Origin: Pedobacter sp. MC2016-15
GTDB lineage: Bacteria; Bacteroidota; Bacteroidia; Sphingobacteriales; Sphingobacteriaceae
Assembly (NCBI RefSeq): GCF_026239695.1
Contig: NZ_JAPIVS010000005.1
Span: forward strand, 248,001-312,000
Reading direction: 5' to 3'
DNA length: 64,000 bases
The translations under genes and the position numbers were made by a program. Of the stretch, positions 1-64,000 are shown one piece after another; position 1 is the stretch's first letter, and each line of letters starts with the position of its first letter. The notes below the pieces were generated by a model. The model saw nothing but the letters and a program-made list of their open reading frames with translations, did no database searches and was not told where the DNA came from.

Positions 1-968
1 GCTTCCGTCACTTCTCTACCACGTGAAGTACGCATCATATAACCCTCCTGGATCAGGAAAGGCTCATACACCTCTTCAATGGTACCTTCATCTTCGCCCA
101 CTGCCGTGGCAATCGTTTTAAGACCTACAGGACCACCCTTAAACTTGTCGATGATCGTCAATAGAATCTTATTGTCCATCTCATCCAGTCCGTGCTCATC
201 TACATTCAATGCCGTAAGCGCATACTTTGCAATTGCCGTATCAATCGTTCCATTGCCTTTGATCTGCGCGAAATCACGTGTACGTCGCAGCAGGGCATTC
301 GCAATCCTCGGCGTACCGCGGCTTCGGCGGGCAATCTCATAGGCCCCTTCTTCCGTAATCGGCGTTTTCAGGATCTGTGAGGATCGCAGCACGATCGTCG
401 TCAGCAGTTTCGCATCATAGTAAGCCAGACGCGAGTTAATACCAAACCTGGCACGCAAGGGAGCAGTCAGTAATCCTGAGCGCGTAGTAGCGCCAACCAG
501 TGTAAAAGGATTTAACGTAATCTGCACGGAGCGGGCATTGGGGCCACTCTCCAGCATGATATCTATTTTGAAGTCCTCCATGGCAGAATACAGATATTCT
601 TCTACCAGCGGACTCAAACGGTGTATCTCATCAATAAAAAGGATATCTCCCGTTTCCAGACCTGTCAGCAATCCTGCCAGATCTCCGGGTTTATCCAGCA
701 CAGGACCGGAAGTAACTTTAATACCTACACCCATTTCGTTGGCCACGATGTAGGAGAGCGTAGTTTTACCCAATCCCGGGGGGCCATGAAGCAGCACATG
801 ATCTAAAGGTTCGCCACGCAGTTTTGCGGCCTTCACAAAGATCTTCAGGTTTTCCATGATCTTTTCCTGACCTGTAAAATCCTCAAATGCCTGTGGACGC
901 AAGACTTTCTCTATATCCCTTTCTGCAGGGCTCAGGCTTTCTGAAGAAGGATCAAGGTTTTCGTTCAT
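1..968 (-). CDS. ruvB: Holliday junction branch-migration helicase RuvB (3' end cut by window edge)
   Basis: AAA+ motor of the RuvABC complex, which drives branch migration of Holliday junctions in the cytoplasm during recombinational repair. The frame starts at an ATG at 966-968 and stays open to base 1, giving 322 residues; the family is usually about 340, so only the end of the winged-helix domain is missing. Visible motifs are Walker A GPPGLGKT (about residues 62-69), Walker B with DEIHRL (about 113-118), the sensor segment GATTR (about 159-163), and the C-terminal segment [11 protein letters not shown] of the DNA-binding wing. The next gene ends 9 bp upstream on the same strand, so the two may share transcripts. 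Identification is secure; the start is the first ATG of the conserved frame. Confidence 0.97.
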
Positions 969-977
969 GATGTAAAG

Positions 978-1868
978 TTAAGATAAAAACTTTGCTGCCG
1001 GGAGGGCATCTTTGCTGCCATTGGAATAATCGTAAAACCCTTCACCCGATTTTATGCCTTTTTTACCCGCCATCACCATATTTACCAGCAGAGGGCAAGG
1101 CGCATACTTCGGATTCCCAAAGCCTTTGTGCAGCACATTCAGTATCGCCAGGCAGACATCCAGTCCGATGAAATCCGCCAGCTGCAGTGGCCCCATCGGG
1201 TGAGCCATCCCCAGCTTCATCACCGTATCGATCTCCGCAACCCCGGCAACCCCTTCAAATAAACTGAAGATCGCCTCGTTGATCATCGGCATCAGGATAC
1301 GGTTGGCAATAAAGCCCGGATAATCATTCACCTCTACCGGTTCCTTGCCCAGTTTACGCGAAAGCTCCATGACATCTGCCGTAGTTTCATCTGATGTCGC
1401 ATACCCGCGGATTACCTCCACCAGTTTCATCACCGGTACAGGGTTCATGAAGTGCATCCCGATCACCTTTTGGCCCCTGCAGGTTACCGCGGCAATCTGT
1501 GTAATAGAAATGGACGAGGTATTGCTGGCCAGAATCGCCGAAGGCTTGCAGTAGGTGTCCAGCTCACGGAAGATCTTCAGTTTGAGCTCCAGGTTTTCTG
1601 TAGCTGCCTCTACCACCAGATCTGCCATTGAAACGCCGTCCTTCAGCTCCGTGTAGCTATGGATGCGTGCCAGTATATCCGTTTTTTCTTCTTCCGTCAG
1701 TACACCCTTAGCTACCTGACGGTCAATATTTTTAGCAATAGTGTTTAATCCTTTGTTCAGGCTTTCCTGGCATATATCCACCAGGTTCACCTGATAGCCA
1801 AACTGGGCGAAGGTATGGGCAATGCCATTACCCATCGTTCCAGAACCGATGACTGCAATTGTATTCAT
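978..1868 (-). CDS. 3-hydroxybutyryl-CoA / 3-hydroxyacyl-CoA dehydrogenase
   Basis: NAD(P)-dependent oxidation of 3-hydroxyacyl-CoA (probably 3-hydroxybutyryl-CoA) to the 3-keto form, in beta-oxidation or short-chain acyl-CoA metabolism. The protein is 296 residues, the usual length for the single-function family. It begins with the Rossmann motif GSGTMGNG directly after the start, carries the catalytic histidine block HFMNPVPVMKLVEVI, and later NRILMPMINEA at the start of the C-terminal helical dimer domain. The start at 1868 was chosen over an in-frame ATG 48 bp upstream because the Rossmann strand begins at residue 2 there and an AAAGAGAT-like ribosome site precedes it. It lies 13 bp downstream of pdxH on the same strand. 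The exact chain-length preference cannot be read from sequence. Confidence 0.93.
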   Translation of the reverse strand: MNTIAVIGSGTMGNGIAHTFAQFGYQVNLVDICQESLNKGLNTIAKNIDRQVAKGVLTEEEKTDILARIHSYTELKDGVSMADLVVEAATENLELKLKIFRELDTYCKPSAILASNTSSISITQIAAVTCRGQKVIGMHFMNPVPVMKLVEVIRGYATSDETTADVMELSRKLGKEPVEVNDYPGFIANRILMPMINEAIFSLFEGVAGVAEIDTVMKLGMAHPMGPLQLADFIGLDVCLAILNVLHKGFGNPKYAPCPLLVNMVMAGKKGIKSGEGFYDYSNGSKDALPAAKFLS

Positions 1869-1881
1869 TTTATATCTCTTT

Positions 1882-2532
1882 CTATGGTGCAAGTCTGTTG
1901 ATGTTCCACACGCCATTCTCCTGCGTATAGGTAATCCTGTCGTGCAGGCGGCTGGAGCGTCCCTGCCAGAACTCGATGTGCGAGGGCTTCAGGATATAGC
2001 CTCCCCAGTGCTCAGGACGCGGAACTTCCTTATCGGCATAGGCCGATGTAAGCTCCTCTACGCGGTTTTCCAGCACCTCGCGGTCCGGTATCACTGCACT
2101 TTGGGGAGAAGCCTTGGCGCCGATCTGGCTGCCCTTGGGGCGGGAGTGAAAATAAGCAGTAGATTCTTCAGCAGACACCTTGGTGATCGTCCCCTCAATG
2201 CGCACCTGGCGTTCCAGTTCTGCCCAGAAGAATACCATCGCTGCCTGTGGATTCTCCTCCAGCTGGCGTCCCTTGTTGCTGGCATAGTTAGTGTAAAAAA
2301 CAAAGCCATTGTCGTCAAAGCCTTTGAGCAATAATATACGTGCCGTGGGCTTGCCCGACAAATCCGCCGTGGCCAGCGTCATCACATTTGGCTCATACAA
2401 TTGTGCCTCCAGGGCCTCTTTAAACCAATGCCCAAACTGCGCTACCGGGTTTTGGTCAACATCCGCCTCTGCGAGTTGTGCAGAGCGGTAATCTTGTCTC
2501 AAATTTTGAATACTTTCTTTAGTCAGCTCCAT
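1882..2532 (-). CDS. pdxH: Pyridoxamine 5'-phosphate oxidase PdxH
   Basis: FMN enzyme that oxidises pyridoxamine- or pyridoxine-phosphate to pyridoxal phosphate, the last step of vitamin B6 salvage. The 216 residues match the family. Visible are the FMN-binding stretch [19 protein letters not shown], the conserved [19 protein letters not shown], the PLP-site segment [12 protein letters not shown], and the C-terminal RLAP typical of PdxH. The start MELTKES at 2532 is preferred; a longer in-frame extension would run into the divergent yqgE gene and has no family similarity. The 49-bp spacer to yqgE must hold both promoters. Confidence 0.96.
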
Positions 2533-2581
2533 CTGACAAAAATAGGTTTTAGTTTTTTTAAAATTATCAGTAATTTTCGGA

Positions 2582-3145
2582 ATGATAAGTCGACTGGCAC
2601 CTTCAGCAGGGAAACTGCTTATTTCTGAACCATTTCTGAATGATCCTAATTTTGCAAGGTCTGTAGTTTTACTGACGGAGCACAGTGAAACCGGCACCCT
2701 CGGCTTCGTAGTCAACCATCCAAGCCTCCTGATGGTGGATGATCTGATCGCAGATTTCGGTGGCAAAAACTTTCCGGTATTCTATGGTGGCCCCGTAGCA
2801 ACGGACACGATTCATTTCATCCACCGTTGTCCCGACAGGATCACTGATGGTGAAGAAATCAGCAAGGGCATCTACTGGGGCGGCAATTTTGAAACACTGA
2901 AAACGCTGATCGGGCAGGGGGAAGTGTCTAATGAAGAGCTGAAATTCTTTGTAGGTTATTCCGGATGGGGAGAGCAGCAGCTGCAGGATGAAATCGAAGC
3001 GAATACCTGGATTGTGTCAGATCAATACGATTCTGATATGCTGTTCTCTGCCGATGAGGAGCAGTTATGGAAGGATGTGATCATCCATCTGGGTCCAAAA
3101 TACGCCCACATCAGTAATTTCCCGCAAAACCCCAACTTAAATTAG
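2582..3145 (+). CDS. yqgE: YqgE/AlgH family protein
   Basis: Conserved cytoplasmic protein of the YqgE/AlgH family (DUF179). AlgH was named for an effect on alginate in Pseudomonas, but its biochemical role is not settled. The 187 residues show the family hallmarks: an N-terminal [19 protein letters not shown] block, the [10 protein letters not shown] loop, the FYGGPV segment near residue 64, and VGYSGWG.QQL near residue 120. It is transcribed divergently from pdxH and convergently with purE; a strong nested hairpin separates it from purE. No signal peptide or membrane segment is visible. Confidence 0.93.
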
Positions 3146-3229
3146 TCATAGTACTCGGATTGGAATTGGAATTGAAGCAGGAAAAGGTATTGGAATGGGT
3201 TAAGCACCCTGCATAGGATAACCTTTTCA

Positions 3230-3308
3230 AAAAAAACAAAACTCCTTTATCGATGCCTTATGCTGTTCTTCAGCAGCATACAGCATCGATAAAGGAGTTT
3301 GTTTTTTT
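3230..3308. repeat. Nested hairpin repeat, copy 1 (bidirectional terminator-like)
   Basis: An 18-bp outer stem (3239-3256 with 3283-3300) encloses a second hairpin (TATGCTG 3259-3265 with CAGCATA 3274-3280; 8-base loop TTCTTCAG). A-rich and T-rich flanks make it terminator-like in both directions. It lies between the convergent yqgE and purE. Its core is shared, in opposite orientation, with the element at 19576-19656: both read GCCTTATG, YTG, a loop ending CTTCAG, CARCATACAGCATC. The inner stem differs by one compensated pair (C-G against T-A). Termination is inferred from structure and position; the repeat relation is seen directly. Confidence 0.85.
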
Positions 3309-3346
3309 AAACGTAGTTGCTAGTTAAATATTAAGAAGCGGAATAA

Positions 3347-3835
3347 TTAACCCTCCAGCGTAGCTGCTGACTCTTCAACAGCTTGTCTCAGCTGATCTTT
3401 ATACTCCTGCATCTGAGCTGCAAGTGATGAATCTGCTGTAGAAAGTATCTGTACCGCCAGTAACCCTGCATTCTTAGCTGCATTCAGTGCAACAGTTGCT
3501 ACAGGTATCCCATTTGGCATCTGCAAAATTGACAAGATAGAATCCCATCCGTCAATAGAATTGGATGACTTTACAGGAACTCCAATAACAGGAACTACTG
3601 TAATTGAAGCTACCATGCCCGGCAAATGCGCTGCGCCACCTGCGCCAGCAATAATTACTTTTATCCCTCTGCCAGCAGCTTCTTTAGCATAGGTAAACAT
3701 TCTCTCTGGCGTGCGGTGTGCAGATACCACCGTCATTTCAAATTCTACTCCAAATCCTTTTAAAATATCAGCCGCGTCGTTCATGATATGTAAATCAGAC
3801 TTGCTGCCCATAATTATTCCTACTTTCACGCTCAT
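3347..3835 (-). CDS. purE: N5-carboxyaminoimidazole ribonucleotide mutase PurE
   Basis: Class I PurE, converting N5-CAIR to CAIR in de novo purine synthesis, acting directly after PurK. The 162-residue protein has the usual length and shows [10 protein letters not shown] at the N terminus, SAHRTPERM (catalytic histidine) near residue 40, and [16 protein letters not shown] near residue 65, which is typical of the bacterial class I mutase. Its start codon shares one base with the purK stop (TAATG), so the genes are translationally coupled. Transcription ends at the nested hairpin at 3230-3308. Confidence 0.97.
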
Positions 3836-4974
3836 TAAGATATTACTTTTAGTGTTTCTTTGATATAGTTTGCTTTTTCAATAGCCGCTTCACGGTTCTG
3901 GTCAACGATTGTAACGTGTCCCATTTTTCTGAAAGGCTTCGTATATTTCTTGCCATAGAGATGTACGTAGACCCCCTCAAGTGCCAGAATCTTCTCCATA
4001 CCCTGGTATTTTGCCACCCCTTCATGACCTTTCTCACCCAGCAGGTTAATCATTACTGCATTGCTGATCGAACGCGTATCGCCCAATGGCAAGTTAAAGA
4101 TCGAGCGAAGATGCTGACCAAACTGTGAAACATAATTACCCTCGATCGACTGGTGCCCGCTGTTATGCGGTCTTGGTGCCAGCTCATTTACCAGTATCTC
4201 ACCATTCCTCGTAATAAACATCTCCACTGCAAGCAGTCCCGTGATGTTCAGGGCAGCAGCAATATTTTTCGCGATCGTCTCGGCACGCTCCTGGATATGA
4301 TCCGGATAGGTAGAAGGAGAGATCAGGAACTCTACCAGGTTAGCCTCTGCATTAAACTCCATCTCTACGAGTGGGAAAGTCTTCACCTCACCATTTGAGT
4401 TCCTTGAAACGATCACCGCAATTTCTTTTTCAAAATCCACGATCTCCTCAATCAGGCAGTGACTTTCAAAAGCACCCTCAAGATCTGCCGCAGAGTTGAT
4501 CCTCATCACGCCCTTGCCATCATAACCATCCCTGCGCTGTTTCAGCATATAAGGAAATGGAATATGTGAAGTTAGCATATCTTCTTTAGTATTTGCCAGC
4601 TGGAAAGGAGCTGTAGGAATATCATTTTCCTTGAAGAACTGTTTCTGAACACCCTTATCCTGGATCAGCCTGATCACCCGCGACTGCGGATATACCAGTT
4701 TGCCCTCTTTTTCCAGTTGTTCCAGCGCTTCAATGTTAACTTTTTCAATTTCAATTGTAATTACATCAGCTTTTTTACCGAATTTATAAACTGTATCGTA
4801 GTCGGTAATTGAACCACACTCAAAGTAATTCGCAATGTGTTTACAGGGAGCGTCAGTATCAGGATCCAGAACCAGTGTAGTCAGGTTATAATTAATAGCT
4901 TCCTGAATTAACATTCTGCCTAATTGTCCCCCGCCTAAGATCCCCAATTTTGAATCACTTATTTGTTTTGCCAT
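3835..4974 (-). CDS. purK: N5-carboxyaminoimidazole ribonucleotide synthase PurK
   Basis: ATP-grasp enzyme that carboxylates AIR with bicarbonate to N5-CAIR. It has 379 residues. Visible are the N-terminal [16 protein letters not shown] nucleotide-fold motif, the ATP-grasp lid [24 protein letters not shown], and the C-terminal catalytic block [24 protein letters not shown]. It forms a two-gene operon with purE, with a 1-base overlap. It is divergent from the flavoprotein at 5032, with 57 bp between the two starts. Confidence 0.97.
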
Positions 4975-5031
4975 ATCGATATGAAAAAGTTATGCTTATT
5001 TTGCACAAAAATAACAATATAAACGGATTTG

Positions 5032-6222
5032 ATGGATGCAGATGCTATAATAATTGGTGCAGGGGCCTGTGGATTGATGTGTGCGGTGCAGGCCGGATAC
5101 CTTGGAAAGAAGGTAGTTATACTCGAAAAAGCGAGTAAAGCAGGTGCCAAAATATTAATCTCAGGAGGAGGAAGATGCAATTATACCAATTTGCTTGCCA
5201 GTGATGAACAGTTCATTTCCGGGAACAAACATTTTACTAAATCCGCTTTCACACAGTGGACAGTTGCCGATACCATCAGTTTTTTTGAAACTTATGGTAT
5301 TGAGGGCAGGGAAAAAACCCTGGGACAACTCTTTCCTGCCGACAAGAATGCTAAAGCTATTGTAGATATGTTTACAGCGCTGTGTCACGATCTTGGGCAG
5401 GAGATCAAATGCGATACAGATGTTACTGATATCGTCAAAGGCGATGAAAGTTATACCGTCGTTTATCAGCGTGCAGGAAAAGCATATTCCTTGAAAGCAG
5501 CAAAGGTAGTCATCGCTACCGGCGGACTCCCGATTCCCAAGATGGGCGCCAGCGATTTCGCCCTGCGTTTTGCAAGGAAACACGGACTCAACATTGTGGA
5601 GACCGCACCTGCACTCGTGCCACTTACCATTACCGGAAAAGATGAAGACTGGTATGCACAGCTCTCCGGCAATTCTGTATTTGTAGAAATCAGCAATGAC
5701 AGAATCTCCTTTGAGGAAAACATCCTCTTTACACACTGGGGCCTCAGCGGACCTGCAGTGCTGCAGATCTCCTCTTACTGGCGTGCCGGCGAAAGCATCA
5801 ATATTAACCTGCTGCCCCATGAAGAGATAGCCCTGCTGATAGAAGAGGAGAGAGCCGCCAATGGGAAAACCCTCCTCTCAACCTTGCTGAACAGATACTA
5901 CCCCAAGAAATTTACCGATGCCCTCGGCAAATTCCTGCCCCTGGCTAAGACCGTAGCTTCCCTGACCAAATCTGAAATGGAAACAATCCATTCTACCATA
6001 CATTTGTTTAAGGTAAAACCTGCGGGCGATAAGGGATATGACAAGGCCGAAGTGATGCGCGGCGGCATAGACACCGCAGAGCTGTCGTCAAAGACCCTGG
6101 AAGCAAAAAAACTTCCCGGACTCTATTTTGGCGGTGAGTGTGTAGATATAACCGGCTGGCTTGGGGGGTATAACTTCCAGTGGGCCTGGGCTTGTGGTTT
6201 TGTCATTGCGCAGGGCATATAA
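5032..6222 (+). CDS. HI0933/YhiN-family FAD-dependent oxidoreductase (BaiN-like)
   Basis: Predicted flavoprotein of the HI0933 family (aminoacetone oxidase / BaiN group); the substrate is unknown here. It has 396 residues. An FAD dinucleotide fold (AIIIGAGACGLMCAVQA) sits at the N terminus, followed by EKASKAGAKILISGGGRCNYTN, which is diagnostic of the family. The C terminus has YFGGECVDITGWLGGYNFQWA, the second FAD contact. The ATG at 5032 is chosen; a TTG directly before it is in frame but unlikely. The stop at 6220-6222 is one base from the recQ start, so the two are probably co-transcribed. Confidence 0.93.
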   Translation: MDADAIIIGAGACGLMCAVQAGYLGKKVVILEKASKAGAKILISGGGRCNYTNLLASDEQFISGNKHFTKSAFTQWTVADTISFFETYGIEGREKTLGQLFPADKNAKAIVDMFTALCHDLGQEIKCDTDVTDIVKGDESYTVVYQRAGKAYSLKAAKVVIATGGLPIPKMGASDFALRFARKHGLNIVETAPALVPLTITGKDEDWYAQLSGNSVFVEISNDRISFEENILFTHWGLSGPAVLQISSYWRAGESININLLPHEEIALLIEEERAANGKTLLSTLLNRYYPKKFTDALGKFLPLAKTVASLTKSEMETIHSTIHLFKVKPAGDKGYDKAEVMRGGIDTAELSSKTLEAKKLPGLYFGGECVDITGWLGGYNFQWAWACGFVIAQGI

Positions 6223-6223
6223 T

Positions 6224-8116
6224 ATGAACGAAACAGAGATCTTAAAACATTACTGGGGCTTCAGCTCCTTCAGACCCTTGCAGGAAGATATCATCAGCTC
6301 CGTCATGAACGGGCAGGATACCCTTGCGCTGCTGCCAACCGGCGGCGGGAAATCCCTGTGTTTTCAGGTGCCCGCATTGGCGAAGGAGGGCATCTGTATT
6401 GTAGTTTCCCCATTGATTGCCCTTATGAAAGACCAGGTGGAGAACCTCAAAGCCAAAGGCATCAACGCCGTGGCCATTTATGCGGGCATGGGCAAGCGCG
6501 AGATCGATATCCTGCTGGACAACTGCATCTATGGACCTGTCAAGTTTCTGTATTTATCCCCCGAACGACTCCTGTCAGATCTCGTGAGAACACGGATTTC
6601 CTACATGAATGTCAACCTCATCGCCATCGATGAAGCACACTGTATCTCCCAGTGGGGATATGATTTCAGACCCCCATACCTTCAGATCAGCTCATTAAGA
6701 GAAATCCATCCCGATGTGCCATTCATTGCACTTACCGCTACTGCTACCGCTTTCGTCAGACAAGATATACAAGAGAAGCTCGAGCTTAAAGATCCAAAGG
6801 TATTTGTGCAGAGCTTTGCACGTAAAAACTTAAGTTATGTCGTTTTTGATCTCGAGGATAAGTACAAAAAACTCATCGGGATCATCAATAATGTGAAAGG
6901 CAGCGGATTGGTGTACGTACGTAACAGGAGGGAAACCTCTGAAGTTGCCCTGTTTTTGAAGAGGAATAATATTTCGGCAGATTTTTATCACGCCGGACTC
7001 GATAAAGACGAGCGCTCCCGCAAGCAGGCCGGGTGGAAGGAGAATAAGATCCGCGTCATGGTGGCCACCAATGCATTTGGTATGGGCATCGACAAACCCG
7101 ATGTGCGTTTTGTGGTGCATTTGGATTTACCGGAAAGCCTTGAGGCTTACTATCAGGAGGCCGGACGTGCCGGGAGAGACGGACGCCGTTCTTATGCCGT
7201 GCTGCTCGCCAATCAATCTGATCAGATCGCCCTTAAAGCTAAGTATACTGATAGTTTCCCTTCGGTGGAGGAGATCAGGAAAACCTATCACTACCTAGGT
7301 TCCTACTTTCAGCTCGCCTACGGTGCCGGTGCGGGTGTCAGCTTCAGCTTCGACCTCGCCGATTTCTGCAAGCGTTATCAGCTCGGCGTGATCAAAACCA
7401 TTGGCGCACTTAAATTTCTGGAGCATGATGGCTATCTCACTTTGTCAGAAAATATATTCCTGCCCTCAAGGCTCATGTTCACCGCCGGCAATGAAGATGT
7501 ATATCGCTTTCAGATCGAAAACTCAGGCTACGATCCCCTGATCAAAACAGTTTTAAGATCCTATGGCGGGATGTTCGACCATTTTGCACCCATCAGCGAG
7601 AGCGACATCGCCAAAAGGCTGGGCATCTCTTTCAATGATGTCGTGCGGCAACTGGGTACGTTGCAGGAGCAGGGACTGCTCTCATACCTCCAGCAAAGTG
7701 ACCAGCCACAGCTACAATACCTGATGGCCCGGGTAGACCAGCTGCACCTCGATACCGATGTAAAGTACATCGAACTGCGCCGGAAGATCCAGGCGGAGCA
7801 GATCAGCGCCGTCCTGGCTTATGCAGGCACGCCGGTATGCCGCAGTATTCAACTGCTGGCTTATTTTGATGAGCCCAACGCCGATAAATGTGGGGTTTGT
7901 GATGTCTGTCTGGCGGAGAAGAAAGCAGAGGACCTGGCAGAGCTGAGCGACAAAATAGATTTTGAAATCGCTACCCTGCTGCAGACCGGATTAAGGCCCC
8001 TGGATGAGCTAGTTCAGGAAGTAAAGACGGGTAGCGATCAGGAAAAGCTGAACCGCATACGCGAACTGCTTGATGCAGGTAAAATTAAAACTGATGGCAA
8101 AAACTATTATCTTTGA
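6224..8116 (+). CDS. recQ: ATP-dependent DNA helicase RecQ (short form, no HRDC domain)
   Basis: 3'-5' DNA helicase of recombination and fork repair. It has 630 residues. Superfamily 2 motifs are clear: Walker A TGGGKS (39-44), DEAHCISQWGYDFRP (136-150), and motif VI QEAGRAGRDG (about 312-321). The zinc-binding RQC region ends with CGVCDVC near residue 556. After it comes only a short tail of about 70 residues, so the HRDC domain is absent, as in many Bacteroidota RecQ paralogues. The start at 6224 sits one base after the upstream stop; longer in-frame starts would overlap that gene with non-family sequence. Confidence 0.96.
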   Translation: MNETEILKHYWGFSSFRPLQEDIISSVMNGQDTLALLPTGGGKSLCFQVPALAKEGICIVVSPLIALMKDQVENLKAKGINAVAIYAGMGKREIDILLDNCIYGPVKFLYLSPERLLSDLVRTRISYMNVNLIAIDEAHCISQWGYDFRPPYLQISSLREIHPDVPFIALTATATAFVRQDIQEKLELKDPKVFVQSFARKNLSYVVFDLEDKYKKLIGIINNVKGSGLVYVRNRRETSEVALFLKRNNISADFYHAGLDKDERSRKQAGWKENKIRVMVATNAFGMGIDKPDVRFVVHLDLPESLEAYYQEAGRAGRDGRRSYAVLLANQSDQIALKAKYTDSFPSVEEIRKTYHYLGSYFQLAYGAGAGVSFSFDLADFCKRYQLGVIKTIGALKFLEHDGYLTLSENIFLPSRLMFTAGNEDVYRFQIENSGYDPLIKTVLRSYGGMFDHFAPISESDIAKRLGISFNDVVRQLGTLQEQGLLSYLQQSDQPQLQYLMARVDQLHLDTDVKYIELRRKIQAEQISAVLAYAGTPVCRSIQLLAYFDEPNADKCGVCDVCLAEKKAEDLAELSDKIDFEIATLLQTGLRPLDELVQEVKTGSDQEKLNRIRELLDAGKIKTDGKNYYL

Positions 8117-8134
8117 TTTAATGTTCCTTCAAAT

Positions 8135-8845
8135 ATGAGAAAAACAAACCTACTCTACTTATTAGTTCTTCCCGTACTTTTTACGGCATGTAACTCCAAA
8201 TGTGTTGAAGATCTCGGTATTCATTCTACCAGAGAGACTACAGTGAAACCTTTTGATGAAATTAAGCTGAGCGGCCCTATCAGGCTGGTGATGCGTCAGG
8301 ACAGCAGCTTTAAAGTAAACGTTCAGGCAGACTCTGCGGTCATAGACCTCGTAAAAGTAAATGTAAGCGGACATGAGCTGGAACTAAAACTGGATGCCAA
8401 ACAGTATTGCGGTAAGGACTCGATCATTATCAGTGCCGGTATCGGGGATCTCAAAAAACTTAAAGCTGATGGCGCAGGCCATATCTATACTTCTTCCCTC
8501 ATCAACGTGAATGAGCTGGAAATGAACTTATCCGGTGCAACGTCGCTGATGATGCAGATGAATGCCGGAAAACTGAGCACCACTACAGATGGTACAGCAA
8601 ACCTGGCACTATCCGGACAGGCAAGTGTCTACACCCTGAAAAGTAAGGGTGCGGTAGACCTTACCGCCTTTGATTTTGTAACAGGTCTTTCTGATGTCAA
8701 TGTCGAAGGGGTAGCCAGGCTAAAGATCAACGTGCTAAACGAACTCAAGATCAACAGCACAGGTTCGGCAACGATCAGTTACAAAGGAAATCCTAAAGTA
8801 AATGAGAAAAAAACAGGTACATATAAACTGGAGAAAGTTAATTAA
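8135..8845 (+). CDS. GIN-domain (DUF2807) lipoprotein
   Basis: Predicted cell-envelope lipoprotein with a putative auto-transporter adhesin, head GIN domain (DUF2807), a right-handed beta-helix-like fold; no biochemical role is known. It has 236 residues. The signal peptide has a lipobox FTAC with cysteine at residue 19. The body opens with the family phrase FDEIKLSGPIRLVMRQDSSFKVNVQAD and continues with repeating short beta segments (LKADGAGHIYTSSL, ELEMNLSGATSLMM, LKSKGAVDLTAFDF). It sits 18 bp after recQ in the same direction. Confidence 0.88.
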   Translation: MRKTNLLYLLVLPVLFTACNSKCVEDLGIHSTRETTVKPFDEIKLSGPIRLVMRQDSSFKVNVQADSAVIDLVKVNVSGHELELKLDAKQYCGKDSIIISAGIGDLKKLKADGAGHIYTSSLINVNELEMNLSGATSLMMQMNAGKLSTTTDGTANLALSGQASVYTLKSKGAVDLTAFDFVTGLSDVNVEGVARLKINVLNELKINSTGSATISYKGNPKVNEKKTGTYKLEKVN

Positions 8846-8866
8846 ACCCATATTTCTTCTGCATCA

Positions 8867-10192
8867 ATGGAACCTAAAAATGACAAAAAGCTAATTCGTT
8901 CATGGGCATTTTTCGACTGGGCAAATTCGGCTTATAACCTGGTTATTACCTCCACGATATTTCCGGCATATTATACCATAATTACTTCAGATAAAAACGA
9001 TCAGACGATTGACTATGTGAATTTTATGGGTTTCAGATTTATCAACTCTGTACTCTATAACTATGCCCTGGCTTTTGCCTTTCTTGTCATTGCAGTATTG
9101 TCGCCCATCCTGTCCTCCATAGCAGATACCAGGGGCAACAAGAAGCTGTTTATGCAGATCTTCACCTATATCGGATCGCTGGCCTGCTGCGGGCTTTACA
9201 TTTTTGAAATTGATACCCTGCAGATCAGTATCGTGCTGTTTATGCTGGCCGCCTTAGGTTACTGGGGCAGTCTCGTATTTTACAATGCCTACCTGCCTGA
9301 GATCGCTAGCCTTGAAACACAGGACAGCGTAAGCGCCAAGGGATATGCTTACGGATATATCGGAAGTATCATCCTGCAGCTGATCTGTTTTGTATTTGTA
9401 TTTTTCCCCGGCATCTTTGGTTTATCGGGCGAAGCCCAGGCATCACGTCTTTCCTTTCTGCTGGTAGGAATCTGGTGGATGCTGTTCGCCCAGATCCCTT
9501 TCAGGAACCTGCCCAATGGCAAGCCGGATCCGCAGAAAGCCAAAGCGAACTGGCTTACCGGTGGTTTTGCGGAGTTAAAGAAAGTATGGAGGCAACTGCA
9601 GCATATGCCTTATCTTAAGCGATTTCTGACGGCATTTTTCTTTTACTCGATGGGGGTGCAGACCGTCATGCTTGTTGCCACCATTTTTGGTGAGAAACAA
9701 CTGCATCTGCCCACCTCCAAACTGATTGCAACGATCTTACTGCTCCAGTTTGTCGCCATACCGGGAGCCATGCTGATGTCATGGTTATCCCGCAGATATT
9801 TCGGTAATGTCAAAGTACTGATTGGCGTTGTGATCATCTGGATCGGCTGCTGTGCCGGAGCCTATTTTACCACTACAGAAATGCAGTTTTATGCACTCGC
9901 CGCAACAGTTGGCCTGATTATGGGAGGGATACAATCTTTGTCCCGCTCTACCTACTCCAAGTTTTTACCGCAGGAGAGTCAGGACCATACGTCCTTTTTC
10001 AGTTTCTACGATGTGACGGAGAAAGTAGCATTGGTGATCGGGATGTTCAGTTTTGGCTATATCGAAGAATTTACGGGCAGCATGCAAAACTCGCTGATTG
10101 CCCTGGCTTCGTTTTTTGTCATAGGACTCCTATTTTTGGTGCTGCTGCGCAAAGTAGAGCCTGGTACGGTGGCGGCGCCGTCCAACAACTAA
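8867..10192 (+). CDS. UMF1/Atg22-type major facilitator transporter
   Basis: Twelve-helix MFS permease of the inner membrane; the substrate is unknown. It has 441 residues. The family signature near the N terminus, WAFFDWANSAYNLVITSTIFPAYY, marks the UMF1 (vacuole effluxer Atg22-like) branch. Other marks are LSPILSSIADTRGNKK between helices 2 and 3 and GGIQSLSRSTYSKFLP in the second half. It is 21 bp downstream of the GIN lipoprotein and 16 bp upstream of the LutA-like gene, so it belongs to the same plus-strand run. Confidence 0.9.
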   Translation: MEPKNDKKLIRSWAFFDWANSAYNLVITSTIFPAYYTIITSDKNDQTIDYVNFMGFRFINSVLYNYALAFAFLVIAVLSPILSSIADTRGNKKLFMQIFTYIGSLACCGLYIFEIDTLQISIVLFMLAALGYWGSLVFYNAYLPEIASLETQDSVSAKGYAYGYIGSIILQLICFVFVFFPGIFGLSGEAQASRLSFLLVGIWWMLFAQIPFRNLPNGKPDPQKAKANWLTGGFAELKKVWRQLQHMPYLKRFLTAFFFYSMGVQTVMLVATIFGEKQLHLPTSKLIATILLLQFVAIPGAMLMSWLSRRYFGNVKVLIGVVIIWIGCCAGAYFTTTEMQFYALAATVGLIMGGIQSLSRSTYSKFLPQESQDHTSFFSFYDVTEKVALVIGMFSFGYIEEFTGSMQNSLIALASFFVIGLLFLVLLRKVEPGTVAAPSNN

Positions 10193-10208
10193 ATACAAAA
10201 ATTATTAG

Positions 10209-10946
10209 ATGAAAGTAGACTTATTTATCCCTTGTTTTGTCGATCAGTTATATCCTGAAACCGCATTCAGCACCATCAAACTTTTAGAAAAGGCAGGATG
10301 TGAGGTCAGCTATAACCCTGGTCAGACCTGCTGCGGTCAGCCGGCTTACAATGCCGGGTACTGGGAGCAGGCCAAAGAAACGGGAAATAAATTTCTGAAC
10401 GACTTCTCCGGATCCGATTATATCGTTGCGCCTTCTGCCTCCTGCGTAGGAATGGTGAAAAATGGCTATAACGATTTATTTACGAACTCCATGGTACATA
10501 ACAAATGCAGGACCCTGCAGGGCAATATCTTTGAACTCTCAGACTTCCTGATCAACGTGCTGAAGAAAGATTACTTCGGCGCTGAGCTGGAAGGCAAGGC
10601 TGTGTACCACGACTCCTGCAGCGGTCTGCGCGAATGCAAGATCAGGGAGGAGCCGCGACTGCTGCTGGAAAAGGTTCACGGACTGGAGATGCTGGAAATG
10701 AAGGATACGGATATGTGCTGTGGTTTTGGCGGTACCTTTGCGGTGAAGTTTGATGCCATTTCATCGGCAATGGCGGAGCAGAAAGTGAACCATGCCCTGG
10801 ATCAGGATGCCGACTATATCATCTCGACCGACTTGTCCTGCCTGATGCATTTGCAGGGCTATATCGACAAAAATAATCTCTCTGTAAAAACCATGCACCT
10901 TGCCGATGTACTGGCAAACGGATGGCTGGAAAGTACCGAGTATTAA
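10209..10946 (+). CDS. LutA/LldE-like (Fe-S)-binding CCG-domain protein
   Basis: Cysteine-rich protein of the LutA/LldE group. In Bacillus and Shewanella this is one subunit of an L-lactate oxidising complex with LutB and LutC. It has 245 residues and two CCG modules: GQTCCGQPAYNAGYW near residues 37-51 and MCCGFGGTFAVKF near residue 174. No LutB or LutC gene lies beside it here, so the lactate role is an inference from the family. The gene ends the plus-strand run that begins at 5032. Confidence 0.88.
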   Translation: MKVDLFIPCFVDQLYPETAFSTIKLLEKAGCEVSYNPGQTCCGQPAYNAGYWEQAKETGNKFLNDFSGSDYIVAPSASCVGMVKNGYNDLFTNSMVHNKCRTLQGNIFELSDFLINVLKKDYFGAELEGKAVYHDSCSGLRECKIREEPRLLLEKVHGLEMLEMKDTDMCCGFGGTFAVKFDAISSAMAEQKVNHALDQDADYIISTDLSCLMHLQGYIDKNNLSVKTMHLADVLANGWLESTEY

Positions 10947-11209
10947 AACAAGTTATCCACATCCTTCGGCAACTTTTGAGCGCCTGCGTTTTTAACTCAA
11001 TATTCTTTTTTCGAGTGGGTTGCGAAACGCGGGAACTTAAGCATAACTATTTTTTTGTGTCTGCAGGTAAACAATCTGTCACAATCCGGGGCTTCTTTTC
11101 CACTGGTGTTGATAACATTTAGAATCATTCCACGTCAGAATTTGCATTTTTGATCTCCGCCAAAACAGGTCGGCAAGACCGCTGCTTGGCACATTTTAAA
11201 TCTTCTAAC
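10947..11209 (+). promoter_or_regulatory. Leader of the nrd operon with DnaA-box-like sites
   Basis: A 263-bp non-coding region before nrdH. It holds TTATCCACA at 10953-10961, identical to the E. coli strong DnaA box, and an inverted near-copy TGTTGATAAC at 11107-11116 (reverse complement GTTATCAACA). DnaA is known to act on nrdAB in E. coli; a similar role here is inference. No convincing NrdR palindrome or known riboswitch was recognised. A TA-T7-G run near 11048 only loosely resembles the TAnnTTTG core. Confidence 0.35.
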
Positions 11210-11452
11210 ATGAGCACAAAAAGAATCATCAAATTCGAAAAAGACGATTGCAATCCATGCAACATGGTTTCAGAATACCTTGACAGAAAAGGTGTTGTCT
11301 ACGAAACAATAAATCCATTCAACCAGCCGGAGCTGGCGATGCAGTTCAGAGTACGTTCCGTTCCTACGGTAATCCTGGTAGAGCAGGAGCAGGAGCTGCA
11401 ACGCGTGATTGGCTTCAAACCAGAGGAATTATCGGCATTGCTGGCCAGTTAA
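11210..11452 (+). CDS. nrdH: NrdH-like glutaredoxin/thioredoxin electron donor
   Basis: Small redox protein (80 residues) that re-reduces the class Ib ribonucleotide reductase. The active-site CNPC lies at about residues 14-17 and the cis-proline segment SVPTVILV at about residues 50-57. It is the first gene of nrdHIEF, 22 bp before nrdI. The start at 11210 was chosen over one 60 bp upstream because the thioredoxin strand begins directly after it (STKRIIKFEK). It could also be called a generic thioredoxin-family protein; operon position supports NrdH. Confidence 0.88.
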   Translation: MSTKRIIKFEKDDCNPCNMVSEYLDRKGVVYETINPFNQPELAMQFRVRSVPTVILVEQEQELQRVIGFKPEELSALLAS

Positions 11453-11474
11453 GCATTCAAAGTAGCTGAAGCCA

Positions 11475-11837
11475 ATGACCTGGATTTATTACGACAGTAA
11501 AACGGGGAACGTAGAGCGTTTTGTGAACCGGTTAAAGCTGCAGCGCGACTGGCGCGTGCAGAAGATCGGTGATTCTTTCCAGCCGGAGTTTGCCGGGCAC
11601 CTGATCACTTATACCACAGGCTTTGGGGAAGTACCGCTTTCAACGCAGCGTTTTCTTGAAGAGAACAGCAGCATGATCAAGTCGGTCACCTCAAGCGGCA
11701 ACAAAAACTGGGGTCCCAACTACGCAATGGCAGCAACAAAGATCTCTGCACAGTTTAACCTGCCGGTGCTGATGCAGTTTGAGCTCTCGGGCACAATGGC
11801 AGACATTCAACAATTTATTGACAATATAGAGGGCTGA
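11475..11837 (+). CDS. nrdI: Class Ib ribonucleotide reductase flavodoxin NrdI
   Basis: FMN protein that supplies superoxide or peroxide for assembly of the dimanganese-tyrosyl radical cofactor of NrdF. The 120-residue length is typical. It opens with a flavodoxin phosphate loop (YYDSKTGNVERFV) and carries the family segment ITYTTGFGEVP near residue 50 and SGNKNWGPNYAMAA near residue 75. It is followed after 5 bp by nrdE. Confidence 0.95.
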   Translation: MTWIYYDSKTGNVERFVNRLKLQRDWRVQKIGDSFQPEFAGHLITYTTGFGEVPLSTQRFLEENSSMIKSVTSSGNKNWGPNYAMAATKISAQFNLPVLMQFELSGTMADIQQFIDNIEG

Positions 11838-11842
11838 TAGAT

Positions 11843-13933
11843 ATGGTAACTAAAAAATGGATCTTGTTGAACAACGAGATCATGGTAAAAAACGACGACG
11901 AATTTAGCCTTCACAAAGATAAAGAAGCTGTACGTTCGTACTTTCTTGACTTTGTAAACAAAAACACGGTTTTCTTTTATACGCTGAAAGAAAAAATCGA
12001 CTACCTGATTGAGCAGGAATATTATATCGACTTCTACCAGTGGTATACTTTTGAGCAGATGCAGGAAGTGTATGACTCGGTGTACGCCAAGAAATTCAGG
12101 TTCCAGTCGTTCATGAGTGCATTCAAATTCTTCCAGAGTTATGCACTGAGGGACGACAGCGGGGAGAAATTCCTGGAGCGTTATGAAGACCGCGTAGTAG
12201 CGGTATCATTGTTCCTGGCCAGGGGCGATGTAAAACAGGCGCTGGAGTACGCAGAGATGCTGATCAACCAGGAATACCAGCCGGCAACACCAACGTTCCT
12301 TAACTCAGGTAAGAAACGCTCAGGTGAGCTGGTATCATGTTTTCTGGATGAGATCGGGGATAACCTGAACGGTATCGGCTATGCAATTGACTCGGCAATG
12401 AAACTTTCTTCTATCGGAGGAGGTGTATCTTTCAACCTGTCGAAAATCCGCGCCAGAGGTGAATCGATCAAGGATGTTGAAGGCCGCGCAGGTGGTGTGC
12501 TGCCAATCATGAAAATCCTGGAAGATACTTTCTCCTATGCCAACCAGCTGGGCCAGCGTCCGGGAGCAGGTGCGGTATACCTGAACGTATTCCATACGGA
12601 TATTGAGGAGTTCCTGGATTGTAAAAAGATCAACGTGGATGAGAAAGTAAGGATCAAATCGCTCTCCATCGGTGTTGTGGTACCTGATAAGTTCATGGAA
12701 CTGGCCGAAAAGGACGAAGCTTGCTACCTGTTCCATCCACATACGGTATTAAAGCAATACGGCAAATACCTGGATGAAATGGATATGGACGAGATGTACG
12801 AAGAGCTCGTGACCAATCCGGCAGTGAAAAAGAAAAAAGTGAATGCCAGACACCTGATGGTGAAAATTGCGCAGACACAAAAGGAAAGTGGATATCCTTA
12901 CCTGTTCTTCAAAGGGAATGCAAACAGGGGACATGCATTAAAAGATCTTGGTAATGTGAAGTTCTCTAACCTGTGTACCGAGATTATGCAGATTTCGGAT
13001 GTTTCTGATATCGAGATCTATGGTACTGAAGATAAAATCCGTTACGGTATCTCCTGCAACCTGGGGTCACTGAACATTGCTACGGTAATGGACAACAAGA
13101 GGATCAAAGAAGCGGTGAAAACCGCAATGCGCTCGCTGACTATCGTTTCTGATATCACCAACATTGCAATGGTGCCTTCGGTACAAAAAGCAAACAAAGA
13201 GCTGCATAGCGTTGGTCTGGGTGCCATGAACCTGCACGGTTTCCTCGCCAAAAACTTCATCATGTATGAAAGTAAAGAGGCGCTGGATTTCTGTAATGTG
13301 TTCTTTATGATGGTGAATTTCTACTCACTGCAGAGCTCTATGGAGATTGCCAGGGAGAGAAAAGAAACTTTTGTAGGATTTGAGTCTTCTGAGTATGCAA
13401 ACGGGAATTACTTTAACCAGTACATCACTAAGGACATCGTTCCTGTAAATGATAAAATCGCTGCCTTGTTCGAAGGTGTGGAGATCCCTACGGCGGCCGA
13501 CTGGACGCAACTGATGAATGATGTGAAAGAACATGGTGTTTTCCATGCTTACAGGCTGGCTATCGCACCAAACCAATCTACATCGTACATCATGAACGCA
13601 ACGGCTTCTGTAATGCCTGTAGTGGATGTAATTGAGGTAAGGGAGTACGGCGACAGTACCACATATTACCCGATGCCATACCTGGATAACGATAATTACT
13701 TCTTCTATAAATCGGCCTATGATATGGACCAGAAGAATGTTCTGCGCCTGATCTCAGTGATTCAGAAACACGTTGACCAGGGGATTTCGACGATCCTGCA
13801 TACGAATACGAAAGATACTACGCGTGATATTGCCAAGTACTACATTTATGCGCATAAAATGGGATTAAAATCCCTGTATTATACCCGTACACGTAAAGCA
13901 GGAATTGATGAATGTGTGTCTTGTTCAGTGTAA
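11843..13933 (+). CDS. nrdE: Class Ib ribonucleoside-diphosphate reductase, alpha subunit NrdE
   Basis: Large subunit that reduces NDPs to dNDPs. It has 696 residues. The N terminus lacks an ATP-cone, as expected for class Ib. Conserved parts include NSGKKRSGELVSCFLDE (first active-site cysteine), GGGVSFNLSKIRARG, ISCNLGSLNIATVM (second cysteine), APNQSTSYIMNATASVMP, and the C-terminal redox tail CVSCSV. It begins 5 bp after nrdI. An in-frame ATG at 11882 is possible, but the longer form keeps the usual WILLNNEI N terminus. Confidence 0.97.
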   Translation: MVTKKWILLNNEIMVKNDDEFSLHKDKEAVRSYFLDFVNKNTVFFYTLKEKIDYLIEQEYYIDFYQWYTFEQMQEVYDSVYAKKFRFQSFMSAFKFFQSYALRDDSGEKFLERYEDRVVAVSLFLARGDVKQALEYAEMLINQEYQPATPTFLNSGKKRSGELVSCFLDEIGDNLNGIGYAIDSAMKLSSIGGGVSFNLSKIRARGESIKDVEGRAGGVLPIMKILEDTFSYANQLGQRPGAGAVYLNVFHTDIEEFLDCKKINVDEKVRIKSLSIGVVVPDKFMELAEKDEACYLFHPHTVLKQYGKYLDEMDMDEMYEELVTNPAVKKKKVNARHLMVKIAQTQKESGYPYLFFKGNANRGHALKDLGNVKFSNLCTEIMQISDVSDIEIYGTEDKIRYGISCNLGSLNIATVMDNKRIKEAVKTAMRSLTIVSDITNIAMVPSVQKANKELHSVGLGAMNLHGFLAKNFIMYESKEALDFCNVFFMMVNFYSLQSSMEIARERKETFVGFESSEYANGNYFNQYITKDIVPVNDKIAALFEGVEIPTAADWTQLMNDVKEHGVFHAYRLAIAPNQSTSYIMNATASVMPVVDVIEVREYGDSTTYYPMPYLDNDNYFFYKSAYDMDQKNVLRLISVIQKHVDQGISTILHTNTKDTTRDIAKYYIYAHKMGLKSLYYTRTRKAGIDECVSCSV

Positions 13934-13954
13934 ACCAATAAATTAAGAAAAACG

Positions 13955-14938
13955 ATGAGCAATTATAAAGCGGTAAACTGGAATACACCTGAGAATGATT
14001 ACGCCGGCATGTTCTGGGAGCAGAACTTACGCCAGTTCTGGGTGGATACAGAATATATACCTTCAAAAGATATTGATATCTGGAAAACTCTGGCTCCGGA
14101 AATCCAGGAAGCATACAAGAGGGCATTGGGAGGGCTGACGCTGCTGGATACGCTGCAAAGCCATACTGGTATGCCGAAGTTGCTGGACCATATTGACGGT
14201 CTGCAGAACAAGGCGGTATTGTCTTTCATGTGTATGATGGAGGCTATCCATGCCAAATCTTACTCTACGATCTTTACTACGGTGGCAACTACAGCGGAGA
14301 TCAATGAGCTGTTTGAATGGGTAGAGAACAATAAGCTGCTGCAATTTAAGGCTGCTACGATTGATAAATATTACAGAAAGCTGGATGCAGATAAGGTGAG
14401 CAATGAGACGCTTTTCATGGGTCTTGCAGCGTCAGTGCTGCTGGAGACTTTCCTTTTCTACAGTGGCTTCTTTATGCCGCTGTGGTTATCAGGGCAGGGG
14501 CAGATGGTGGCGAGTGCTGATATCATCAAAAAGATCGTGGCAGACGAATCTATCCATGGGGTATTCGTAGGGCTTCTTGCGCAGGATGTTTACAAAAAAC
14601 TTCCGAATCCGGAAAAGAGCAAAGCTGAACTGGTAGAGCTGTTGATGGAGCTTTACGAAAATGAGTTGAAGTATACTGATGAGTTGTATACTGAAATAGG
14701 GCTTACAGCTGACGTGAAGGAGTATATCCGTTATAACGCCAACAAGGCGATGATGAACTTAGGTTTTGAAGAGATATTTGAGGTGAAAGCTATTAACTCA
14801 ATTGTATTGAATGGCTTAAATGGTGAAACTACTCAGCATGATTTCTTCTCCAAGAAATCTACGAACTATGAGAAGAGTACGGAGGTGATCTATCTGAGGG
14901 ATGAAGATTTCCAGATGGATGCAGATCCGGTATTCTAA
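13955..14938 (+). CDS. nrdF: Class Ib ribonucleoside-diphosphate reductase, beta subunit NrdF
   Basis: Radical-generating small subunit, 327 residues. Metal ligands and the radical tyrosine are in place: Asp65 (TLLDTLQ), Glu96, His99 and Tyr103 in EAIHAKSY, later glutamate in LLETFLFYSGF, and Glu/His in DESIHGVF. Together with an intact NrdI this fits a dimanganese or diiron tyrosyl-radical enzyme; nothing suggests a tyrosine-less variant. It is the last gene of the operon, with a strong terminator 15 bp after the stop. Confidence 0.97.
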   Translation: MSNYKAVNWNTPENDYAGMFWEQNLRQFWVDTEYIPSKDIDIWKTLAPEIQEAYKRALGGLTLLDTLQSHTGMPKLLDHIDGLQNKAVLSFMCMMEAIHAKSYSTIFTTVATTAEINELFEWVENNKLLQFKAATIDKYYRKLDADKVSNETLFMGLAASVLLETFLFYSGFFMPLWLSGQGQMVASADIIKKIVADESIHGVFVGLLAQDVYKKLPNPEKSKAELVELLMELYENELKYTDELYTEIGLTADVKEYIRYNANKAMMNLGFEEIFEVKAINSIVLNGLNGETTQHDFFSKKSTNYEKSTEVIYLRDEDFQMDADPVF

Positions 14939-14953
14939 AAAAATACTGCTTTT

Positions 14954-14990
14954 AAAGCCCGCCTGAGTAAATCAGGCGGGCTTTTTGTTT
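14954..14990 (+). terminator. Rho-independent terminator of nrdHIEF
   Basis: Perfect 13-bp stem AAAGCCCGCCTGA / TCAGGCGGGCTTT with a 5-base loop followed by a T run, directly after nrdF. Confidence 0.93.
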
Positions 14991-15046
14991 AGAAAACAGC
15001 TTCAAATAAGGGCCAAAATACCCCTGACATTATTATTGTAATTGAT

Positions 15047-15054
15047 TACATTTG
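15047..15054 (+). promoter_or_regulatory. TAnnTTTG promoter core for the histidine kinase
   Basis: TACATTTG, an exact match to the Bacteroidota -7 consensus TAnnTTTG, 19 bp before the kinase start codon. No clear TTTG -33 element was found at the usual distance. Confidence 0.45.
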
Positions 15055-15073
15055 TTTCATATACAAATATTTA

Positions 15074-17104
15074 ATGCGCTTTCTACTGGGTTTCCTTTTA
15101 TGTCTGATTACGTTTACCTCGCAGAGCGAAGTGATAGTGATTGGGAAAAAATTGCCTTATGAGAGCCTTGGAAAATCTGTAACATACTTCAGGGATCAGC
15201 AGGGAAAGCTGACATTGCAGGAGATCATCTCGGCAGACCGGAATCATCAATTCTCCAAATCCAAAGCAGATGTTTTAAATTTCGGTAATTCCAAAGACGC
15301 CTGCTGGATAAAAATCTCTTATAGCAATCCGGTTGGGGATGCGGCGCATCTGGTTATTGATAACTCCAATATTGAGGAGATAGATTACTATGCAGAAGCT
15401 ACACCGGGCAAATTTGCGCATATCCATACGGGTAGTATTGCGCCGATAGATCCTCGTGTGGTCACCGGGAGTAAGTATATTTTTAATTTACCTGAAGATG
15501 TACAAGGTGATCAGGTACAGGTAGTTTATCTTCGTCTAAAAAGCAATAATATATTGCTGGCACCGGTCAAGATCGGGCTTTCACAACATCTGATCTCAGG
15601 AATCGACCGCATTGACAGGTTTGAATCTATCACGATTGGCATTCTGCTGGCGCTGTTTCTTTTCAATGTTTCAGTGTATATCAAATCCAGGGATCTGACT
15701 TATCTTTTTTACAGTGTACGCATTCTGGCGCTGGTGACTTACCTGGTATGTTATTTCCTTGGCTACGCATATCTGCTGGGTCCTGATGCACGGTATTGGA
15801 TCAATACGCATCCGCATGTTTTTCTGGGCATAGGCTCTCTTGCGGGAATTGCTTTTTCCTACAGGTTCCTCACTGTGGAGGTTACGCTGCCCTGGGCTGC
15901 TAAATGGCTTTATCTGCTTGGGGCAGGTTGGGTTTTTCTCAGTGTTGTTTCGCTGCTGGGCTATAAAAGTCTGGGTTCTGATATCTCACAGCTGCTTTCG
16001 CCGGTAACGATCATCGGTTTATGGGGACTGGGACTCTGGGCTTACCTGAAAGGGTATAAGCTTGCGATGTATTTTGTGGTTTCCTGGTCCTTTGTCTGTA
16101 TCAGTACAATTGGACTGGTGCTGAGTCTGGCAGGCATCATTCCCTATTACGATAACTTCCTGCATTTTGTACCGCTGGGCTTTATCTTTGAGTTGCTGAT
16201 GCTTTCGCTGGCTCTGGGCGACAGGTTGAAGGAGATGAAGAAGCTGCGTCTGCAGGAACATGGAGACAAACTGAGGGTGCAGGAGGAGAACTTGTATCTG
16301 ATCAGCAGCCAGAATGAGCGTCTGGAGCGGATTGTAGAGTCGCGGACACGTGCACTGAAAAAAATGGTGCAGTCGCTCGAAGCAGCAAATGCGGATAAAA
16401 CACGGATATTTTCGATTATAGCGCATGACCTCAGAAGTCCGTTTAATAGCCTGATCAGTCTGTTTTCTCTGAATGATATGGATCTGCTGACTTTCGAGGA
16501 TGTGAAGATGCTGCTGAATGACAGCAGGAAGAATATTGATAACATCCACAATACGCTGAATAACCTCTTATACTGGGCGCAGAGCCAGATGAAAGGGATT
16601 ACTACTGCACCTTCGAGGTTTAACATCAGGGCGATGGTAGAGGACCTGATTATGGTGTATCAGCCACTGATCAACAAAAAGGATATCAGGATTGACCTGG
16701 TGGTGGATGACGATTCGGATGTTTATGCCGACCTCAATCAGATCAACCTGGTCGTGCGAAACCTGATAGATAATGCAATTAAGTTCACACCGCTGGGATA
16801 CTATATCCGGATCAGAATATGGGGCAGTGTCAATCATATCTTTATCGATATCTGTAATCCTGTGACGGATGTGATGAATATCGACAGGTTCGTCAGTAAG
16901 GAACATCATGAACCTTCTTATGGCACTTCCAATGAGCGTGGGGTAGGACTTGGACTACACCTTTGCCGCGACTTTGTAGCCAAAAACAAAGGGGTGCTGA
17001 AGGTAAGCAAGGAGGAGGAATGTGTAGTGCTGCGCTTCAACCTGCCAAAATTCGAAGATGAATCTCCTTCAGCAGTGCAAGTGCAGCACATGGAAGAGGT
17101 TTAA
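15074..17104 (+). CDS. 7TMR-DISM sensor histidine kinase
   Basis: Membrane histidine kinase, 676 residues. A signal peptide and an extracytoplasmic 7TMR-DISMED2-type beta domain (about 20-175) precede seven membrane helices (about 180-385). A coiled coil (QEENLYLISSQNERLERIVE) leads to a HisKA domain with phosphoacceptor histidine in SIIAHDLRSPFN (about residue 451), then a HATPase domain with N box NLIDNAIKF (about 563) and G box GVGLGLHLC (about 623). The ligand is unknown. No response regulator is adjacent; the next gene is convergent and only 2 bp away. Confidence 0.92.
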   Translation: MRFLLGFLLCLITFTSQSEVIVIGKKLPYESLGKSVTYFRDQQGKLTLQEIISADRNHQFSKSKADVLNFGNSKDACWIKISYSNPVGDAAHLVIDNSNIEEIDYYAEATPGKFAHIHTGSIAPIDPRVVTGSKYIFNLPEDVQGDQVQVVYLRLKSNNILLAPVKIGLSQHLISGIDRIDRFESITIGILLALFLFNVSVYIKSRDLTYLFYSVRILALVTYLVCYFLGYAYLLGPDARYWINTHPHVFLGIGSLAGIAFSYRFLTVEVTLPWAAKWLYLLGAGWVFLSVVSLLGYKSLGSDISQLLSPVTIIGLWGLGLWAYLKGYKLAMYFVVSWSFVCISTIGLVLSLAGIIPYYDNFLHFVPLGFIFELLMLSLALGDRLKEMKKLRLQEHGDKLRVQEENLYLISSQNERLERIVESRTRALKKMVQSLEAANADKTRIFSIIAHDLRSPFNSLISLFSLNDMDLLTFEDVKMLLNDSRKNIDNIHNTLNNLLYWAQSQMKGITTAPSRFNIRAMVEDLIMVYQPLINKKDIRIDLVVDDDSDVYADLNQINLVVRNLIDNAIKFTPLGYYIRIRIWGSVNHIFIDICNPVTDVMNIDRFVSKEHHEPSYGTSNERGVGLGLHLCRDFVAKNKGVLKVSKEEECVVLRFNLPKFEDESPSAVQVQHMEEV

Positions 17105-17106
17105 GG

Positions 17107-17757
17107 CTATTTCTTATTGAACATCCTGCTGAGGTTGGGCTTGATTCCGATCGTCAAAGGAACGGCGTTAAATGGTCTTCCTCCAACATCTCCAAGGCCA
17201 TGCATGAAGCTGGATTCCAGAAATAGGTTTGCACCTCCAAGATTGAATTCTACACCGGCTCCGGGTTCTATGATTCCCATGTGGTTTGTCTTGTTGTTAA
17301 GAAGGACGGTATTAGTCGCCTGGTCGACTGCAACCCTTGGTGTGAGTATAAATCCTCCGCCACCATTAACGAAGCCGTAGAAGGCCACTTTTCCAATGAT
17401 TCTTCTGTAGCCAAGTCCGACAGTGAGTAAATAGGTGGTTGATCTGCCTTTATCAAGCTTGTAATTAAACTCGGGATCGGTATCCAGATCATCATAGCCA
17501 AATACGTGGAGGCTGAACTTAGGGTAGAGGAAGATTCCGCCTTTACCATTTCCCTGACCGAGGCCAATGTTGGCCCCAATGGTGGTAGAGAATTTTGGTC
17601 GCATAAAATCACTGGCTGATCCCATAGGGAAGGAAAATCCAAAGCCGCTCATGGAGTAAAATTTGTCGATGCGCGGAGGAAGATCTTGACTGAAGGAATG
17701 GGTAGAAAACGTCAGAAGGAGGAGGGCACTTAGCAGAATACGGAGGTAGATTTTCAT
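17107..17757 (-). CDS. Outer-membrane beta-barrel protein, unknown function
   Basis: Predicted exported protein of 216 residues with a clean signal peptide (LLLLTFSTHSFSQ). The body has alternating beta strands rich in Gly and aromatic residues (SMSGFGFSFPMGSASDF, TIGANIGLGQGNGKGGIFLYP, YLLTVGLGYRRIIGKVAFYGFVNGG), consistent with an OmpW/PorT-like small barrel. The exact family is not certain. It is convergent with the kinase, 2 bp apart, with no terminator between them. Confidence 0.72.
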   Translation of the reverse strand: MKIYLRILLSALLLLTFSTHSFSQDLPPRIDKFYSMSGFGFSFPMGSASDFMRPKFSTTIGANIGLGQGNGKGGIFLYPKFSLHVFGYDDLDTDPEFNYKLDKGRSTTYLLTVGLGYRRIIGKVAFYGFVNGGGGFILTPRVAVDQATNTVLLNNKTNHMGIIEPGAGVEFNLGGANLFLESSFMHGLGDVGGRPFNAVPLTIGIKPNLSRMFNKK

Positions 17758-18108
17758 GTATAGAGTTAGGGTGTGGTCTTACAACACCATGTTTGTATTT
17801 ATGTTTAAATTGATGTACTTCTTAGCCGTTTAAGGTGGATTTTTTTGTAGTTTAGCTTTGTCTTCAGCTTCTTAACTCTGGAGGGTATAATTGTAAAAAC
17901 AGAATTATATTTGGCATTTTTAGAGTTCGGAATTTAATTCTGTGTGTACATTTAAATTATTGATATTCTGATATCTAAATATATTGAGATAAACTATTGA
18001 TTTCTTTAAGCCCTCCTTCAGGATTGCTTTTTATGTCTAAATGCAGAATAAAATTCTGATTGAGTTATTTATATGCTTTATTACAGTGTTTTATATATCT
18101 CAATTCAA
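17758..18108. other. AT-rich intergenic region, no gene seen
   Basis: A 351-bp AT-rich stretch upstream of the beta-barrel gene and downstream of the small gene at 18109. No open frame with coding character, RNA gene, clear hairpin terminator or repeat was recognised. It presumably holds the promoter of the barrel gene. Confidence 0.5.
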
Positions 18109-18360
18109 TTAATACTGCTGTCTCTTGTAAGCGGCGGAAAAATCGGTTCTCATGCCCTTGAATTTTTCTACAACGGTAGCGATAAACTCTTCGTCGAGGA
18201 TCTGAAATATTTCATTTACGCCTCCTCCACTCAGGTCGAGCTCAGACAATTTGTAACTTTGCTCCAGGCTTCCCTGTTCAAATTTGATGATGTATTTTTG
18301 GTTCATATTGAACAGGGTGATCTTGCATTCAGGGTGTGGCAGTTCGGCTATAACTCTCAT
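18109..18360 (-). CDS. Conserved hypothetical protein (83 aa)
   Basis: Small soluble protein of unknown function. It begins MRVIAELPHPECKITLFNMNQKYIIKFE and is followed by an acidic, helix-rich C-terminal half (GGGVNEIFQILDEEFIATVVEKF). The composition is protein-like, and an exact TAnnTTTG promoter core lies 35 bp upstream on the same strand. I believe similar short proteins occur in related genomes but cannot confirm it here. It is divergent from the methionine sulfoxide reductase. Confidence 0.7.
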   Translation of the reverse strand: MRVIAELPHPECKITLFNMNQKYIIKFEQGSLEQSYKLSELDLSGGGVNEIFQILDEEFIATVVEKFKGMRTDFSAAYKRQQY

Positions 18361-18394
18361 AAATATGGAATCTGTTTTTTGGATGATAAATGGC

Positions 18395-18402
18395 CAAATC
18401 TA
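18395..18402 (-). promoter_or_regulatory. TAnnTTTG promoter core for the 83-aa gene
   Basis: Minus-strand TAGATTTG, an exact match to the Bacteroidota -7 consensus, 34 bp upstream of the start at 18360. Confidence 0.45.
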
Positions 18403-18475
18403 ACAATATTACGCATGGTTTACACCGATGTATAATCAATTACTTAATTTTAGCATTTTAAGTTTATCTATAACC

Positions 18476-18952
18476 ATGGCTGAAGATTTAGTAATTATAA
18501 AAAGTGAAAGTAAGGAGCAGCAATACCAATCACTGTTGCCGCAGATTGAAGGATTGCTGACCGGAGAAGATGATCTGATCGCTAACCTGGCAAATGTTGC
18601 TGCCGCGCTGAAAGAGCAGTTTGGCTGGCTTTGGATTGGTTTTTACCTGGTCAAACAGGATGAGTTGGTTCTGGGGCCATTTCAGGGGCCTGTGGCCTGT
18701 ACCAGGATCAGGAAAGGTAAGGGTGTGTGTGGTGCAGCATGGTTGGAAGCTAAAACTTTTATTGTGCCGGATGTGGAGGAGTTTCCGGGGCACATTGCAT
18801 GTAGTTCTGCATCGAGATCAGAGATTGTGTTGCCGCTCATTAAGGATGGGGAAGTTGTAGGGGTGTTGGATGCGGATAGCGCGGATCTCTCAGCCTTTGA
18901 TGAGGTAGATCAGGAGTACCTTACAAAAATTATTGCCCTGATTAGCTTGTAG
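18476..18952 (+). CDS. msrC: Free methionine-(R)-sulfoxide reductase (GAF domain)
   Basis: Cytosolic GAF-fold enzyme that reduces free L-methionine-(R)-sulfoxide. It has 158 residues. All three cysteines expected in fRMsr are present: VACTRI, GVCGAAW, and HIACSSASRSEIV, with the substrate-pocket segment GFYLV before them. The C terminus GVLDADSADLSAFDEVDQEYL is typical. The start at 18476 is preferred over an upstream in-frame ATG because it matches the family N terminus. Confidence 0.9.
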   Translation: MAEDLVIIKSESKEQQYQSLLPQIEGLLTGEDDLIANLANVAAALKEQFGWLWIGFYLVKQDELVLGPFQGPVACTRIRKGKGVCGAAWLEAKTFIVPDVEEFPGHIACSSASRSEIVLPLIKDGEVVGVLDADSADLSAFDEVDQEYLTKIIALISL

Positions 18953-19005
18953 GCATTACAAACAAATCTCTCAGGCGTATGTTTATTAGGGAAATCTATA
19001 AGCAT

Positions 19006-19494
19006 ATGAAAAACGAGAAAAACATCGAAATATTAAAAAGTAAAATCGAAGACGTAAGGATCTGTCTGTTTACTACTGTTAGCGACAAGGATGAATTTTC
19101 CAGTCGCCCGATGGCTACAGCAAAAGTTGAAGAGGATGGTAGTATCTGGTTCTTTACCAATGAGTATTCATTAAAGTCTAAAGAGATTTCTAAGGAGAAT
19201 CAGGTTATACTAGGCTACAGTGATCCTTCTTCCAATACCTATGTCGCGGTTAATGGGGTGGCTGAATTGGTAGATGACCGTGTGAGAAAGGAAGCCTATT
19301 TCTCGGCTCCTGTCAAAGCCTGGTTTCCTGATGGTATTGATGATCCGAGACTGATATTGATTAAAGTTACGCCGGAGACGGCAGAGTATTGGGATGGTAC
19401 TTCATCAAAGATTGTACTTGCGTTTAGTTTGTTAAAAGCTATCGTTACCGGTGATCAGCCTGATGCAGGAACGCATGATAAGATAAATTTTTAA
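19006..19494 (+). CDS. Pyridoxamine 5'-phosphate oxidase-fold general stress protein
   Basis: Split-barrel flavin-nucleotide-binding protein of the general stress protein 26 group, 162 residues. Visible are the N-terminal helix KNIEILKSKIEDVRICLFTT, the strand RPMATAKVEEDGSIWFFTNEYSLKSKEI that shapes the flavin site, and DPSSNTYVAVNGVAELVDD. Catalytic activity is not predictable. It is 53 bp downstream of the sulfoxide reductase; a joint oxidative-stress role is inference. A nested hairpin follows at 19576. Confidence 0.88.
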   Translation: MKNEKNIEILKSKIEDVRICLFTTVSDKDEFSSRPMATAKVEEDGSIWFFTNEYSLKSKEISKENQVILGYSDPSSNTYVAVNGVAELVDDRVRKEAYFSAPVKAWFPDGIDDPRLILIKVTPETAEYWDGTSSKIVLAFSLLKAIVTGDQPDAGTHDKINF

Positions 19495-19575
19495 TCACTT
19501 AAACTGATCTACATTCCTTAAGCTGACCAACGCTTCTTTGGTAGATCAGACTCTTTAAGCTATCCAAAGCTGCGC

Positions 19576-19656
19576 AAAAAAAGAGCCCTGCCTTATTGAT
19601 GCTGTATGTTGCTGAAGCGCAACATAAGGCAATCAATAAGGCAAGGCTCTTTTTTT
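19576..19656. repeat. Nested hairpin repeat, copy 2 (bidirectional terminator-like)
   Basis: Outer stem starting GAGCC.TGCCTTATTGAT pairs with ATCAATAAGGCA.GGCTC, with one C/A mismatch and a one-base bulge; it is flanked by A7 and T7 runs. The inner stem is TATGTTG (19605-19611) with CAACATA (19620-19626), and the 8-base loop CTGAAGCG is the complement of CGCTTCAG. Read on the minus strand, the core matches copy 1 at 3230-3308. As there, it lies between two convergent genes. Confidence 0.85.
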
Positions 19657-19689
19657 AGTTTGTCCTGTAGCAGGGTGGCTTTGCAGGGC

Positions 19690-21327
19690 TTACTTTGAAA
19701 ATTCCTTGTCAAGGAATTTATAACGAGCTGTATTGCTTTCTGTTTCTGCTTTTGTATTAATGTCCAGGTTGATGTAATTTGTCTGATTTCCAGTGTTGAT
19801 CTCCGGCCAGTTAGGTAATCCCTTTGCATTTGGGTTGCCGGTTTTTACGAAGTTAGCGAAGTAACCCAGCATCGTATCCGAGACCTTCTGATCATCTGCG
19901 GTCCAGGCATACACCTTGTTACGGTGGAGATTTCCGAGCGCGTATTCAATTTCAAAGGCGTGAGGCGCCCCTTTTGGGATGATAGGTTTTTGGGTGTCGG
20001 CACCTTCTTTTCCCTTCGTGAATCCCCCTGCCAGACCCGGCACAGCGCCCTTCATACTTTCGGTCATTGCAGGTTTTGATTTTGAGAAGAGGTATCTGTA
20101 TACAGGTTTATTGCCGGTTTTACGATGGAGGTCGGCCCATTTCCAGGTACTGTACACAATAAAGCGGTCGCTCGACAGAGCCGTTGCCGATTCCACAACC
20201 TCTTCATCTGTTTTGCCGGGATACAGTTGCATCACCTCTGAGCTCTTCTCCTTGTATAGGTCCTGGATAGCTTTGGTATAGTTTTCGGGGGTTGGTGCAG
20301 CGTTTTTAAGCACCCCCTGGTAGGATATTTCGGCAGAGTTCCAGCCTGCAAGCAAGGGTACCTGTGCCTGTTTGCCAGCTTCGAATGTTTTTACCGGCAG
20401 CTCCGGGAAGAAATAACCATCAACAGTCGTTGTGGCACCACCCATGTTGTTCTTGTAGGCCACATCAAGGAGTTCGGTTGCCGGGATTTTGCGGAGAGCG
20501 TCCAGTGAGTTTGCCCCGATTTTTGCTGCAAATGCTTCGCCCTTGCTTTCTCCTTCGGCTTTCATTACTGGTGCCAATGTAGGATAGATAGCGGCGCCAC
20601 TTTCACCGATGGCACCCGCAAAAAGACCCTTGCTTAAAGGAGATGCCATCTGGGCAAATACAGAAATAGATCCTGCAGATTCACCTGCAATCGTTACGCG
20701 CGAAGGGTCACCTCCAAAGGCCGCAATGTTTTGCTGCACCCATTTCAGCGCAGCATTTTGGTCCATGTAGCCATAGTTGCCGGAGGACTGATGTGCTGAT
20801 TCCTTGCTGAGCTCAGGATGGGAGAAGAAGCCGAAAATCCCGAGACGGTAGTTTACGGTTAAGGCCACAATGCCTTTTTTGGCCATGCTTTCCCCGTCGT
20901 AACGCGGTTCAGATCCGTCGCCCGCAATCAATCCGCCGCCATAAAAATAAACCAGTACCGGGAGGCGCTCCTTGCCGGTTTTCGCTGGGGTCCATACGTT
21001 CAGGTAAAGGCAGTCCTCGCTGCTGCTTTCAGCCCTGAAGCCCATGTCGCCGAAAACGGGTTTCTGCATGCCCTTGTTGCCAAACTGATCCGCTTTGCGG
21101 ATGCCTGTCCAATTTTGCACAGGTTGAGGTTCTTTCCACCTCAGGTCGCCCACTGGTGGCGCTGCGAAAGGAATACCCTTGTAGACACTGATGCCTGATC
21201 CTTCGGCGCTGCCTTCAAGGATGCCATTCGCTGTAGTGACGCGTACGGGCTTTGCTGTCTGCGCATTTGTGCGCAGGGAGATAGTTGTGCAGCATAAAGC
21301 CAGCACGATGGCTATAGTTTTTTTCAT
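19690..21327 (-). CDS. Exported type-B carboxylesterase/lipase
   Basis: Secreted alpha/beta-hydrolase of the carboxylesterase B family, 545 residues, cleaving carboxylic esters; the substrate is unknown. The signal peptide ends near TNAQ. Family marks are GIPFAAPPVGDLRWKEPQP, SEDCLYLNVWTP, PVLVYFYGGGL (oxyanion hole), the nucleophile GESAGSIS, and the catalytic histidine in GAPHAFEIEYALGN. The start at 21327 gives a clean signal peptide (KKTIAIVLALCCTTIS). It lies 19 bp downstream of the 21347 gene on the same strand. Confidence 0.93.
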   Translation of the reverse strand: MKKTIAIVLALCCTTISLRTNAQTAKPVRVTTANGILEGSAEGSGISVYKGIPFAAPPVGDLRWKEPQPVQNWTGIRKADQFGNKGMQKPVFGDMGFRAESSSEDCLYLNVWTPAKTGKERLPVLVYFYGGGLIAGDGSEPRYDGESMAKKGIVALTVNYRLGIFGFFSHPELSKESAHQSSGNYGYMDQNAALKWVQQNIAAFGGDPSRVTIAGESAGSISVFAQMASPLSKGLFAGAIGESGAAIYPTLAPVMKAEGESKGEAFAAKIGANSLDALRKIPATELLDVAYKNNMGGATTTVDGYFFPELPVKTFEAGKQAQVPLLAGWNSAEISYQGVLKNAAPTPENYTKAIQDLYKEKSSEVMQLYPGKTDEEVVESATALSSDRFIVYSTWKWADLHRKTGNKPVYRYLFSKSKPAMTESMKGAVPGLAGGFTKGKEGADTQKPIIPKGAPHAFEIEYALGNLHRNKVYAWTADDQKVSDTMLGYFANFVKTGNPNAKGLPNWPEINTGNQTNYINLDINTKAETESNTARYKFLDKEFSK

Positions 21328-21346
21328 AAGTACGATATAGAAGCTG

Positions 21347-22015
21347 TTAAGATTTTCCCAGTGCAATGATCTCTTTGCCTTCGATGACCCTTCTGGCGGT
21401 GCCGAGATTGACCGTCTTGATCATTGCCCGACCCAATTCATTCATTTTAGCAAAGCCCTGCGGGTATAGGGCACGCCCAAGTGGGAACATCCAGGAGATG
21501 TATTTGTAGAAGGAATGTGTTTTAGTGAGGTTAGGTGTAGGCAGGATAAAGCCTGGTCTGAAAGCGTATACCTGTTTGAATGGCAGTTTCATCAGGTCAT
21601 TTTCTGTTTTTCCCTTTACTCTGGCCCAGTGCATGCGGCTTTTTTCAGTACTGTCGGTGCCCGCTCCGGAGACATAACAAAAGGTCATTTCCGGGTTCAG
21701 GCGGCTCAGGGTATGGGCAATGTGCATGGTGAGGGTATAGGTGATATGGTAATATTTGTCTTTATCAATTCCGTTGGAGCTGATTCCCAGACAAAAGAAG
21801 CAGGCATTAAAACCTTTCAGCTGTGATTCAATCGTAGAGAAGTCGTAAAAATCATCATGGATAATTTCTGTTAATTTAGGGTGGCTGATACCCAGGGGCT
21901 TTCTGTTGATGATGGTTACAGCCTCAACTTCAGGAGCCAGCAGACATTGATGGAGAACGCCTTCCCCAACCATACCTGTGGTACCTGTAATTATTGCTTT
22001 GATAGGAGTAGTCAT
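21347..22015 (-). CDS. NAD(P)-binding atypical short-chain dehydrogenase
   Basis: Rossmann-fold protein of 222 residues, related to the HTATIP2/atypical extended SDR group. The nucleotide motif is ITGTTGMVGEGVLHQCL, followed by VTIINRKPLG, a basic residue after strand 2 that suggests NADP. FYDFSTIESQLKGFNACFFCLG and FCYVSGAGTDSTEKSRMHWARVKGKTE are typical of the group. Substrate unknown. It is probably co-transcribed with the downstream esterase. Confidence 0.87.
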   Translation of the reverse strand: MTTPIKAIITGTTGMVGEGVLHQCLLAPEVEAVTIINRKPLGISHPKLTEIIHDDFYDFSTIESQLKGFNACFFCLGISSNGIDKDKYYHITYTLTMHIAHTLSRLNPEMTFCYVSGAGTDSTEKSRMHWARVKGKTENDLMKLPFKQVYAFRPGFILPTPNLTKTHSFYKYISWMFPLGRALYPQGFAKMNELGRAMIKTVNLGTARRVIEGKEIIALGKS

Positions 22016-22156
22016 GATGTTTGTCTTTGTACTAATATACTTTTATTATATGCCCTTATCAAATTTGTATGTAACTATATCAATAGATGAATAATAAATG
22101 GAGGCGAAAATTTATATTCGGTTGAAAATCAAAAAACCTTAACAAAAATTATCTAC

Positions 22157-24598
22157 ATGTCTTTATTTTCTGCTCAAATACGATCCAGGCTGCCGCTGTT
22201 GATCGTGTTCTCTCTATTATTGCCCTTTCAAAGGAGCGCCGCACAGCAGCCCTTTCAGTTTGAAAAGGGTCTGGTTGTTGGAAATGCGTACCACTATGGT
22301 CGTGAAGCATTGTATACGGATCAGCTTGCCTGGACGATGTACAATGGCAAACTCAATACGCCGCAGGAAGGTGCAGAATTTGGTAAAGATGAAAAGGGTC
22401 AGTCACTGCAGTGGAAGCTGTCTGTGGCTGATACAAAGAAACGCTTCATCAACATGGGCAGCCGGAATGCCTACCTGTATCTGACCTATACAGCTGATAA
22501 AGAACAAACAGCTTTACTTAATATCAAAGGTAATAGCGCGTTGTATTTCAATGGAGTATTGCATACTGGTGATCCCTATGCGTTGACCTGGATGTACATT
22601 CCCGTGAAACTCAGGAAAGGATTGAATGAGTTATATGTGCGGGGTCAGAATATCAGTGCTGCCCTGTCATTTCCGACAAAGCCGGTTACGCTGAATACTG
22701 AAGATGCCACGCTGCCGGATGTGGTTGCAGGGAAAAATAACAGTGTCCTGCTGGGCGCAGTGGTGGTCATCAACAGTACCAATGCGGTCCTGAAAAACCT
22801 GTCTGTACAAACTGAAGCAGCAGGAAAAAAAGCTTCCACAGGCATCCCGGACGTACTTCCTATGACAACAAGAAAGGTGTATTTCAGAATTGATGGTTCG
22901 GGAATGACTGCAAAATCTAAGTACAGGACCGTGCTTAACCTTAAACAGGGCAGCAGGCTAATGGATACAGCATCGGTTGTGATGGAGTCGCTGGCTCCTT
23001 CATCGTCTTATAGAAATACGTTTATCAGTCAGATTGATGGTAGTTTACAGTACTATGGGGTGACGCCGAAATTGGGAGTAACCAAACCAGGTGATGCGCT
23101 GTTTTTCTCTGTACATGGTGCAGGTGTAGAAGCTATTGGACAGGCTAAGGCTTACAAATCGAAGGACTGGGGAACGGTGGTTACACCCACAAACCGCCGT
23201 CCGCGAGGGTTTAACTGGGAGGACTGGGGCAGGCTGGATGCACTGGAGGTCTTAGGACAGGCAACGGGTTTGTTCAAACCGGATTTGCAGCATATCTACC
23301 TGATGGGACACTCTATGGGCGGCCATGGTACCTGGTTTCTGGGGGCTACGTACCCGGATAAATGGGCTGCTATTGCTCCCTGTTCGGGATATCCGACACT
23401 GAAGGGTTATGGTTCTGCAGATGGGTTGATTCCTGAAACAGGAAGCACGCCACTGGAATCCATGCTGATCAGGGCAAGTAACCAGAGTGATGTGGTTAAA
23501 CTTGCGCAGAACTACAAATCGCTGGGGGTATACGTCTTGCATGGGGACTCAGACAAGGTGGTTTCTGTGGATTATGCCCGCCAGATGAAAAAAGTGCTGG
23601 CCGACTTCCATCCGGATTTCAGCTATTATGAATATCCGGGTGGTGAACATTGGTTTGGCGACCAGAGTGTCGACTGGAAGCCAATCTTCGACTTCTTTAA
23701 ATGGCACCAGCTTAAAGCCGATAGCAGTGTTAACCGTATCGACTTTACAACGGCCAATCCCGGGATTTCTTCCAAATACCACTGGGCAGCGGTGATCCAG
23801 CAGGAAAAGCCTTTGGAATACAGCCGTATCCAATTAACCAGGGGAAGTAAAGAACTCAGCATCACTGGTCATACTGAAAATATCGCTTTGCTAAAACTTA
23901 ACCTGAACGAATTTGCTGCGGGAAAGACCTTAAAGCTGACGATTGATCAATCTGATTTAAGTTACACTACCAAAACGGCATCCGACAGCATCTACCTGCG
24001 TAAAGAAAACAAGGCTTGGGCATTGACAGCTAAGCCTGGCAGCCATGACAAAAATCCTCTGCGTAATGGTACGTTCAAGGAGGGGTTCAATCACCGGATG
24101 GTCTTTGTATATGGTACGGCAGGAACAGCCCTGGAAAACGAATGGAGCTTAAACAAGGCCAGATATGATGCTGAAACCTGGTACTACCGTGGTAATGGGG
24201 CAGTGGATATTATTGCAGATAAAGCTTACAGTCCTGCGCAGTTTAAAGGTCGCAATGTCGTGCTTTACGGAAATTCTGTAACCAATGGTGCCTGGAAGCT
24301 TTTGCTTGGCGACAGCCCGGTACAGATAGACCGTATGGGTATTCAGGCAGGAAAGAAGACTTTCAAAGGGGATGATCTGGCTATCAACTTTGTATGGCCG
24401 ATAAAGGGAACCGAAAAGAATTCAGTATCGGTAATTGCCGGAACGGGATTGAAGGGATTGAATGCGGCCTTTGCCAACCAGTATCTTGCCGGGGGTAGTG
24501 GCTTCACTGACGTATTTATCTATAGGCTGGATATGTTAAAAGAAGGCGCCAGGCGTATTGAGATGGCCACCTTCTTTAACAATAACTGGGAACTTTAA
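22157..24598 (+). CDS. Exported prolyl-oligopeptidase-type alpha/beta hydrolase
   Basis: Large secreted hydrolase, 813 residues. The signal peptide is LLLPFQRSAAQQ. An N-terminal beta-sandwich region (about 40-290) precedes the hydrolase domain (about 300-530), with nucleophile GHSMGGHGTWFLG near residue 382, aspartate in HGDSDKVVS, and histidine in GGEHWFGD. The C-terminal 250 residues are beta-rich with no recognised domain. An esterase or peptidase role is inferred from the fold. The stop overlaps the stop of the convergent gene by 4 bp (shared TTTAAA). Confidence 0.85.
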   Translation: MSLFSAQIRSRLPLLIVFSLLLPFQRSAAQQPFQFEKGLVVGNAYHYGREALYTDQLAWTMYNGKLNTPQEGAEFGKDEKGQSLQWKLSVADTKKRFINMGSRNAYLYLTYTADKEQTALLNIKGNSALYFNGVLHTGDPYALTWMYIPVKLRKGLNELYVRGQNISAALSFPTKPVTLNTEDATLPDVVAGKNNSVLLGAVVVINSTNAVLKNLSVQTEAAGKKASTGIPDVLPMTTRKVYFRIDGSGMTAKSKYRTVLNLKQGSRLMDTASVVMESLAPSSSYRNTFISQIDGSLQYYGVTPKLGVTKPGDALFFSVHGAGVEAIGQAKAYKSKDWGTVVTPTNRRPRGFNWEDWGRLDALEVLGQATGLFKPDLQHIYLMGHSMGGHGTWFLGATYPDKWAAIAPCSGYPTLKGYGSADGLIPETGSTPLESMLIRASNQSDVVKLAQNYKSLGVYVLHGDSDKVVSVDYARQMKKVLADFHPDFSYYEYPGGEHWFGDQSVDWKPIFDFFKWHQLKADSSVNRIDFTTANPGISSKYHWAAVIQQEKPLEYSRIQLTRGSKELSITGHTENIALLKLNLNEFAAGKTLKLTIDQSDLSYTTKTASDSIYLRKENKAWALTAKPGSHDKNPLRNGTFKEGFNHRMVFVYGTAGTALENEWSLNKARYDAETWYYRGNGAVDIIADKAYSPAQFKGRNVVLYGNSVTNGAWKLLLGDSPVQIDRMGIQAGKKTFKGDDLAINFVWPIKGTEKNSVSVIAGTGLKGLNAAFANQYLAGGSGFTDVFIYRLDMLKEGARRIEMATFFNNNWEL

Positions 24599-25674
24599 AG
24601 TAAAACCTTTTTGCCGCTGGCCGCCGAGCGTTTAGCGGCATCAAGGATTTCCATCACAATCATATTGTATTTCAAAGAGGAGAGATCCTCTGTAGCAGGC
24701 AATTCGTTGCGCAATACTGCCGCCAGGTAAGCCATGGGATTACTGCTGTTTGCCGGTAGTGGAGAAGCTGTTTTGCTGCTTACTTTATTTTCACGCATTC
24801 TGGTACTGATATTCTTATCGTCGAAGGCATGGATGTAGCCTGTTTCAGCAAATACTTCCATGTCCTTGATAGAGAAAGGCCAGTTCCAGGAAGCCTCGAT
24901 CAGTCCGGTAGAACCTGGATACTCTACAATGATCGTCGCATCGTCTTCCACTTTAGGATATACTTCGGGTTTGTAATGTCTGAGGACGGCAGTAACCGCG
25001 AGGGGCCTCTGTCCCTTCATCAGCCATGTCATCAGATCGGCTCCATAACATCCGAAATCATTGAGAGCTCCGGCACCATTTTTCACCGGGTCGGTCAGCC
25101 AGCTGAGAAACTCCGGACTGCAATTGATCTCTTTTGGTCCCTGGTGACCGTCATGAACGACCATCTTTTTGATTTTCCCCATGCTCTGAGTGTTCAATGT
25201 CTGATACAGATCATGATAGGAGGCATACCAGGTGGTTTCATAATTGGTAAGTACCTTCACATTGTATTTGAGCGACAGAGCTTCAATCTGTTTTGCCTGC
25301 TGCAGCGTGGCCGCCAGAGGCTTTTCTACCATCACCGGAACGCCCAGCGGGGCACATACCTGTACAATGGACAGGTGATCTGCCACAGCGTTGTAACCCA
25401 GCACTGCATCTGGTTTCTTTGCAATCACAACCGCTTTCAGGTCAGAATAAAAGAGGGAGTCTGGCAGCTGATATTGTTTTCCGAATTTGAGCTGCAGCGT
25501 TTTGCTGGGCTCTACAATGCCAACAATGTTCACCTTGCCATCCTTAAATTCATGCAGGATATTGTGAATATGGTCATGATTCAGACCGGCAACCACCACC
25601 CGTATTTTCGGCTGTGCAGCAATGCTGCTGGATAATCCCACCAGCAGCACAAATATTAAACGTCGTATGACCAT
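24595..25674 (-). CDS. Exported Gfo/Idh/MocA-family oxidoreductase
   Basis: NAD(P)-dependent sugar or cyclitol oxidoreductase fold, 359 residues. The signal peptide (RRLIFVLLVGLSSSIAAQP) suggests a periplasmic location; exported members usually rely on tightly bound cofactor. The N-terminal Rossmann strand is IRVVVAGLNHDHIHNIL; the EKP motif (VMVEKPLAAT) is intact. It follows the CocE-like gene by 9 bp in the minus-strand operon 28396 to 24595. The substrate is unknown. Confidence 0.88.
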   Translation of the reverse strand: MVIRRLIFVLLVGLSSSIAAQPKIRVVVAGLNHDHIHNILHEFKDGKVNIVGIVEPSKTLQLKFGKQYQLPDSLFYSDLKAVVIAKKPDAVLGYNAVADHLSIVQVCAPLGVPVMVEKPLAATLQQAKQIEALSLKYNVKVLTNYETTWYASYHDLYQTLNTQSMGKIKKMVVHDGHQGPKEINCSPEFLSWLTDPVKNGAGALNDFGCYGADLMTWLMKGQRPLAVTAVLRHYKPEVYPKVEDDATIIVEYPGSTGLIEASWNWPFSIKDMEVFAETGYIHAFDDKNISTRMRENKVSSKTASPLPANSSNPMAYLAAVLRNELPATEDLSSLKYNMIVMEILDAAKRSAASGKKVLL

Positions 25675-25683
25675 ATTCCTGAA

Positions 25684-27561
25684 TTATTTTAAAATTTCAA
25701 CATCAATATAACTATCATTAAAGACGGTATGTGTGGCAGTGATATAATCGCTCTTCTCTGCTTTGTAAGGGTTCACTACAAACTTCTGAGGGTTGCGTGC
25801 AAACAGAGGGAAGGCCGTGCTTTGTACCTGGATCATAATGCGGTGTCCTTTTTTGAAGGTATGCAGCACATCCTGCAGCTGAAAGTTCACCTCTGTTTTC
25901 TGATTGGCTACAAAAGCCTCAGGTTTCTCAAAGCTGTTGCGGAACCTGCCCGGCATCACTTCTGAACGTACCATCTGCCAGTAGTTAGCCATCAGGATAT
26001 TCTTGTTCGGCAGGTAAGGGTGGTTGGGCTCATCGCCAGGGTAGACATCAATAAGCTTCACGATCCAGTCGGCATCAGTACCTGTAGTAGCTACCTTAAG
26101 GTGTGACATAATCTCGCCACCCAGGGTCATATCTTCTGTCAGTACATCAGTCTGGTATACCAATACATCTGGTCTGCGACCGGCAAAACGCTGGTCTTCA
26201 CTCATGTAGTTATGTGGGGTGAAACCTTCTGTAGTGGTGTTATCTTCAGTGTAAGGAACGGGTTTCATCGGATCGCTGATAAAGTTAACAGCGCCTGTAG
26301 CTGCTGGCTGACTGAAGCTGATCTTTCCGTCGCTACCCAGGAACATTTTCTGGTGAGCAGCATTTTTGGCAGGCCATTGGTTAAAGGTGTTCCATTCTTT
26401 CTTTCCGGTATCGTACATATAGGCATTCGGCAGACCTGAGTTTTTGTCGCCCTTGCCTTTCAGGAAGTGATTGAAGAACTTTGCCTCGATATCCTTCTGG
26501 TAAAAAGTAGCAATGCTGTCGCCAAAATATACATTGGAATGTAAAGTATGACCGGTCTCGCGCGACCAGCGGCCGTGACCAAAGGGACCCATGACGATGG
26601 TATTATAGGCATTCGGATCTGATTTCTTGATCGCTCTGTGTATAGCCAGCGGACCTGTAAGGTCTTCTGCATCATACCAACCGCCAACAATCATCACCGC
26701 TGGTTTTACCTTTCCATAATGTTTTGGGAGTGCACGTTTTTGCCAGAACTCATCGTAATTGGGGTGGTTCATCGTTTCCTGCCAGTAGAAATTATTCTGA
26801 TACCATTGGTTAAAGTTCTTCAGTGGCCCTACGTCCAGCAGGAACTGGTAGCCATCGGCAGAGGTTTTTTTGATATTCTGTGCATTGTACCAGGCTTTGC
26901 TGGTGGTATCGGTCTTCTGCACTCCAAAAACTGGGAAGGTGAAAATATAACTTTCCAGGAATGAACCATTGTGGTGGAAATCATCAAAGAAGAAGTCTGA
27001 AATCGGTGCCTGTGGCGAAGAAGCTTTTAGCGCCGGGTGGTTAGACAGGATGCCGGCAGCAGTGTAAAAACCAGGATAGGAGATACCCCATTGCCCCACA
27101 CGGCCGTTATTGCCGGTCACATTTTTTACCAGCCAGTCGATCGTGTCGTAGGTGTCAGAACCTTCATCTACATCGTTTTTGCTCTTTTTATTGTCGATCA
27201 CCGGCGTCATGTTTGTCCAGCTGCCCTCGCTCTTATAGCGTCCGCGGACATCCTGGTAAACTACGATATAACCTTCCTTCATCATGATGTCCGAAGGGCC
27301 CAGTCTGGCGGGAAACTTATCCTCGCCATAAGGGGCGATGCTGTAACAGGTACGCTGCATCACCACCGGGTATTTCTTTTTTGCGGAGGCATCCTTGGGG
27401 CTGTAAATGGAAGTGAACAGCTTTTTGCCATCCCTCATAGTGATGTAAACATCTTTTTTCGTGTAATTCTCTTTAGCATAGCTGCTTGCTGCATTGCCCT
27501 GGGCAAAGATGCTGCCGGTAAAGAGGGTAAAGCTCAGTAGACAGGTAGTAAATAATCTCAT
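25684..27561 (-). CDS. Exported CocE/NonD-family acyl hydrolase (X-Pro dipeptidyl-peptidase type)
   Basis: Secreted serine hydrolase of the CocE/NonD (S15-like) family, 625 residues, with a signal peptide (LLSFTLFTGSIFAQG). Family features are ITMRDGKKLFTSIYSPKDA near residue 40, VYQDVRGRYKSEG, the nucleophile elbow GQWGISYPGFYTAAG, a histidine in GPFGHGRWSRETGH, and a C-terminal jelly-roll (MTLGGEIMSHLKVATTGTDADW). Likely substrates are amides or esters such as N-acyl amino acids or proline peptides. It lies 37 bp downstream of the acetolactate decarboxylase gene. Confidence 0.93.
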   Translation of the reverse strand: MRLFTTCLLSFTLFTGSIFAQGNAASSYAKENYTKKDVYITMRDGKKLFTSIYSPKDASAKKKYPVVMQRTCYSIAPYGEDKFPARLGPSDIMMKEGYIVVYQDVRGRYKSEGSWTNMTPVIDNKKSKNDVDEGSDTYDTIDWLVKNVTGNNGRVGQWGISYPGFYTAAGILSNHPALKASSPQAPISDFFFDDFHHNGSFLESYIFTFPVFGVQKTDTTSKAWYNAQNIKKTSADGYQFLLDVGPLKNFNQWYQNNFYWQETMNHPNYDEFWQKRALPKHYGKVKPAVMIVGGWYDAEDLTGPLAIHRAIKKSDPNAYNTIVMGPFGHGRWSRETGHTLHSNVYFGDSIATFYQKDIEAKFFNHFLKGKGDKNSGLPNAYMYDTGKKEWNTFNQWPAKNAAHQKMFLGSDGKISFSQPAATGAVNFISDPMKPVPYTEDNTTTEGFTPHNYMSEDQRFAGRRPDVLVYQTDVLTEDMTLGGEIMSHLKVATTGTDADWIVKLIDVYPGDEPNHPYLPNKNILMANYWQMVRSEVMPGRFRNSFEKPEAFVANQKTEVNFQLQDVLHTFKKGHRIMIQVQSTAFPLFARNPQKFVVNPYKAEKSDYITATHTVFNDSYIDVEILK

Positions 27562-27598
27562 GCGTTTGGTTTAGATAATAAAACCAAATTTAAGAGTT

Positions 27599-28396
27599 TT
27601 AGTGCCCCTTTTCTACTTTTTCGAGATCATTGTGGATATTAGTTTTAAAGTTATAGTTCATGAAATCTTCATCCTGAGGGATAGACAGATGGAAGTCTTT
27701 GATTTTAGCAATTTCCACGGTTAAATCTCCCGCAGAGAAATCAAGCACATGGCCACCTTGACTTTTGTCGTCCGACAAAAAATGGAAATGGTAGCCCTCA
27801 ATGCTCAGTCCGTTGAGGTATGGAGGAAGCTTATAACCTACAATGACTCCGGTGGTATTTCTGATATCAAAAAACTTTTGTCTGTCCAGCAAGGTAGCCA
27901 GCGGAGGGTATGGCTTTTGGGTGTATGGCGGGAAGGCTCTGGTCTTTATGGTATTGAACTTTCCTGATATCCTGATCGCGTAAGCAGCATTTTTGTGCTT
28001 CGCATATTGCTCAAGCTGCGCCAGTGCTTCTTTCTGATTTGCTGAAGCCTTGATATGGAAGGTGGTATCGGGCTTAAAGAAGGTGACAAAAACCAGAGCC
28101 GTTTTAAAGCTGTCCGGTACTTCAGTCGTTTTGCCGGTCGCCTGTGTCTGATAGGCATGTCCATTATGGATCACCAGCTCGCCATCCAGTAAGCCGGGGG
28201 CGCCCAGCCCAAAATCACCATGCTCTTTTAAATCTTTGAGAGGCAGTGTTGCCTCGAACAGGCCACCAATAAAGCTTTCAGCGGTTCCAGACTGGTAAAG
28301 TGTATTGTAGTTTTTTGTTGGGTTGTCTTTTAATTTCGTTTGAGACATAACATTTAGAGTTAGCAGGGAGCAGAGGATAAAGATTAAAGCTTTCAT
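27599..28396 (-). CDS. budA: Alpha-acetolactate decarboxylase with signal peptide
   Basis: Converts alpha-acetolactate to (R)-acetoin plus CO2. It has 265 residues. The zinc-ligand region GYHFHFLSDDKSQGGHVLDF holds three histidines in the expected spacing; GAPGLLDGELVIHNGHAYQ and the early SAESFIGG-like segment fit the family. Unlike cytosolic BudA, it begins with a signal peptide (KALIFILCSLLTLNVMSQ), so it should act outside the cytoplasm. No acetolactate synthase (alsS) is adjacent. It is the first gene of the minus-strand operon with the CocE-like hydrolase and the Gfo/Idh protein. Confidence 0.9.
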   Translation of the reverse strand: MKALIFILCSLLTLNVMSQTKLKDNPTKNYNTLYQSGTAESFIGGLFEATLPLKDLKEHGDFGLGAPGLLDGELVIHNGHAYQTQATGKTTEVPDSFKTALVFVTFFKPDTTFHIKASANQKEALAQLEQYAKHKNAAYAIRISGKFNTIKTRAFPPYTQKPYPPLATLLDRQKFFDIRNTTGVIVGYKLPPYLNGLSIEGYHFHFLSDDKSQGGHVLDFSAGDLTVEIAKIKDFHLSIPQDEDFMNYNFKTNIHNDLEKVEKGH

Positions 28397-28519
28397 AGCT
28401 GTTTAATGATAAAGTTTTCCCTATAACGTAAAATATATCTAAATAATATATCTTTTAACCTGTTTGTTATCATATTTCATTATATTTATACGTTAGTATC
28501 TGAAAAAAATATAATTCAT

Positions 28520-30313
28520 ATGAACAAAACAGTTATTCTTGCATGTGTTTGTGCAATCTTTGCACTAAGTTTCTCCCCACTGGCTGCCCGGCTGCAGACC
28601 AAACATGAGAGCGCGGATAAATCCTGGATCCTGAAATCCAACCAGTACACCGCGCTGCTGGTGGAGCTCGACAAAAAATATTCCCCGGAATATGGCTCTT
28701 CACAGGGGCTTGCTCAGTATGATACCCAGGTGAGCGTGCCCACACTGGCAAATGACCTGGCCCAAAGGAAAGAGAAAGAAGTATTACTCGGAAAGTATAC
28801 TGCTCATTTAGGTACTGAAAAAGATCTCGCTGTTTTGCAGGATCTCAATATCCTGATCAATCACTTAAAGCTGAGCTTCCGTCAGGAGGACTTCGAAAAG
28901 CAGAGGAAAGTACCTTTCATCAATGCAACACCCATGATTTATGGGGGACTAGAGATATTACTGGATGAACAAACCGCTGAAGAAAGACGCCCTGCTGCCG
29001 TGGAACGCATGAAGAAATACGCCGGCCTGACCAGCGGCTATCGTCCGCTGACCAAAATCCTGCAGGAAAGAATCGCTGAGCAGATTGCTAAAAAGAATAT
29101 GATTTACCCATCAGCTCAGGAAATGCAGACGGAGCTGTCCAGGAATAAAAGTATCGTTGAAGGTATTGCGGAACTCTGCAAAAAATACAAATTGAAGGGA
29201 TGGGAAGCACCTTATGAGAAACTAAAGACACAATTAAACGAGTACGATCAGTGGCTGCGTACAAATGTGCTTAGGAAGGCAAGAAAGGATTTTCGTCTTG
29301 CACCTGAAGAATATGCTTTGGCACTGGAATCTTTTGGTGTCAATATCCCTCCCGCAGATCTTGCCGTGATGGCACACCAGGCCTTCACTGCTATCCAGGC
29401 AGAGATGGCTCCGATAGCGAAAAAGATAGCTGAGCAAAGAAAGCTTCCATCAGCAGACTACCGCGATGTGATTGCTGAACTCAAGAAGGAGCAGGTTCAT
29501 GGAGATTCTATCATCCCTCTTTATGAAAGGCATCTGAAGGATATCGAAGGCATCATTCGTCAGCAACAGCTGGTTACACTGCCGGGCAGGCCAGCCATTA
29601 TCCGTCAGGCTACGGCAGCAGAAACTTCGAGAAGTCCCGCGCCGCACATGGTGCCACCGCCTTTCTTAAACAATACGGGGCAGCGTGGCGTATTTGTACT
29701 GCCTCTGAATATGCCTGCGGCACCCGGAGAAACGGAGGTCAGCAAGTATGACGACTTCACCTTTGATGCGGCTTCATGGACGATCATTGCACACGAAGCA
29801 AGGCCCGGCCATGAGTTGCAGTTTGATAAAATGGTGGAAGAGGGTGTTTCCCAGGCGCGTTCCCTCTATGCGTTTAACTCTACCAATGCCGAGGGCTGGG
29901 GTTTATATGCAGAATATATTACGATTCCTTTTATGCCCCTGGAAGGACAGCTGGTATCGCTCAATTACCGATTGCTGAGAGCCGGACGAGCATTTCTTGA
30001 TCCGGAAGTACAGTCAGGAAAGCTGACGCAGCAGCAGGCGCTGGACATACTGATGAGGGATATGGTGCTGTCAAAAGCCTTTGCACAGCAGGAAGTGGAG
30101 CGCTACTCGCTCAAAATGCCGGGACAGGCCAACAGTTATTTTTATGGCTTTACGAAAATGATTGATTTGAGAAAAGCTACAGAAGCCGCTCTGGGTACGA
30201 AATTCAATGCATTGCGTTTTCATGACTTTATCCTTTCACAAGGTTTATTGCCACCGGCATTAATTCGTGATGCTGTAATGAAAGAGTTTATTCCGGCTGA
30301 AAAAGCCAGATAG
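28520..30313 (+). CDS. Exported DUF885 family protein, predicted metallopeptidase
   Basis: Secreted protein of 597 residues in the DUF885 family, thought to be gluzincin-like peptidases. The metal motif HEARPGHELQF (HExxPGH) is near residue 425, followed about 30 residues later by a glutamate in NAEGWGLYAEY. The signal peptide covers residues 1-23 (ACVCAIFALSFSPLAA). The helical N-terminal two thirds are typical. It is divergent from the acetolactate decarboxylase gene, with a 123-bp AT-rich spacer. Confidence 0.87.
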   Translation: MNKTVILACVCAIFALSFSPLAARLQTKHESADKSWILKSNQYTALLVELDKKYSPEYGSSQGLAQYDTQVSVPTLANDLAQRKEKEVLLGKYTAHLGTEKDLAVLQDLNILINHLKLSFRQEDFEKQRKVPFINATPMIYGGLEILLDEQTAEERRPAAVERMKKYAGLTSGYRPLTKILQERIAEQIAKKNMIYPSAQEMQTELSRNKSIVEGIAELCKKYKLKGWEAPYEKLKTQLNEYDQWLRTNVLRKARKDFRLAPEEYALALESFGVNIPPADLAVMAHQAFTAIQAEMAPIAKKIAEQRKLPSADYRDVIAELKKEQVHGDSIIPLYERHLKDIEGIIRQQQLVTLPGRPAIIRQATAAETSRSPAPHMVPPPFLNNTGQRGVFVLPLNMPAAPGETEVSKYDDFTFDAASWTIIAHEARPGHELQFDKMVEEGVSQARSLYAFNSTNAEGWGLYAEYITIPFMPLEGQLVSLNYRLLRAGRAFLDPEVQSGKLTQQQALDILMRDMVLSKAFAQQEVERYSLKMPGQANSYFYGFTKMIDLRKATEAALGTKFNALRFHDFILSQGLLPPALIRDAVMKEFIPAEKAR

Positions 30314-30411
30314 CATATAAGGCTGAACGTTTGATGTTCCTGAACCGCCATCCAGTTGTTCAGGAACGATAAAGTTTCAAAGACAATAAAAATCAAACGA
30401 TAGGTTTATAC

Positions 30412-30579
30412 CTATAATTTTATAGTACGCAGGGCTGATTTCAGCTCTGCAATTTCCTTTTTTCTTTTTTTCGCAAAGACGCTGTCGATGCAGAGCTGGG
30501 CTACTGCCAGTACAAGTATCGGTATAAGCCTGCTGCGTCTCTTTATTTTCATCTTGTTTACAAAGGAACGGCTATCCAT
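30412..30579 (-). CDS. Small predicted membrane protein (55 aa)
   Basis: Candidate small gene. The protein has one hydrophobic helix (LIPILVLAVAQLCIDSVFA) between a basic N-terminal segment (KMKIKRRSR) and a basic helical tail (KKRKKEIAELKSALRTI). The start at 30579 is chosen because GAGGGAAG lies 5-12 bp upstream on the minus strand; an internal ATG at 30552 and a longer frame to 30657 exist. No family was recognised. It could be a chance frame, but the ribosome site and topology speak for a real gene. Confidence 0.45.
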   Translation of the reverse strand: MDSRSFVNKMKIKRRSRLIPILVLAVAQLCIDSVFAKKRKKEIAELKSALRTIKL

Positions 30580-30733
30580 TCTTCCCTCAAATCGCCAAAA
30601 GGGATGATATGCATCACCAAAACTGGGGGGATCTCTGCAAATGCCGCAACAGATCAACGCTCCCCATATGAGGCTAGATTATTCCTGTTTTTTGGGGATT
30701 TACTCAGAATAATGTGTTCAGTTACTTTGCTTC

Positions 30734-31327
30734 ATGAAAAATCGAACACTAATTATTGCCGGAATTATTTCCATTTTTATCTACTCTCTGTCCTCATGTG
30801 GAGGCAGTTCTCCAGAAGAACGGGCAGTAAAAACTACAGGTCCTGTGAGGGATACCTCTGCCAAACGCGGCGCTTACCTCGTCACCATTATGGGATGTAA
30901 TGATTGTCATTCGCCAAGAATCATGGGCCAACACGGTCCGATGTGGGACCCGGAAAGAATCCTGTCGGGGTATCCTTCACATATCCCTGTCAAGGTTCCT
31001 GATATCAAAAATCTTGTGCCTGGTTCAGCAGTTTTTGATCCAACAGGTACAGCGGTTACCGGTCCTTGGGGAATGTCATTTGCAGCAAATATAACATCCG
31101 ATGGTACAGGAATTGGAAACTGGTCATTAAGACAGTTTAAGAATGCATTCACACGCGGCAAACATAAGGGCATTGATGAAGAGAGAAGTCTGTTGCCCCC
31201 AATGTCCTGGGAAAATTATAAAGAGGTGAGTGAAGAAGATATCAAGGCGATCTTTGCCTATCTTAAATCCACTAAACCTGTACGTAACAATGTACCAGAT
31301 CCAATAGCTCCGGGAAAAGTAAAGTAG
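30734..31327 (+). CDS. c-type cytochrome lipoprotein
   Basis: Envelope-anchored monoheme cytochrome c, 197 residues. The lipobox is LSSC at about residue 22. A single heme motif, CNDCH, is at about residues 55-59, and the probable distal methionine lies in LPPMSW near residue 155, with the closing cytochrome helix EEDIKAIFAYLKS. Such proteins pass electrons to oxidases or dehydrogenases; the partner is not evident. It is convergent with the 31394 gene across a bidirectional hairpin. Confidence 0.88.
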   Translation: MKNRTLIIAGIISIFIYSLSSCGGSSPEERAVKTTGPVRDTSAKRGAYLVTIMGCNDCHSPRIMGQHGPMWDPERILSGYPSHIPVKVPDIKNLVPGSAVFDPTGTAVTGPWGMSFAANITSDGTGIGNWSLRQFKNAFTRGKHKGIDEERSLLPPMSWENYKEVSEEDIKAIFAYLKSTKPVRNNVPDPIAPGKVK

Positions 31328-31338
31328 AACTTTCCGGC

Positions 31339-31376
31339 AAAAAAAAAGCAAATGACCACATGATCATTTGCTTTTT
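31339..31376. terminator. Bidirectional terminator
   Basis: Stem AAAAAGCAAATGA / TCATTTGCTTTTT with an 8-base loop, A-rich 5' and T-rich 3', between the convergent genes ending at 31327 and 31394. Confidence 0.85.
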
Positions 31377-31393
31377 CTATAGATGGAAATCAC

Positions 31394-31855
31394 TTATGGA
31401 TTCGCATTCGGAGGTGTTGCATTTGCAGGTAGCTTCAAACCAGAAATTCCGGTTACCACCTCTTCTTCCTCATCTTTACTGTGCTTTTTCTTCTTTTTCT
31501 TGTTTCCGCCTCTGAGTTGCTCCTCAAGGAAATTATCATAATCAGTCTGCTGATCACCTTTCAGGATATTCCTGATATTTTTGGTAGTTTCATTCTGCAT
31601 CCTGTAGAATTTGGCGATATCATCATCGTTATATCCACCGGTCTGCTGTTTTTTGGTGAGGGCAAGCTGCTCCCTGTACATATCCATGGTATAGTTGTAA
31701 ATGATGTTCCGCTGCGTAGGATTCATCTTTACTTTTTTATCCAGGGCTTCCATATTTTTATTAGTTAACTCTGAAAGGGTAGGGATTTTTTGTTGTGCTG
31801 TGGCAAAAAAAACTGTACCCAGAAGCATGGACAGAATTAAAGTGATTTTTTTCAT
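31394..31855 (-). CDS. Exported hypothetical protein with Lys/Glu-rich tail
   Basis: Secreted protein of 153 residues with a signal peptide (LILSMLLGTVFFATAQQ). The middle is helical and polar, in the style of a Spy/CpxP-like periplasmic helical protein (NPTQRNIIYNYTMDMYREQL). It is followed by a run of six lysines and four glutamates and a short tail rich in Pro, Asn and Ala. No specific family was recognised and the function is unknown. Confidence 0.75.
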   Translation of the reverse strand: MKKITLILSMLLGTVFFATAQQKIPTLSELTNKNMEALDKKVKMNPTQRNIIYNYTMDMYREQLALTKKQQTGGYNDDDIAKFYRMQNETTKNIRNILKGDQQTDYDNFLEEQLRGGNKKKKKKHSKDEEEEVVTGISGLKLPANATPPNANP

Positions 31856-31954
31856 TGTGCTATTGAAGATTAAAGGCGCCTGTTGTTAGCACTGACACCT
31901 GTTTTATACCGCGCAATTTATAAAATATTCCTCAATTCTTTGAGTACCTCAACT

Positions 31955-32995
31955 TTATTTATACATATTCGTCTGGCCCGACTGCTTGATCATTCTGTCC
32001 AGCTCCTCCACGCTTACCAGCAGCATATCCAACAGGTTTTTTACTTCGTCGCACACATCCTCATCCTGCATGAGCTTAGCCAAACCCAGGATATTGGCCA
32101 ATGGTCTTCTGATCATGTGCGACTGGTTCATGGCGATGGAAACAAAACGTTCCTGATTTGCCGCCAGGGTCTCATAGGCCTCAGAAAGACTGAGTTTTTG
32201 TTCGGCCTGATTGGCTATCTGAAGCATTTTTTGTCTGTGGATATTGGTGCTCGACCAAAACCACATTTCTATCTGACCTTTTTTATTGCGGTAAGGCTCT
32301 CCGACAACCATAAACCATTCCGGTTGGTTTTTTACCCCCTGAAACCTCACTTCGCCCTGAAAGGGGTTTCCGCTGGCCAGTGCCCGCCTCCAGATGTTCA
32401 GGTATTTCTGTCGGTCTTCAATAAAAATACCTGATGGCCCTTCGATATTTGTCGCTTCGGCAATGCCAAAATAATCCTTCACCCGCTGGTTGGCAGTTAA
32501 GGTTTTTCCAGTATTGTCGGTGGTCCAGATCTGATTTGGCGCAGAATTGAACAGAAATTCATATTTTCTTTTTTCCTCTTCTGCAAATCGCATGTCGCGC
32601 AGCAATTCATTCTCATGAAGTTTTTTATTACTGATTCTTTGGATCGTGGCATTGACCAACATCAGTTTACCCTGCTCATTTTTATAGCTTTCTGCATTCA
32701 GAAGCGCATCGAAAGAGCCATTCTTACCACTAAACCTCAGATTGATTTCGCTGACGACGGATTCGAGGTTTAATAGGGGATGTACAACGATGTTGTAATA
32801 CAACTTGCTCGACTTGGTCATGAGGTTTTTAAAGTTGAGAATCTGGACATCCATAAAATTGATCCCTATCCATGAAGCCATTGTCTTATTGATCGATAGT
32901 ACCTGTCCATCCGGACTAAATGAAATGAAGCCGCATAACATTTCATCCATTACAAAATCCTTATTTAAATACTTGTTTAGTTTTTGTGTCTTCAT
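31955..32995 (-). CDS. PAS-domain protein with HisKA-like helix but no ATPase domain
   Basis: Sensor protein of 346 residues. Two PAS modules are visible: a degenerate first one (about 15-130) and a second (about 140-265) with FNSAPNQIWTTDNTGKTLTANQRV and the PAC segment QGEVRFQGVKNQPEWFMVVG. The C terminus has a histidine-kinase dimerisation helix, SIAMNQSHMIRRPLANILGLA (H about residue 298), but the protein ends about 50 residues later without N, G1 or G2 boxes. It may form dimers or be phosphorylated by another kinase; this is inference. No membrane segment. Confidence 0.85.
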   Translation of the reverse strand: MKTQKLNKYLNKDFVMDEMLCGFISFSPDGQVLSINKTMASWIGINFMDVQILNFKNLMTKSSKLYYNIVVHPLLNLESVVSEINLRFSGKNGSFDALLNAESYKNEQGKLMLVNATIQRISNKKLHENELLRDMRFAEEEKRKYEFLFNSAPNQIWTTDNTGKTLTANQRVKDYFGIAEATNIEGPSGIFIEDRQKYLNIWRRALASGNPFQGEVRFQGVKNQPEWFMVVGEPYRNKKGQIEMWFWSSTNIHRQKMLQIANQAEQKLSLSEAYETLAANQERFVSIAMNQSHMIRRPLANILGLAKLMQDEDVCDEVKNLLDMLLVSVEELDRMIKQSGQTNMYK

Positions 32996-33155
32996 AGTAT
33001 ATACGATTTAAATAAATGATTTTACCGCTTCTTGTTTAACTGTTCAAGTATAAAATATTGTCGCACTGTGAATTACAGTGCTATTTACGTGCCTATATTC
33101 TCAAAAAAGTGAAAAATCATACAATATGTTGAAATATTACACTTATATGTATAAT

Positions 33156-33190
33156 AAAAAAAGGGCTGATCATTAGACCAGCCCTTTTGC
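33156..33190 (-). terminator. Rho-independent terminator of the alcohol dehydrogenase gene
   Basis: Perfect 10-bp stem AAAAGGGCTG (33159-33168) / CAGCCCTTTT (33179-33188), downstream of the stop at 33209 on the minus strand, with an A/T-rich flank giving a U run. Confidence 0.88.
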
Positions 33191-33208
33191 TATTGGATTT
33201 CGATTTAG

Positions 33209-34255
33209 CTACAGTGTAGCCATGTCAATCACAAACCTGTAACGTACATCGCCCTTTTCCATGCGCTCGTACGATTTGTGGATATCCTTGATGTCAATCA
33301 GTTCAATCTCGGATACGATATTGTGTTCTGCACAGAAATCAAGCATTTCCTGAGTTTCGGCAATACCACCGATTCCAGAACCGGCAACGCTTTTTCTGCC
33401 ACCCAGTAAGCTGAAGGCTGATATTTCTGCAGGTGTTGAAGGTGCACCCACGCAAATCATCGTGCCATCTGTAGACAGTAAAGAAAGGTACATATTGAAA
33501 TCATGCTTTGCGGATACAGTATCCAGTATGAAGTCAAAAGTACCCAATGCAGCTTTAACCTGTTCTTTATCACTCGTTACCACAAAGTGATGTGCGCCAA
33601 GTTTTTTTGCATCTTCTTCTTTTTTAGGTGAAGTACTCAGTACGGTAACTTCTGCGCCGAAGGCAACACCAAATTTAACCGCCATATGTCCTAAGCCACC
33701 AAGTCCCAGTACGGCAAGTTTATGTCCTTTGCCCACTTTCCAGTGTCTCAGAGGAGAATAGGTAGTGATACCTGCACACAATAGGGGTGCTACTGCTGCT
33801 AAATCCAATTTCTCTGATACATGCAGAACGAACTCTTCGCGAACTACAATCGTATTGGAATAACCTCCGTATGTTGGTGTTTTACCATCACGCTCCAGGC
33901 TGTTGTAAGTTCCTGTATTGCCTTCCAGACAATATTGCTCCAAGTCTTTTTTACAGTTTACACACTCCTGGCATGAATCTACCATACAGCCTGTACCAGC
34001 AAGATCACCAACTTTAAAGTTTTTTACATGATCTCCCACTTTTACCACGCGGCCTACAATCTCATGTCCTGGTACCATAGGAAAGATCCCCGGAAACCAG
34101 TCATTATTGATTTGGTGTAAATCCGAATGGCAAACACCACAGAACAGAATGTCGAACTGTACATCATGTGGGCCTACTTCGCGACGCTCGAATGACCAGG
34201 CTGCTAACTCTTCGCCTGCACTTTGTGCTGCGTATCCTTTTGTCTCTATCATCAT
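33209..34255 (-). CDS. Zinc-dependent NAD(P)H alcohol dehydrogenase (CAD/YahK type)
   Basis: Medium-chain dehydrogenase that reduces aldehydes, likely with NADPH, in the cytoplasm. It has 348 residues. The catalytic zinc site is shown by FCGVCHSDLHQI and GHEIVGRV, the structural zinc by four cysteines in DSCQECVNCKKDLEQYC, and the cofactor fold by VLGLGGLGHMAVKFG. These are typical of the cinnamyl-alcohol dehydrogenase-like group. Two adjacent ATGs (34255 and 34252) are equally possible starts. A 6-bp inverted repeat lies 31-44 bp upstream. Confidence 0.93.
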   Translation of the reverse strand: MMIETKGYAAQSAGEELAAWSFERREVGPHDVQFDILFCGVCHSDLHQINNDWFPGIFPMVPGHEIVGRVVKVGDHVKNFKVGDLAGTGCMVDSCQECVNCKKDLEQYCLEGNTGTYNSLERDGKTPTYGGYSNTIVVREEFVLHVSEKLDLAAVAPLLCAGITTYSPLRHWKVGKGHKLAVLGLGGLGHMAVKFGVAFGAEVTVLSTSPKKEEDAKKLGAHHFVVTSDKEQVKAALGTFDFILDTVSAKHDFNMYLSLLSTDGTMICVGAPSTPAEISAFSLLGGRKSVAGSGIGGIAETQEMLDFCAEHNIVSEIELIDIKDIHKSYERMEKGDVRYRFVIDMATL

Positions 34256-34285
34256 TATTTAGTTAAGTTGAGATAAAGGTAGGTA

Positions 34286-34299
34286 GTTGTTGGAACAAC
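34286..34299. promoter_or_regulatory. Inverted repeat upstream of the alcohol dehydrogenase
   Basis: GTTGTT and AACAAC separated by two bases, within the expected promoter of the minus-strand dehydrogenase gene. It could be an operator; no regulator is identified. Confidence 0.25.
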
Positions 34300-34550
34300 A
34301 GACAGCGTAAATCAAACAATTAATTATAAAATTCAAACATATCAGTCCTGCTAAAACGTCTTCCACAGCCCGGGCCGGACTGCTGATTTCTCCAATAGCT
34401 ATAATTCATGTCGTGAAAGTTTGCTAAAACGATAATGAACAGAATGAACAGAACTTTCAGATAAAAAACGACTTAATTTTATATCGTCAAAACGTCTCAA
34501 ATACACGATCTGTATCCAAGATATTATTAACAATCAGAAACTTACCTATT

Positions 34551-35648
34551 ATGTCGAATCTTACAGCGGAAATCAAACCCTTTAAAAGGGTGATGTGGAT
34601 AGATTATGCAAAATTTATCGGAATTGTTTTAGTGATCTGTGCGCATCAGACCACCAATAAAGGATGGTTTGATTTTATATCAGCATTTGATATTCCTTTG
34701 TTTTTCTTTCTATCCGGTTTTTTATTCTCCTTCAAGAAATTTGATAATTATCAGCAGTTTTTAAAAGCACGTGTCAGACAGCTTTTGGTGCCGTATTTTC
34801 TGTTAAACTTCGTGGCTTATTTTCTCTGGCTGTTCTTCTTCAAGTTCTTTGATCAGATGTTTGTGTCAAGCGGTCCATTCTATAAATCTTTCTTTGGAAT
34901 ATTTTATGGGAACGGCTATGGCGACTGGCTGATCCACTGCGTGCCAACCTGGTTTATTATCTGCCTTTTTACCCTTGAAAATATCTACTTCCTTGTCTTT
35001 CGCAGGCTGAAGATGGTCTACAGGTATATTGCATTAGCCTCATTTCTGCTGATCTGCTGGCTGGACCGTAACTATACACCGGTATGGTGGCCATGGGGCT
35101 TAAATATCGCTTTCGTAGGTATTATTTTTTATGGTGCTGCAAACCTGTTCAAGGAGAGGGTTAACCAGATGATACAATTACATCCTGTGGTCTTGTTTCT
35201 AATTTCGGCATTGTCTTTTGCCGTACTGGTCTATATCTCCCGTCATGTTCACTCTGATATGAACCAGCATCAATATCAGGATTTTAAGCTGTTTTTTGCG
35301 GGTGCATTTGCAGGAATAGCCTTCGTGCTTACGCTTAGCAGGCTCATTGAGTTGCTGGTGGGAACCGTTAGTATACTCCAGTTTATTGCACAAAACACAC
35401 TTTTCATTATGGCTTTTCACCTGATGGTGATGAGTCTGGTGAACAGGTTTATCCTCAATGTCTTTGATTTTTCATCCAAGGAGATCGCTGCCAATGGTTA
35501 TGTCGGTGCTATCGTGGTGATTCCAACGCTGATACTACTCATCCCTCTGATCAATTTGTGTAACAAGTACTTCCCGATGATGGTAGGTAAACCTGCCCCT
35601 GAAAAGACTACTGTTATTCCGAAAGGAAAAGTGGTTGTGGCCAGATAA
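34551..35648 (+). CDS. Acyltransferase 3 family membrane protein
   Basis: Inner-membrane O-acyltransferase, 365 residues with about ten helices, probably modifying a surface polysaccharide or glycolipid. The family-defining start is WIDYAKFIGIVLVICAHQTT (catalytic histidine), then FFLSGFLFSFKKF and a conserved arginine in KARVRQLLVPY. The acceptor is unknown; no glycan cluster is adjacent. It is convergent with the phytase across a bidirectional hairpin. Confidence 0.9.
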   Translation: MSNLTAEIKPFKRVMWIDYAKFIGIVLVICAHQTTNKGWFDFISAFDIPLFFFLSGFLFSFKKFDNYQQFLKARVRQLLVPYFLLNFVAYFLWLFFFKFFDQMFVSSGPFYKSFFGIFYGNGYGDWLIHCVPTWFIICLFTLENIYFLVFRRLKMVYRYIALASFLLICWLDRNYTPVWWPWGLNIAFVGIIFYGAANLFKERVNQMIQLHPVVLFLISALSFAVLVYISRHVHSDMNQHQYQDFKLFFAGAFAGIAFVLTLSRLIELLVGTVSILQFIAQNTLFIMAFHLMVMSLVNRFILNVFDFSSKEIAANGYVGAIVVIPTLILLIPLINLCNKYFPMMVGKPAPEKTTVIPKGKVVVAR

Positions 35649-35665
35649 CCTTAAATATATTGAGC

Positions 35666-35704
35666 AAAAAAAAACCTGAGATCATTGACCTCAGGTTTTT
35701 TTTA
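35666..35704. terminator. Bidirectional terminator
   Basis: Stem CCTGAG / CTCAGG flanked by A8 and T8 runs that also pair, between the convergent acyltransferase and phytase genes. Confidence 0.85.
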
Positions 35705-35715
35705 TTCGGCTGATG

Positions 35716-36795
35716 CTACTTTTTTACCGCGGCATCGATCTTTTTTTGCAAATCGCGCCAGTCGTAGAAGTGGAATACCTTCCCGTTAGACATCGCTACA
35801 AACATACCTTTTGGAAATTTAGGACCCAAGTTCAGATTGTTCACTTCAGATCCGTCACTCTCCAGCGTAGATACCGGAATCTCTGTAATCAGCTGATGGT
35901 CGTTCGGGTTTTTAGAATTACCCTCTCTTGGGTAAACCATAAAGGTGTTCTTCTGCTGGTTTGATACCAGGATATATCCGGTATCTTTCCCGGTTTTGTA
36001 GATGGAAATCCCTTCATGGTCATCTGTAAAGCCTTCCTTTGCGAATAGGGCGAGTTCTTTATCTCCCTTTGCCGGATCAGCATAGTACTTGTGAACACCG
36101 TTTTGCTCGTCGGAGTAATAGATATAACCCAGCTCATTGTCGGAAGCAATGGATTCAATTTCCTTTTTGCCGCTGTAAGCACCAAACTTGCGTACAACCT
36201 TTCCGGTTACCATCCCTTTTCCATTATCGCTCAATTGATATTGCCATAAGTAGGAGCCCGAAGGACCGGTTTTACGACCAACAATAGCATAAATGGTCTG
36301 ATCTGCCGCCGTGTAAAGGGAAATACCCATAGGTGAACGTTCCGTTTCGCCATCGAAAACTGAAATACCACCATTGTCGATGGCTTTCATCTCCGGCAAC
36401 TGGTAGATTCTGATCTTACTGGTTTCTCTTTCAGTGACCACTGCGATATCTGTGGCTTTACCATTGATTTTCAATCCGTAAGCAATATCCACATTGTTTG
36501 GTCTTTTCAATCCGGGAACACTGTCCACGATCTTGCCTTCGAGATTGAAAACATACAGCGCACCGGCACTGTCTTTATCGGTACCAACGATCAGACTTTT
36601 CGCAGGGTCTGAAGGATTGATCCAGATTGCAGGATCGTCTGTATCGTGTTGCACGGTATCAGTAACCACAACCGGCTTTAATACAGCGGTACTGTCTGTT
36701 ATTGATTGCTGCCCCGAATTCTGGCTTGAACTTGAGGAACTGTTACAGGCATTTAGTGTGAGCAGCAGGGGTACTATATAGTATATTCTATTCAT
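35716..36795 (-). CDS. Beta-propeller 3-phytase lipoprotein
   Basis: Calcium-dependent beta-propeller phytase (BPP) that removes phosphate from myo-inositol hexakisphosphate. It has 359 residues. The lipobox LNAC at residue 17, followed by a serine-rich linker, places it on the cell envelope. Family signatures are DTDDPAIWINPSDPAKSLIVGTD, RPNNVDIAYGL, TDDHEGISIY and a closing FPKGMFVAMSNG. It lies 11 bp downstream of the TonB receptor in the same transcript, which fits uptake of the products. Confidence 0.94.
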   Translation of the reverse strand: MNRIYYIVPLLLTLNACNSSSSSSQNSGQQSITDSTAVLKPVVVTDTVQHDTDDPAIWINPSDPAKSLIVGTDKDSAGALYVFNLEGKIVDSVPGLKRPNNVDIAYGLKINGKATDIAVVTERETSKIRIYQLPEMKAIDNGGISVFDGETERSPMGISLYTAADQTIYAIVGRKTGPSGSYLWQYQLSDNGKGMVTGKVVRKFGAYSGKKEIESIASDNELGYIYYSDEQNGVHKYYADPAKGDKELALFAKEGFTDDHEGISIYKTGKDTGYILVSNQQKNTFMVYPREGNSKNPNDHQLITEIPVSTLESDGSEVNNLNLGPKFPKGMFVAMSNGKVFHFYDWRDLQKKIDAAVKK

Positions 36796-36806
36796 TATAA
36801 TCTTAA

Positions 36807-39629
36807 TTATCTCGTCAGGTCGAACTTCAGACCCAGGTTGAATCGTGTTGTGTAATATTCCATTTGCATGGTTTGGGAAGGAGTTCCCTGGTAGTAGCGC
36901 AGTGGCTGATTGGTGATATTGTTCACCTCGGCAAAAATACGCAGTGATTTCAGCAGGGTATAGGAAGCATTGGCATCCAGGAACGTTTGTTTGTCGTAAT
37001 AACGGTCTTCAAAGTTATTTCCACCTAGCTCATCAAGATACGAAGCTGCATAGTTTAGTGAAAGCCTTGCAGAGAACTTTTTGTTCTCCCATGACAGAGA
37101 GGCGTTAAACATGTGTGGAGCTGTTCCAGGTAAAGTGATACCCGTTCTTCTTTCGCCATCTTCATTATAGATACCATCCGCTTTAGACTTGGTATACGTG
37201 TAGTTGGTGTAGACACCAAAGCCTTTCAGGAAGCCGGGAAGGAAATCCAGCTGGCGCTGCAGGGCAACTTCAAATCCGTAAACGCTTACACTTTCACCAT
37301 TTCTTGCTTGTGTTAAAGTCCAGTTTTCACCTGCAGGTACCGGATTTGGCAATCCAGGGAACTGACTGGCAAAAGATTCGGTAGTCAGGTTCTCATCACG
37401 GAACTGGTAGATGAAATCATTGATCTTTTTATAGAACACACCACCTGAGATCAGACCTACAGATTTGAAGTAATATTCACCCATCAAATCGTAATTCCAT
37501 GCGTAAGAAGCTTTCAGATCGGCATTACCTGCATCGATAGCGTTATCATCCAGGATCGTATTTACATATGGAGACAGTGCATAGTAGTTCGGACGTGCAA
37601 TACCTGTAGTTGCGGCAGCTCTTACAATGAAGTTTTCCAGAGGTGTATATTTAAAGGTTACACCAGGCAATACATTCAGGTAGCTGTTTTTAACAGTACG
37701 TGTACCTTCCAGGGATTCTTCGTTCTGGATCAGGTTTCCTTCATAATTGATACTTGTGTTTTCCAGCCTTAAACCTGCAATCATGCTCAGTTTACTGCTT
37801 AAGTCCTGATCAAAACGCAGGTATCCTGCTGTGATTGTTTCTTTAGCATGGTAGTTTACAGCCAGGTATTCTCCCGGTACATCTTCCTTGTCAAACAAAG
37901 CTGAGTTGTTAAGGGCCAGACCGCCGAGATACCTTTTTGAAGCGAAAGTTCCCGGTACATATTTGGAATCCGGATTCCATTTCTCGCCACCCCAGTACTG
38001 CTGCACGGTTTGCGACAGATTATCCATGTCATTGCCAACAGGGGAGTACTCCGAGTAACTGTTGTTTCTGTCTTTAGTTTTCAGACGCAGACGGCCTCCA
38101 AAACGGATACGACCTTTCTGATCTTTGATGAGGCTGAAGGGAACCCTGAAATTCAGTTTGATACCCAGCTCATCTTCTTTAGTTTTATCCGTATTCTCAC
38201 TGATTGTTCCCAATTGATAATCACTTAACGCAAGGGCAGAGGTCGGTTTGAGTAATGGGAACTGAGGTGAGTCGAAGTTATTAGAAAAAGTTACACCTTC
38301 AGTTTCGTAATTGATGTAACGCTCATTAGGACGGTATTCACTGGCCGTAGAGTAGCTTACTGCCCAGTCGAGATCCAGCTTGGAACCGATCAGGTGATCT
38401 CCACGCAGGGAGTAATTCTGAACTTTCTGTTCTTCCAGACGTGCACTTTTCACACGACCACCATTGATACCACCTTTTGTTTCACGGTCGACAGCACCTT
38501 CAAAACCAGTAATGTTGTTGCTCGCATCGTATAGAGGTTCAATATCCTTATAAGATAAGCGGTAACGGTTTTCCCTGTCATCACGCCAGTTGTACATCGC
38601 GTTAAAGTTGATCCTGTTTTTCTCGTTGAACTTGTAATCAATCGCTGCTGCGGCACTGCGGCGTATACGTTGTACATCGTATTTTCTGATGTCCTGCTCT
38701 TCAACATAAGTATTTCCGAAATCATCGCGTTTCCATACCGCCTCTACGTTATCAGAACCATAGTTATTGCTATTCAGTGATCCGCTCAGCACGATACCCA
38801 GTTTTTGATCCAGGAACCTGTTTCCATAGATAAAGCTGGTGTTATATATAGGTTTCTCACGGATGGCGCTGTAACCTCCGGAAAGCGTTGCCGATATACG
38901 TTCACCATTTGGTGCAGCCCTGGTCACCAGGTTTACCGAACCACCGATTGCATCGGCATCCATATCTGGAGTCAGCGTTTTGTTCACCTCAATCGTCTGG
39001 ATCATGTCTGAAGGGATCAGGTCCATCTGCACACGGCGGTTATCGCCTTCGGCGGAAGGAATACGGTCGCCATTCAACGTTACAGAGTTGAGTTCCGGTG
39101 CTAAACCACGGATGATAATGTTCCGTGCTTCACCCTGATCGTTCTGCATCGTTATACCAGGGATACGTTTTACCGCATCACCAATGTTGGCATCCGGGAA
39201 ACGCCCCACCTGATCTGCAGAAACGATATTGGTGATGTTAGGGTTGTTTTTCTGCACGTTCAGCGCTTTTGCCTGTCCGCGGAGACGATCTCCCATAATC
39301 ACCACTTCTTTTCCCTGCACTGCAGCTTCATTCATGGTAATGTTTACTCCCAATGCTTTACCTGCGGTAATTTTTACAGTTGTAGAATAGGCATTGTAAC
39401 CAATATAAGTAACCACGAGCTCGTAATCACCAGTTGGCACATTTAGAAACTGGAATTTACCATAAGCATCTGTGATGGTATGAATGTTTCCCGGGCTCAG
39501 TTTCAGCACCGCACCAGGCAGGGAAAGTTTCTGACCATCGGCAACCTGTCCGGTAAGCAACCCGCTTTGGGCGTAACTTACGATCGACATGACTGTCATT
39601 AGAATCGCTAATAATAGAATTTTTTTCAT
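36807..39629 (-). CDS. TonB-dependent receptor of the phytase locus
   Basis: Outer-membrane receptor, 940 residues. Order: signal peptide (KKILLLAILMTVMSIVSYAQ), carboxypeptidase-regulatory-like domain (about 22-105), plug domain (about 130-235, with IVSADQVGRFPDANIGDAVKR and NIIIRGLAPELNSVTLNGDR), then the barrel to a C-terminal aromatic-ending strand (FNLGLKFDLTR). This is the single-component FecA/CirA-like type with no SusD partner. Pairing with phytase suggests import of inositol phosphates or phosphate chelates; this is inferred. The start at 39629 is chosen for the signal peptide; an ATG at 39656 is possible. Confidence 0.93.
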   Translation of the reverse strand: MKKILLLAILMTVMSIVSYAQSGLLTGQVADGQKLSLPGAVLKLSPGNIHTITDAYGKFQFLNVPTGDYELVVTYIGYNAYSTTVKITAGKALGVNITMNEAAVQGKEVVIMGDRLRGQAKALNVQKNNPNITNIVSADQVGRFPDANIGDAVKRIPGITMQNDQGEARNIIIRGLAPELNSVTLNGDRIPSAEGDNRRVQMDLIPSDMIQTIEVNKTLTPDMDADAIGGSVNLVTRAAPNGERISATLSGGYSAIREKPIYNTSFIYGNRFLDQKLGIVLSGSLNSNNYGSDNVEAVWKRDDFGNTYVEEQDIRKYDVQRIRRSAAAAIDYKFNEKNRINFNAMYNWRDDRENRYRLSYKDIEPLYDASNNITGFEGAVDRETKGGINGGRVKSARLEEQKVQNYSLRGDHLIGSKLDLDWAVSYSTASEYRPNERYINYETEGVTFSNNFDSPQFPLLKPTSALALSDYQLGTISENTDKTKEDELGIKLNFRVPFSLIKDQKGRIRFGGRLRLKTKDRNNSYSEYSPVGNDMDNLSQTVQQYWGGEKWNPDSKYVPGTFASKRYLGGLALNNSALFDKEDVPGEYLAVNYHAKETITAGYLRFDQDLSSKLSMIAGLRLENTSINYEGNLIQNEESLEGTRTVKNSYLNVLPGVTFKYTPLENFIVRAAATTGIARPNYYALSPYVNTILDDNAIDAGNADLKASYAWNYDLMGEYYFKSVGLISGGVFYKKINDFIYQFRDENLTTESFASQFPGLPNPVPAGENWTLTQARNGESVSVYGFEVALQRQLDFLPGFLKGFGVYTNYTYTKSKADGIYNEDGERRTGITLPGTAPHMFNASLSWENKKFSARLSLNYAASYLDELGGNNFEDRYYDKQTFLDANASYTLLKSLRIFAEVNNITNQPLRYYQGTPSQTMQMEYYTTRFNLGLKFDLTR

Positions 39630-39771
39630 GAATTTTGATTTGATATGCGTTGTCATTTCTTTATTCAAGGCTACCTGTATTGGAGCTTGTTTTCTTGATG
39701 GCAGCAAGTTGTAATTGTGCAGAAGATTAAACAAATTCTGCGTGTTATATAAAGTAAACAAGTGATTTTAT

Positions 39772-39783
39772 AGCGTATACGCT
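39772..39783. promoter_or_regulatory. 12-bp palindrome upstream of the receptor-phytase operon
   Basis: AGCGTATACGCT, a perfect palindrome 143 bp before the receptor start, in the 255-bp spacer after the TPR regulator gene. It is a candidate operator. A weak promoter-like pair (TTG, 19 bp, AGAATTTG) lies between it and the gene. Confidence 0.35.
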
Positions 39784-39884
39784 GAGTTTATTACAGCTCT
39801 TAATAATCTAATTATCAGTCTATTGTAATTTAAAAAATCTCCATTAAGTTATTGTTAAGGCTAAGTTAGCTGCTGATGAAGGCA

Positions 39885-41531
39885 CTAAATTGACTGCAAA
39901 AATGCAATGAGGTTATCACCCTGGCCAAGGTTGAGTTTCTTTCTCAAACGATATCGTGCAATGCGCAAACTGTCCTGCGAGATGGCCAGCATGGAAGCCA
40001 TATCTGTAGAATTCATATTCATCTTCAGGAGCGATACCAGCTTCAGGTCTGTTGCGGTGAGATTGGGGAACTGTTGATTGAGTTTTTCAAAAAAGGACTT
40101 GTGGATCTGCTCAAAGACATTGCTGAAGTCGTTCCAGTAATTGTCGTTATTGAAATCCTGGTTGATTTGCGTGATCAGCTGCTTCAGCTGTTTTTTCTGG
40201 TCGCGCTTATCGTCTTTAACCAATTCCTCGAGCTGCGCTTTTAGGGTTTCGAGTACCTGGTTCTTCTGGATGATATGTAAAACGTGGGTGCTGAGTTCTT
40301 TGGATTTCAGCTCTATTTCCTGTTTGAGCTGGATCTCCTCCATATTCTTGTTTTTTAACCCAGCTTCTATCAGCTGTTTTTCGGTTTCGAGAATAGCGAT
40401 GTTCTGCTGACTTGCCTGCTGCTCCGCTTTGAGCTTGATCCTGTGTCGGCTCAGCATGAGTAGCCCGGCAATGACGAGCAGCACAATGATCACAATTGTA
40501 GCCACCGTAACGATCAGGGTTACCTTTCTTTCATTCTGCAGGAACCTGATCTCTTCATTCTTTTTCTCCTCATCATTGAGCGCCTGCCTGAAGGCCATCT
40601 GCCTGCTGGTTTCCAGAGAATAGATTTTCATCAGGTAAGTCCGGGCGATTTCCGCATAATAGAAAGCGCTGTCGTTTTTGCCCATCAGGTTATACGTTTT
40701 GGAGATATCCCTGAAGGCAGAGCTGACCTGGTAGATTTCATTGCTTTGCTGCGCGAGCTTTAGTGCCTGCTGCGTGTGCTGCATCGCTTTTTTAAGGTCG
40801 CCCGTTTTGCGGAAGATGTCTCCGATGTTGTTTTCAACCTCTATGGATTGGGTAATCTGTTTGGAGTTGTTGTAAATGTTTAGGGCCGACAGGAAGTAGG
40901 ACATGGCTGCTTTATACTGACCGAGGTCTTCATGGATGCTGCCGATATTCTCAAAGATTGCTGCTTTTCCTTCATTGTTATTGATGGAAGTATAGGCTGC
41001 GAGTGCTTTTTGCTGATAGAAGAAAGCACTGTCATAAAGCTGTTTTTTCTCCATCAGGTGACCGATCTGGCCCAGGGTGACGGCAACGCCCTGCTGATCT
41101 CTGAGGGATTGGTAGATTTTTAGCGCCTGGTTAAAGCTGCTTCTGGAGTTGCGGTGATCCTGATGGTAATAGTATAGTGTGCCGAGGTTGATATAGGTGT
41201 CAGCGAGCAGGTCGTTGCGTTTTTCCTGCTCAAAGAGCTTTTTGGCGTCGAGGCCATATTGCAAAGCGCGGGTGAAATCGCCCAGGTGAAAGCAGATCAT
41301 GCCCATATCTTTGAGGCAGATGCCCTGGGTAATCAAATCTCCGGAGCTGATGGCGTCAAGATGTCTTTTTTTTAGCGTCAGGAATTGCGCATCCGGGGCC
41401 TTCGGGATGTTCAGTTTGAAGGCTTTTGGTTCAAAATCATCATCTATAACTTGTGCAGCACAGGTATTGATGCATATTAATGCGATGCAAAAACAGATAA
41501 AAGAACGGATTGCATTTTTATAGCAGGGCAT
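39885..41531 (-). CDS. Membrane-bound TPR protein with LuxR-type DNA-binding domain
   Basis: Predicted transcription regulator, 548 residues. A signal peptide (FICFCIALICINTCAAQ) leads to about six tetratricopeptide repeats (about 45-300; for example GDFTRALQYGLDAKKLFEQ and DLLADTYINLGTLYYYHQDH). One membrane helix (about 335-360), a long coiled coil (to about 440), and a C-terminal helix-turn-helix (LTATDLKLVSLLKMNMNSTDMASMLAIS) follow. The layout, sensor outside and DNA-binding domain inside, is common in Bacteroidota. Its position upstream of the receptor-phytase operon suggests it may control it. The start at 41531 is chosen for the signal peptide. Confidence 0.87.
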   Translation of the reverse strand: MPCYKNAIRSFICFCIALICINTCAAQVIDDDFEPKAFKLNIPKAPDAQFLTLKKRHLDAISSGDLITQGICLKDMGMICFHLGDFTRALQYGLDAKKLFEQEKRNDLLADTYINLGTLYYYHQDHRNSRSSFNQALKIYQSLRDQQGVAVTLGQIGHLMEKKQLYDSAFFYQQKALAAYTSINNNEGKAAIFENIGSIHEDLGQYKAAMSYFLSALNIYNNSKQITQSIEVENNIGDIFRKTGDLKKAMQHTQQALKLAQQSNEIYQVSSAFRDISKTYNLMGKNDSAFYYAEIARTYLMKIYSLETSRQMAFRQALNDEEKKNEEIRFLQNERKVTLIVTVATIVIIVLLVIAGLLMLSRHRIKLKAEQQASQQNIAILETEKQLIEAGLKNKNMEEIQLKQEIELKSKELSTHVLHIIQKNQVLETLKAQLEELVKDDKRDQKKQLKQLITQINQDFNNDNYWNDFSNVFEQIHKSFFEKLNQQFPNLTATDLKLVSLLKMNMNSTDMASMLAISQDSLRIARYRLRKKLNLGQGDNLIAFLQSI

Positions 41532-41686
41532 ATCTACTGGCACTTGTATGTATTTAGAATCTGCCACAAAATAGTGAAGCTAATATTAACATAATGTTAA
41601 TTTAAACATATACTCACGCGTGTTAACCTTTTAAAAGATTAAACTTTTTTTGATCGTGTTTGTTATTTGCTCAAAGGAGGAGCATA

Positions 41687-41893
41687 ATGGGATTTATAAA
41701 AAACGCCCTGGTGGGCATTGCGCTGTATGAAGCGACGAAATACTTTATCAAACTGGCGGATCGTCAGGAAGCTGGTTTACAATTAGAACATGAGCAAAAT
41801 CATCTGCTGTCTAATTATGATACTGCTCCGGAGGAGAATGATCCCTGGAAGAATTCATTGGCAAATGATGATATGAGAGCACCTGATTCTTAG
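41687..41893 (+). CDS. Small conserved protein (68 aa)
   Basis: A near-perfect Shine-Dalgarno (AAAGGAGG, unusual in this phylum) lies just before the start at 41687, so the start is well fixed. The N terminus is a short amphipathic or membrane-touching helix (GFIKNALVGIALYEATKYFIK) and the rest is acidic and polar. It resembles small YtxH-like or envelope-associated proteins, but no family can be named. Its own terminator follows, so it is a single-gene unit. Confidence 0.75.
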   Translation: MGFIKNALVGIALYEATKYFIKLADRQEAGLQLEHEQNHLLSNYDTAPEENDPWKNSLANDDMRAPDS

Positions 41894-41917
41894 GGATCGG
41901 GTAGATATAATAGTTAA

Positions 41918-41948
41918 GAAGCCTGTTAGTTTTAGCAGGCTTTTTTTA
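41918..41948 (+). terminator. Rho-independent terminator
   Basis: AAGCCTG / CAGGCTT stem with a loop of about 10 bases and a T7 run, after the stop at 41893. Confidence 0.88.
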
Positions 41949-42008
41949 TTATCATTACGATTAATTCGCTATACTGTATTCTTATCTTATTTATACACAC
42001 ATCGTCAT

Positions 42009-42359
42009 ATGAAAAAATACTTATCCTGCCCGCTGGCCATTATGTTAATCTTGGCATCCTTTAACCCTAGTACCGCTAATATTAAATCTAAGCAATTCGA
42101 CCTCAAATGCAATTTGCTTGAAGATTCGATTACATATTCAGCTAAAACTAGCACTACTATAAGTAAAGACAAGCAAAAGGTCACTCTTGTAGGAAATGCT
42201 CAGTTTCAGTGTAAAAATTTCAAGATCACTGCTCATCAAATTATCTTCGATAAAAAATTGCAAAAATTATATGCTGAAAATTATATTGCTTATGATGAGA
42301 ACGGCCAGATTGTAAAAAAAGGAGTTTCCGGTGAATTCAATATTGATAAGAAGATATAG
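42009..42359 (+). CDS. Exported OstA/LptA-like small protein
   Basis: Exported protein of 116 residues with a signal peptide (LAIMLILASFNPSTAN). The mature part resembles one OstA/LptA half-jelly-roll: KQKVTLVGNAQFQCKNFKITAHQIIFDKKLQKLYAENYIAYDE follows the LptA pattern of membrane-protein-like beta turns (the quoted block is given as keywords VTLVGNAQF, ITAHQIIFD and YAENYI). LptA binds lipopolysaccharide in the periplasm, but this copy is isolated from lpt genes, so the role is open. AT-rich, with its own terminator. Confidence 0.6.
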   Translation: MKKYLSCPLAIMLILASFNPSTANIKSKQFDLKCNLLEDSITYSAKTSTTISKDKQKVTLVGNAQFQCKNFKITAHQIIFDKKLQKLYAENYIAYDENGQIVKKGVSGEFNIDKKI

Positions 42360-42387
42360 AATCGTATGCTTTTACTACTTCAATAGA

Positions 42388-42419
42388 AAGCCTGTTTTCC
42401 TAAAGAAAATAGGCTTTTT
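42388..42419 (+). terminator. Rho-independent terminator
   Basis: AAAGCCT and TTTTC pair with GAAAA and AGGCTTT (one mismatch), followed by T5, 28 bp after the OstA-like gene. Confidence 0.8.
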
Positions 42420-42582
42420 GCATTTTTAAGTTGTTTTTTTGCATACGTCATAACAGTCTTTTTAGCGATGAATTGGCATGTACCACAGCCTAAAAAACGA
42501 AACCCGGAAGCTTGAATAATCAGAGGCTAACGGGAATAAGATAGACAAACTTAAATGAAGAGTTTGAAAATTACAATTTCAT

Positions 42583-43278
42583 TTACAGACTATTCAGTGG
42601 CAAAATCAGATCAGAGTGGTTATTATGCACTTTATTGATCACGGTACTGTTCACCTTAGTAGATACTTGTGTAGACCTCATCAGGTCATCAGGATAGGGA
42701 TTGCAGAGACTCAATAAATCAGGAATACTTAAATCTTTGCTTAACCACAGTGCTTCCTCATTTTTATCCAGGATGACCGGCATTCTGAATTTGGGATCAT
42801 GTACTTTACCCACCGTGCTGTTAGAATTGGTAGTCATAATCGTAAATGAGCGGTACAACTCACCCGTTAACTTACTCTGCCACTGGCTCCACAAGCCCGC
42901 AAAAGCGAATACCTCACGATCGGTAATCGTAAACCTGTAGGGGATAGAAGCCCCACTTTTCCTGTCCCATTCATAAAAACCATCGGCCAGCACCAAACAG
43001 GTTTTATGGTGCTTCAATAAGGGCGACCAGGTACGGTTTCCGGCAGCCTCTTCACTTCTGGAGTTTAAGGTAGAAAAATTCAGCTTTACCGATTCTGCCC
43101 AATGCGGAACCAATCCAAAGTGCATCTGCTGTGCCGTATCTGGTACATCGGCGGTAATTACCAATCCATTTTGTGTAGGCGCAAGATTAAAATTAGGAGC
43201 GTAATCATTTGGGAGTTTCACCTCGTAAGCTTTTAACAGATCTTTTTCTTTTTTGGTCAGCGTATATCTCGCACACAT
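42583..43278 (-). CDS. SOS response-associated peptidase (SRAP/HMCES/YedK family)
   Basis: Protein that forms a covalent thiazolidine crosslink to abasic sites in single-stranded DNA and shields them. It has 231 residues. The start at 43278 puts the essential cysteine at position 2 (MCARYTL); any longer start would bury it, so this start is firm. The other active-site parts are NSRSE (near 70), GFYEW (near 100) and the histidine in KVHDPKFRMPV (near 160). It is divergent from umuDC, and the shared spacer holds a palindrome, which supports a common DNA-damage control. Confidence 0.94.
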   Translation of the reverse strand: MCARYTLTKKEKDLLKAYEVKLPNDYAPNFNLAPTQNGLVITADVPDTAQQMHFGLVPHWAESVKLNFSTLNSRSEEAAGNRTWSPLLKHHKTCLVLADGFYEWDRKSGASIPYRFTITDREVFAFAGLWSQWQSKLTGELYRSFTIMTTNSNSTVGKVHDPKFRMPVILDKNEEALWLSKDLSIPDLLSLCNPYPDDLMRSTQVSTKVNSTVINKVHNNHSDLILPLNSL

Positions 43279-43389
43279 ATTTTCGGAATAAAAAGGAGCA
43301 CCAGGCATCCATCGGTCACAGATACCAATATAGCATAAAAATCCTTTTCTTTTGGGACGGATGCACTTCAAATAGGAGTGCTAATATAG

Positions 43390-43402
43390 TTAGTTTTACT
43401 AA
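43390..43402. promoter_or_regulatory. Inverted repeat in the SRAP-umuD spacer
   Basis: TTAGT, 3 bases, ACTAA: a perfect short palindrome 50-62 bp before umuD and 112 bp before SRAP, just upstream of the umuD promoter core. It is a candidate damage-response operator; the binding protein is unknown. Confidence 0.35.
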
Positions 43403-43422
43403 ATTGAATAGCTAAAATGTTA

Positions 43423-43430
43423 TAGTTTTG
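43423..43430 (+). promoter_or_regulatory. TAnnTTTG promoter core for umuDC
   Basis: TAGTTTTG matches the Bacteroidota -7 consensus; a TTG at 43404-43406 is 16 bp upstream as a possible -33 element. It is 22 bp before the umuD start. Confidence 0.5.
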
Positions 43431-43451
43431 CGCTAACTAAGATTTACCATC

Positions 43452-43922
43452 ATGAAGGAATTGCTGTTGTATGAAAAAGGAGAGAGTGAAACGCTGATTC
43501 CTCTGTTCCTGGAGAAGATCCATGCGGGCTTTGAAAGCCCCGCTGCAGATTACGAAGAAGAACGGATAGATCTAAATACCTATGTGACCAAGTACCCTCA
43601 CGCTACTTTTTATGCAAGGGTTGTGGGCGATTGCATGACAGGTTCCGGCATCTATCCTGACGATCTTTTAGTAGTGGACCGCTCCCTTAATCCTACGAAC
43701 GGTGATATTGTCGTAGGTATTCTGGACAACGAATTTATCCTGCGGTCGTACTTTAAAACGGGAACGAAGGAATACCTTATGCCAGATAATGTAGCTTATC
43801 AGCCGATAGCGCAGAACCCTACTACCCATTTTGAAATCTGGGGTGTGGTACCACATAGTATTTTAGATCAGAGAAGGAGGATCAATGCTCGCCTTAATAG
43901 ATTCCAACAATTTTTACGTTAG
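43452..43922 (+). CDS. umuD: UmuD-like protein with substituted catalytic dyad
   Basis: S24/LexA-fold accessory subunit of an error-prone polymerase, 156 residues. The cleavage region HAGFESPAADY keeps an Ala25-Gly26 bond aligned with Cys24-Gly25 of E. coli UmuD. The nucleophile position reads GDCMTGSGI (Cys61 for Ser60), and the lysine position reads EFILRSY (Arg98 for Lys97). Self-cleavage by the known Ser-Lys mechanism is therefore doubtful. The rest of the fold (DDLLVVDRSLNP, NGDIVVGILDNEF) is normal. It overlaps umuC by 38 bp, so the two are translationally coupled. Confidence 0.92.
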   Translation: MKELLLYEKGESETLIPLFLEKIHAGFESPAADYEEERIDLNTYVTKYPHATFYARVVGDCMTGSGIYPDDLLVVDRSLNPTNGDIVVGILDNEFILRSYFKTGTKEYLMPDNVAYQPIAQNPTTHFEIWGVVPHSILDQRRRINARLNRFQQFLR

Positions 43923-45159
43923 TGCTGAGCGGGTATTTCAACCTGCATTGCGTGGCCGGCCAGGCTGCGTATTGAGTAATAATGATGGATGTGCCATATC
44001 CAGGAGCAACGAAGCGAAGGAGATAGGCATCAAGATGGGCACTCCATATTTCGCCATGCAGGAACAGCAGCAGCTGGGGGAGATCTGGTGGCGCTCTTCA
44101 AATTATACTTTGTACCAGGATATGATGCGAAGGATTACCGGCATCGTACGGGATACTTTTCCTGATCAGGAAATATATTCTATTGATGAATGTTATTGTG
44201 ACTTAAGCAGTTTTGCATATCATGATATCGAAAAGCAGGCGATTTTACTGAGATCCAAAATTCTTCAATATACCGGTGTTCCTGTTTGCATCGGCATTGG
44301 TGCAACTAAGACCCTGGCGAAAATCGCCAATAAGATCGCCAAAAAAGAACATGCCAGTACCGGAGTGTTTTTCATGGATACACAGGAGAAAATCGATTAT
44401 AGTTTACAGGAAACCGCCATTGAAGATGTCTGGGGAATCGGGCCACGTTACGCCATTAAGTTAATTAAACAGGGTTTCTACACGGCTTTAGATTTTGTCA
44501 ATCTGCCAGAAGACTATGTATTAAAACTGATGACTATCCAGGGCCGCAGAACCTGGCGCGAGCTGCAGGGGGAGCGCTGCATCCCGATGGAATATGAACC
44601 ACCCGCTAAAGAAGGTATCTCCACAGGGCGGTCTTTTTGCAAAATGGAAACGGAACTGGCGCCCATAGAAGAAGCACTGGCATTTTATGTAGCCAACACT
44701 GCGGTCAAGTTGCGCAACCAGCAATGTGTATGCAGCAGGATGTTTGTTTACCTGCAGACCAGCCAGTTTGCTGTAGTCCATAGAAAATACTGTGCAGAGA
44801 TAGACCTCAAACTTTTGGTGGCCACGGCAGAAACAGGGAAACTGATCAAGGAGGCCCTTGCGGGATTAAGGAAAATATACAAGCCTGGTTTCAGGTACCA
44901 GAAGGTAGGCGTAGAGCTGCGGGGACTGATACCTGACACACAAGTGCAGGCGTCGTTATTTGAAGCGGTACCGGATGCGAAGGAGCTTAAGATGCAGCAG
45001 GCATTGAAGGTGATCGACCAGCTGAATAGCAGTTACGGGCGGGATATGGTGAGGTATGGAACAATGGGGTTCAGCAAATCCTGGGCGATGCGGCAGGAGT
45101 TTTTATCCAAGAGATATACCACGAGAATTGAAGATGTGATTAAGGTTAAGGCTTATTGA
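43885..45159 (+). CDS. umuC: Y-family DNA polymerase V catalytic subunit UmuC
   Basis: Translesion polymerase, 424 residues. Visible are the palm residues ALIDSNNFYVSAERVF (first Asp) and SIDECYCDLS (catalytic Asp-Glu), GCVLSNNDGCAISRSNEAK in the fingers, the helix-hairpin-helix block IGIGATKTLAKIANKIAK and VWGIGPRYAIKL, and the little-finger and C-terminal UmuC domain (YGRDMVRYGTMG). The start lies inside the end of umuD. Together with SRAP it forms a mutagenesis and abasic-site cassette. Confidence 0.96.
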   Translation: MLALIDSNNFYVSAERVFQPALRGRPGCVLSNNDGCAISRSNEAKEIGIKMGTPYFAMQEQQQLGEIWWRSSNYTLYQDMMRRITGIVRDTFPDQEIYSIDECYCDLSSFAYHDIEKQAILLRSKILQYTGVPVCIGIGATKTLAKIANKIAKKEHASTGVFFMDTQEKIDYSLQETAIEDVWGIGPRYAIKLIKQGFYTALDFVNLPEDYVLKLMTIQGRRTWRELQGERCIPMEYEPPAKEGISTGRSFCKMETELAPIEEALAFYVANTAVKLRNQQCVCSRMFVYLQTSQFAVVHRKYCAEIDLKLLVATAETGKLIKEALAGLRKIYKPGFRYQKVGVELRGLIPDTQVQASLFEAVPDAKELKMQQALKVIDQLNSSYGRDMVRYGTMGFSKSWAMRQEFLSKRYTTRIEDVIKVKAY

Positions 45160-45357
45160 TGATTTAATTATCATTTGGATTGAGCGCACGTATTAATATC
45201 TGTCTAGGTTGAAAGTTAGCCTATAGATGACCATGCTTCCTAAAATGTTGATCGTTTAATATTTGATTTTTTTGGTAAACAAGCTGGCTGCTTGTAATTG
45301 AGTGTTTTTGGAACGTTAATTGTCGTAAATTTAAAGCTCAATATTTAAATTGTTAAT

Positions 45358-45582
45358 ATGGAATTGGCTAATATAAAATTCGGAGACTTTGTAAGGCATC
45401 GTCTGATCAACAGGTCAAAAAAATTGGCAGTCATCACCCTAAAAGAAGACAGAGTTTTTGTAAGATATGAAAACAACGGTATCTTTTATGAAACAGAGTT
45501 TTTTCTTTTTGAGCTTGAGCCCTTCAGTGAAGAGTCTCCTGGTCAGATAGGACAGGTTGCAAAGCCTTTCAAAATGTACTAG
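45358..45582 (+). CDS. Hypothetical protein (74 aa)
   Basis: Small soluble protein, beta-rich by appearance (FGDFVRHRLINRSKKLAVITLKEDRVFVRYENN), ending in an acidic and proline-containing tail. This may be a short SH3-like or Tudor-like barrel, but that is a guess. AT-rich upstream region of about 200 bp without other genes. No family recognised; coding character is moderate. Confidence 0.6.
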   Translation: MELANIKFGDFVRHRLINRSKKLAVITLKEDRVFVRYENNGIFYETEFFLFELEPFSEESPGQIGQVAKPFKMY

Positions 45583-45723
45583 AACTGACAACCCGAAATC
45601 GGTGCTGCTAGTCACAGTATTTCTGAGAGGAAATGGCATATTTATTTTCCTGTGTTTCAAGGAATCGTTAGTTAACGATCTGACAAAACACGTATTAGAT
45701 AATTTCCTTATCTTATCCAACAT

Positions 45724-47712
45724 ATGAAAATTATCCTTGCCGCCATTGTTTCTGTTTTCCTATCGTTAAATACCAGCGCTCAGTATGTAAAGCCAAAACC
45801 CGGTTTGGTAGAAACACCTTATCAGGAACTACCTCTTGGTTCTATCAAAGCCAGAGGATGGCTGGAGGAAATGCTTATCCGCCAGAAAAACGGCGCAACT
45901 GGTAATCTGGATAAACTTTATCCACTGATGAATAAACGGAATGGCTGGCTTGGTGGGGATGGGGATCAATGGGAGCGTGGTCCTTACTGGATTGACGGAT
46001 TACTTCCGTTAGCCTATATATTAAATGATAAGGCGCTGATTGCCAAAGTAAAACCCTGGATAGAGTGGTCGATCAAAAGCCAGACAGCTGATGGATATTT
46101 CGGGCCTTCAAAAGATTACCCTGAAGAAGCCGGTCTGCAGCGTGATAACAGTCGGGATTGGTGGCCTAAGATGGTGATGCTGAAAGTACTAAAGCAATAT
46201 TACTCGGCTACGGGAGATAAAAGAGTCATCAACCTCATGACCCGTTATTTCAGGTACCAGCTGGCAGAATTACCTAAAAAGCCACTAGACAACTGGACCT
46301 ACTGGGCAAAGTATAGAGGCGCAGATAACCTGATGGTAGTTTACTGGTTGTACAACATTACAGGTGAAAAATTCCTGCTTGAGCTGGGAGAGCTGATCCA
46401 CAGGCAGACCTTTGATTTTACCAATGCTTTTTTGAATACGGATCTGTTAAAGAAAAAAGGCAGTATTCACACTGTTAACCTGGCCCAGGGAATGAAAGAG
46501 CCCCTGATCTATTCACAGGCTCATCCGTCTGCCCGGTACATCGATGCGGCAAAGAAGGGATTTGAGGATCTCCGGATCTATAATGGCACGGCCAATGGGC
46601 TATACGGAGGTGATGAGGCCCTGCATGGCAACAATCCGACACAAGGCGCTGAGTTGTGTGCCGCGGTTGAAATGATGTTTACTCTGGAGAGTTCACTTCA
46701 AATTACCGGTGCAGTAAATTATGCTGACCAGCTGGAGAAGATCGCCTTTAATGCATTGCCTACGCAAGTTTCCGATGATTATTCTGCTCATCAATATTTC
46801 CAGCAGGCTAACCAGGTGATGTTAACCCGGCAGATGCATAATTTTGGTGATAATCATGGCGGTACTGATATCTGTTATGGTCTCCTGACCGGATATCCAT
46901 GCTGTACTTCAAATATGCATCAGGGCTGGCCTAAGTTTACCCAAAACCTATGGTATGTAACCCCGGATAATGGTGTTGCGGCATTGGTTTATGCACCGAG
47001 CGAGGTAACAACCAAGGTAGCAGGAAATGTACCGGTGACGATAACCGAGGAGACATCTTATCCTTTTGAAGAAAGTATTCAGTTTACCATCAAGACGAAG
47101 GCTGAAGTAAAATTTCCCTTTCAGCTCAGGATCCCTAAATGGTGTACAACAGCGGTCGTGGAGGTAAATGGAGAGAAAGTTTCAACGTATAAAGGAGACC
47201 AGGTGATCAAACTGGAGCGCACATGGAAATCAGGAGATGTGGTGCAGCTGAAGCTTCCAATGCATATTTTCAAAAGCAACTGGCATGAAAATTCAATGGC
47301 AGTTGAGCGTGGGCCAATCACCTACGCATTAAAAATAGGTGAGGAGTTCACTAAGGTAAGTAATATTAAGGACCCTGAAGTATATGGAAACTATACAGAA
47401 GTCCGTCCCTCTACAGCCTGGAATTACGGATTATACGATGTGACTGAGGCTAAACTGAACGACTATTTCAAAGTGGAACAGACAGGGAAAAAATCTTTAT
47501 ACCCATGGAATCTGGAAAATGCACCTCTGCAGATCAGGACAACAGGCAGGAAAATCCCATCCTGGAAGTTATACAATGATATGGCAGGTCCTATCCCTTA
47601 CAGTCATATATATGGTTTGGAAAGCGATGCGGCGGACGAGAATATTGTTTTGGTTCCTTACGGATGTACAACGCTGAGGATTTCGCAGTTTCCGCAGGTC
47701 GGTCGAAAATAA
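45724..47712 (+). CDS. Exported GH127-family glycoside hydrolase (beta-L-arabinofuranosidase type)
   Basis: Secreted enzyme of 662 residues in the GH127/DUF1680 group; characterised members release beta-L-arabinofuranose using a zinc-bound cysteine nucleophile. The signal peptide is LAAIVSVFLSLNTSAQ. An (alpha/alpha)6 barrel (about 30-420) contains GGDGDQWERGPYWIDGLLPLAY and the metal-cysteine cluster GYPCCTSNMHQGWPKF (about residue 392). Beta-sandwich domains follow. No susCD pair or other carbohydrate genes are adjacent, so it acts as an isolated degrader; the true substrate may differ. Confidence 0.88.
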   Translation: MKIILAAIVSVFLSLNTSAQYVKPKPGLVETPYQELPLGSIKARGWLEEMLIRQKNGATGNLDKLYPLMNKRNGWLGGDGDQWERGPYWIDGLLPLAYILNDKALIAKVKPWIEWSIKSQTADGYFGPSKDYPEEAGLQRDNSRDWWPKMVMLKVLKQYYSATGDKRVINLMTRYFRYQLAELPKKPLDNWTYWAKYRGADNLMVVYWLYNITGEKFLLELGELIHRQTFDFTNAFLNTDLLKKKGSIHTVNLAQGMKEPLIYSQAHPSARYIDAAKKGFEDLRIYNGTANGLYGGDEALHGNNPTQGAELCAAVEMMFTLESSLQITGAVNYADQLEKIAFNALPTQVSDDYSAHQYFQQANQVMLTRQMHNFGDNHGGTDICYGLLTGYPCCTSNMHQGWPKFTQNLWYVTPDNGVAALVYAPSEVTTKVAGNVPVTITEETSYPFEESIQFTIKTKAEVKFPFQLRIPKWCTTAVVEVNGEKVSTYKGDQVIKLERTWKSGDVVQLKLPMHIFKSNWHENSMAVERGPITYALKIGEEFTKVSNIKDPEVYGNYTEVRPSTAWNYGLYDVTEAKLNDYFKVEQTGKKSLYPWNLENAPLQIRTTGRKIPSWKLYNDMAGPIPYSHIYGLESDAADENIVLVPYGCTTLRISQFPQVGRK

Positions 47713-47737
47713 GAATAGATTCTTACCATAAACTGTG

Positions 47738-48304
47738 TTAGGTATCCGAAGATTTGGCCTGTCGCATAAAATTTATATCTATTATACCATTTGATATATC
47801 ATTTAGTTTTTTCTCAATCAGCGGGTCAAGCGGCTGTTTGAGCCTATCAATAAATAACGTGCCTTCTATGTGGTCGTACTCATGCTGTATCACACGTGCC
47901 GCCAGTCCGTCAAAGGTGTCCTCCTGCGGGTTCCAGTCTTCGTCATAATAGGAGAGTTTCACATTTGGTCGACGATAAACCTCCTCCAGGATACCTGGGA
48001 TGCTCAGGCATCCTTCTGTGAAGGGCGATTCTTCACCTGTCTCCTCTAAAATAGTAGCATTGATAAACGCTTTTTTAAAATTGATAGGTTCTGGTGCATT
48101 ATCGGCGGGTACTGTAAAATCGATTACAAATAAGCGGATGGGCATGCCGATCTGCGGGGCAGCAAGGCCGATACCCTGAGCCGCATGCATCGTTTCGAAC
48201 ATATCTGCAATCAGCTCTTTGATGTTTGGGTAGTCAGTAGGTACAATTGGAGTAGCTTTTTTTCTTAGTACCGGATCTCCGTAGTTTATAATAGGATATA
48301 TCAT
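47738..48304 (-). CDS. def: Peptide deformylase
   Basis: Removes the formyl group from N-terminal methionine of new proteins. It has 188 residues. All three motifs are intact: GIGLAAPQIG (motif 1), EGCLSIPG (motif 2, Cys metal ligand) and HEYDHIEG (motif 3, two His ligands and catalytic Glu). The start at MIYPIINYGDPVLRKKA is typical. It is convergent with the GH127 gene, 25 bp apart. Confidence 0.97.
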   Translation of the reverse strand: MIYPIINYGDPVLRKKATPIVPTDYPNIKELIADMFETMHAAQGIGLAAPQIGMPIRLFVIDFTVPADNAPEPINFKKAFINATILEETGEESPFTEGCLSIPGILEEVYRRPNVKLSYYDEDWNPQEDTFDGLAARVIQHEYDHIEGTLFIDRLKQPLDPLIEKKLNDISNGIIDINFMRQAKSSDT

Positions 48305-48450
48305 TTTTTGATGTAGTTATTAAGCTTGCAGTGATTGAATAATTATTCTTCGCAGCAAGATTAATAAAATCCCGGCTGGTTTACCATCCCTAAATCCTTG
48401 GATAGTGTAAACATGCCAAGCAGGGCGGAACAAAGCGATCCCCAAATTAA

Positions 48451-48480
48451 TAAGGCACTGAATATAAATCCAGTGCCTTA
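48451..48480 (-). terminator. Rho-independent terminator of the DUF892 gene
   Basis: Perfect 10-bp stem TAAGGCACTG / CAGTGCCTTA with a 10-base loop, 6 bp beyond the stop at 48487 on the minus strand. Confidence 0.82.
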
Positions 48481-48486
48481 AACAAA

Positions 48487-49095
48487 TTATTCTGCTGCTG
48501 CAGCCTCATTCACGAGACCTTCTGCAACTTCAGTTAAAGCTACATCCGTCGCTTTTTCATTGTCAAGTGTCAATTGCAATAATTCTGCGATGTCTTCGCG
48601 GTTCATATTTCTTGCGAAAACTACAAGCGTTCCGTAGGTAGCAATTTCATAGTGTTCTACTTTTTGGGCAGCAAGTATCAAACCTGCATCACGGATCTGA
48701 GTACCTTTCTCAGTATCTTCAATGATGCTGGAGGCTTCCTTTAGCAAACCTTCCATTGCATCGCATTTTTTCGCCTGTGCTTTTTCATCCAGTAATGCAA
48801 AAACCTGCTCTAAAGTTGCAATATGAGCATTGGTTTCTTCTGTGTGTTTAGTGAAAGCTTCAGCCAGTTCAGGATTAGTGGCTGCTTTTTTTAATTTAGG
48901 TAGCGCTTTTACCAGATGTTTTTCCGCCCAGTAGATATCTTTTAGTTCATCAACGAAAAATTCATGGAACTCTGAATCCTCGATTTTAGCTGCTGACGGA
49001 GTTTGTTTTTTTGATGATTTAGGTGCAGCAGTTTTGCTGGTACTCGTTTTCTTTGCTGTAGCAGGCTTTGTGCTGCTTGTTTTTGTAGTTGCCAT
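48487..49095 (-). CDS. DUF892 (YciE-like) ferritin-fold stress protein with Lys/Ala/Thr-rich tail
   Basis: Four-helix-bundle protein of the YciE/YciF group, linked to stress responses in enterobacteria. It has 202 residues. The first about 40 residues are a low-complexity Ser/Thr/Ala/Lys stretch (TKTSSTKPATAKKTSTSKTA), resembling histone H1-like tails, before the bundle DSEFHEFFVDELKDIYWAEKHLVKAL. Acidic and histidine residues suited to a di-iron site recur (HTEETNAHIATLEQVF, AAQKVEHYEIATYG). The start at 49095 is chosen; longer in-frame sequence lacks coding character. Confidence 0.87.
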   Translation of the reverse strand: MATTKTSSTKPATAKKTSTSKTAAPKSSKKQTPSAAKIEDSEFHEFFVDELKDIYWAEKHLVKALPKLKKAATNPELAEAFTKHTEETNAHIATLEQVFALLDEKAQAKKCDAMEGLLKEASSIIEDTEKGTQIRDAGLILAAQKVEHYEIATYGTLVVFARNMNREDIAELLQLTLDNEKATDVALTEVAEGLVNEAAAAE

Positions 49096-49291
49096 AGGTT
49101 TGTTTTTATAGTGTAGATTGGTTGCTATAACCAAGATGTATTTAGAATGTTTTTGCAATTGATAAATCATCTGAAACATCAGCACAGTTCTATCCTTATC
49201 AAATTTTTTCTTTTTTTGCATCCAGTAACTTATTTTTATGGCTGATAAAATTCCCTTAATTCTATTTGCAAACGCTACAATCAAAATACCT

Positions 49292-49774
49292 ATGAACTTT
49301 TATCTGATTTATATAAGTGATGCCACATACCTGATGGATTCTGGTGAGCTCGATGACATCCTCGCGGCGGCATCTACAAACAATCCGCGTAGGAATGTTA
49401 CTGGTATGCTACTTTATATAGAGGGGTTATTTACAGTAGGAGGAAAGAAAAAGCTGGCTAAGGATATCAAAGGGAAATTCATACAGCTGCTGGAAGGGAA
49501 TGAAAAAGATGTTAGAAATGCTTTTGAAGTGATTGAGCAGGACACCAGACATCGCAATCTAATCATCATGAAGGAGGGCACTGGATCTCAGCGTTACTTT
49601 AAAGATTGGTCGATGGGATTTAGACACTATCAGGTGAACGCGGAGGGAGAGCTGGAGAGTTGCACAAATTTAAGACATGATTTTCTGGATCAGCCGCTAA
49701 CAGATGATGAGGAGAGTCCTTATCACTTTTTGAAATCATTTTATCAAATGAGTAAGTCTAAAAGAGTAATTTAA
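49292..49774 (+). CDS. BLUF-domain blue-light photoreceptor
   Basis: FAD-binding photosensor of 160 residues. The light-active residues are in place: Tyr7 (YLIYIS), Asn31 before RRNVTGML, Gln65 in FIQLLEG, and Trp106/Met108 in WSMGF. The loop between the VTGMLLY strand and the FIQLLEG strand is about 15 residues longer than in classic short BLUF proteins. No output domain is attached, so it should signal by protein contact. It is convergent with the HTH gene, 17 bp apart. The start at 49292 gives the typical N-terminal strand. Confidence 0.93.
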   Translation: MNFYLIYISDATYLMDSGELDDILAAASTNNPRRNVTGMLLYIEGLFTVGGKKKLAKDIKGKFIQLLEGNEKDVRNAFEVIEQDTRHRNLIIMKEGTGSQRYFKDWSMGFRHYQVNAEGELESCTNLRHDFLDQPLTDDEESPYHFLKSFYQMSKSKRVI

Positions 49775-49791
49775 GCTGGGAAACCATGTAG

Positions 49792-50058
49792 TTATAAAAC
49801 CCTCTGGCCTACACGGTTGCGATAGGTTACTTCACGTTCCTGCAAACTCGTCTGCCGCAGGTCAACAGTGATCAGCATATCAATGCTCACCTCAAAAAAC
49901 TCAGAAAGCCGCTTCAAAATAACCAATGGCGGTTCCGATAAAGCTTCCTCGTACTTGGAATAACGTGCGCGACTGATGATTAAACTGTCAGCAATTTTTT
50001 GTTGTGAAGAGTTTCTAAGCGCTCTTAAATACCGTAAATTATCTGAAAGAATGGACAT
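49792..50058 (-). CDS. XRE-type helix-turn-helix regulator
   Basis: Short DNA-binding protein, 88 residues. It contains a Cro/C1-type helix-turn-helix (NLRYLRALRNSSQQKIADSL followed by ISRARYSKYEEALSEPPLVIL) over residues 7-62 and a short tail. There is no ligand domain. The target is unknown; BLUF proteins often work through a partner regulator, but the convergent arrangement gives no firm link. Confidence 0.87.
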   Translation of the reverse strand: MSILSDNLRYLRALRNSSQQKIADSLIISRARYSKYEEALSEPPLVILKRLSEFFEVSIDMLITVDLRQTSLQEREVTYRNRVGQRVL

Positions 50059-50297
50059 GATTTTAATGTTAGCTGTCCAAAAGTAGAAAATAAATACTAA
50101 ATATAATAGTAAATAGTATACTAATTAAAATAGCTTTATAGTTTTTGCTTAGCTGCCCATACCACAATTACCCCTAATCAACACACGCGCAAACTACTAC
50201 CTTAACGCGCAATTCTCCTAAAGATCCGGCAAATTTATCTCCTTCAAATTATATCATAGCCCGATGGCCAGGTTTTTGAAGCGATAATAACCAGAAT

Positions 50298-50870
50298 ATG
50301 AATCAAAAACTATTACTTACCTTATTTATTTCTGCCTGTTTATTCGTCGCCTGCGGCGATAAAGACCGTGAAAAGCAACTCGACGCTCGGGAACAGGCCA
50401 TTGCTAAACAGGAAACCGACTTTGCTGCAAAAGCAGCAGACTACCAGTCCCTGATAAAAATGCGTGACAGCCTGCGTTCTAAAAAACCTGACACCCTCGC
50501 CCTTCAACAGTGGCCGGAAGGTATTCCCGGCAATTGGAACGGCAAAACCCTATGCAGAGAGTCTGACTGTACTGATTATGTAGTAGGAGACCAGCGCTCA
50601 GATACCTGGGTATTTGAGGGAGATTCCACAGGCATCTTTATGAAAGTAATAAATAAGGATAAAATTCTGCGTGTATATAATGCTCAGGTTGACAGCACCG
50701 AGATTCGTCTGCATTACAAAACCGACTCCACTGCCACCAGGCAAGTTGATATCAGCGTAGTGCTCAACCGCGCGGGGAACGACCTCATGAAGGGCAGCCA
50801 AACCATTTCTGTTAATAATAGTTGCACCGCCAAGTTCTCTGTTGAGTTAACACGCAATTCTAATCCTTAA
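50298..50870 (+). CDS. Lipoprotein with coiled coil, unknown function
   Basis: Envelope lipoprotein of 190 residues with lipobox LFVAC (Cys about residue 19). A charged coiled-coil segment (REKQLDAREQAIAKQETDF) leads to a compact beta domain (GIPGNWNGKTLCRESDCTDY) with a likely Cys-Cys pair. The stop is 3 bp before the antiporter start, so the pair forms an operon; an accessory role in ion homeostasis is an inference from that alone. Confidence 0.78.
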   Translation: MNQKLLLTLFISACLFVACGDKDREKQLDAREQAIAKQETDFAAKAADYQSLIKMRDSLRSKKPDTLALQQWPEGIPGNWNGKTLCRESDCTDYVVGDQRSDTWVFEGDSTGIFMKVINKDKILRVYNAQVDSTEIRLHYKTDSTATRQVDISVVLNRAGNDLMKGSQTISVNNSCTAKFSVELTRNSNP

Positions 50871-50873
50871 GAC

Positions 50874-52997
50874 ATGCCCTTACTTAGCATACAACACCTG
50901 ACGCTGCCGATTGAAGATCCGGTGTTAAAGTTCCTGCTGGAATTGATCATCATTCTCAGCGCGCCGCTTCTGTTAAATAAAATTAAGGTTCCCCATTTAC
51001 TCGGCTTAATCATCGCCGGCGCTGTAGTGGGACCAAATGGATACAACCTTTTGTCGCGCGATAGCAGCGTAGTCGTAACTGGTACCACCGGTCTGCTTTA
51101 TATCATGTTTCTTGCCGGACTGGAGATTGATATGGGTGATTTCAAAAAGAACAAATGGAAAAGTCTCGGCTTCTCCGTTTACACCTTTGCAGTGCCTTTT
51201 ATCCTGGGCTTAGTCGCTGGTCTTTACGTACTACAGTTTAATCTGTTAACATCCGTACTGTTCGCCAGTCTCTTTTCTTCGCACACCTTGATTGCTTACC
51301 CACTGGTGAGTAAGCTTGGCATCGCCAAAAACCTCGCCGTCAACGTAACCGTGGGAGGGACAATGGTCACCGACGTACTTTCTTTATTGGTGCTGGCCGT
51401 GGTAGTAGGAATGACCCAGGGCACCGTGGGCCCGGCATTCTGGATCACACTATCAGTATCGATGGTGGTTTTCAGTGTTGTTGTGCTGGTGCTCTTCCCA
51501 ATTATGGCGCGGTGGTTCTTCAAATCTGTTGAGGATAAAATCTCGCAATATATATTTGTACTGGTGGTAATTTACCTGGCGGCAATGGCTGCCGAACTCG
51601 CCGGAATTGAAGCCATCATTGGTGCATTTTTCGCCGGTCTGGCATTAAACAGGCTCATTCCGCATTCTTCCTCACTTATGAATCGCGTAGAGTTTGTAGG
51701 TAATGCCATCTTTATCCCGTTTTTCCTGATCAGCGTGGGAATGCTGATTGACGTTTCTGTATTTTTCAAAAGCTGGGAAACCATCGCTGTGGCGGCGGTT
51801 ATGCTAGTATGTTCCATTGGTGGAAAATACCTTGCTGCAATACTTACTCAAAAGACATTTAAGTTTACGAACGATGAAGGGCAGCTGATCTTTGGTATGA
51901 GTGCTGCCTCTGCTGCGGCGACGCTGGCATCGGTAATGGTTGGCTATAACATCGTCATTTCCGAAACTGCATCCGGGGAGCCTATCAGGCTTTTAAATGA
52001 ACATGTGTTGAATGGAAGTATCCTTCTAATCCTGGTTTCCTGTACAGTATCATCGTTCAAATCGATGTCCAGCGCGCAGAAGATTGCGCAAGCTGAAAAT
52101 GAACAGACCGTGGCGGATAACAATCCTGATGAGGAGAAGATCCTGCTGGCGGTAAACCATGAAAAAACCGTGGAGAGCATGGTCAACCTGAGTTTGCTGA
52201 TCAAAGCGGAGCAAAACAAGGAAAGGTTGTTTGCGCTGAATGTGATCAATGAAGATAAAAACGAGTCTTCCGTAAAGAATGCGGACAAGATATTAAGCTA
52301 TGCTGTAAATGCTGGGGCAGCGGCCGATGTGAAGCTGATGCCACTAACGCGATACGATAATGACGTGATTGCCGGAATTACAAATGTGCTGAAAGAACAA
52401 AAGATTACTGACCTGGTGATCGGCTTGCAAGACGAGAAAGGTTTCTCCAGCTCGTTCATAGATAACCTGCATGATGGGTATCTTAAAAACGCACATGTTA
52501 ATGTGATGGTTTACCATGCCGCACAGCCCATTGCCACGGTGCAGAAATACCTGGTGTTTATTCCACCAAATGCGGAGAAGGAACCTGGATTTTTCTATGC
52601 CTTGTTAAGGATCTGGAACATCGCTAAGCGTTCGGGATCTACTGTTGAGTTCCGGACTACAAGCTCAATCATCACTATACTGAAGAGGATTCAGGAGAAG
52701 GCTAATATAGAAGCCAGCTACAAAATCCTGGAGAAATGGGATGTGCAAAGTACTATTGCTTCGGAATTGGGTGCTGATACCGGCTTGATTGTGATGATGG
52801 CGAAGAGGGGCATGATATCTCATACTCCACTGATGAATAGCCTGCCGTACCTGCTGAACCAGAAACTACAGCAAAACAACTACCTGCTGATTTATCCTTT
52901 CTCGGAAATGACGGCCGTAGCGACTGAAAAAAGGTCTATCAGTAACCATGATGATTTTGCTGATATTGGGCAGACTATAGGGAAGCTTTTTAGGTAA
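50874..52997 (+). CDS. CPA2-family cation:proton antiporter with C-terminal UspA-like domain
   Basis: Inner-membrane Na+/H+ or K+/H+ exchanger, 707 residues. About 12 helices in residues 15-400 include LIIILSAPLLLNKIKVPHLLGLIIAG, MFLAGLEIDMGDFKKNKWK and AGIEAIIGAFFAGLALNRLIP. The cytoplasmic part (about 415-707) shows no glycine-rich RCK nucleotide fold but resembles universal-stress-protein modules. It is co-transcribed with the preceding lipoprotein. Confidence 0.88.
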   Translation: MPLLSIQHLTLPIEDPVLKFLLELIIILSAPLLLNKIKVPHLLGLIIAGAVVGPNGYNLLSRDSSVVVTGTTGLLYIMFLAGLEIDMGDFKKNKWKSLGFSVYTFAVPFILGLVAGLYVLQFNLLTSVLFASLFSSHTLIAYPLVSKLGIAKNLAVNVTVGGTMVTDVLSLLVLAVVVGMTQGTVGPAFWITLSVSMVVFSVVVLVLFPIMARWFFKSVEDKISQYIFVLVVIYLAAMAAELAGIEAIIGAFFAGLALNRLIPHSSSLMNRVEFVGNAIFIPFFLISVGMLIDVSVFFKSWETIAVAAVMLVCSIGGKYLAAILTQKTFKFTNDEGQLIFGMSAASAAATLASVMVGYNIVISETASGEPIRLLNEHVLNGSILLILVSCTVSSFKSMSSAQKIAQAENEQTVADNNPDEEKILLAVNHEKTVESMVNLSLLIKAEQNKERLFALNVINEDKNESSVKNADKILSYAVNAGAAADVKLMPLTRYDNDVIAGITNVLKEQKITDLVIGLQDEKGFSSSFIDNLHDGYLKNAHVNVMVYHAAQPIATVQKYLVFIPPNAEKEPGFFYALLRIWNIAKRSGSTVEFRTTSSIITILKRIQEKANIEASYKILEKWDVQSTIASELGADTGLIVMMAKRGMISHTPLMNSLPYLLNQKLQQNNYLLIYPFSEMTAVATEKRSISNHDDFADIGQTIGKLFR

Positions 52998-53030
52998 CGG
53001 CTGGGTTTTAGGGGGTCTTTGGTATTCAAT

Positions 53031-53174
53031 CTGGGTTTGTTTTGTTACAAAATCTTGGTGAACTGGGTTTGCTTTGTTACAAATAATGAGCAGATTTGGG
53101 TTTGTTTTGTTACAAAATCTGGATAATCTGGGTTTGCTTTGTTACAAATACTGAGCAGATTTGAGTTTGTTTTC
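53031..53174. repeat. Tandem repeat array, 32/33-bp units in a 65-bp higher-order repeat
   Basis: Units at 53031-53062, 53063-53095, 53096-53127, 53128-53160 and a partial one at 53161-53174. Each begins YTGGGTTTG (last copy TTGAG). Odd units have TTTTGTTACAAAA and even units CTTTGTTACAAATA. Units 1 and 3 resemble each other more than 2 and 4, so the array is a 65-bp pair duplicated. Each unit holds a TTTG-TTA-CAAA palindrome. It begins 34 bp after the antiporter and ends just before the broken gene at 53206. Confidence 0.9.
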
Positions 53175-53205
53175 TATTTTTACATTGCATCAGCAGCTTA
53201 ATAAT

Positions 53206-53469
53206 ATGTCAAATTTAGAGCTTGAAAAACAGCGTGAGAAATATTTGATTACCATCAGAAATTAAGGGCAAATAATTTCAGCAAGGATCTACCGTTCCTT
53301 ATTCTTTCTGAAAGACTAACCCAAAGGACAAGTCTACATAGAATACGCTGATGGTCGCATAGAGATCCAGGAAGTCGCATCTGCAGGAAAAAAGTTCCGT
53401 ACACGTGTAATTAAAGTTCTGAAAGGAATACAGGCAGATAGCGTCCGTAAAACCTATGGATTACTCTAA
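53206..53469 (+). pseudogene. Broken small gene (87 codons) with two in-frame TAA stops
   Basis: From ATG 53206 the same frame runs to TAA 53467-53469 and is interrupted only by TAA at codon 20 (53263-53265) and codon 38 (53317-53319). All three parts look like protein: SNLELEKQREKYLITIRN, GQIISARIYRSLFFLKD, then GQVYIEYADGRIEIQEVASA and a basic helical C terminus ending YGLL. No frameshift is needed. Both stops could be CAA-to-TAA changes. The function of the intact form is unknown. Readthrough is possible but less likely than decay. Confidence 0.7.
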
Positions 53470-53569
53470 GCCAATAAATCTGATTGATGTTTTTAAAAAA
53501 AATCGACACAGCTAGTTATTTACTAACTTAAAAACAGTGTTTTTATAATGGAAATTGGAGGGGTGAGGT

Positions 53570-53778
53570 GATGAGTACGTTAGGGATGGCTTCGACCCAA
53601 TGACCGATTAACAAGGGGCCAATAGCGGACCGGAGGCGGTGCTCAGGCGGTGTATAGGCGGTGCTGAAGCGGGGCTTGTATACCCCCCGGCCCTTTAAGC
53701 ACCACTAGAGATCCGCTGCTGAACCGTTTTTGATGCGTTATTGCCTCGAAGCCATCCTTAACTGATCCAGAACTCATC
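53570..53778. mobile_element. MITE-like 209-bp inverted-repeat element
   Basis: Ends GATGAGT (53570-53576) and ACTCATC (53772-53778) are inverted. Inside them TTAGGGATGGCTTCGA (53580-53595) matches the complement of 53746-53761 in 15 of 16 bases. The interior is much richer in G+C than its surroundings and holds a 3.5-copy 11-bp tandem repeat (AGGCGGTGCTC, AGGCGGTGTAT, AGGCGGTGCTG, 53634-53672). No coding frame is credible. No transposase is in the window, so it would be non-autonomous; target-site duplications were not identified. Confidence 0.5.
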
Positions 53779-53997
53779 CTTAATTGGCTGGGCGTATGCG
53801 AGGAAAACCTGCGTGCCATCAGCATTTACAAAAAGAACGGCTTAAATTTATGTATCATGGATCACTTAAAAATAAGGTCATTTACCCTGCGAATTTCATG
53901 GTTTACGTAATAAACTTTAAAATAAATCAATCATCTGCTTTCATGTTAAGAATAAATCTAATTTAGCGCAAGAAACATGAATTAATAGATTTAAGAA
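53779..53997. other. Intergenic remainder, nothing recognised
   Basis: The 219 bp between the inverted-repeat element and the lipoprotein at 53998 are AT-rich. A second CATCCTTAA (53776-53784) repeats the one at 53753-53761. No gene seen. Confidence 0.4.
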
Positions 53998-54561
53998 ATG
54001 AATAGATTTTTAGGTTTAAAGTGCAAAGTCGTCGTGCTAATATTCCTACTTACGGGATGCAAAAAAGATGACTCAACTGATGAAATACAAAAAACTCTTA
54101 ATGGGAAATATTCCATTTTGAGCGCCACTGCTGATAAAAAAATAGATGTTAATTTTGATGGTGTTGAGAGTTCAGATCTTTTAAAGGAAATAGCAACTTT
54201 AAAAGAGTCTTTTCTGGAATTGATTATACGAGACAATGATCAGTCTTATGTGTTTTCTCAATTTTGGCAAAACCAGTATTTCAACACATCGGATGAAAAT
54301 ATCCCAATTGCTTACGATCCTAAGGTGCTTGTCAATTATATGAATCAGGCAACTGTATCCTCTTTCACTATTAATCCAGATGGCTCAAAGCTGCTTTTAG
54401 ACCGTAAGGTTTCAGACGCCTCATTCCCTCTGCCGGAATCCGTAGCAATCTTGAAGAACCAAGATGTAAAAATAACGATGGCAAGGTCATTATATACAAG
54501 TAGTGGATGGCAAAAAACAAGTGTAATAGTAGTATATCACAAATTTAGTAGTGATTTTTAG
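53998..54561 (+). CDS. Hypothetical lipoprotein
   Basis: Envelope lipoprotein of 187 residues. The lipobox LLTGC has its cysteine at about residue 21, followed by a polar linker (KKDDSTDE). The mature domain begins LNGKYSILSATADKKIDVNF and is beta-rich, in the style of Bacteroidota lipocalin-like lipoproteins; no named family is certain. The gene is AT-richer than the chromosome on either side. Confidence 0.75.
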   Translation: MNRFLGLKCKVVVLIFLLTGCKKDDSTDEIQKTLNGKYSILSATADKKIDVNFDGVESSDLLKEIATLKESFLELIIRDNDQSYVFSQFWQNQYFNTSDENIPIAYDPKVLVNYMNQATVSSFTINPDGSKLLLDRKVSDASFPLPESVAILKNQDVKITMARSLYTSSGWQKTSVIVVYHKFSSDF

Positions 54562-54600
54562 GCCACTATGTTATCGGGTGACGAGGAACAGAGAAATATC

Positions 54601-55164
54601 ATGATGAAAAAACAAACAGTCAAATCCATAGATCTTCAACCAACATTGGAAAATGAGCAAATCGCGCTCTATCCTTTACAAGATGGTGATTTTGATGTCT
54701 TGTATGCGGTTGCATCCGACCAGGAAATTTGGCGACAACACCCAAACAAAGACCGCTGGAAAAAGGAAGTATTTCAAACATTTTTTGAAGGAGCTATGCA
54801 AAGTAAAGGCGCGTTCAAAATACTTGACAAGACCAGTGAAATGACTGTCGGTAGTACTCGCTTTTATGATTATGATCCTGAAGACAAAAGTATCTTTATC
54901 GGTTATACCTTTTATGCTACATCATGCTGGGGGAAAGGTGTCAATCCACAGGTCAAGGCTATCATGTTAGATTATATTTTTCAGTTCATAGAGCGTGTTA
55001 ACTTCCATATTGGAGCAGAAAATATCCGTTCACAAATTGCTATTGCTCGTTTGGGTGCAACAAAAGTTGCTGAACAGGAAGTAACATATTTCGGTGAAAG
55101 CTCTAAACTCAACTTTGTATATGAAGTGAAAAAAACTTCATGGCAGAATGTAGGGAATAGATAA
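54601..55164 (+). CDS. GNAT-family N-acetyltransferase (RimJ/RimL type)
   Basis: Acetyl-CoA-dependent N-acyltransferase, 187 residues, with the layout of RimJ/RimL-type enzymes: ALYPLQDGDFDVLYAVASD at the start, the substrate strand VGSTRFYDYDPEDKSIFIGY, acetyl-CoA loop-like SCWGKGVNPQVKAIMLDY, and NIRSQIAIARLGATKVAEQE before the last strands. The acceptor is unknown. Start candidates are 54568, 54601 and 54604; a GAGGAACAGAG stretch upstream favours 54601. Confidence 0.85.
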   Translation: MMKKQTVKSIDLQPTLENEQIALYPLQDGDFDVLYAVASDQEIWRQHPNKDRWKKEVFQTFFEGAMQSKGAFKILDKTSEMTVGSTRFYDYDPEDKSIFIGYTFYATSCWGKGVNPQVKAIMLDYIFQFIERVNFHIGAENIRSQIAIARLGATKVAEQEVTYFGESSKLNFVYEVKKTSWQNVGNR

Positions 55165-55198
55165 ATAGCCTAATTTCCATATAAATTCCACAGTGCTA

Positions 55199-55546
55199 TC
55201 ATTCCTTTGAAGATTTGGGAGTATCGCCCTGATGATGTCTGGCATTCCATTCCGTCAGCATATTTAATATCGGCAAAAGTTCCAAACCTTTATCTGTGAG
55301 TGTATATTCAACCCTTGGTGGCATTTCTTTAAATGCATTTCTCAGGATGATTCCATCTTCTTCCAATTCCTTCAATTGTTCAGTGAGAATTTTCTTACTG
55401 ATCAGACCCATTTTGGCATGTATTAGCCCAAATCTCTGCGATTTTAAACCAATGGTGTAAATTATAATAGGTTTCCATTTGGTTCCTATGGTTGCCATTG
55501 TTCTGGTCATAGGGCAATTGTGACAGATAAATATTTCTTTAGCCAT
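55199..55546 (-). CDS. HxlR-family winged-helix regulator
   Basis: DNA-binding regulator of 115 residues that often senses electrophiles or oxidants through an N-terminal cysteine. Visible are CHNCPMTRTMATIGTKWKPIIIY (the family has a single Cys before P; here two are present, Cys8 and Cys11), the recognition region GLISKKILTEQLKELEEDGII, and the wing PPRVEYTLTDKGLELLPIL. It is divergent from the metallo-hydrolase gene. Two inverted GTTAC-N5-GTAAC-type sites in the 90-bp spacer are its probable operators. Confidence 0.92.
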   Translation of the reverse strand: MAKEIFICHNCPMTRTMATIGTKWKPIIIYTIGLKSQRFGLIHAKMGLISKKILTEQLKELEEDGIILRNAFKEMPPRVEYTLTDKGLELLPILNMLTEWNARHHQGDTPKSSKE

Positions 55547-55547
55547 G

Positions 55548-55622
55548 TTAGTTACAAAAAGGTATCCGCTATTCTATAATCCTACTTTAAAGGTAGTTCA
55601 ATAATAGGTTACTTTGTGTAAC
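55548..55622. promoter_or_regulatory. Paired HxlR operators
   Basis: Site 1 (55551-55565) is GTTAC-AAAAA-GGTAT. Site 2 (55608-55622) is a perfect GTTAC-TTTGT-GTAAC. With flanks they are inverted copies: TTAGTTACAAAAAGGTATCC against the complement of site 2, TTAGTTACACAAAGTAACC. Site 1 abuts the regulator start and site 2 lies 15 bp before the hydrolase start, as expected for self-repression and control of the target. Confidence 0.65.
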
Positions 55623-55636
55623 TAATATAAAAAAAA

Positions 55637-56575
55637 ATGAAAAGATCTAAAGTATTTCTCTTATTTGGGTTGTTCCTCAGTTTAATGTCAGGTTTTGTTA
55701 AAGCACAGCCAAAAGAAAATCAGGCAGGATATTACCACATGTCTATTGGCAAATTTGAAGTCATTGCCTTATCAGATGGAACAGTTCCTGTAAATGCAAA
55801 GGAATTACTAAATCATGACGCCAAAATTCCGGATCTATTAGCAAAGCAATTTCTTTCTGAGACGGTTGAAACATCAATTAATACATACTTGATTAAGTCG
55901 GGTACAAAGTTGATTCTTGTGGATGCAGGAGCAGGTAGTCTTTTCGGCCGTCAACATGGGGGTGGTCTGATTAACAGTCTTAGAAAAGCAGGCTTCAAAC
56001 CAGATGAGGTTACTGATATTCTAATTACCCATATTCATCTTGATCACACCGGAGGCCTGAGTAATGCCGGTGAAATGTTATTTCCTAATGCAATGCTTCA
56101 TGTCAATCAGAAAGAGATCGATTTTTGGAAAGTACATGAAAAGGAAAGTCCTTTGGATACAAGAGGGATCAAATCTAACCGGTCATCATATATAAACTTT
56201 AAACCATATCTGAAAGCGGGCAAAGTTTTGGCCTTCAAAAGTGATACACTGTTGTTTCCGGGGATAAGCAGTCATGAATATGCCGGACACACAGCTGGTC
56301 ATACAGTTTATGAATTGTCCAGTGAGGGACAAAAACTCCTATTCTGGGGAGATCTGATCCATATCGCTGCAGTACAGTTTAGCGGCGCAGAAATCCCTAA
56401 TGAATTTGATTTTGATAAACTAAAAGCTGCAGGGCAGCGTAAAAGAGCTTATGCTGATGCGGCGGATAAAGGTTATCTGATTGCGGCAGATCATATTTCT
56501 TTTCCGGGAATAGGCTATCTCAGAAGTGATCATAATAGTTATGTGTGGGTACCGGTTAACTTTAGTGTTAAATGA
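55637..56575 (+). CDS. Exported metallo-beta-lactamase-fold hydrolase
   Basis: Secreted MBL-fold enzyme of 312 residues with a signal peptide (FLLFGLFLSLMSGFVKAQ). The metal motif is THIHLDHTGG (about residue 135), with further ligands in AGHTAGHTVYEL, FWGDLIH and AADHISFPG. It belongs to the lactonase-like branch (AHL lactonases and related esterases); the substrate is not known and antibiotic hydrolysis is not implied. It is controlled by the divergent HxlR regulator by inference. Confidence 0.88.
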   Translation: MKRSKVFLLFGLFLSLMSGFVKAQPKENQAGYYHMSIGKFEVIALSDGTVPVNAKELLNHDAKIPDLLAKQFLSETVETSINTYLIKSGTKLILVDAGAGSLFGRQHGGGLINSLRKAGFKPDEVTDILITHIHLDHTGGLSNAGEMLFPNAMLHVNQKEIDFWKVHEKESPLDTRGIKSNRSSYINFKPYLKAGKVLAFKSDTLLFPGISSHEYAGHTAGHTVYELSSEGQKLLFWGDLIHIAAVQFSGAEIPNEFDFDKLKAAGQRKRAYADAADKGYLIAADHISFPGIGYLRSDHNSYVWVPVNFSVK

Positions 56576-56606
56576 CACCCCACTAAAAGTCGGTCTTAAT
56601 AGGATT

Positions 56607-56690
56607 ATCGAAACTTGATATCACAAAATGTGATATCAAGTTTCGATTCCAGCTCAACTTGATGTTCCATTTTGGAACATCAAGTTTTTT
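56607..56690 (+). terminator. Two consecutive hairpins with related arms
   Basis: Hairpin 1 (56607-56647) has a perfect 19-bp stem with loop AAA. Hairpin 2 (56656-56686) has a perfect 14-bp stem with loop TTT, followed by a T run. Both stems share the AACTTGAT / ATCAAGTT base. The second looks like the terminator of the metallo-hydrolase gene; the first has no T run. Confidence 0.7.
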
Positions 56691-56799
56691 AAGTCATCTT
56701 TTTTAAACTGAACCATCCGACCTTCTTGTGGAAATTGTTTCAGATTTCTATTCAGCGCTTTATTTGCTATCTTGTTTGGGCAAAAACAACCTACAAATA

Positions 56800-57309
56800 A
56801 TGACGACGCCTCAAATCCTAATCAAATATTTTACATTTAGTCTGTCTATCGCTTCTATTTCCTGGATTGTTGGCATGATCATCACTGCCGTACTTTCAAA
56901 AACTGATTTCTATAAGCAAAGGTTGTCGGGCTTATACTTGGTCAAAGATGATAATATCAATAAAATGCTTGGCCTTGAAGCTTTTAGATGGATAATCATG
57001 CATAGCTTTTTTAAATATTTTAATCCTAAGCTTTCAATCCCGAAAAGAATACTAAAAAGCGAACTGGAGGAATATAGGTTAGAAATGACTAAGGCTGAAC
57101 TTAATCACATTTTTGCATTCCTGTTCATGGGGATTTTCATTTTGGTAAAGGTATATCACGGTCTATATTTGTTTGCATCAGTGATGCTGCTTGTCAATGT
57201 CTTAATGAACTTGTACCCGAGTTTGCTGCAGCAAAAGAATAAAAGACGGATCGATCGGTATCTAAATGTATTGCATCAAAGAACACTTCAGAAGGTTGGT
57301 AGTTCGTGA
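56800..57309 (+). CDS. Small membrane protein, possibly CrtO-type acyltransferase
   Basis: Predicted inner-membrane protein of 169 residues with three to four helices (FSLSIASISWIVGMIITAVL near the N terminus; HIFAFLFMGIFILVKVYHG and LYLFASVMLLVNVLMNLYPS later). The closing pattern NLYPSLLQQKNKRRIDRYL and a conserved-looking histidine in KAELNHIFAF recall glycosyl-4,4'-diaponeurosporenoate acyltransferases. That assignment is tentative. An upstream in-frame ATG at 56728 exists; 56800 is preferred because the first helix begins soon after it. Confidence 0.7.
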   Translation: MTTPQILIKYFTFSLSIASISWIVGMIITAVLSKTDFYKQRLSGLYLVKDDNINKMLGLEAFRWIIMHSFFKYFNPKLSIPKRILKSELEEYRLEMTKAELNHIFAFLFMGIFILVKVYHGLYLFASVMLLVNVLMNLYPSLLQQKNKRRIDRYLNVLHQRTLQKVGSS

Positions 57310-57557
57310 GAAAGAATAAAGGTTGATCAAATAAAAATGCCCTCGGTAGCGGTTCAGCATTATGCTGAAATGCTTAAAGCGTTGAAAATTAATCGCTTTG
57401 TTTGAACTTCGTTAAAAGATAGTCGTATAAGAACTGCTTATTAAATCTCCGATTCAACACTAAATTTGTCAATCTTGAATAATTTTACCTGTAAATTATT
57501 TTTTACATTCGGAGACAAGAGTCGAAAGTTGAACCCGTACTAATTACCAAGTATTTT

Positions 57558-58277
57558 ATGGATTTACAGGCGTTTTATAAAGACCAATATGATAAATCTC
57601 TGGCTAGTAAGAGTGAGATTAATTCTTCATTATCTACGCATATTGGTATACTCACCGCCTTAGTAGCAGCACTGTATTATGCTTCTACTAATTTTGATTT
57701 AAATGACAGTCTTATTTTGAGTATATCTTTTATAGTATTTACATTATTAGCTGTTGCTTTTTTGTCGATCTCTACGTATCGTCTCATTAAAGCATTTTCG
57801 GATTTTCATAATGGACAAGAATATGCCTATCTTAATGACACTGATTATTTGGATAATTATTACACTGATTTAGTGACATTCTATAGTACGGCGCCTGATG
57901 TAGACCGTGAGTCGGCTGAAGAGTTAGCTGTAAACGAATTTAATTCGTACCTTACTAAGGAATTAATCAAGAATACGGCAATAAATCAAATCAATAACAG
58001 ACTAAAAACCTATCATAGGTTTAAGTGTCATCAGTTTATGATTTATGCCTTAATTGTATTAAGTTTGCTAGTAATTCCATTTGGTATTGATTTTGGAATA
58101 CATAAGGGAGAAGAAAAAGTTCATAAAGTCAAAATTGAGTACCCTCTATCTTTGATTCTATCTGTAGAATATAAAGATTCAGTTCAACGTTTAACTTTCA
58201 AAACATCAGATTATGGCAAATCAAACCGTAAAAAAACCGACACCACCGCCATCATTACTAATAAGAGACGGCGTTAA
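57558..58277 (+). CDS. Predicted two-helix membrane protein, unknown function
   Basis: Protein of 239 residues. A short cytoplasmic start (DLQAFYKDQYDKSLASKSE) leads to two membrane helices (THIGILTALVAALYYAS and LILSISFIVFTLLAVAFLSI), a soluble acidic region, a third helix (FMIYALIVLSLLVIPFGIDF) and a basic tail. The layout recalls SLATT-like and other two-helix anchor proteins that occur beside effector genes, but no family is assigned. It overlaps a small frame at 58213. AT-rich. Confidence 0.7.
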   Translation: MDLQAFYKDQYDKSLASKSEINSSLSTHIGILTALVAALYYASTNFDLNDSLILSISFIVFTLLAVAFLSISTYRLIKAFSDFHNGQEYAYLNDTDYLDNYYTDLVTFYSTAPDVDRESAEELAVNEFNSYLTKELIKNTAINQINNRLKTYHRFKCHQFMIYALIVLSLLVIPFGIDFGIHKGEEKVHKVKIEYPLSLILSVEYKDSVQRLTFKTSDYGKSNRKKTDTTAIITNKRRR

Positions 58278-58329
58278 TCCAACAATTTACAGACCTAATC
58301 CTATTGTTAAGAGCGGAACTAAGAAATAA
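58213..58329 (+). CDS. Candidate overlapping small gene (38 aa)
   Basis: A 38-codon frame starting inside the last 65 bp of the membrane-protein gene and running 52 bp past its stop. The peptide is proline-rich and basic (KPTPPPSLLIRDGVNP, then IYRPNPIVKSGTKK). Overlapping starts of this kind are typical of coupled genes. There is no strong ribosome site, so this is a suggestion. Confidence 0.35.
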   Translation: MANQTVKKPTPPPSLLIRDGVNPTIYRPNPIVKSGTKK

Positions 58330-58403
58330 TTGTTATTTCAATTTTGTGGATAATGTCACAAAATAGTTTTCGATAGCAATTTGTAGAATAATAAGAATAT
58401 CAG

Positions 58404-58438
58404 AACTCATCTAGATCTTTTTTAGGTGAGTTTTTTTA
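58404..58438 (+). terminator. Rho-independent terminator
   Basis: AACTCATCT / AGGTGAGTT (one G-T pair) with an 11-base loop and a T7 run, about 75 bp beyond the small overlapping frame. Confidence 0.8.
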
Positions 58439-58577
58439 TTAACTCCGCTTTTTGTAAAAGCGATGTTTTTCCCATAGGAGAGATTCATTCTGTATTGAAA
58501 GTGAGGACAGGCGCTAACAGGAATTATTGGATTAGCTCCTTACTCTCGCTGATCCCTGAAGGACAGAGTCCTGAAAC

Positions 58578-58607
58578 AAAAAATGCCACCCAAACTGGGC
58601 AGCATTT
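58578..58607 (-). terminator. Terminator of tRNA-Ser
   Basis: Read on the minus strand: AAATGC.GCCCA pairs with TGGGT.GCATTT followed by T-rich sequence, starting 7 bp after the tRNA 3' end. Confidence 0.75.
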
Positions 58608-58613
58608 GTGTTT

Positions 58614-58703
58614 TGGCGGAGAGTGGGGGATTCGAACCCGCGGACCCTTTGACAAGTCAACAGTTTTCAAGACTGCCGCAATCGACCACTCTGCCAACTC
58701 TCC
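58614..58703 (-). tRNA. tRNA-Ser (anticodon TGA)
   Basis: A 90-nt class II tRNA. The acceptor stem is GGAGAGT / ACTCTCC with discriminator G and an encoded CCA at 58614-58616. The anticodon TGA lies at 58667-58669 in the loop TCTTGAAAA. A long variable arm follows, and the T loop is GGTTCGAATCC. Its 3' end faces the AT-rich accessory stretch. Confidence 0.96.
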
Positions 58704-58921
58704 GCGACAAAAGTACAAATAAACTTCATTTACCCAAATAATCCCCCTTAACTATCTTTTAAATGCCTCATAATGAATCTGAAATTTTTATCTGAAGCCC
58801 TTTTAAACGCATATTTTGCACATCCATCCCAAATTGAGATCTTGCACCACAAAACAGAGTAGATGTTTGAATTTTGTAATTATTGGTTTGATTAACGCAA
58901 TCGGAATTAAGAGAGCGAAAG

Positions 58922-58929
58922 TAAATTTG
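58922..58929 (+). promoter_or_regulatory. TAnnTTTG promoter core for the AraC-type gene
   Basis: TAAATTTG, an exact match to the -7 consensus, 30 bp before the start at 58959. Confidence 0.45.
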
Positions 58930-58958
58930 TATCAGCAAATTTTAGTAAATTCATTCTT

Positions 58959-59861
58959 ATGGAAAAGACGCAGACATTAGAGAACTTTTATCAGCATAAA
59001 TTTAACACCACACCACCAATCGTACAGCATGGGGTAGGGCACTTTAATGTTTTCCGTCTCGAAGAATGCATGGGGCCCAATGCCAAGCCTGTATCCTACA
59101 GCAGACGCGATTTTTACAAAATCAGCCTTGTCCGCGGAAAGTACAGATTCCACTACGCAGACAAAAGCATCTCCAGTGAAGGCACAACACTGATGTTTTT
59201 CAATCCCAACGTTGCCTACACCGTAGAATCACTGTCAGAGAATAACACCGGCTTCTTCTGCATCTTTACAGAATCCTTCTTTATCGAGAAAATCAGAGGC
59301 AGCCTCACCGATCTGCCCATGTTTAGCAACGGCGGTAAACCTGCCTATTTCCTTGACCAAAAGCAAGATGACATCGTATCCGCTATTTTCACGAAGATGC
59401 TCGATGAAATTGAGTCTGAGTACGTTTTCAAATATGATCTGCTGCGCAACTACGTGACTGAGCTCACGCATTACGCACTCAAATCACAACCTTCAGAAAC
59501 ACTTTACCAGCATCCCGATGCCAAGTCCAGGATCACCTCTGTGTTTACAGAACTACTCGAGCGTCAGTTTCCGATAGAAACACCCTCACAGCGCTTCTCT
59601 ATGCGTTCGGCAAAGGATTTCGCGGAGAAACTCGCCGTGCATGTGAATCACCTCAACAGATCCGTTAAAGAGACCACAGGAAAGACCACAACCGATATCA
59701 TTACACAGCGTCTGCTGGCCGAAGCAAAATCACTTTTGAGACATACCGACTGGAACGTTTCCGAAATAGGATACTGCCTGGGTTTTGAAGAGGCCGCACA
59801 TTTCAATAACTTTTTCAAAAAACAGACTGCCTATACCCCGGGTTCTTTCAGGAATGTTTGA
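58959..59861 (+). CDS. AraC-family transcription regulator
   Basis: Regulator of 300 residues. The N-terminal cupin-like sensing domain (about 30-160, with DFYKISLVRGKYRFHYADKS) is followed by a double helix-turn-helix (about 205-300). This has the family block HVNHLNRSVKETTGKTTTDI and EIGYCLGFEEAAHFNNFFKKQ. The likely target is the SDR gene 77 bp downstream on the same strand, an arrangement common for AraC proteins and their dehydrogenase targets in this phylum. The ligand is unknown. Confidence 0.93.
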   Translation: MEKTQTLENFYQHKFNTTPPIVQHGVGHFNVFRLEECMGPNAKPVSYSRRDFYKISLVRGKYRFHYADKSISSEGTTLMFFNPNVAYTVESLSENNTGFFCIFTESFFIEKIRGSLTDLPMFSNGGKPAYFLDQKQDDIVSAIFTKMLDEIESEYVFKYDLLRNYVTELTHYALKSQPSETLYQHPDAKSRITSVFTELLERQFPIETPSQRFSMRSAKDFAEKLAVHVNHLNRSVKETTGKTTTDIITQRLLAEAKSLLRHTDWNVSEIGYCLGFEEAAHFNNFFKKQTAYTPGSFRNV

Positions 59862-59913
59862 ATTTAGTAATGATGTGATTGATTGTTGCAATCTAAGACA
59901 TCACTTCCTGAAG

Positions 59914-59921
59914 TAGATTTG
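59914..59921 (+). promoter_or_regulatory. TAnnTTTG promoter core for the SDR gene
   Basis: TAGATTTG, an exact -7 match, 17 bp before the start at 59939. It suggests transcription separate from the AraC gene. Confidence 0.45.
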
Positions 59922-59938
59922 TTTTCAAATTTACAATC

Positions 59939-60691
59939 ATGGAAAATCAATCAAAAGTTTGGTACGTTACGGGTGCCTCTGATGGGCTGGGATTAAATTT
60001 AGTAAAACAATTACTGGCAGCAGGTTACAGAGTTGCTGCAACTGCAGAAAGCAAAGCTGAGCTCGAAGATGCAGTACGAGATAACTCTTCCAATTTCCTT
60101 GCGCTCGAAGTAAACCTCTCCAGGGAAGACACTGTCATCGCATCTTTGCAAACTGCAGCTGATACTTTCGGCAACATCGATGTGGTGGTGAATAATGCTG
60201 CACAAAAACCGGCCGGTAGGTTTGAGGAGTTCAGCGACAAACAAGCCAGGGCTAACTTCGAAATCAATGTCTTCGGGATGATGAATGTCATCAGGAACGC
60301 CATGTCTCATTTCAGACCTCAGCAATCAGGTCACATCTTTAATATCTCATCGGCAGCAGCCAGCAGCGGGAAATATTCAGGCTTAAGTATCCACTGCGCT
60401 ACCAGGTTCGCCGTTGCCGGCCTGTCAGAATCCCTCGCTGCAGAAGCCAAACCTTTTGGTATACACGTGACCGTAGTGTTGCCCGATCAGTTCAGAAGCA
60501 GTCTCGCAAAGGAGGAAGCCACGACTACAGCAGAGCCAGCAGTAGCAGGAAATACTGCATCGGCGATGATCAGCATTGCACAAAATGAAGAACCACCACT
60601 ATACCTCTTCCTGAGCAAAGCTTCATTCCTGGCAGCAACTGAAAGATTGGAAAGTATAAAAAAAGACATGTGCCTCTGGCCGCATACCTGA
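59939..60691 (+). CDS. Short-chain dehydrogenase-fold protein with altered active site
   Basis: Classical SDR fold, 250 residues. The cofactor motif TGASDGLG (11-18) and NNAA (85-88) are intact, as is the catalytic-serine region NISSAA (135-140). At the YxxxK position the sequence reads SIHCATRFAVAG: His152 for Tyr and Arg156 for Lys. Ordinary dehydrogenase activity is therefore doubtful; it could bind nucleotide as a regulator or catalyse another reaction. It follows an AraC-type regulator. Confidence 0.88.
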   Translation: MENQSKVWYVTGASDGLGLNLVKQLLAAGYRVAATAESKAELEDAVRDNSSNFLALEVNLSREDTVIASLQTAADTFGNIDVVVNNAAQKPAGRFEEFSDKQARANFEINVFGMMNVIRNAMSHFRPQQSGHIFNISSAAASSGKYSGLSIHCATRFAVAGLSESLAAEAKPFGIHVTVVLPDQFRSSLAKEEATTTAEPAVAGNTASAMISIAQNEEPPLYLFLSKASFLAATERLESIKKDMCLWPHT

Positions 60692-60810
60692 AAAATAGAC
60701 ATCTGCGACCATTTTTAGAGACATCCGTAAAATAGTTCTAAATAATTTTCAATTTAATTTGTATCCAGTCTTAATAATGTGAATATTTGTAGCATAATCA
60801 ATCCCAGTAA

Positions 60811-61179
60811 ATGCAAAACGTCATTACCGAAGCACCTGTTGCAGAATTCACAGAAGTATTCAGAACCCATAACGGCTCTGTATTCCAGTCTGACAGAGAA
60901 AATTGCTGGTATATTGACTTTGTAGGCAAGCTTGCCCGTTTTGACTACAGGAGCATCATGAAGCTGAGAAAAGCGATTTACGCGATAGATATCGAAGCGC
61001 TGTTGCTCAATTCTGAAATTACTCCTGATCTTGAAATCGTATTTATCTGTGCATGTGACCATTGTTATGTATTGACCTTGCTGGAGATCATTGATTTCAA
61101 AAAACTGCTGGAAGGTACCTTTGTCATGCTGGAGTTAAATCGCATCATTCATGACCGTGTTTACCGCTTAAGTGTCTGA
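60811..61179 (+). CDS. Conserved hypothetical protein (122 aa)
   Basis: Soluble protein of unknown function. It has an ordered beta/alpha pattern (NVITEAPVAEF, NCWYIDFVGKLARFDYRSIMK) and a short CDHCY-type Cys pair (VFICACDHCYVLTLLEI), which might bind metal. It stands alone, 106 bp before ferritin. No family recognised. Confidence 0.72.
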   Translation: MQNVITEAPVAEFTEVFRTHNGSVFQSDRENCWYIDFVGKLARFDYRSIMKLRKAIYAIDIEALLLNSEITPDLEIVFICACDHCYVLTLLEIIDFKKLLEGTFVMLELNRIIHDRVYRLSV

Positions 61180-61242
61180 ACTTCTTTAGACTTAGAATCT
61201 TTCCATATTTCGTTGTAATGCTGTAAAGTTGATTTTATGCAC

Positions 61243-61250
61243 TATTTTTG
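61243..61250 (+). promoter_or_regulatory. TAnnTTTG promoter core for ferritin
   Basis: TATTTTTG, an exact -7 match, 36 bp before the ferritin start at 61286. Confidence 0.5.
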
Positions 61251-61285
61251 CAGGAGTCAAACAGAGAATTACAAATTAAAAATAT

Positions 61286-61816
61286 ATGAAAGACATCACA
61301 CGCGTACAGTGCCTGCTATCAACAGAGGTAGAAGCATTGTTAAATCAGCAAATAAAAAAAGAAGCTCAATCTGCATCTGCATATCTTGCGATGGCATCAT
61401 GGTGTGACAGTAACGGATTCGATTATTCATCAGAATATTTCTTCAAACAATCTGAAGAAGAAAGAGAACATCAATTAAAGATCTTTAAATATGTTCTGGA
61501 TATGGGCGGTACCGCTATCTCTCCGGAAGTAACTAACATCCAAACTGAGTTTAACTCTTTCAGAGAAGTTTTTGAAGAAGCATTGGATGCAGAAATCAGC
61601 GTTACTCAATCTTTGAAAAACATCGCTGCGAACTGCTACAAAGAGCAGGATTACGTTACTATCGAATTCCTTAACTGGTTCTTCAAAGAACAACGTGAAG
61701 AAGAGTACAAAGCAAGACGTGCCCTCGAATTGTTCGACGTTATCGGCGAAGCAGGTACAGGAAGATGGGAAATTGACAAACACGTTAACGACATTAAATA
61801 CGATAGCGAAGGATAA
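61286..61816 (+). CDS. ftnA: Non-heme ferritin
   Basis: Iron-storage protein that oxidises Fe2+ and stores the mineral in a 24-mer shell in the cytoplasm. It has 176 residues, the usual bacterial length. The ferroxidase site is seen in QIKKEAQSASAYLAMASWCD (Glu, Tyr) and EEEREHQLKIFKY (Glu, His), with a later Glu/Gln pair in NWFFKEQREEEY. A strong terminator follows. Confidence 0.95.
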   Translation: MKDITRVQCLLSTEVEALLNQQIKKEAQSASAYLAMASWCDSNGFDYSSEYFFKQSEEEREHQLKIFKYVLDMGGTAISPEVTNIQTEFNSFREVFEEALDAEISVTQSLKNIAANCYKEQDYVTIEFLNWFFKEQREEEYKARRALELFDVIGEAGTGRWEIDKHVNDIKYDSEG

Positions 61817-61836
61817 TCTTAGCTATTTGATGATCA

Positions 61837-61865
61837 AACCGCTCAGCAAACTGAGCGGTTTTTTT
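61837..61865 (+). terminator. Rho-independent terminator of ferritin
   Basis: Perfect 10-bp stem AACCGCTCAG / CTGAGCGGTT, loop CAAA, T7 run. Confidence 0.93.
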
Positions 61866-61975
61866 ATGCCCAAAAATTTGTATCAATTAGGATATGTATA
61901 CTTTTTCAAACTAAAAATTGAATATCATTGTTATAACTAGATATACATTTCTAAACCTAAACCAAAATGTAAAGT

Positions 61976-62440
61976 ATGGGACTATTTGATATATTTAAGT
62001 CGAAGAAGGAAAACGATGCTGAAGACCTGAATACCACCGATCAACTGGTGGGAAATACAGACGATCTGAGCCTCGATGAACTTCTGGAAATGACTGTAAA
62101 GGACCCTGCATATAAAGGCGCATTTTACAAACGGATACTAACCGACGAGATCATCGTCATTTCAGTGAACGTTAATGTTTCTGACGGCTATCAATACCTC
62201 GAAGTTGGAACCAGCGTGGAGTTATTCTCACTGGAGGACGGCAGTATCCCTTTATTCACTACCATAGACAGGATCTTCGATAACGGAATCGTGAAGGATG
62301 ACGTAGAGTTTCTAAAAATGAGCGGAACTGATCTTTTCAGCGTAGCACAGGGTGAGAAATTTATCGTCAACCCACATAGTGACTATAACAAAAAAATCTC
62401 AGCAGCAACGGTAGAAACGCTGCTGGATAGTGATCTGTAG
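61976..62440 (+). CDS. SseB-like domain protein
   Basis: Soluble protein of 154 residues. After a basic start (GLFDIFKSKK) and an acidic linker, residues 40-150 follow the SseB N-terminal domain pattern: VSDGYQYLEVGTSVELFSLEDG, then VEFLKMSGTDLFSVAQGEKF and VNPHSDYNKKISAATVETLL. SseB was described as enhancing serine sensitivity; a general role is unknown. It is convergent with mlaD across a bidirectional hairpin. Confidence 0.75.
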   Translation: MGLFDIFKSKKENDAEDLNTTDQLVGNTDDLSLDELLEMTVKDPAYKGAFYKRILTDEIIVISVNVNVSDGYQYLEVGTSVELFSLEDGSIPLFTTIDRIFDNGIVKDDVEFLKMSGTDLFSVAQGEKFIVNPHSDYNKKISAATVETLLDSDL

Positions 62441-62450
62441 CATCTATACA

Positions 62451-62495
62451 GGCAAAAAAAAGAACTTAGCAAAACGCTAAGTTCTTTTTTTTTGC
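62451..62495. terminator. Bidirectional terminator
   Basis: GGCAAAAAAAAGAACTTAGC pairs with GCTAAGTTC and a T9 run closing with GCC (loop AAAAC), between the convergent SseB-like gene and mlaD. Confidence 0.9.
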
Positions 62496-62506
62496 CTGAG
62501 CCTTTT

Positions 62507-63517
62507 TTACTGAGGCTGCTGTTGCTCTTCCTGAGCTTTTTCTTTAGCCTTCTCCTCAGCCTTTGCTTTTTTCCTGAAGAAACCTCTCAGCAGGAAGTTA
62601 TGTTGCAGTGCCTCCATATTTTCATCTAGTTTCTTAGTGCTGGATTCCAGGTTGGAGACAGTAGTTTTTAATTTTGCACCAGTGGCTTCGTCATTCAGCA
62701 ATACGCCGACAGCATTTTTATCTGAAGTCAGTTTCTGACTGGTGGCATTTAGGTTACCTGTCATCTCTGAAGCAGAAGCAGCAGTAGCCTGTAAACTTTT
62801 TACTGCTGTCTTCAGGTTACTGAATACGGTTGTATCTGTAAGTAGTTCCGTGGCCAGTGTACCTTTGTTATTCAGTTTCGAAGTATATTGTGATATCGCT
62901 GAAGTCACCCTTGCAGTGGTAGCGGAAGCATTTTCCAGGTTTACCGACATCTGGCGCAGGCGGTCAGCCATTACAGAATCTGTCAGCAGTGCACCTAAGG
63001 CACCTTTTCCTTTTACCATTTCCGTACTAACTACTTTAAAATCATTGGTTATCGCCAGGATGTTCTTGTTGTTGTCCTGTAGTGTCTTCATGATATCATC
63101 CGGACCGAGTGCAGCTGCCACATCCAGTCTGTCGCCATCTTCCACAACCGGTGTGCCCGCCGGACCTGCGATGATTTCGATCATCTTATTTCCTATAAAT
63201 CCTTCAGAGCTTAATTTCGCCAGTGAGTTTTTATGGATATACTGCTGTGCTTTTTCTTCAACGTGCAGCGTTACCTCTACCTGGGCATTGCCATAGAAAG
63301 CAACTTTGCTTACTGTACCAATTTTAACACCCGAGAAAAACACGTTATTACCCGCTGTAATCCCGTTTACGTTGTTAAATATCGCTTTGAGAGTAATACT
63401 GCTGACAAATCGTTTTTGTTTTCCTCCCAAAGTAAGGACACCTGCAATAAAGATAATTACACCGATGACGATGAAAATTCCTACTATAATTGACCTTTTG
63501 TTTTCTGAAGCGCTCAT
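62507..63517 (-). CDS. mlaD: MlaD-family (MCE) substrate-binding protein
   Basis: Inner-membrane-anchored MCE protein that carries phospholipids between ABC permease and outer membrane. It has 336 residues. The membrane helix (IIVGIFIVIGVIIFIAGVLTLGG, about 10-32) precedes the MCE domain (about 40-120, VNGITAGNNVFFSGVKIGTV and LSSEGFIGNKMIEI). A long helical part and a Lys/Glu/Gln-rich tail (AKAEEKAKEKAQEEQQQ) follow. The start codon abuts the upstream stop (TAAATG), showing coupling with the ATPase gene. Confidence 0.93.
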   Translation of the reverse strand: MSASENKRSIIVGIFIVIGVIIFIAGVLTLGGKQKRFVSSITLKAIFNNVNGITAGNNVFFSGVKIGTVSKVAFYGNAQVEVTLHVEEKAQQYIHKNSLAKLSSEGFIGNKMIEIIAGPAGTPVVEDGDRLDVAAALGPDDIMKTLQDNNKNILAITNDFKVVSTEMVKGKGALGALLTDSVMADRLRQMSVNLENASATTARVTSAISQYTSKLNNKGTLATELLTDTTVFSNLKTAVKSLQATAASASEMTGNLNATSQKLTSDKNAVGVLLNDEATGAKLKTTVSNLESSTKKLDENMEALQHNFLLRGFFRKKAKAEEKAKEKAQEEQQQPQ

Positions 63518-64000
63518 TTATTTTGTAAAGTTATAATTGTAAAAAGATTGAACACGGGCATCTTCACTCGCAAAGACCTCCTCAAAGGTTCCCTGTATCG
63601 CAAATTGTCCGTCCAGTAGCATAGCAATTCTGTCGCCAGTTTCCTTGGCACAAGTCAGATCGTGTGTAATAATGATCGCTGTTGTTTTATATTTTTCCTG
63701 AACTTCGTTGATCAGGTTATTGATTTCAATACAGGTAATAGGATCCAGACCCGCCGTAGGTTCATCATATAACATGATCTCGGGTCTCAGGATCAGCGTT
63801 CTGGCAATACCAATCCGCTTTCTTTGACCGCCGGAAAGTTCCGAAGGCATCTGCTCAATCGTTTGCAGCAGACCTACGGCATCCAGCACGCTTTCTACTT
63901 CATCATTGATCTGGCTGCGTTTCAGGTTTCTTGAATTCCTTACCAATGGGAACTCCAGGTTTTCCCTCACAGTCATACTATCATACAGTGCACTGTTCTG
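63518..64000 (-). CDS. mlaF: MlaF-type ABC transporter ATPase (5' end beyond window)
   Basis: ATPase of the phospholipid (mla) transporter. The frame is open through base 64000; 160 codons including the stop are in the window and the N-terminal third with Walker A is missing. Visible are the Q-loop region QNSALYDSMTVRENLEFPL, the signature LSGGQRKRIGIARTL, Walker B IMLYDEPTAGLDPIT and the switch histidine in IIITHDLTCAKE. It is followed directly by mlaD; mlaE is expected just upstream, outside the window. Confidence 0.95.
   Translation of the reverse strand, partial: QNSALYDSMTVRENLEFPLVRNSRNLKRSQINDEVESVLDAVGLLQTIEQMPSELSGGQRKRIGIARTLILRPEIMLYDEPTAGLDPITCIEINNLINEVQEKYKTTAIIITHDLTCAKETGDRIAMLLDGQFAIQGTFEEVFASEDARVQSFYNYNFTK

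Follow-up and report, generated by a model that had tools for sequence, protein, structure and literature searches.

A UmuD homologue of Pedobacter with cysteine and arginine in place of the Ser-Lys dyad and a possible cysteine-based removal of its arm

In textbook accounts, the mutagenic polymerase V has its safety catch in the self-cleavage of UmuD, and the locus studied here raises the question of what becomes of this catch in a UmuD from which the Ser-Lys catalytic dyad is absent. The window, that is, the whole stretch of 64,000 nucleotides of Pedobacter sp. MC2016-15 that was analyzed, holds such a umuD gene together with the following features:

42583 to 43278, minus strand: SRAP (SOS response associated peptidase) gene, 231 aa, product starting with MCARYT (PF02586, 1.5e-57)
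43381 to 43393, plus strand: putative SOS operator CTAA-N5-TTAG (CTAATATAGTTAG), exact match, between the divergent SRAP gene and umuDC
43452 to 43922, plus strand: umuD with Cys61 and Arg98 replacing the Ser-Lys dyad, intact ORF with an ATG start, 156 aa
43503 to 43508, plus strand: codons of Leu18-Phe19, by sequence comparison the E. coli arm-docking Leu17-Phe18
43521 to 43523, plus strand: codon of His24, P2, beside the scissile bond (His in 24 of 25 Cys UmuDs)
43524 to 43529, plus strand: codons of Ala25-Gly26, the presumed cleavage bond (Ala 17/17 and Gly 17/17 in Cys/Arg UmuDs)
43632 to 43634, plus strand: codon of Cys61, nucleophile position (Cys in 25 of 25 clade members)
43743 to 43745, plus strand: codon of Arg98, general-base position (Arg in 17 and Ala in 8 clade members)
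43885 to 45159, plus strand: umuC, Y-family polymerase, 424 aa, with IMS, IMS_C, and DUF4113 domains and a SIDE motif in its sequence

As judged from sequence and predicted structure, the window protein is a UmuD homologue by fold and operon and is not a Ser-Lys peptidase by test. Peptidase_S24 was the sole domain that Pfam found in it (3.1e-22), its score against the NCBIfam model NF007621 ("polymerase V autoproteolytic subunit") was 123.8 bits (cut-off of 110), and its best solved relatives were E. coli UmuD and UmuD' chains (8gmt, 2.1e-25; 1umu, 9.8e-23). The AlphaFold2 model had a mean pLDDT of 77.4, with blocks at 83 to 95 from residue 51 on and low-confidence blocks at 44 to 53 for residues 1 to 40, which include the arm. 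It was closest to UmuD' 1umu (Z of 15.9, rmsd of 2.3 over 105 residues), followed by RecA-bound UmuD 8gmt (Z of 15.7, rmsd of 1.6 over 98 residues), and sequence profiles and predicted structure both assign the protein to the S24 C-terminal fold of UmuD'. Other assignments were rejected, namely, the arm-less HumD or UmuD' form (the ORF has a 25-residue arm, and the HumD model gave 69.1 bits versus a cut-off of 120), a UmuDAb-type repressor (there is no N-terminal DNA-binding domain, Pfam finding Peptidase_S24 alone), LexA (56.6 bits versus the equivalog cut-off of 110.95), and an active Ser-Lys S24 peptidase (nucleophile Ser and base Lys are both missing). NF007621 names the protein an "autoproteolytic subunit" above its cut-off despite the absent dyad; one of four other dyad-less UmuDs scored with the same model (L229) passes too.

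The translation contains ...KIHAGFESPAADYEEERIDLN...ARVVGDCMTG...NEFILRSYF.... Alignment to E. coli UmuD places Cys61 at Ser60 and Arg98 at Lys97, as an earlier note on this DNA had read them; the gapless alignment at a one-residue offset that it described holds as far as roughly residue 105, beyond which one residue is gapped. There is a third change in the active site, Ile96 at the equivalent of Thr95. The 25-residue N-terminal arm carries an Ala-Gly bond, Ala25-Gly26, at the place of the E. coli scissile bond Cys24-Gly25. This bond had been called normal, which is right in that Ala is the usual P1 residue of UmuDs with the Ser/Lys dyad (Ala in 77 and Cys in 5 of 82), although the E. coli bond itself has Cys. 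The gene was correctly described as intact and coupled to umuC: the ORF is whole, and an equally intact umuC starts inside it at 43885, giving an overlap of 38 nt.

A total of 206 distinct UmuD ORFs were read, partly best matches and partly picked across families, and their counts are not frequencies; one of them (L032) is truncated and was dropped from the residue counts. By the residues at positions 60/97 (n = 206), they were classified as Ser/Lys (82), Ala/Arg (56), Cys/Arg (17), Gln/Arg (10), Glu/Arg (9), and Cys/Ala (8), with His/Arg (6), Asp/Arg (5), Ser/Arg (4), Gly/Arg (3), Thr/Arg (3), Met/Arg (1), and Ile/Arg (1) as the rarer classes. Matches were present in 59 of 201 genomes drawn at the family level (own genome included), in 110 of 400 drawn from the order (134 matches listed, 12 of them left unread, some being short or interrupted), and in 28 of 145 drawn from the genus, where 13 genomes (14 loci) score as Cys type; the one among these that the other draws had not given (L211 of G806) reads HAG and GDCM. 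The scan of named genomes gave 22 loci, 20 with Cys (Pedobacter, Parapedobacter, Mucilaginibacter, and one Sphingobacterium MAG) and two, from Prevotella MAGs, with Ser. From the phylum draw, the best 29 and 40 across families among the matches listed were taken, and the resulting 56 Ser/Lys to 13 dyad-less UmuDs is not a frequency.

Cys UmuDs thus amounted to 25 distinct ORFs, 17 with Arg98 (Cys/Arg) and 8 with Ala98 (Cys/Ala, from Mucilaginibacter). The earlier note had asked whether GDC with Arg marks a conserved clade; the cysteine does, being present in 25/25 members of one umuC clade, while the arginine is shared by 17/25 only, with Ala in 8/25. It had also considered that relatives might all carry GDSM and Lys, which is not what we found: the nearest five other loci of the 201 family-level genomes (53 to 74% identity) all have Cys61, with three Arg and two Ala at position 98. 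Loss of the dyad is wider than the Cys clade, extending to a larger Bacteroidota set in which Lys is always replaced by Arg and Ser by Ala, Gln, Glu, His, or others. Arg occupies the Lys97 place in 98 of 98 non-Cys dyad-less rows and seems to serve some purpose in its own right at this site. Given that all six Arg codons are used in these rows and that Cys61 is coded by both TGC (15) and TGT (10) within the clade, both states seem to be of long standing.

With regard to mobile elements, tblastn gave UmuD matches in 72 phage records, all of <60% identity, and the UmuDs among the plasmid matches listed (at least 5,000) were likewise all <60% identical; two phage UmuD stretches that were read are Ser/Lys. 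Within IMG/VR, three of six confirmed loci have the Cys form (L270 and L271, Cys/Arg; L272, Cys/Ala). These are viral contigs with a Cys-type umuDC, two of them with an exact SOS box no more than 250 bases upstream, and the Cys form may move with phages. One genome carries two Cys/Arg umuD copies ca. 5.5 kb apart (L038 and L111 on G307:C11), whose UmuD domains are identical in protein at a dS of 0.29.

On the umuC trees, the genes of the Cys clade, which was found in Pedobacter and relatives, formed one side of a branch with a support of 99 (138 rows), 100 (132 rows; 41 of the 206 rows are without a usable umuC), and 100/99 (82 rows, the careful tree). The Mucilaginibacter Cys/Ala rows nest inside it, and its nearest relatives are Ser/Lys umuDC genes (96/93, 82-row tree). 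The changes between live and dead dyads needed on these trees were 2, 4, and 4, respectively. A single common loss was rejected, with a p-AU of 0.0012 for all 48 dyad-less rows as one clade on the 82-row careful tree. Uniting the Cys clade with the order-level non-Cys clade gave a p-AU of 0.045 on that tree and of 0.566 on the 132-row quick tree (the constrained tree being 6.6 log units better), and uniting the non-Cys rows of the order with those outside gave 0.025 on the 82-row tree; all of these groups were defined post hoc, from trees already built, and the 82 rows had been thinned, 12 long rows being removed beforehand. Separate losses of the dyad in the Cys clade and in the large order clade are therefore favored but not settled. 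The UmuD tree (112 columns), which is weak and has long branches meeting, needed two live/dead changes. It groups two non-Cys rows, L141 and L170, with 27 Cys rows (support of 99 for the 29-row group), of which L170 (Ile/Arg), on an end branch of 4.0 and without umuC, says little.

The dyad-less UmuDs are under purifying selection. Nei-Gojobori dN/dS values in the Cys clade were 0, 0.005, and 0.011 (three pairs with a dS of 0.1 to 1.2, one of them the two copies of one genome), and the medians were 0.05 for other dyad-less UmuDs (12 pairs, including two distant ones at 0.82 and 0.98 with dN near 1) and 0.051 for Ser/Lys UmuDs (52 pairs). The earlier argument against simple decay is hence strengthened by the 25 distinct Cys UmuDs, their umuC clade, and these near-zero ratios.

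P1 alanine separates the Cys clade from the non-Cys dyad-less UmuDs. It is found in 25/25 of the former and in 0/96 of the latter aligned at this position; the 98 non-Cys rows have Ser (46), Leu (28), Thr (19), Met (1), Lys (1), or Asn (1), two being unaligned. The P2 histidine is found in 16/17 Cys/Arg and 8/8 Cys/Ala UmuDs (the exception has Asn), but in 0/138 non-Cys rows and in 0/82 Ser/Lys UmuDs. Cys/Arg UmuDs also retain P1' Gly (17/17) and the arm-docking pair, with Leu in 16/17 and an aromatic residue in 16/17 (Phe 14, Tyr 2; Val 1). In the Cys/Ala UmuDs, the docking Phe is replaced by Ala (8/8), and P1' is Ala in 7/8. According to the accessible text of PMC12984324, residues 55 to 60 and 109 to 116 of E. 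coli UmuD belong to the structural catalytic core. The Cys clade has kept Gly59 (25/25), Asn113 (24/25), and Pro118 (25/25), equivalent to E. coli Gly58, Asn111, and Pro116, which persist in 18, 10, and 7 of the 84 order-level non-Cys dyad-less UmuDs, most of which are without the arm-docking motif and core residues. Nevertheless, 13 dyad-less rows from outside the order, with Thr at P1, have Gly58 (13/13) and Pro116 (11/13) without a nucleophile, so that a kept core alone is no proof of activity. In 49 of 99 non-Cys dyad-less rows (truncated L032 counted), the Met closest to the bond precedes it by 14 residues, and the short-armed, undocked dead UmuDs could be standing mimics of UmuD'.

Row L141 has Gly at position 61 and has lost His-Ala-Gly, with an arm and a C-terminal extension of the Cys-clade kind. 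It appears that here the loss of the cysteine accompanied the loss of the cut site, although the missing umuC confounds the comparison. The gene (G261:C4:148714-150943) shares an SOS-boxed cluster with a 155-aa ORF (no Pfam match) and a 2OG-Fe(II) oxygenase, by eye of the AlkB type.

The umuC gene is directly downstream of umuD in 135 of 155 UmuD ORFs (one reading round). In the Cys clade, the conserved beginning of umuC overlaps the end of umuD (43885 to 43922 in the window) and thereby also encodes the final residues of UmuD, which may account for the conserved C-terminal extension. The SRAP gene of the window is divergent from umuDC, with the SOS box in between, and among the 20 named Cys-type loci L172 to L191, 11 have an SRAP ORF no farther than 3 kb away. 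The accessible text of PMC8565304 describes non-canonical LexA repressors of Bacteroidetes whose operator, CTAA-N5-TTAG, precedes umuDC, recA, and further genes, and makes no mention of UmuD catalytic residues being absent. The box at 43381 to 43393 is the sole exact match within the window, but 1.06 matches are expected per 64 kb by chance; the evidence is therefore its position and not its presence. Along similar lines, the pattern is not enriched genome-wide in G000 (48 places versus 160 for the reversed control pattern), so that the support for the box is again positional. An exact box precedes 18/18 Cys/Arg umuD genes (window included), 3/8 Cys/Ala, and 80/84 non-Cys dyad-less genes, and shuffles of the same upstream stretch reach one in 0 to 3% (rows listed); the figure for Ser/Lys genes is 22/53, but many of these come from other lineages, perhaps with other operators, and the contrast with dyad-less genes proves nothing. 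The own genome encodes two further S24 proteins (L002 and L003). L003, a helix-turn-helix S24 protein (Pfam) with Ala-Gly, GDSM, and Lys, is preceded by two SOS boxes, at distances of 32 and 98 bases from its start (0/200 shuffles have two), and is a candidate for the Bacteroidota SOS repressor. Transcriptional SOS control seems to be intact while the Ser-Lys step is gone.

The reading that we favor, with a probability of roughly 0.45, is that of an SOS-controlled polymerase V UmuD whose arm control has moved from the Ser-Lys dyad to a cysteine site. The sequences themselves show the clade, which residues it has retained or lost, selection, the SOS box, and the operon; the steps that follow are inferred. 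DNA damage would lift the repression that the Bacteroidota SOS repressor exerts at the umuDC box, and the overlapping genes would yield UmuD and UmuC. UmuD dimers would dock their 25-residue arms in the E. coli fashion, and on a RecA filament, Cys61 would cut the Ala25-Gly26 bond, probably assisted by the arm's own His24 and, in the Pedobacter branch, with Arg98 probably holding the thiolate; the trimmed UmuD' would then activate UmuC. The Mucilaginibacter branch, with Ala98, mostly P1' Ala, and no docking Phe, probably has a weak reaction or none.

Cutting by cysteine is consistent with the joint retention of P1 Ala (25/25), the core, arm docking (in Cys/Arg UmuDs), and P2 His (24/25), with the joint loss of the cysteine and His-Ala-Gly in L141, and with Cys61 being held through both of its codons. 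The Cys/Arg UmuDs keep a docked arm, which, if uncut, should restrain UmuC; hence, either Cys61 cuts, or UmuC can by now be active with the arm in place. Cutting by another UmuD seems not to be generally available, since a Ser/Lys UmuD was seen alongside a Cys UmuD in only 1 of 19 order genomes (E of 1e-6; up to 10 candidates scored per genome). The E. coli signal peptidase is said to keep some activity when its nucleophile is changed from Ser to Cys, LexA Lys156Arg reportedly cleaves slowly at high pH, and a Ser60Cys derivative of UmuD has reportedly been made. Several observations speak against cutting by cysteine, however. The general-base position holds Arg, which is not expected to serve as Lys does; in other dyad-less lines, the change from Lys to Arg accompanies the loss of P1 Ala, and all 17 Cys/Arg UmuDs carry Ile or Val in place of Thr95. 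Given that the Mucilaginibacter branch keeps Cys (8/8) and His (8/8) without Arg98 and with P1' Ala in 7/8, the pair is perhaps kept for another reason. All Cys UmuDs form one clade and so count as one evolutionary event. Furthermore, L141 is also without umuC, and its double loss may be plain repurposing, the 13 UmuDs from outside the order keep the core without a nucleophile, and the predicted model gives the arm low confidence (pLDDT of 44 to 53, residues 1 to 40).

A more specific and more doubtful version makes the Cys clade a cysteine-type self-cleaving member of S24, with the arm histidine giving substrate-assisted help, while other Bacteroidota lineages would more than once have dropped the cutting of UmuD, so that polymerase V came to be controlled by transcription. 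If the cysteine and arm histidine do work in this way, the molecule to be cut supplies part of the catalyst.

Cysteine-based arm removal is only narrowly favored over a pseudoprotease, that is, a UmuD that is never cut and works at full length with UmuC under transcriptional control alone, with the arm possibly binding UmuC, the clamp, or ClpX. Both dyad residues and the Thr95 equivalent have changed, and the same step from Lys to Arg was taken in large Bacteroidota lines without P1 Ala and often without more of the site. Since those lines are under purifying selection like that of Ser/Lys UmuDs (medians of 0.05 and 0.051) and 80/84 are SOS boxed, an uncut UmuD seems to be useful. Against this stands E. 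coli, in which, as far as the accessible text of PMC3901139 goes, UmuD S60A strongly lowers UV mutagenesis and UmuC is held in check by the full-length protein. A shorter, motif-less arm seems to be the way in which many dyad-less UmuDs cope, slightly resembling E. coli UmuD 18, which, in the parts of PMC5342242 that were available, lacks 17 residues, is uncut, and resembles UmuD'. In the Cys/Arg UmuDs, arm, docking motif, and Ala-Gly bond are all retained.

That the arm is removed in trans by another S24 protein, such as the candidate SOS repressor L003, or by a cellular protease is improbable. The own genome does encode L002 and L003, and the available parts of PMC5342242 give a precedent, the arms of E. 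coli UmuD S60A being cut in trans within heterodimers. Nonetheless, L003 is a helix-turn-helix repressor by Pfam and L002 is alike by eye, neither being an evident dimer partner of UmuD; among the 19 order genomes that carry a Cys UmuD, 18 showed no Ser/Lys UmuD at an E of 1e-6, and fixed Cys61 and His24 would be left unexplained. Even less probable is a redox or metal site in which Cys61 and His24 pin and release the arm reversibly, by thiol oxidation or a metal, with no cutting. Cys (25/25) and His (24/25) are indeed kept more strictly in the clade than Arg98 (17/25), but in an alignment of 19 Cys-clade rows, no other Cys or His stands in a column with little or no variation, and such a site gives no reason for the retention of Ala-Gly. 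Finally, a single decayed or mis-sequenced copy, in favor of which nothing was found, is ruled out for practical purposes by clade-wide fixation, near-zero dN/dS, intact frames, and the SOS box, chance and error being excluded because the nearest relatives have Cys at the same place.

In comparison with known systems, the window UmuD shares with E. coli UmuD the fold, arm length, docking motif, bond position, umuC operon, and, putatively, an upstream SOS operator. It differs in Cys61/Arg98, Ile for Thr95, His at P2, and a C-terminal extension of ca. 15 residues partly coded by the umuC overlap. With the non-Cys dyad-less UmuDs of Bacteroidota, it has in common the replacement of Lys by Arg, the SOS box, mostly a umuC partner, and purifying selection, but these have Ala, Gln, Glu, His, or others as nucleophile residue and no Ala at P1, and within the order, unlike in the Cys clade, their arm is often shorter and their core eroded. 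The E. coli S60A, UmuD 18, and UmuD 3A proteins likewise have an arm that is not cut in cis by Ser-Lys chemistry; they are laboratory constructs, however, and UmuD 18 and 3A are without the docking motif that the Cys/Arg UmuDs keep. SipA of Streptococcus pyogenes (4n31; Z of 8.3), which reportedly lacks the dyad, and phage 186 CI (2fjr; Z of 9.2) belong to the same superfamily but have functions other than that of UmuD. The accessible text of PMC12984324 describes 186 CI as lacking the canonical active site, and no Cys-His site in either protein was found in the literature covered, part of it seen as partial text. The non-canonical LexA of Bacteroidetes shares the S24 domain and CTAA-N5-TTAG wiring but, in the accessible text of PMC8565304, keeps Ala-Gly and Ser-Lys and has a helix-turn-helix domain.

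Our search of the mostly open-access literature, in part available as partial text, found no report of a dyad-less Bacteroidota UmuD or of a Cys S24 peptidase, and the accessible parts of PMC6511836 and PMC12926913, on UmuC/UmuD complexes, do not treat dyad-less UmuD. NF007621 names such proteins "autoproteolytic subunit," and this annotation hides the change. Several lineages of one large phylum have dropped the Ser-Lys chemistry of the safety catch while keeping the operon, mostly SOS boxed and under purifying selection, and for that reason, the catch seems not to be essential to the system. In the Cys clade, UmuD may be activated by another route. With its arm and bond unchanged and other residues at the active site, this clade is a natural comparison, which makes testable what an uncut or cysteine-cut UmuD does for UmuC.
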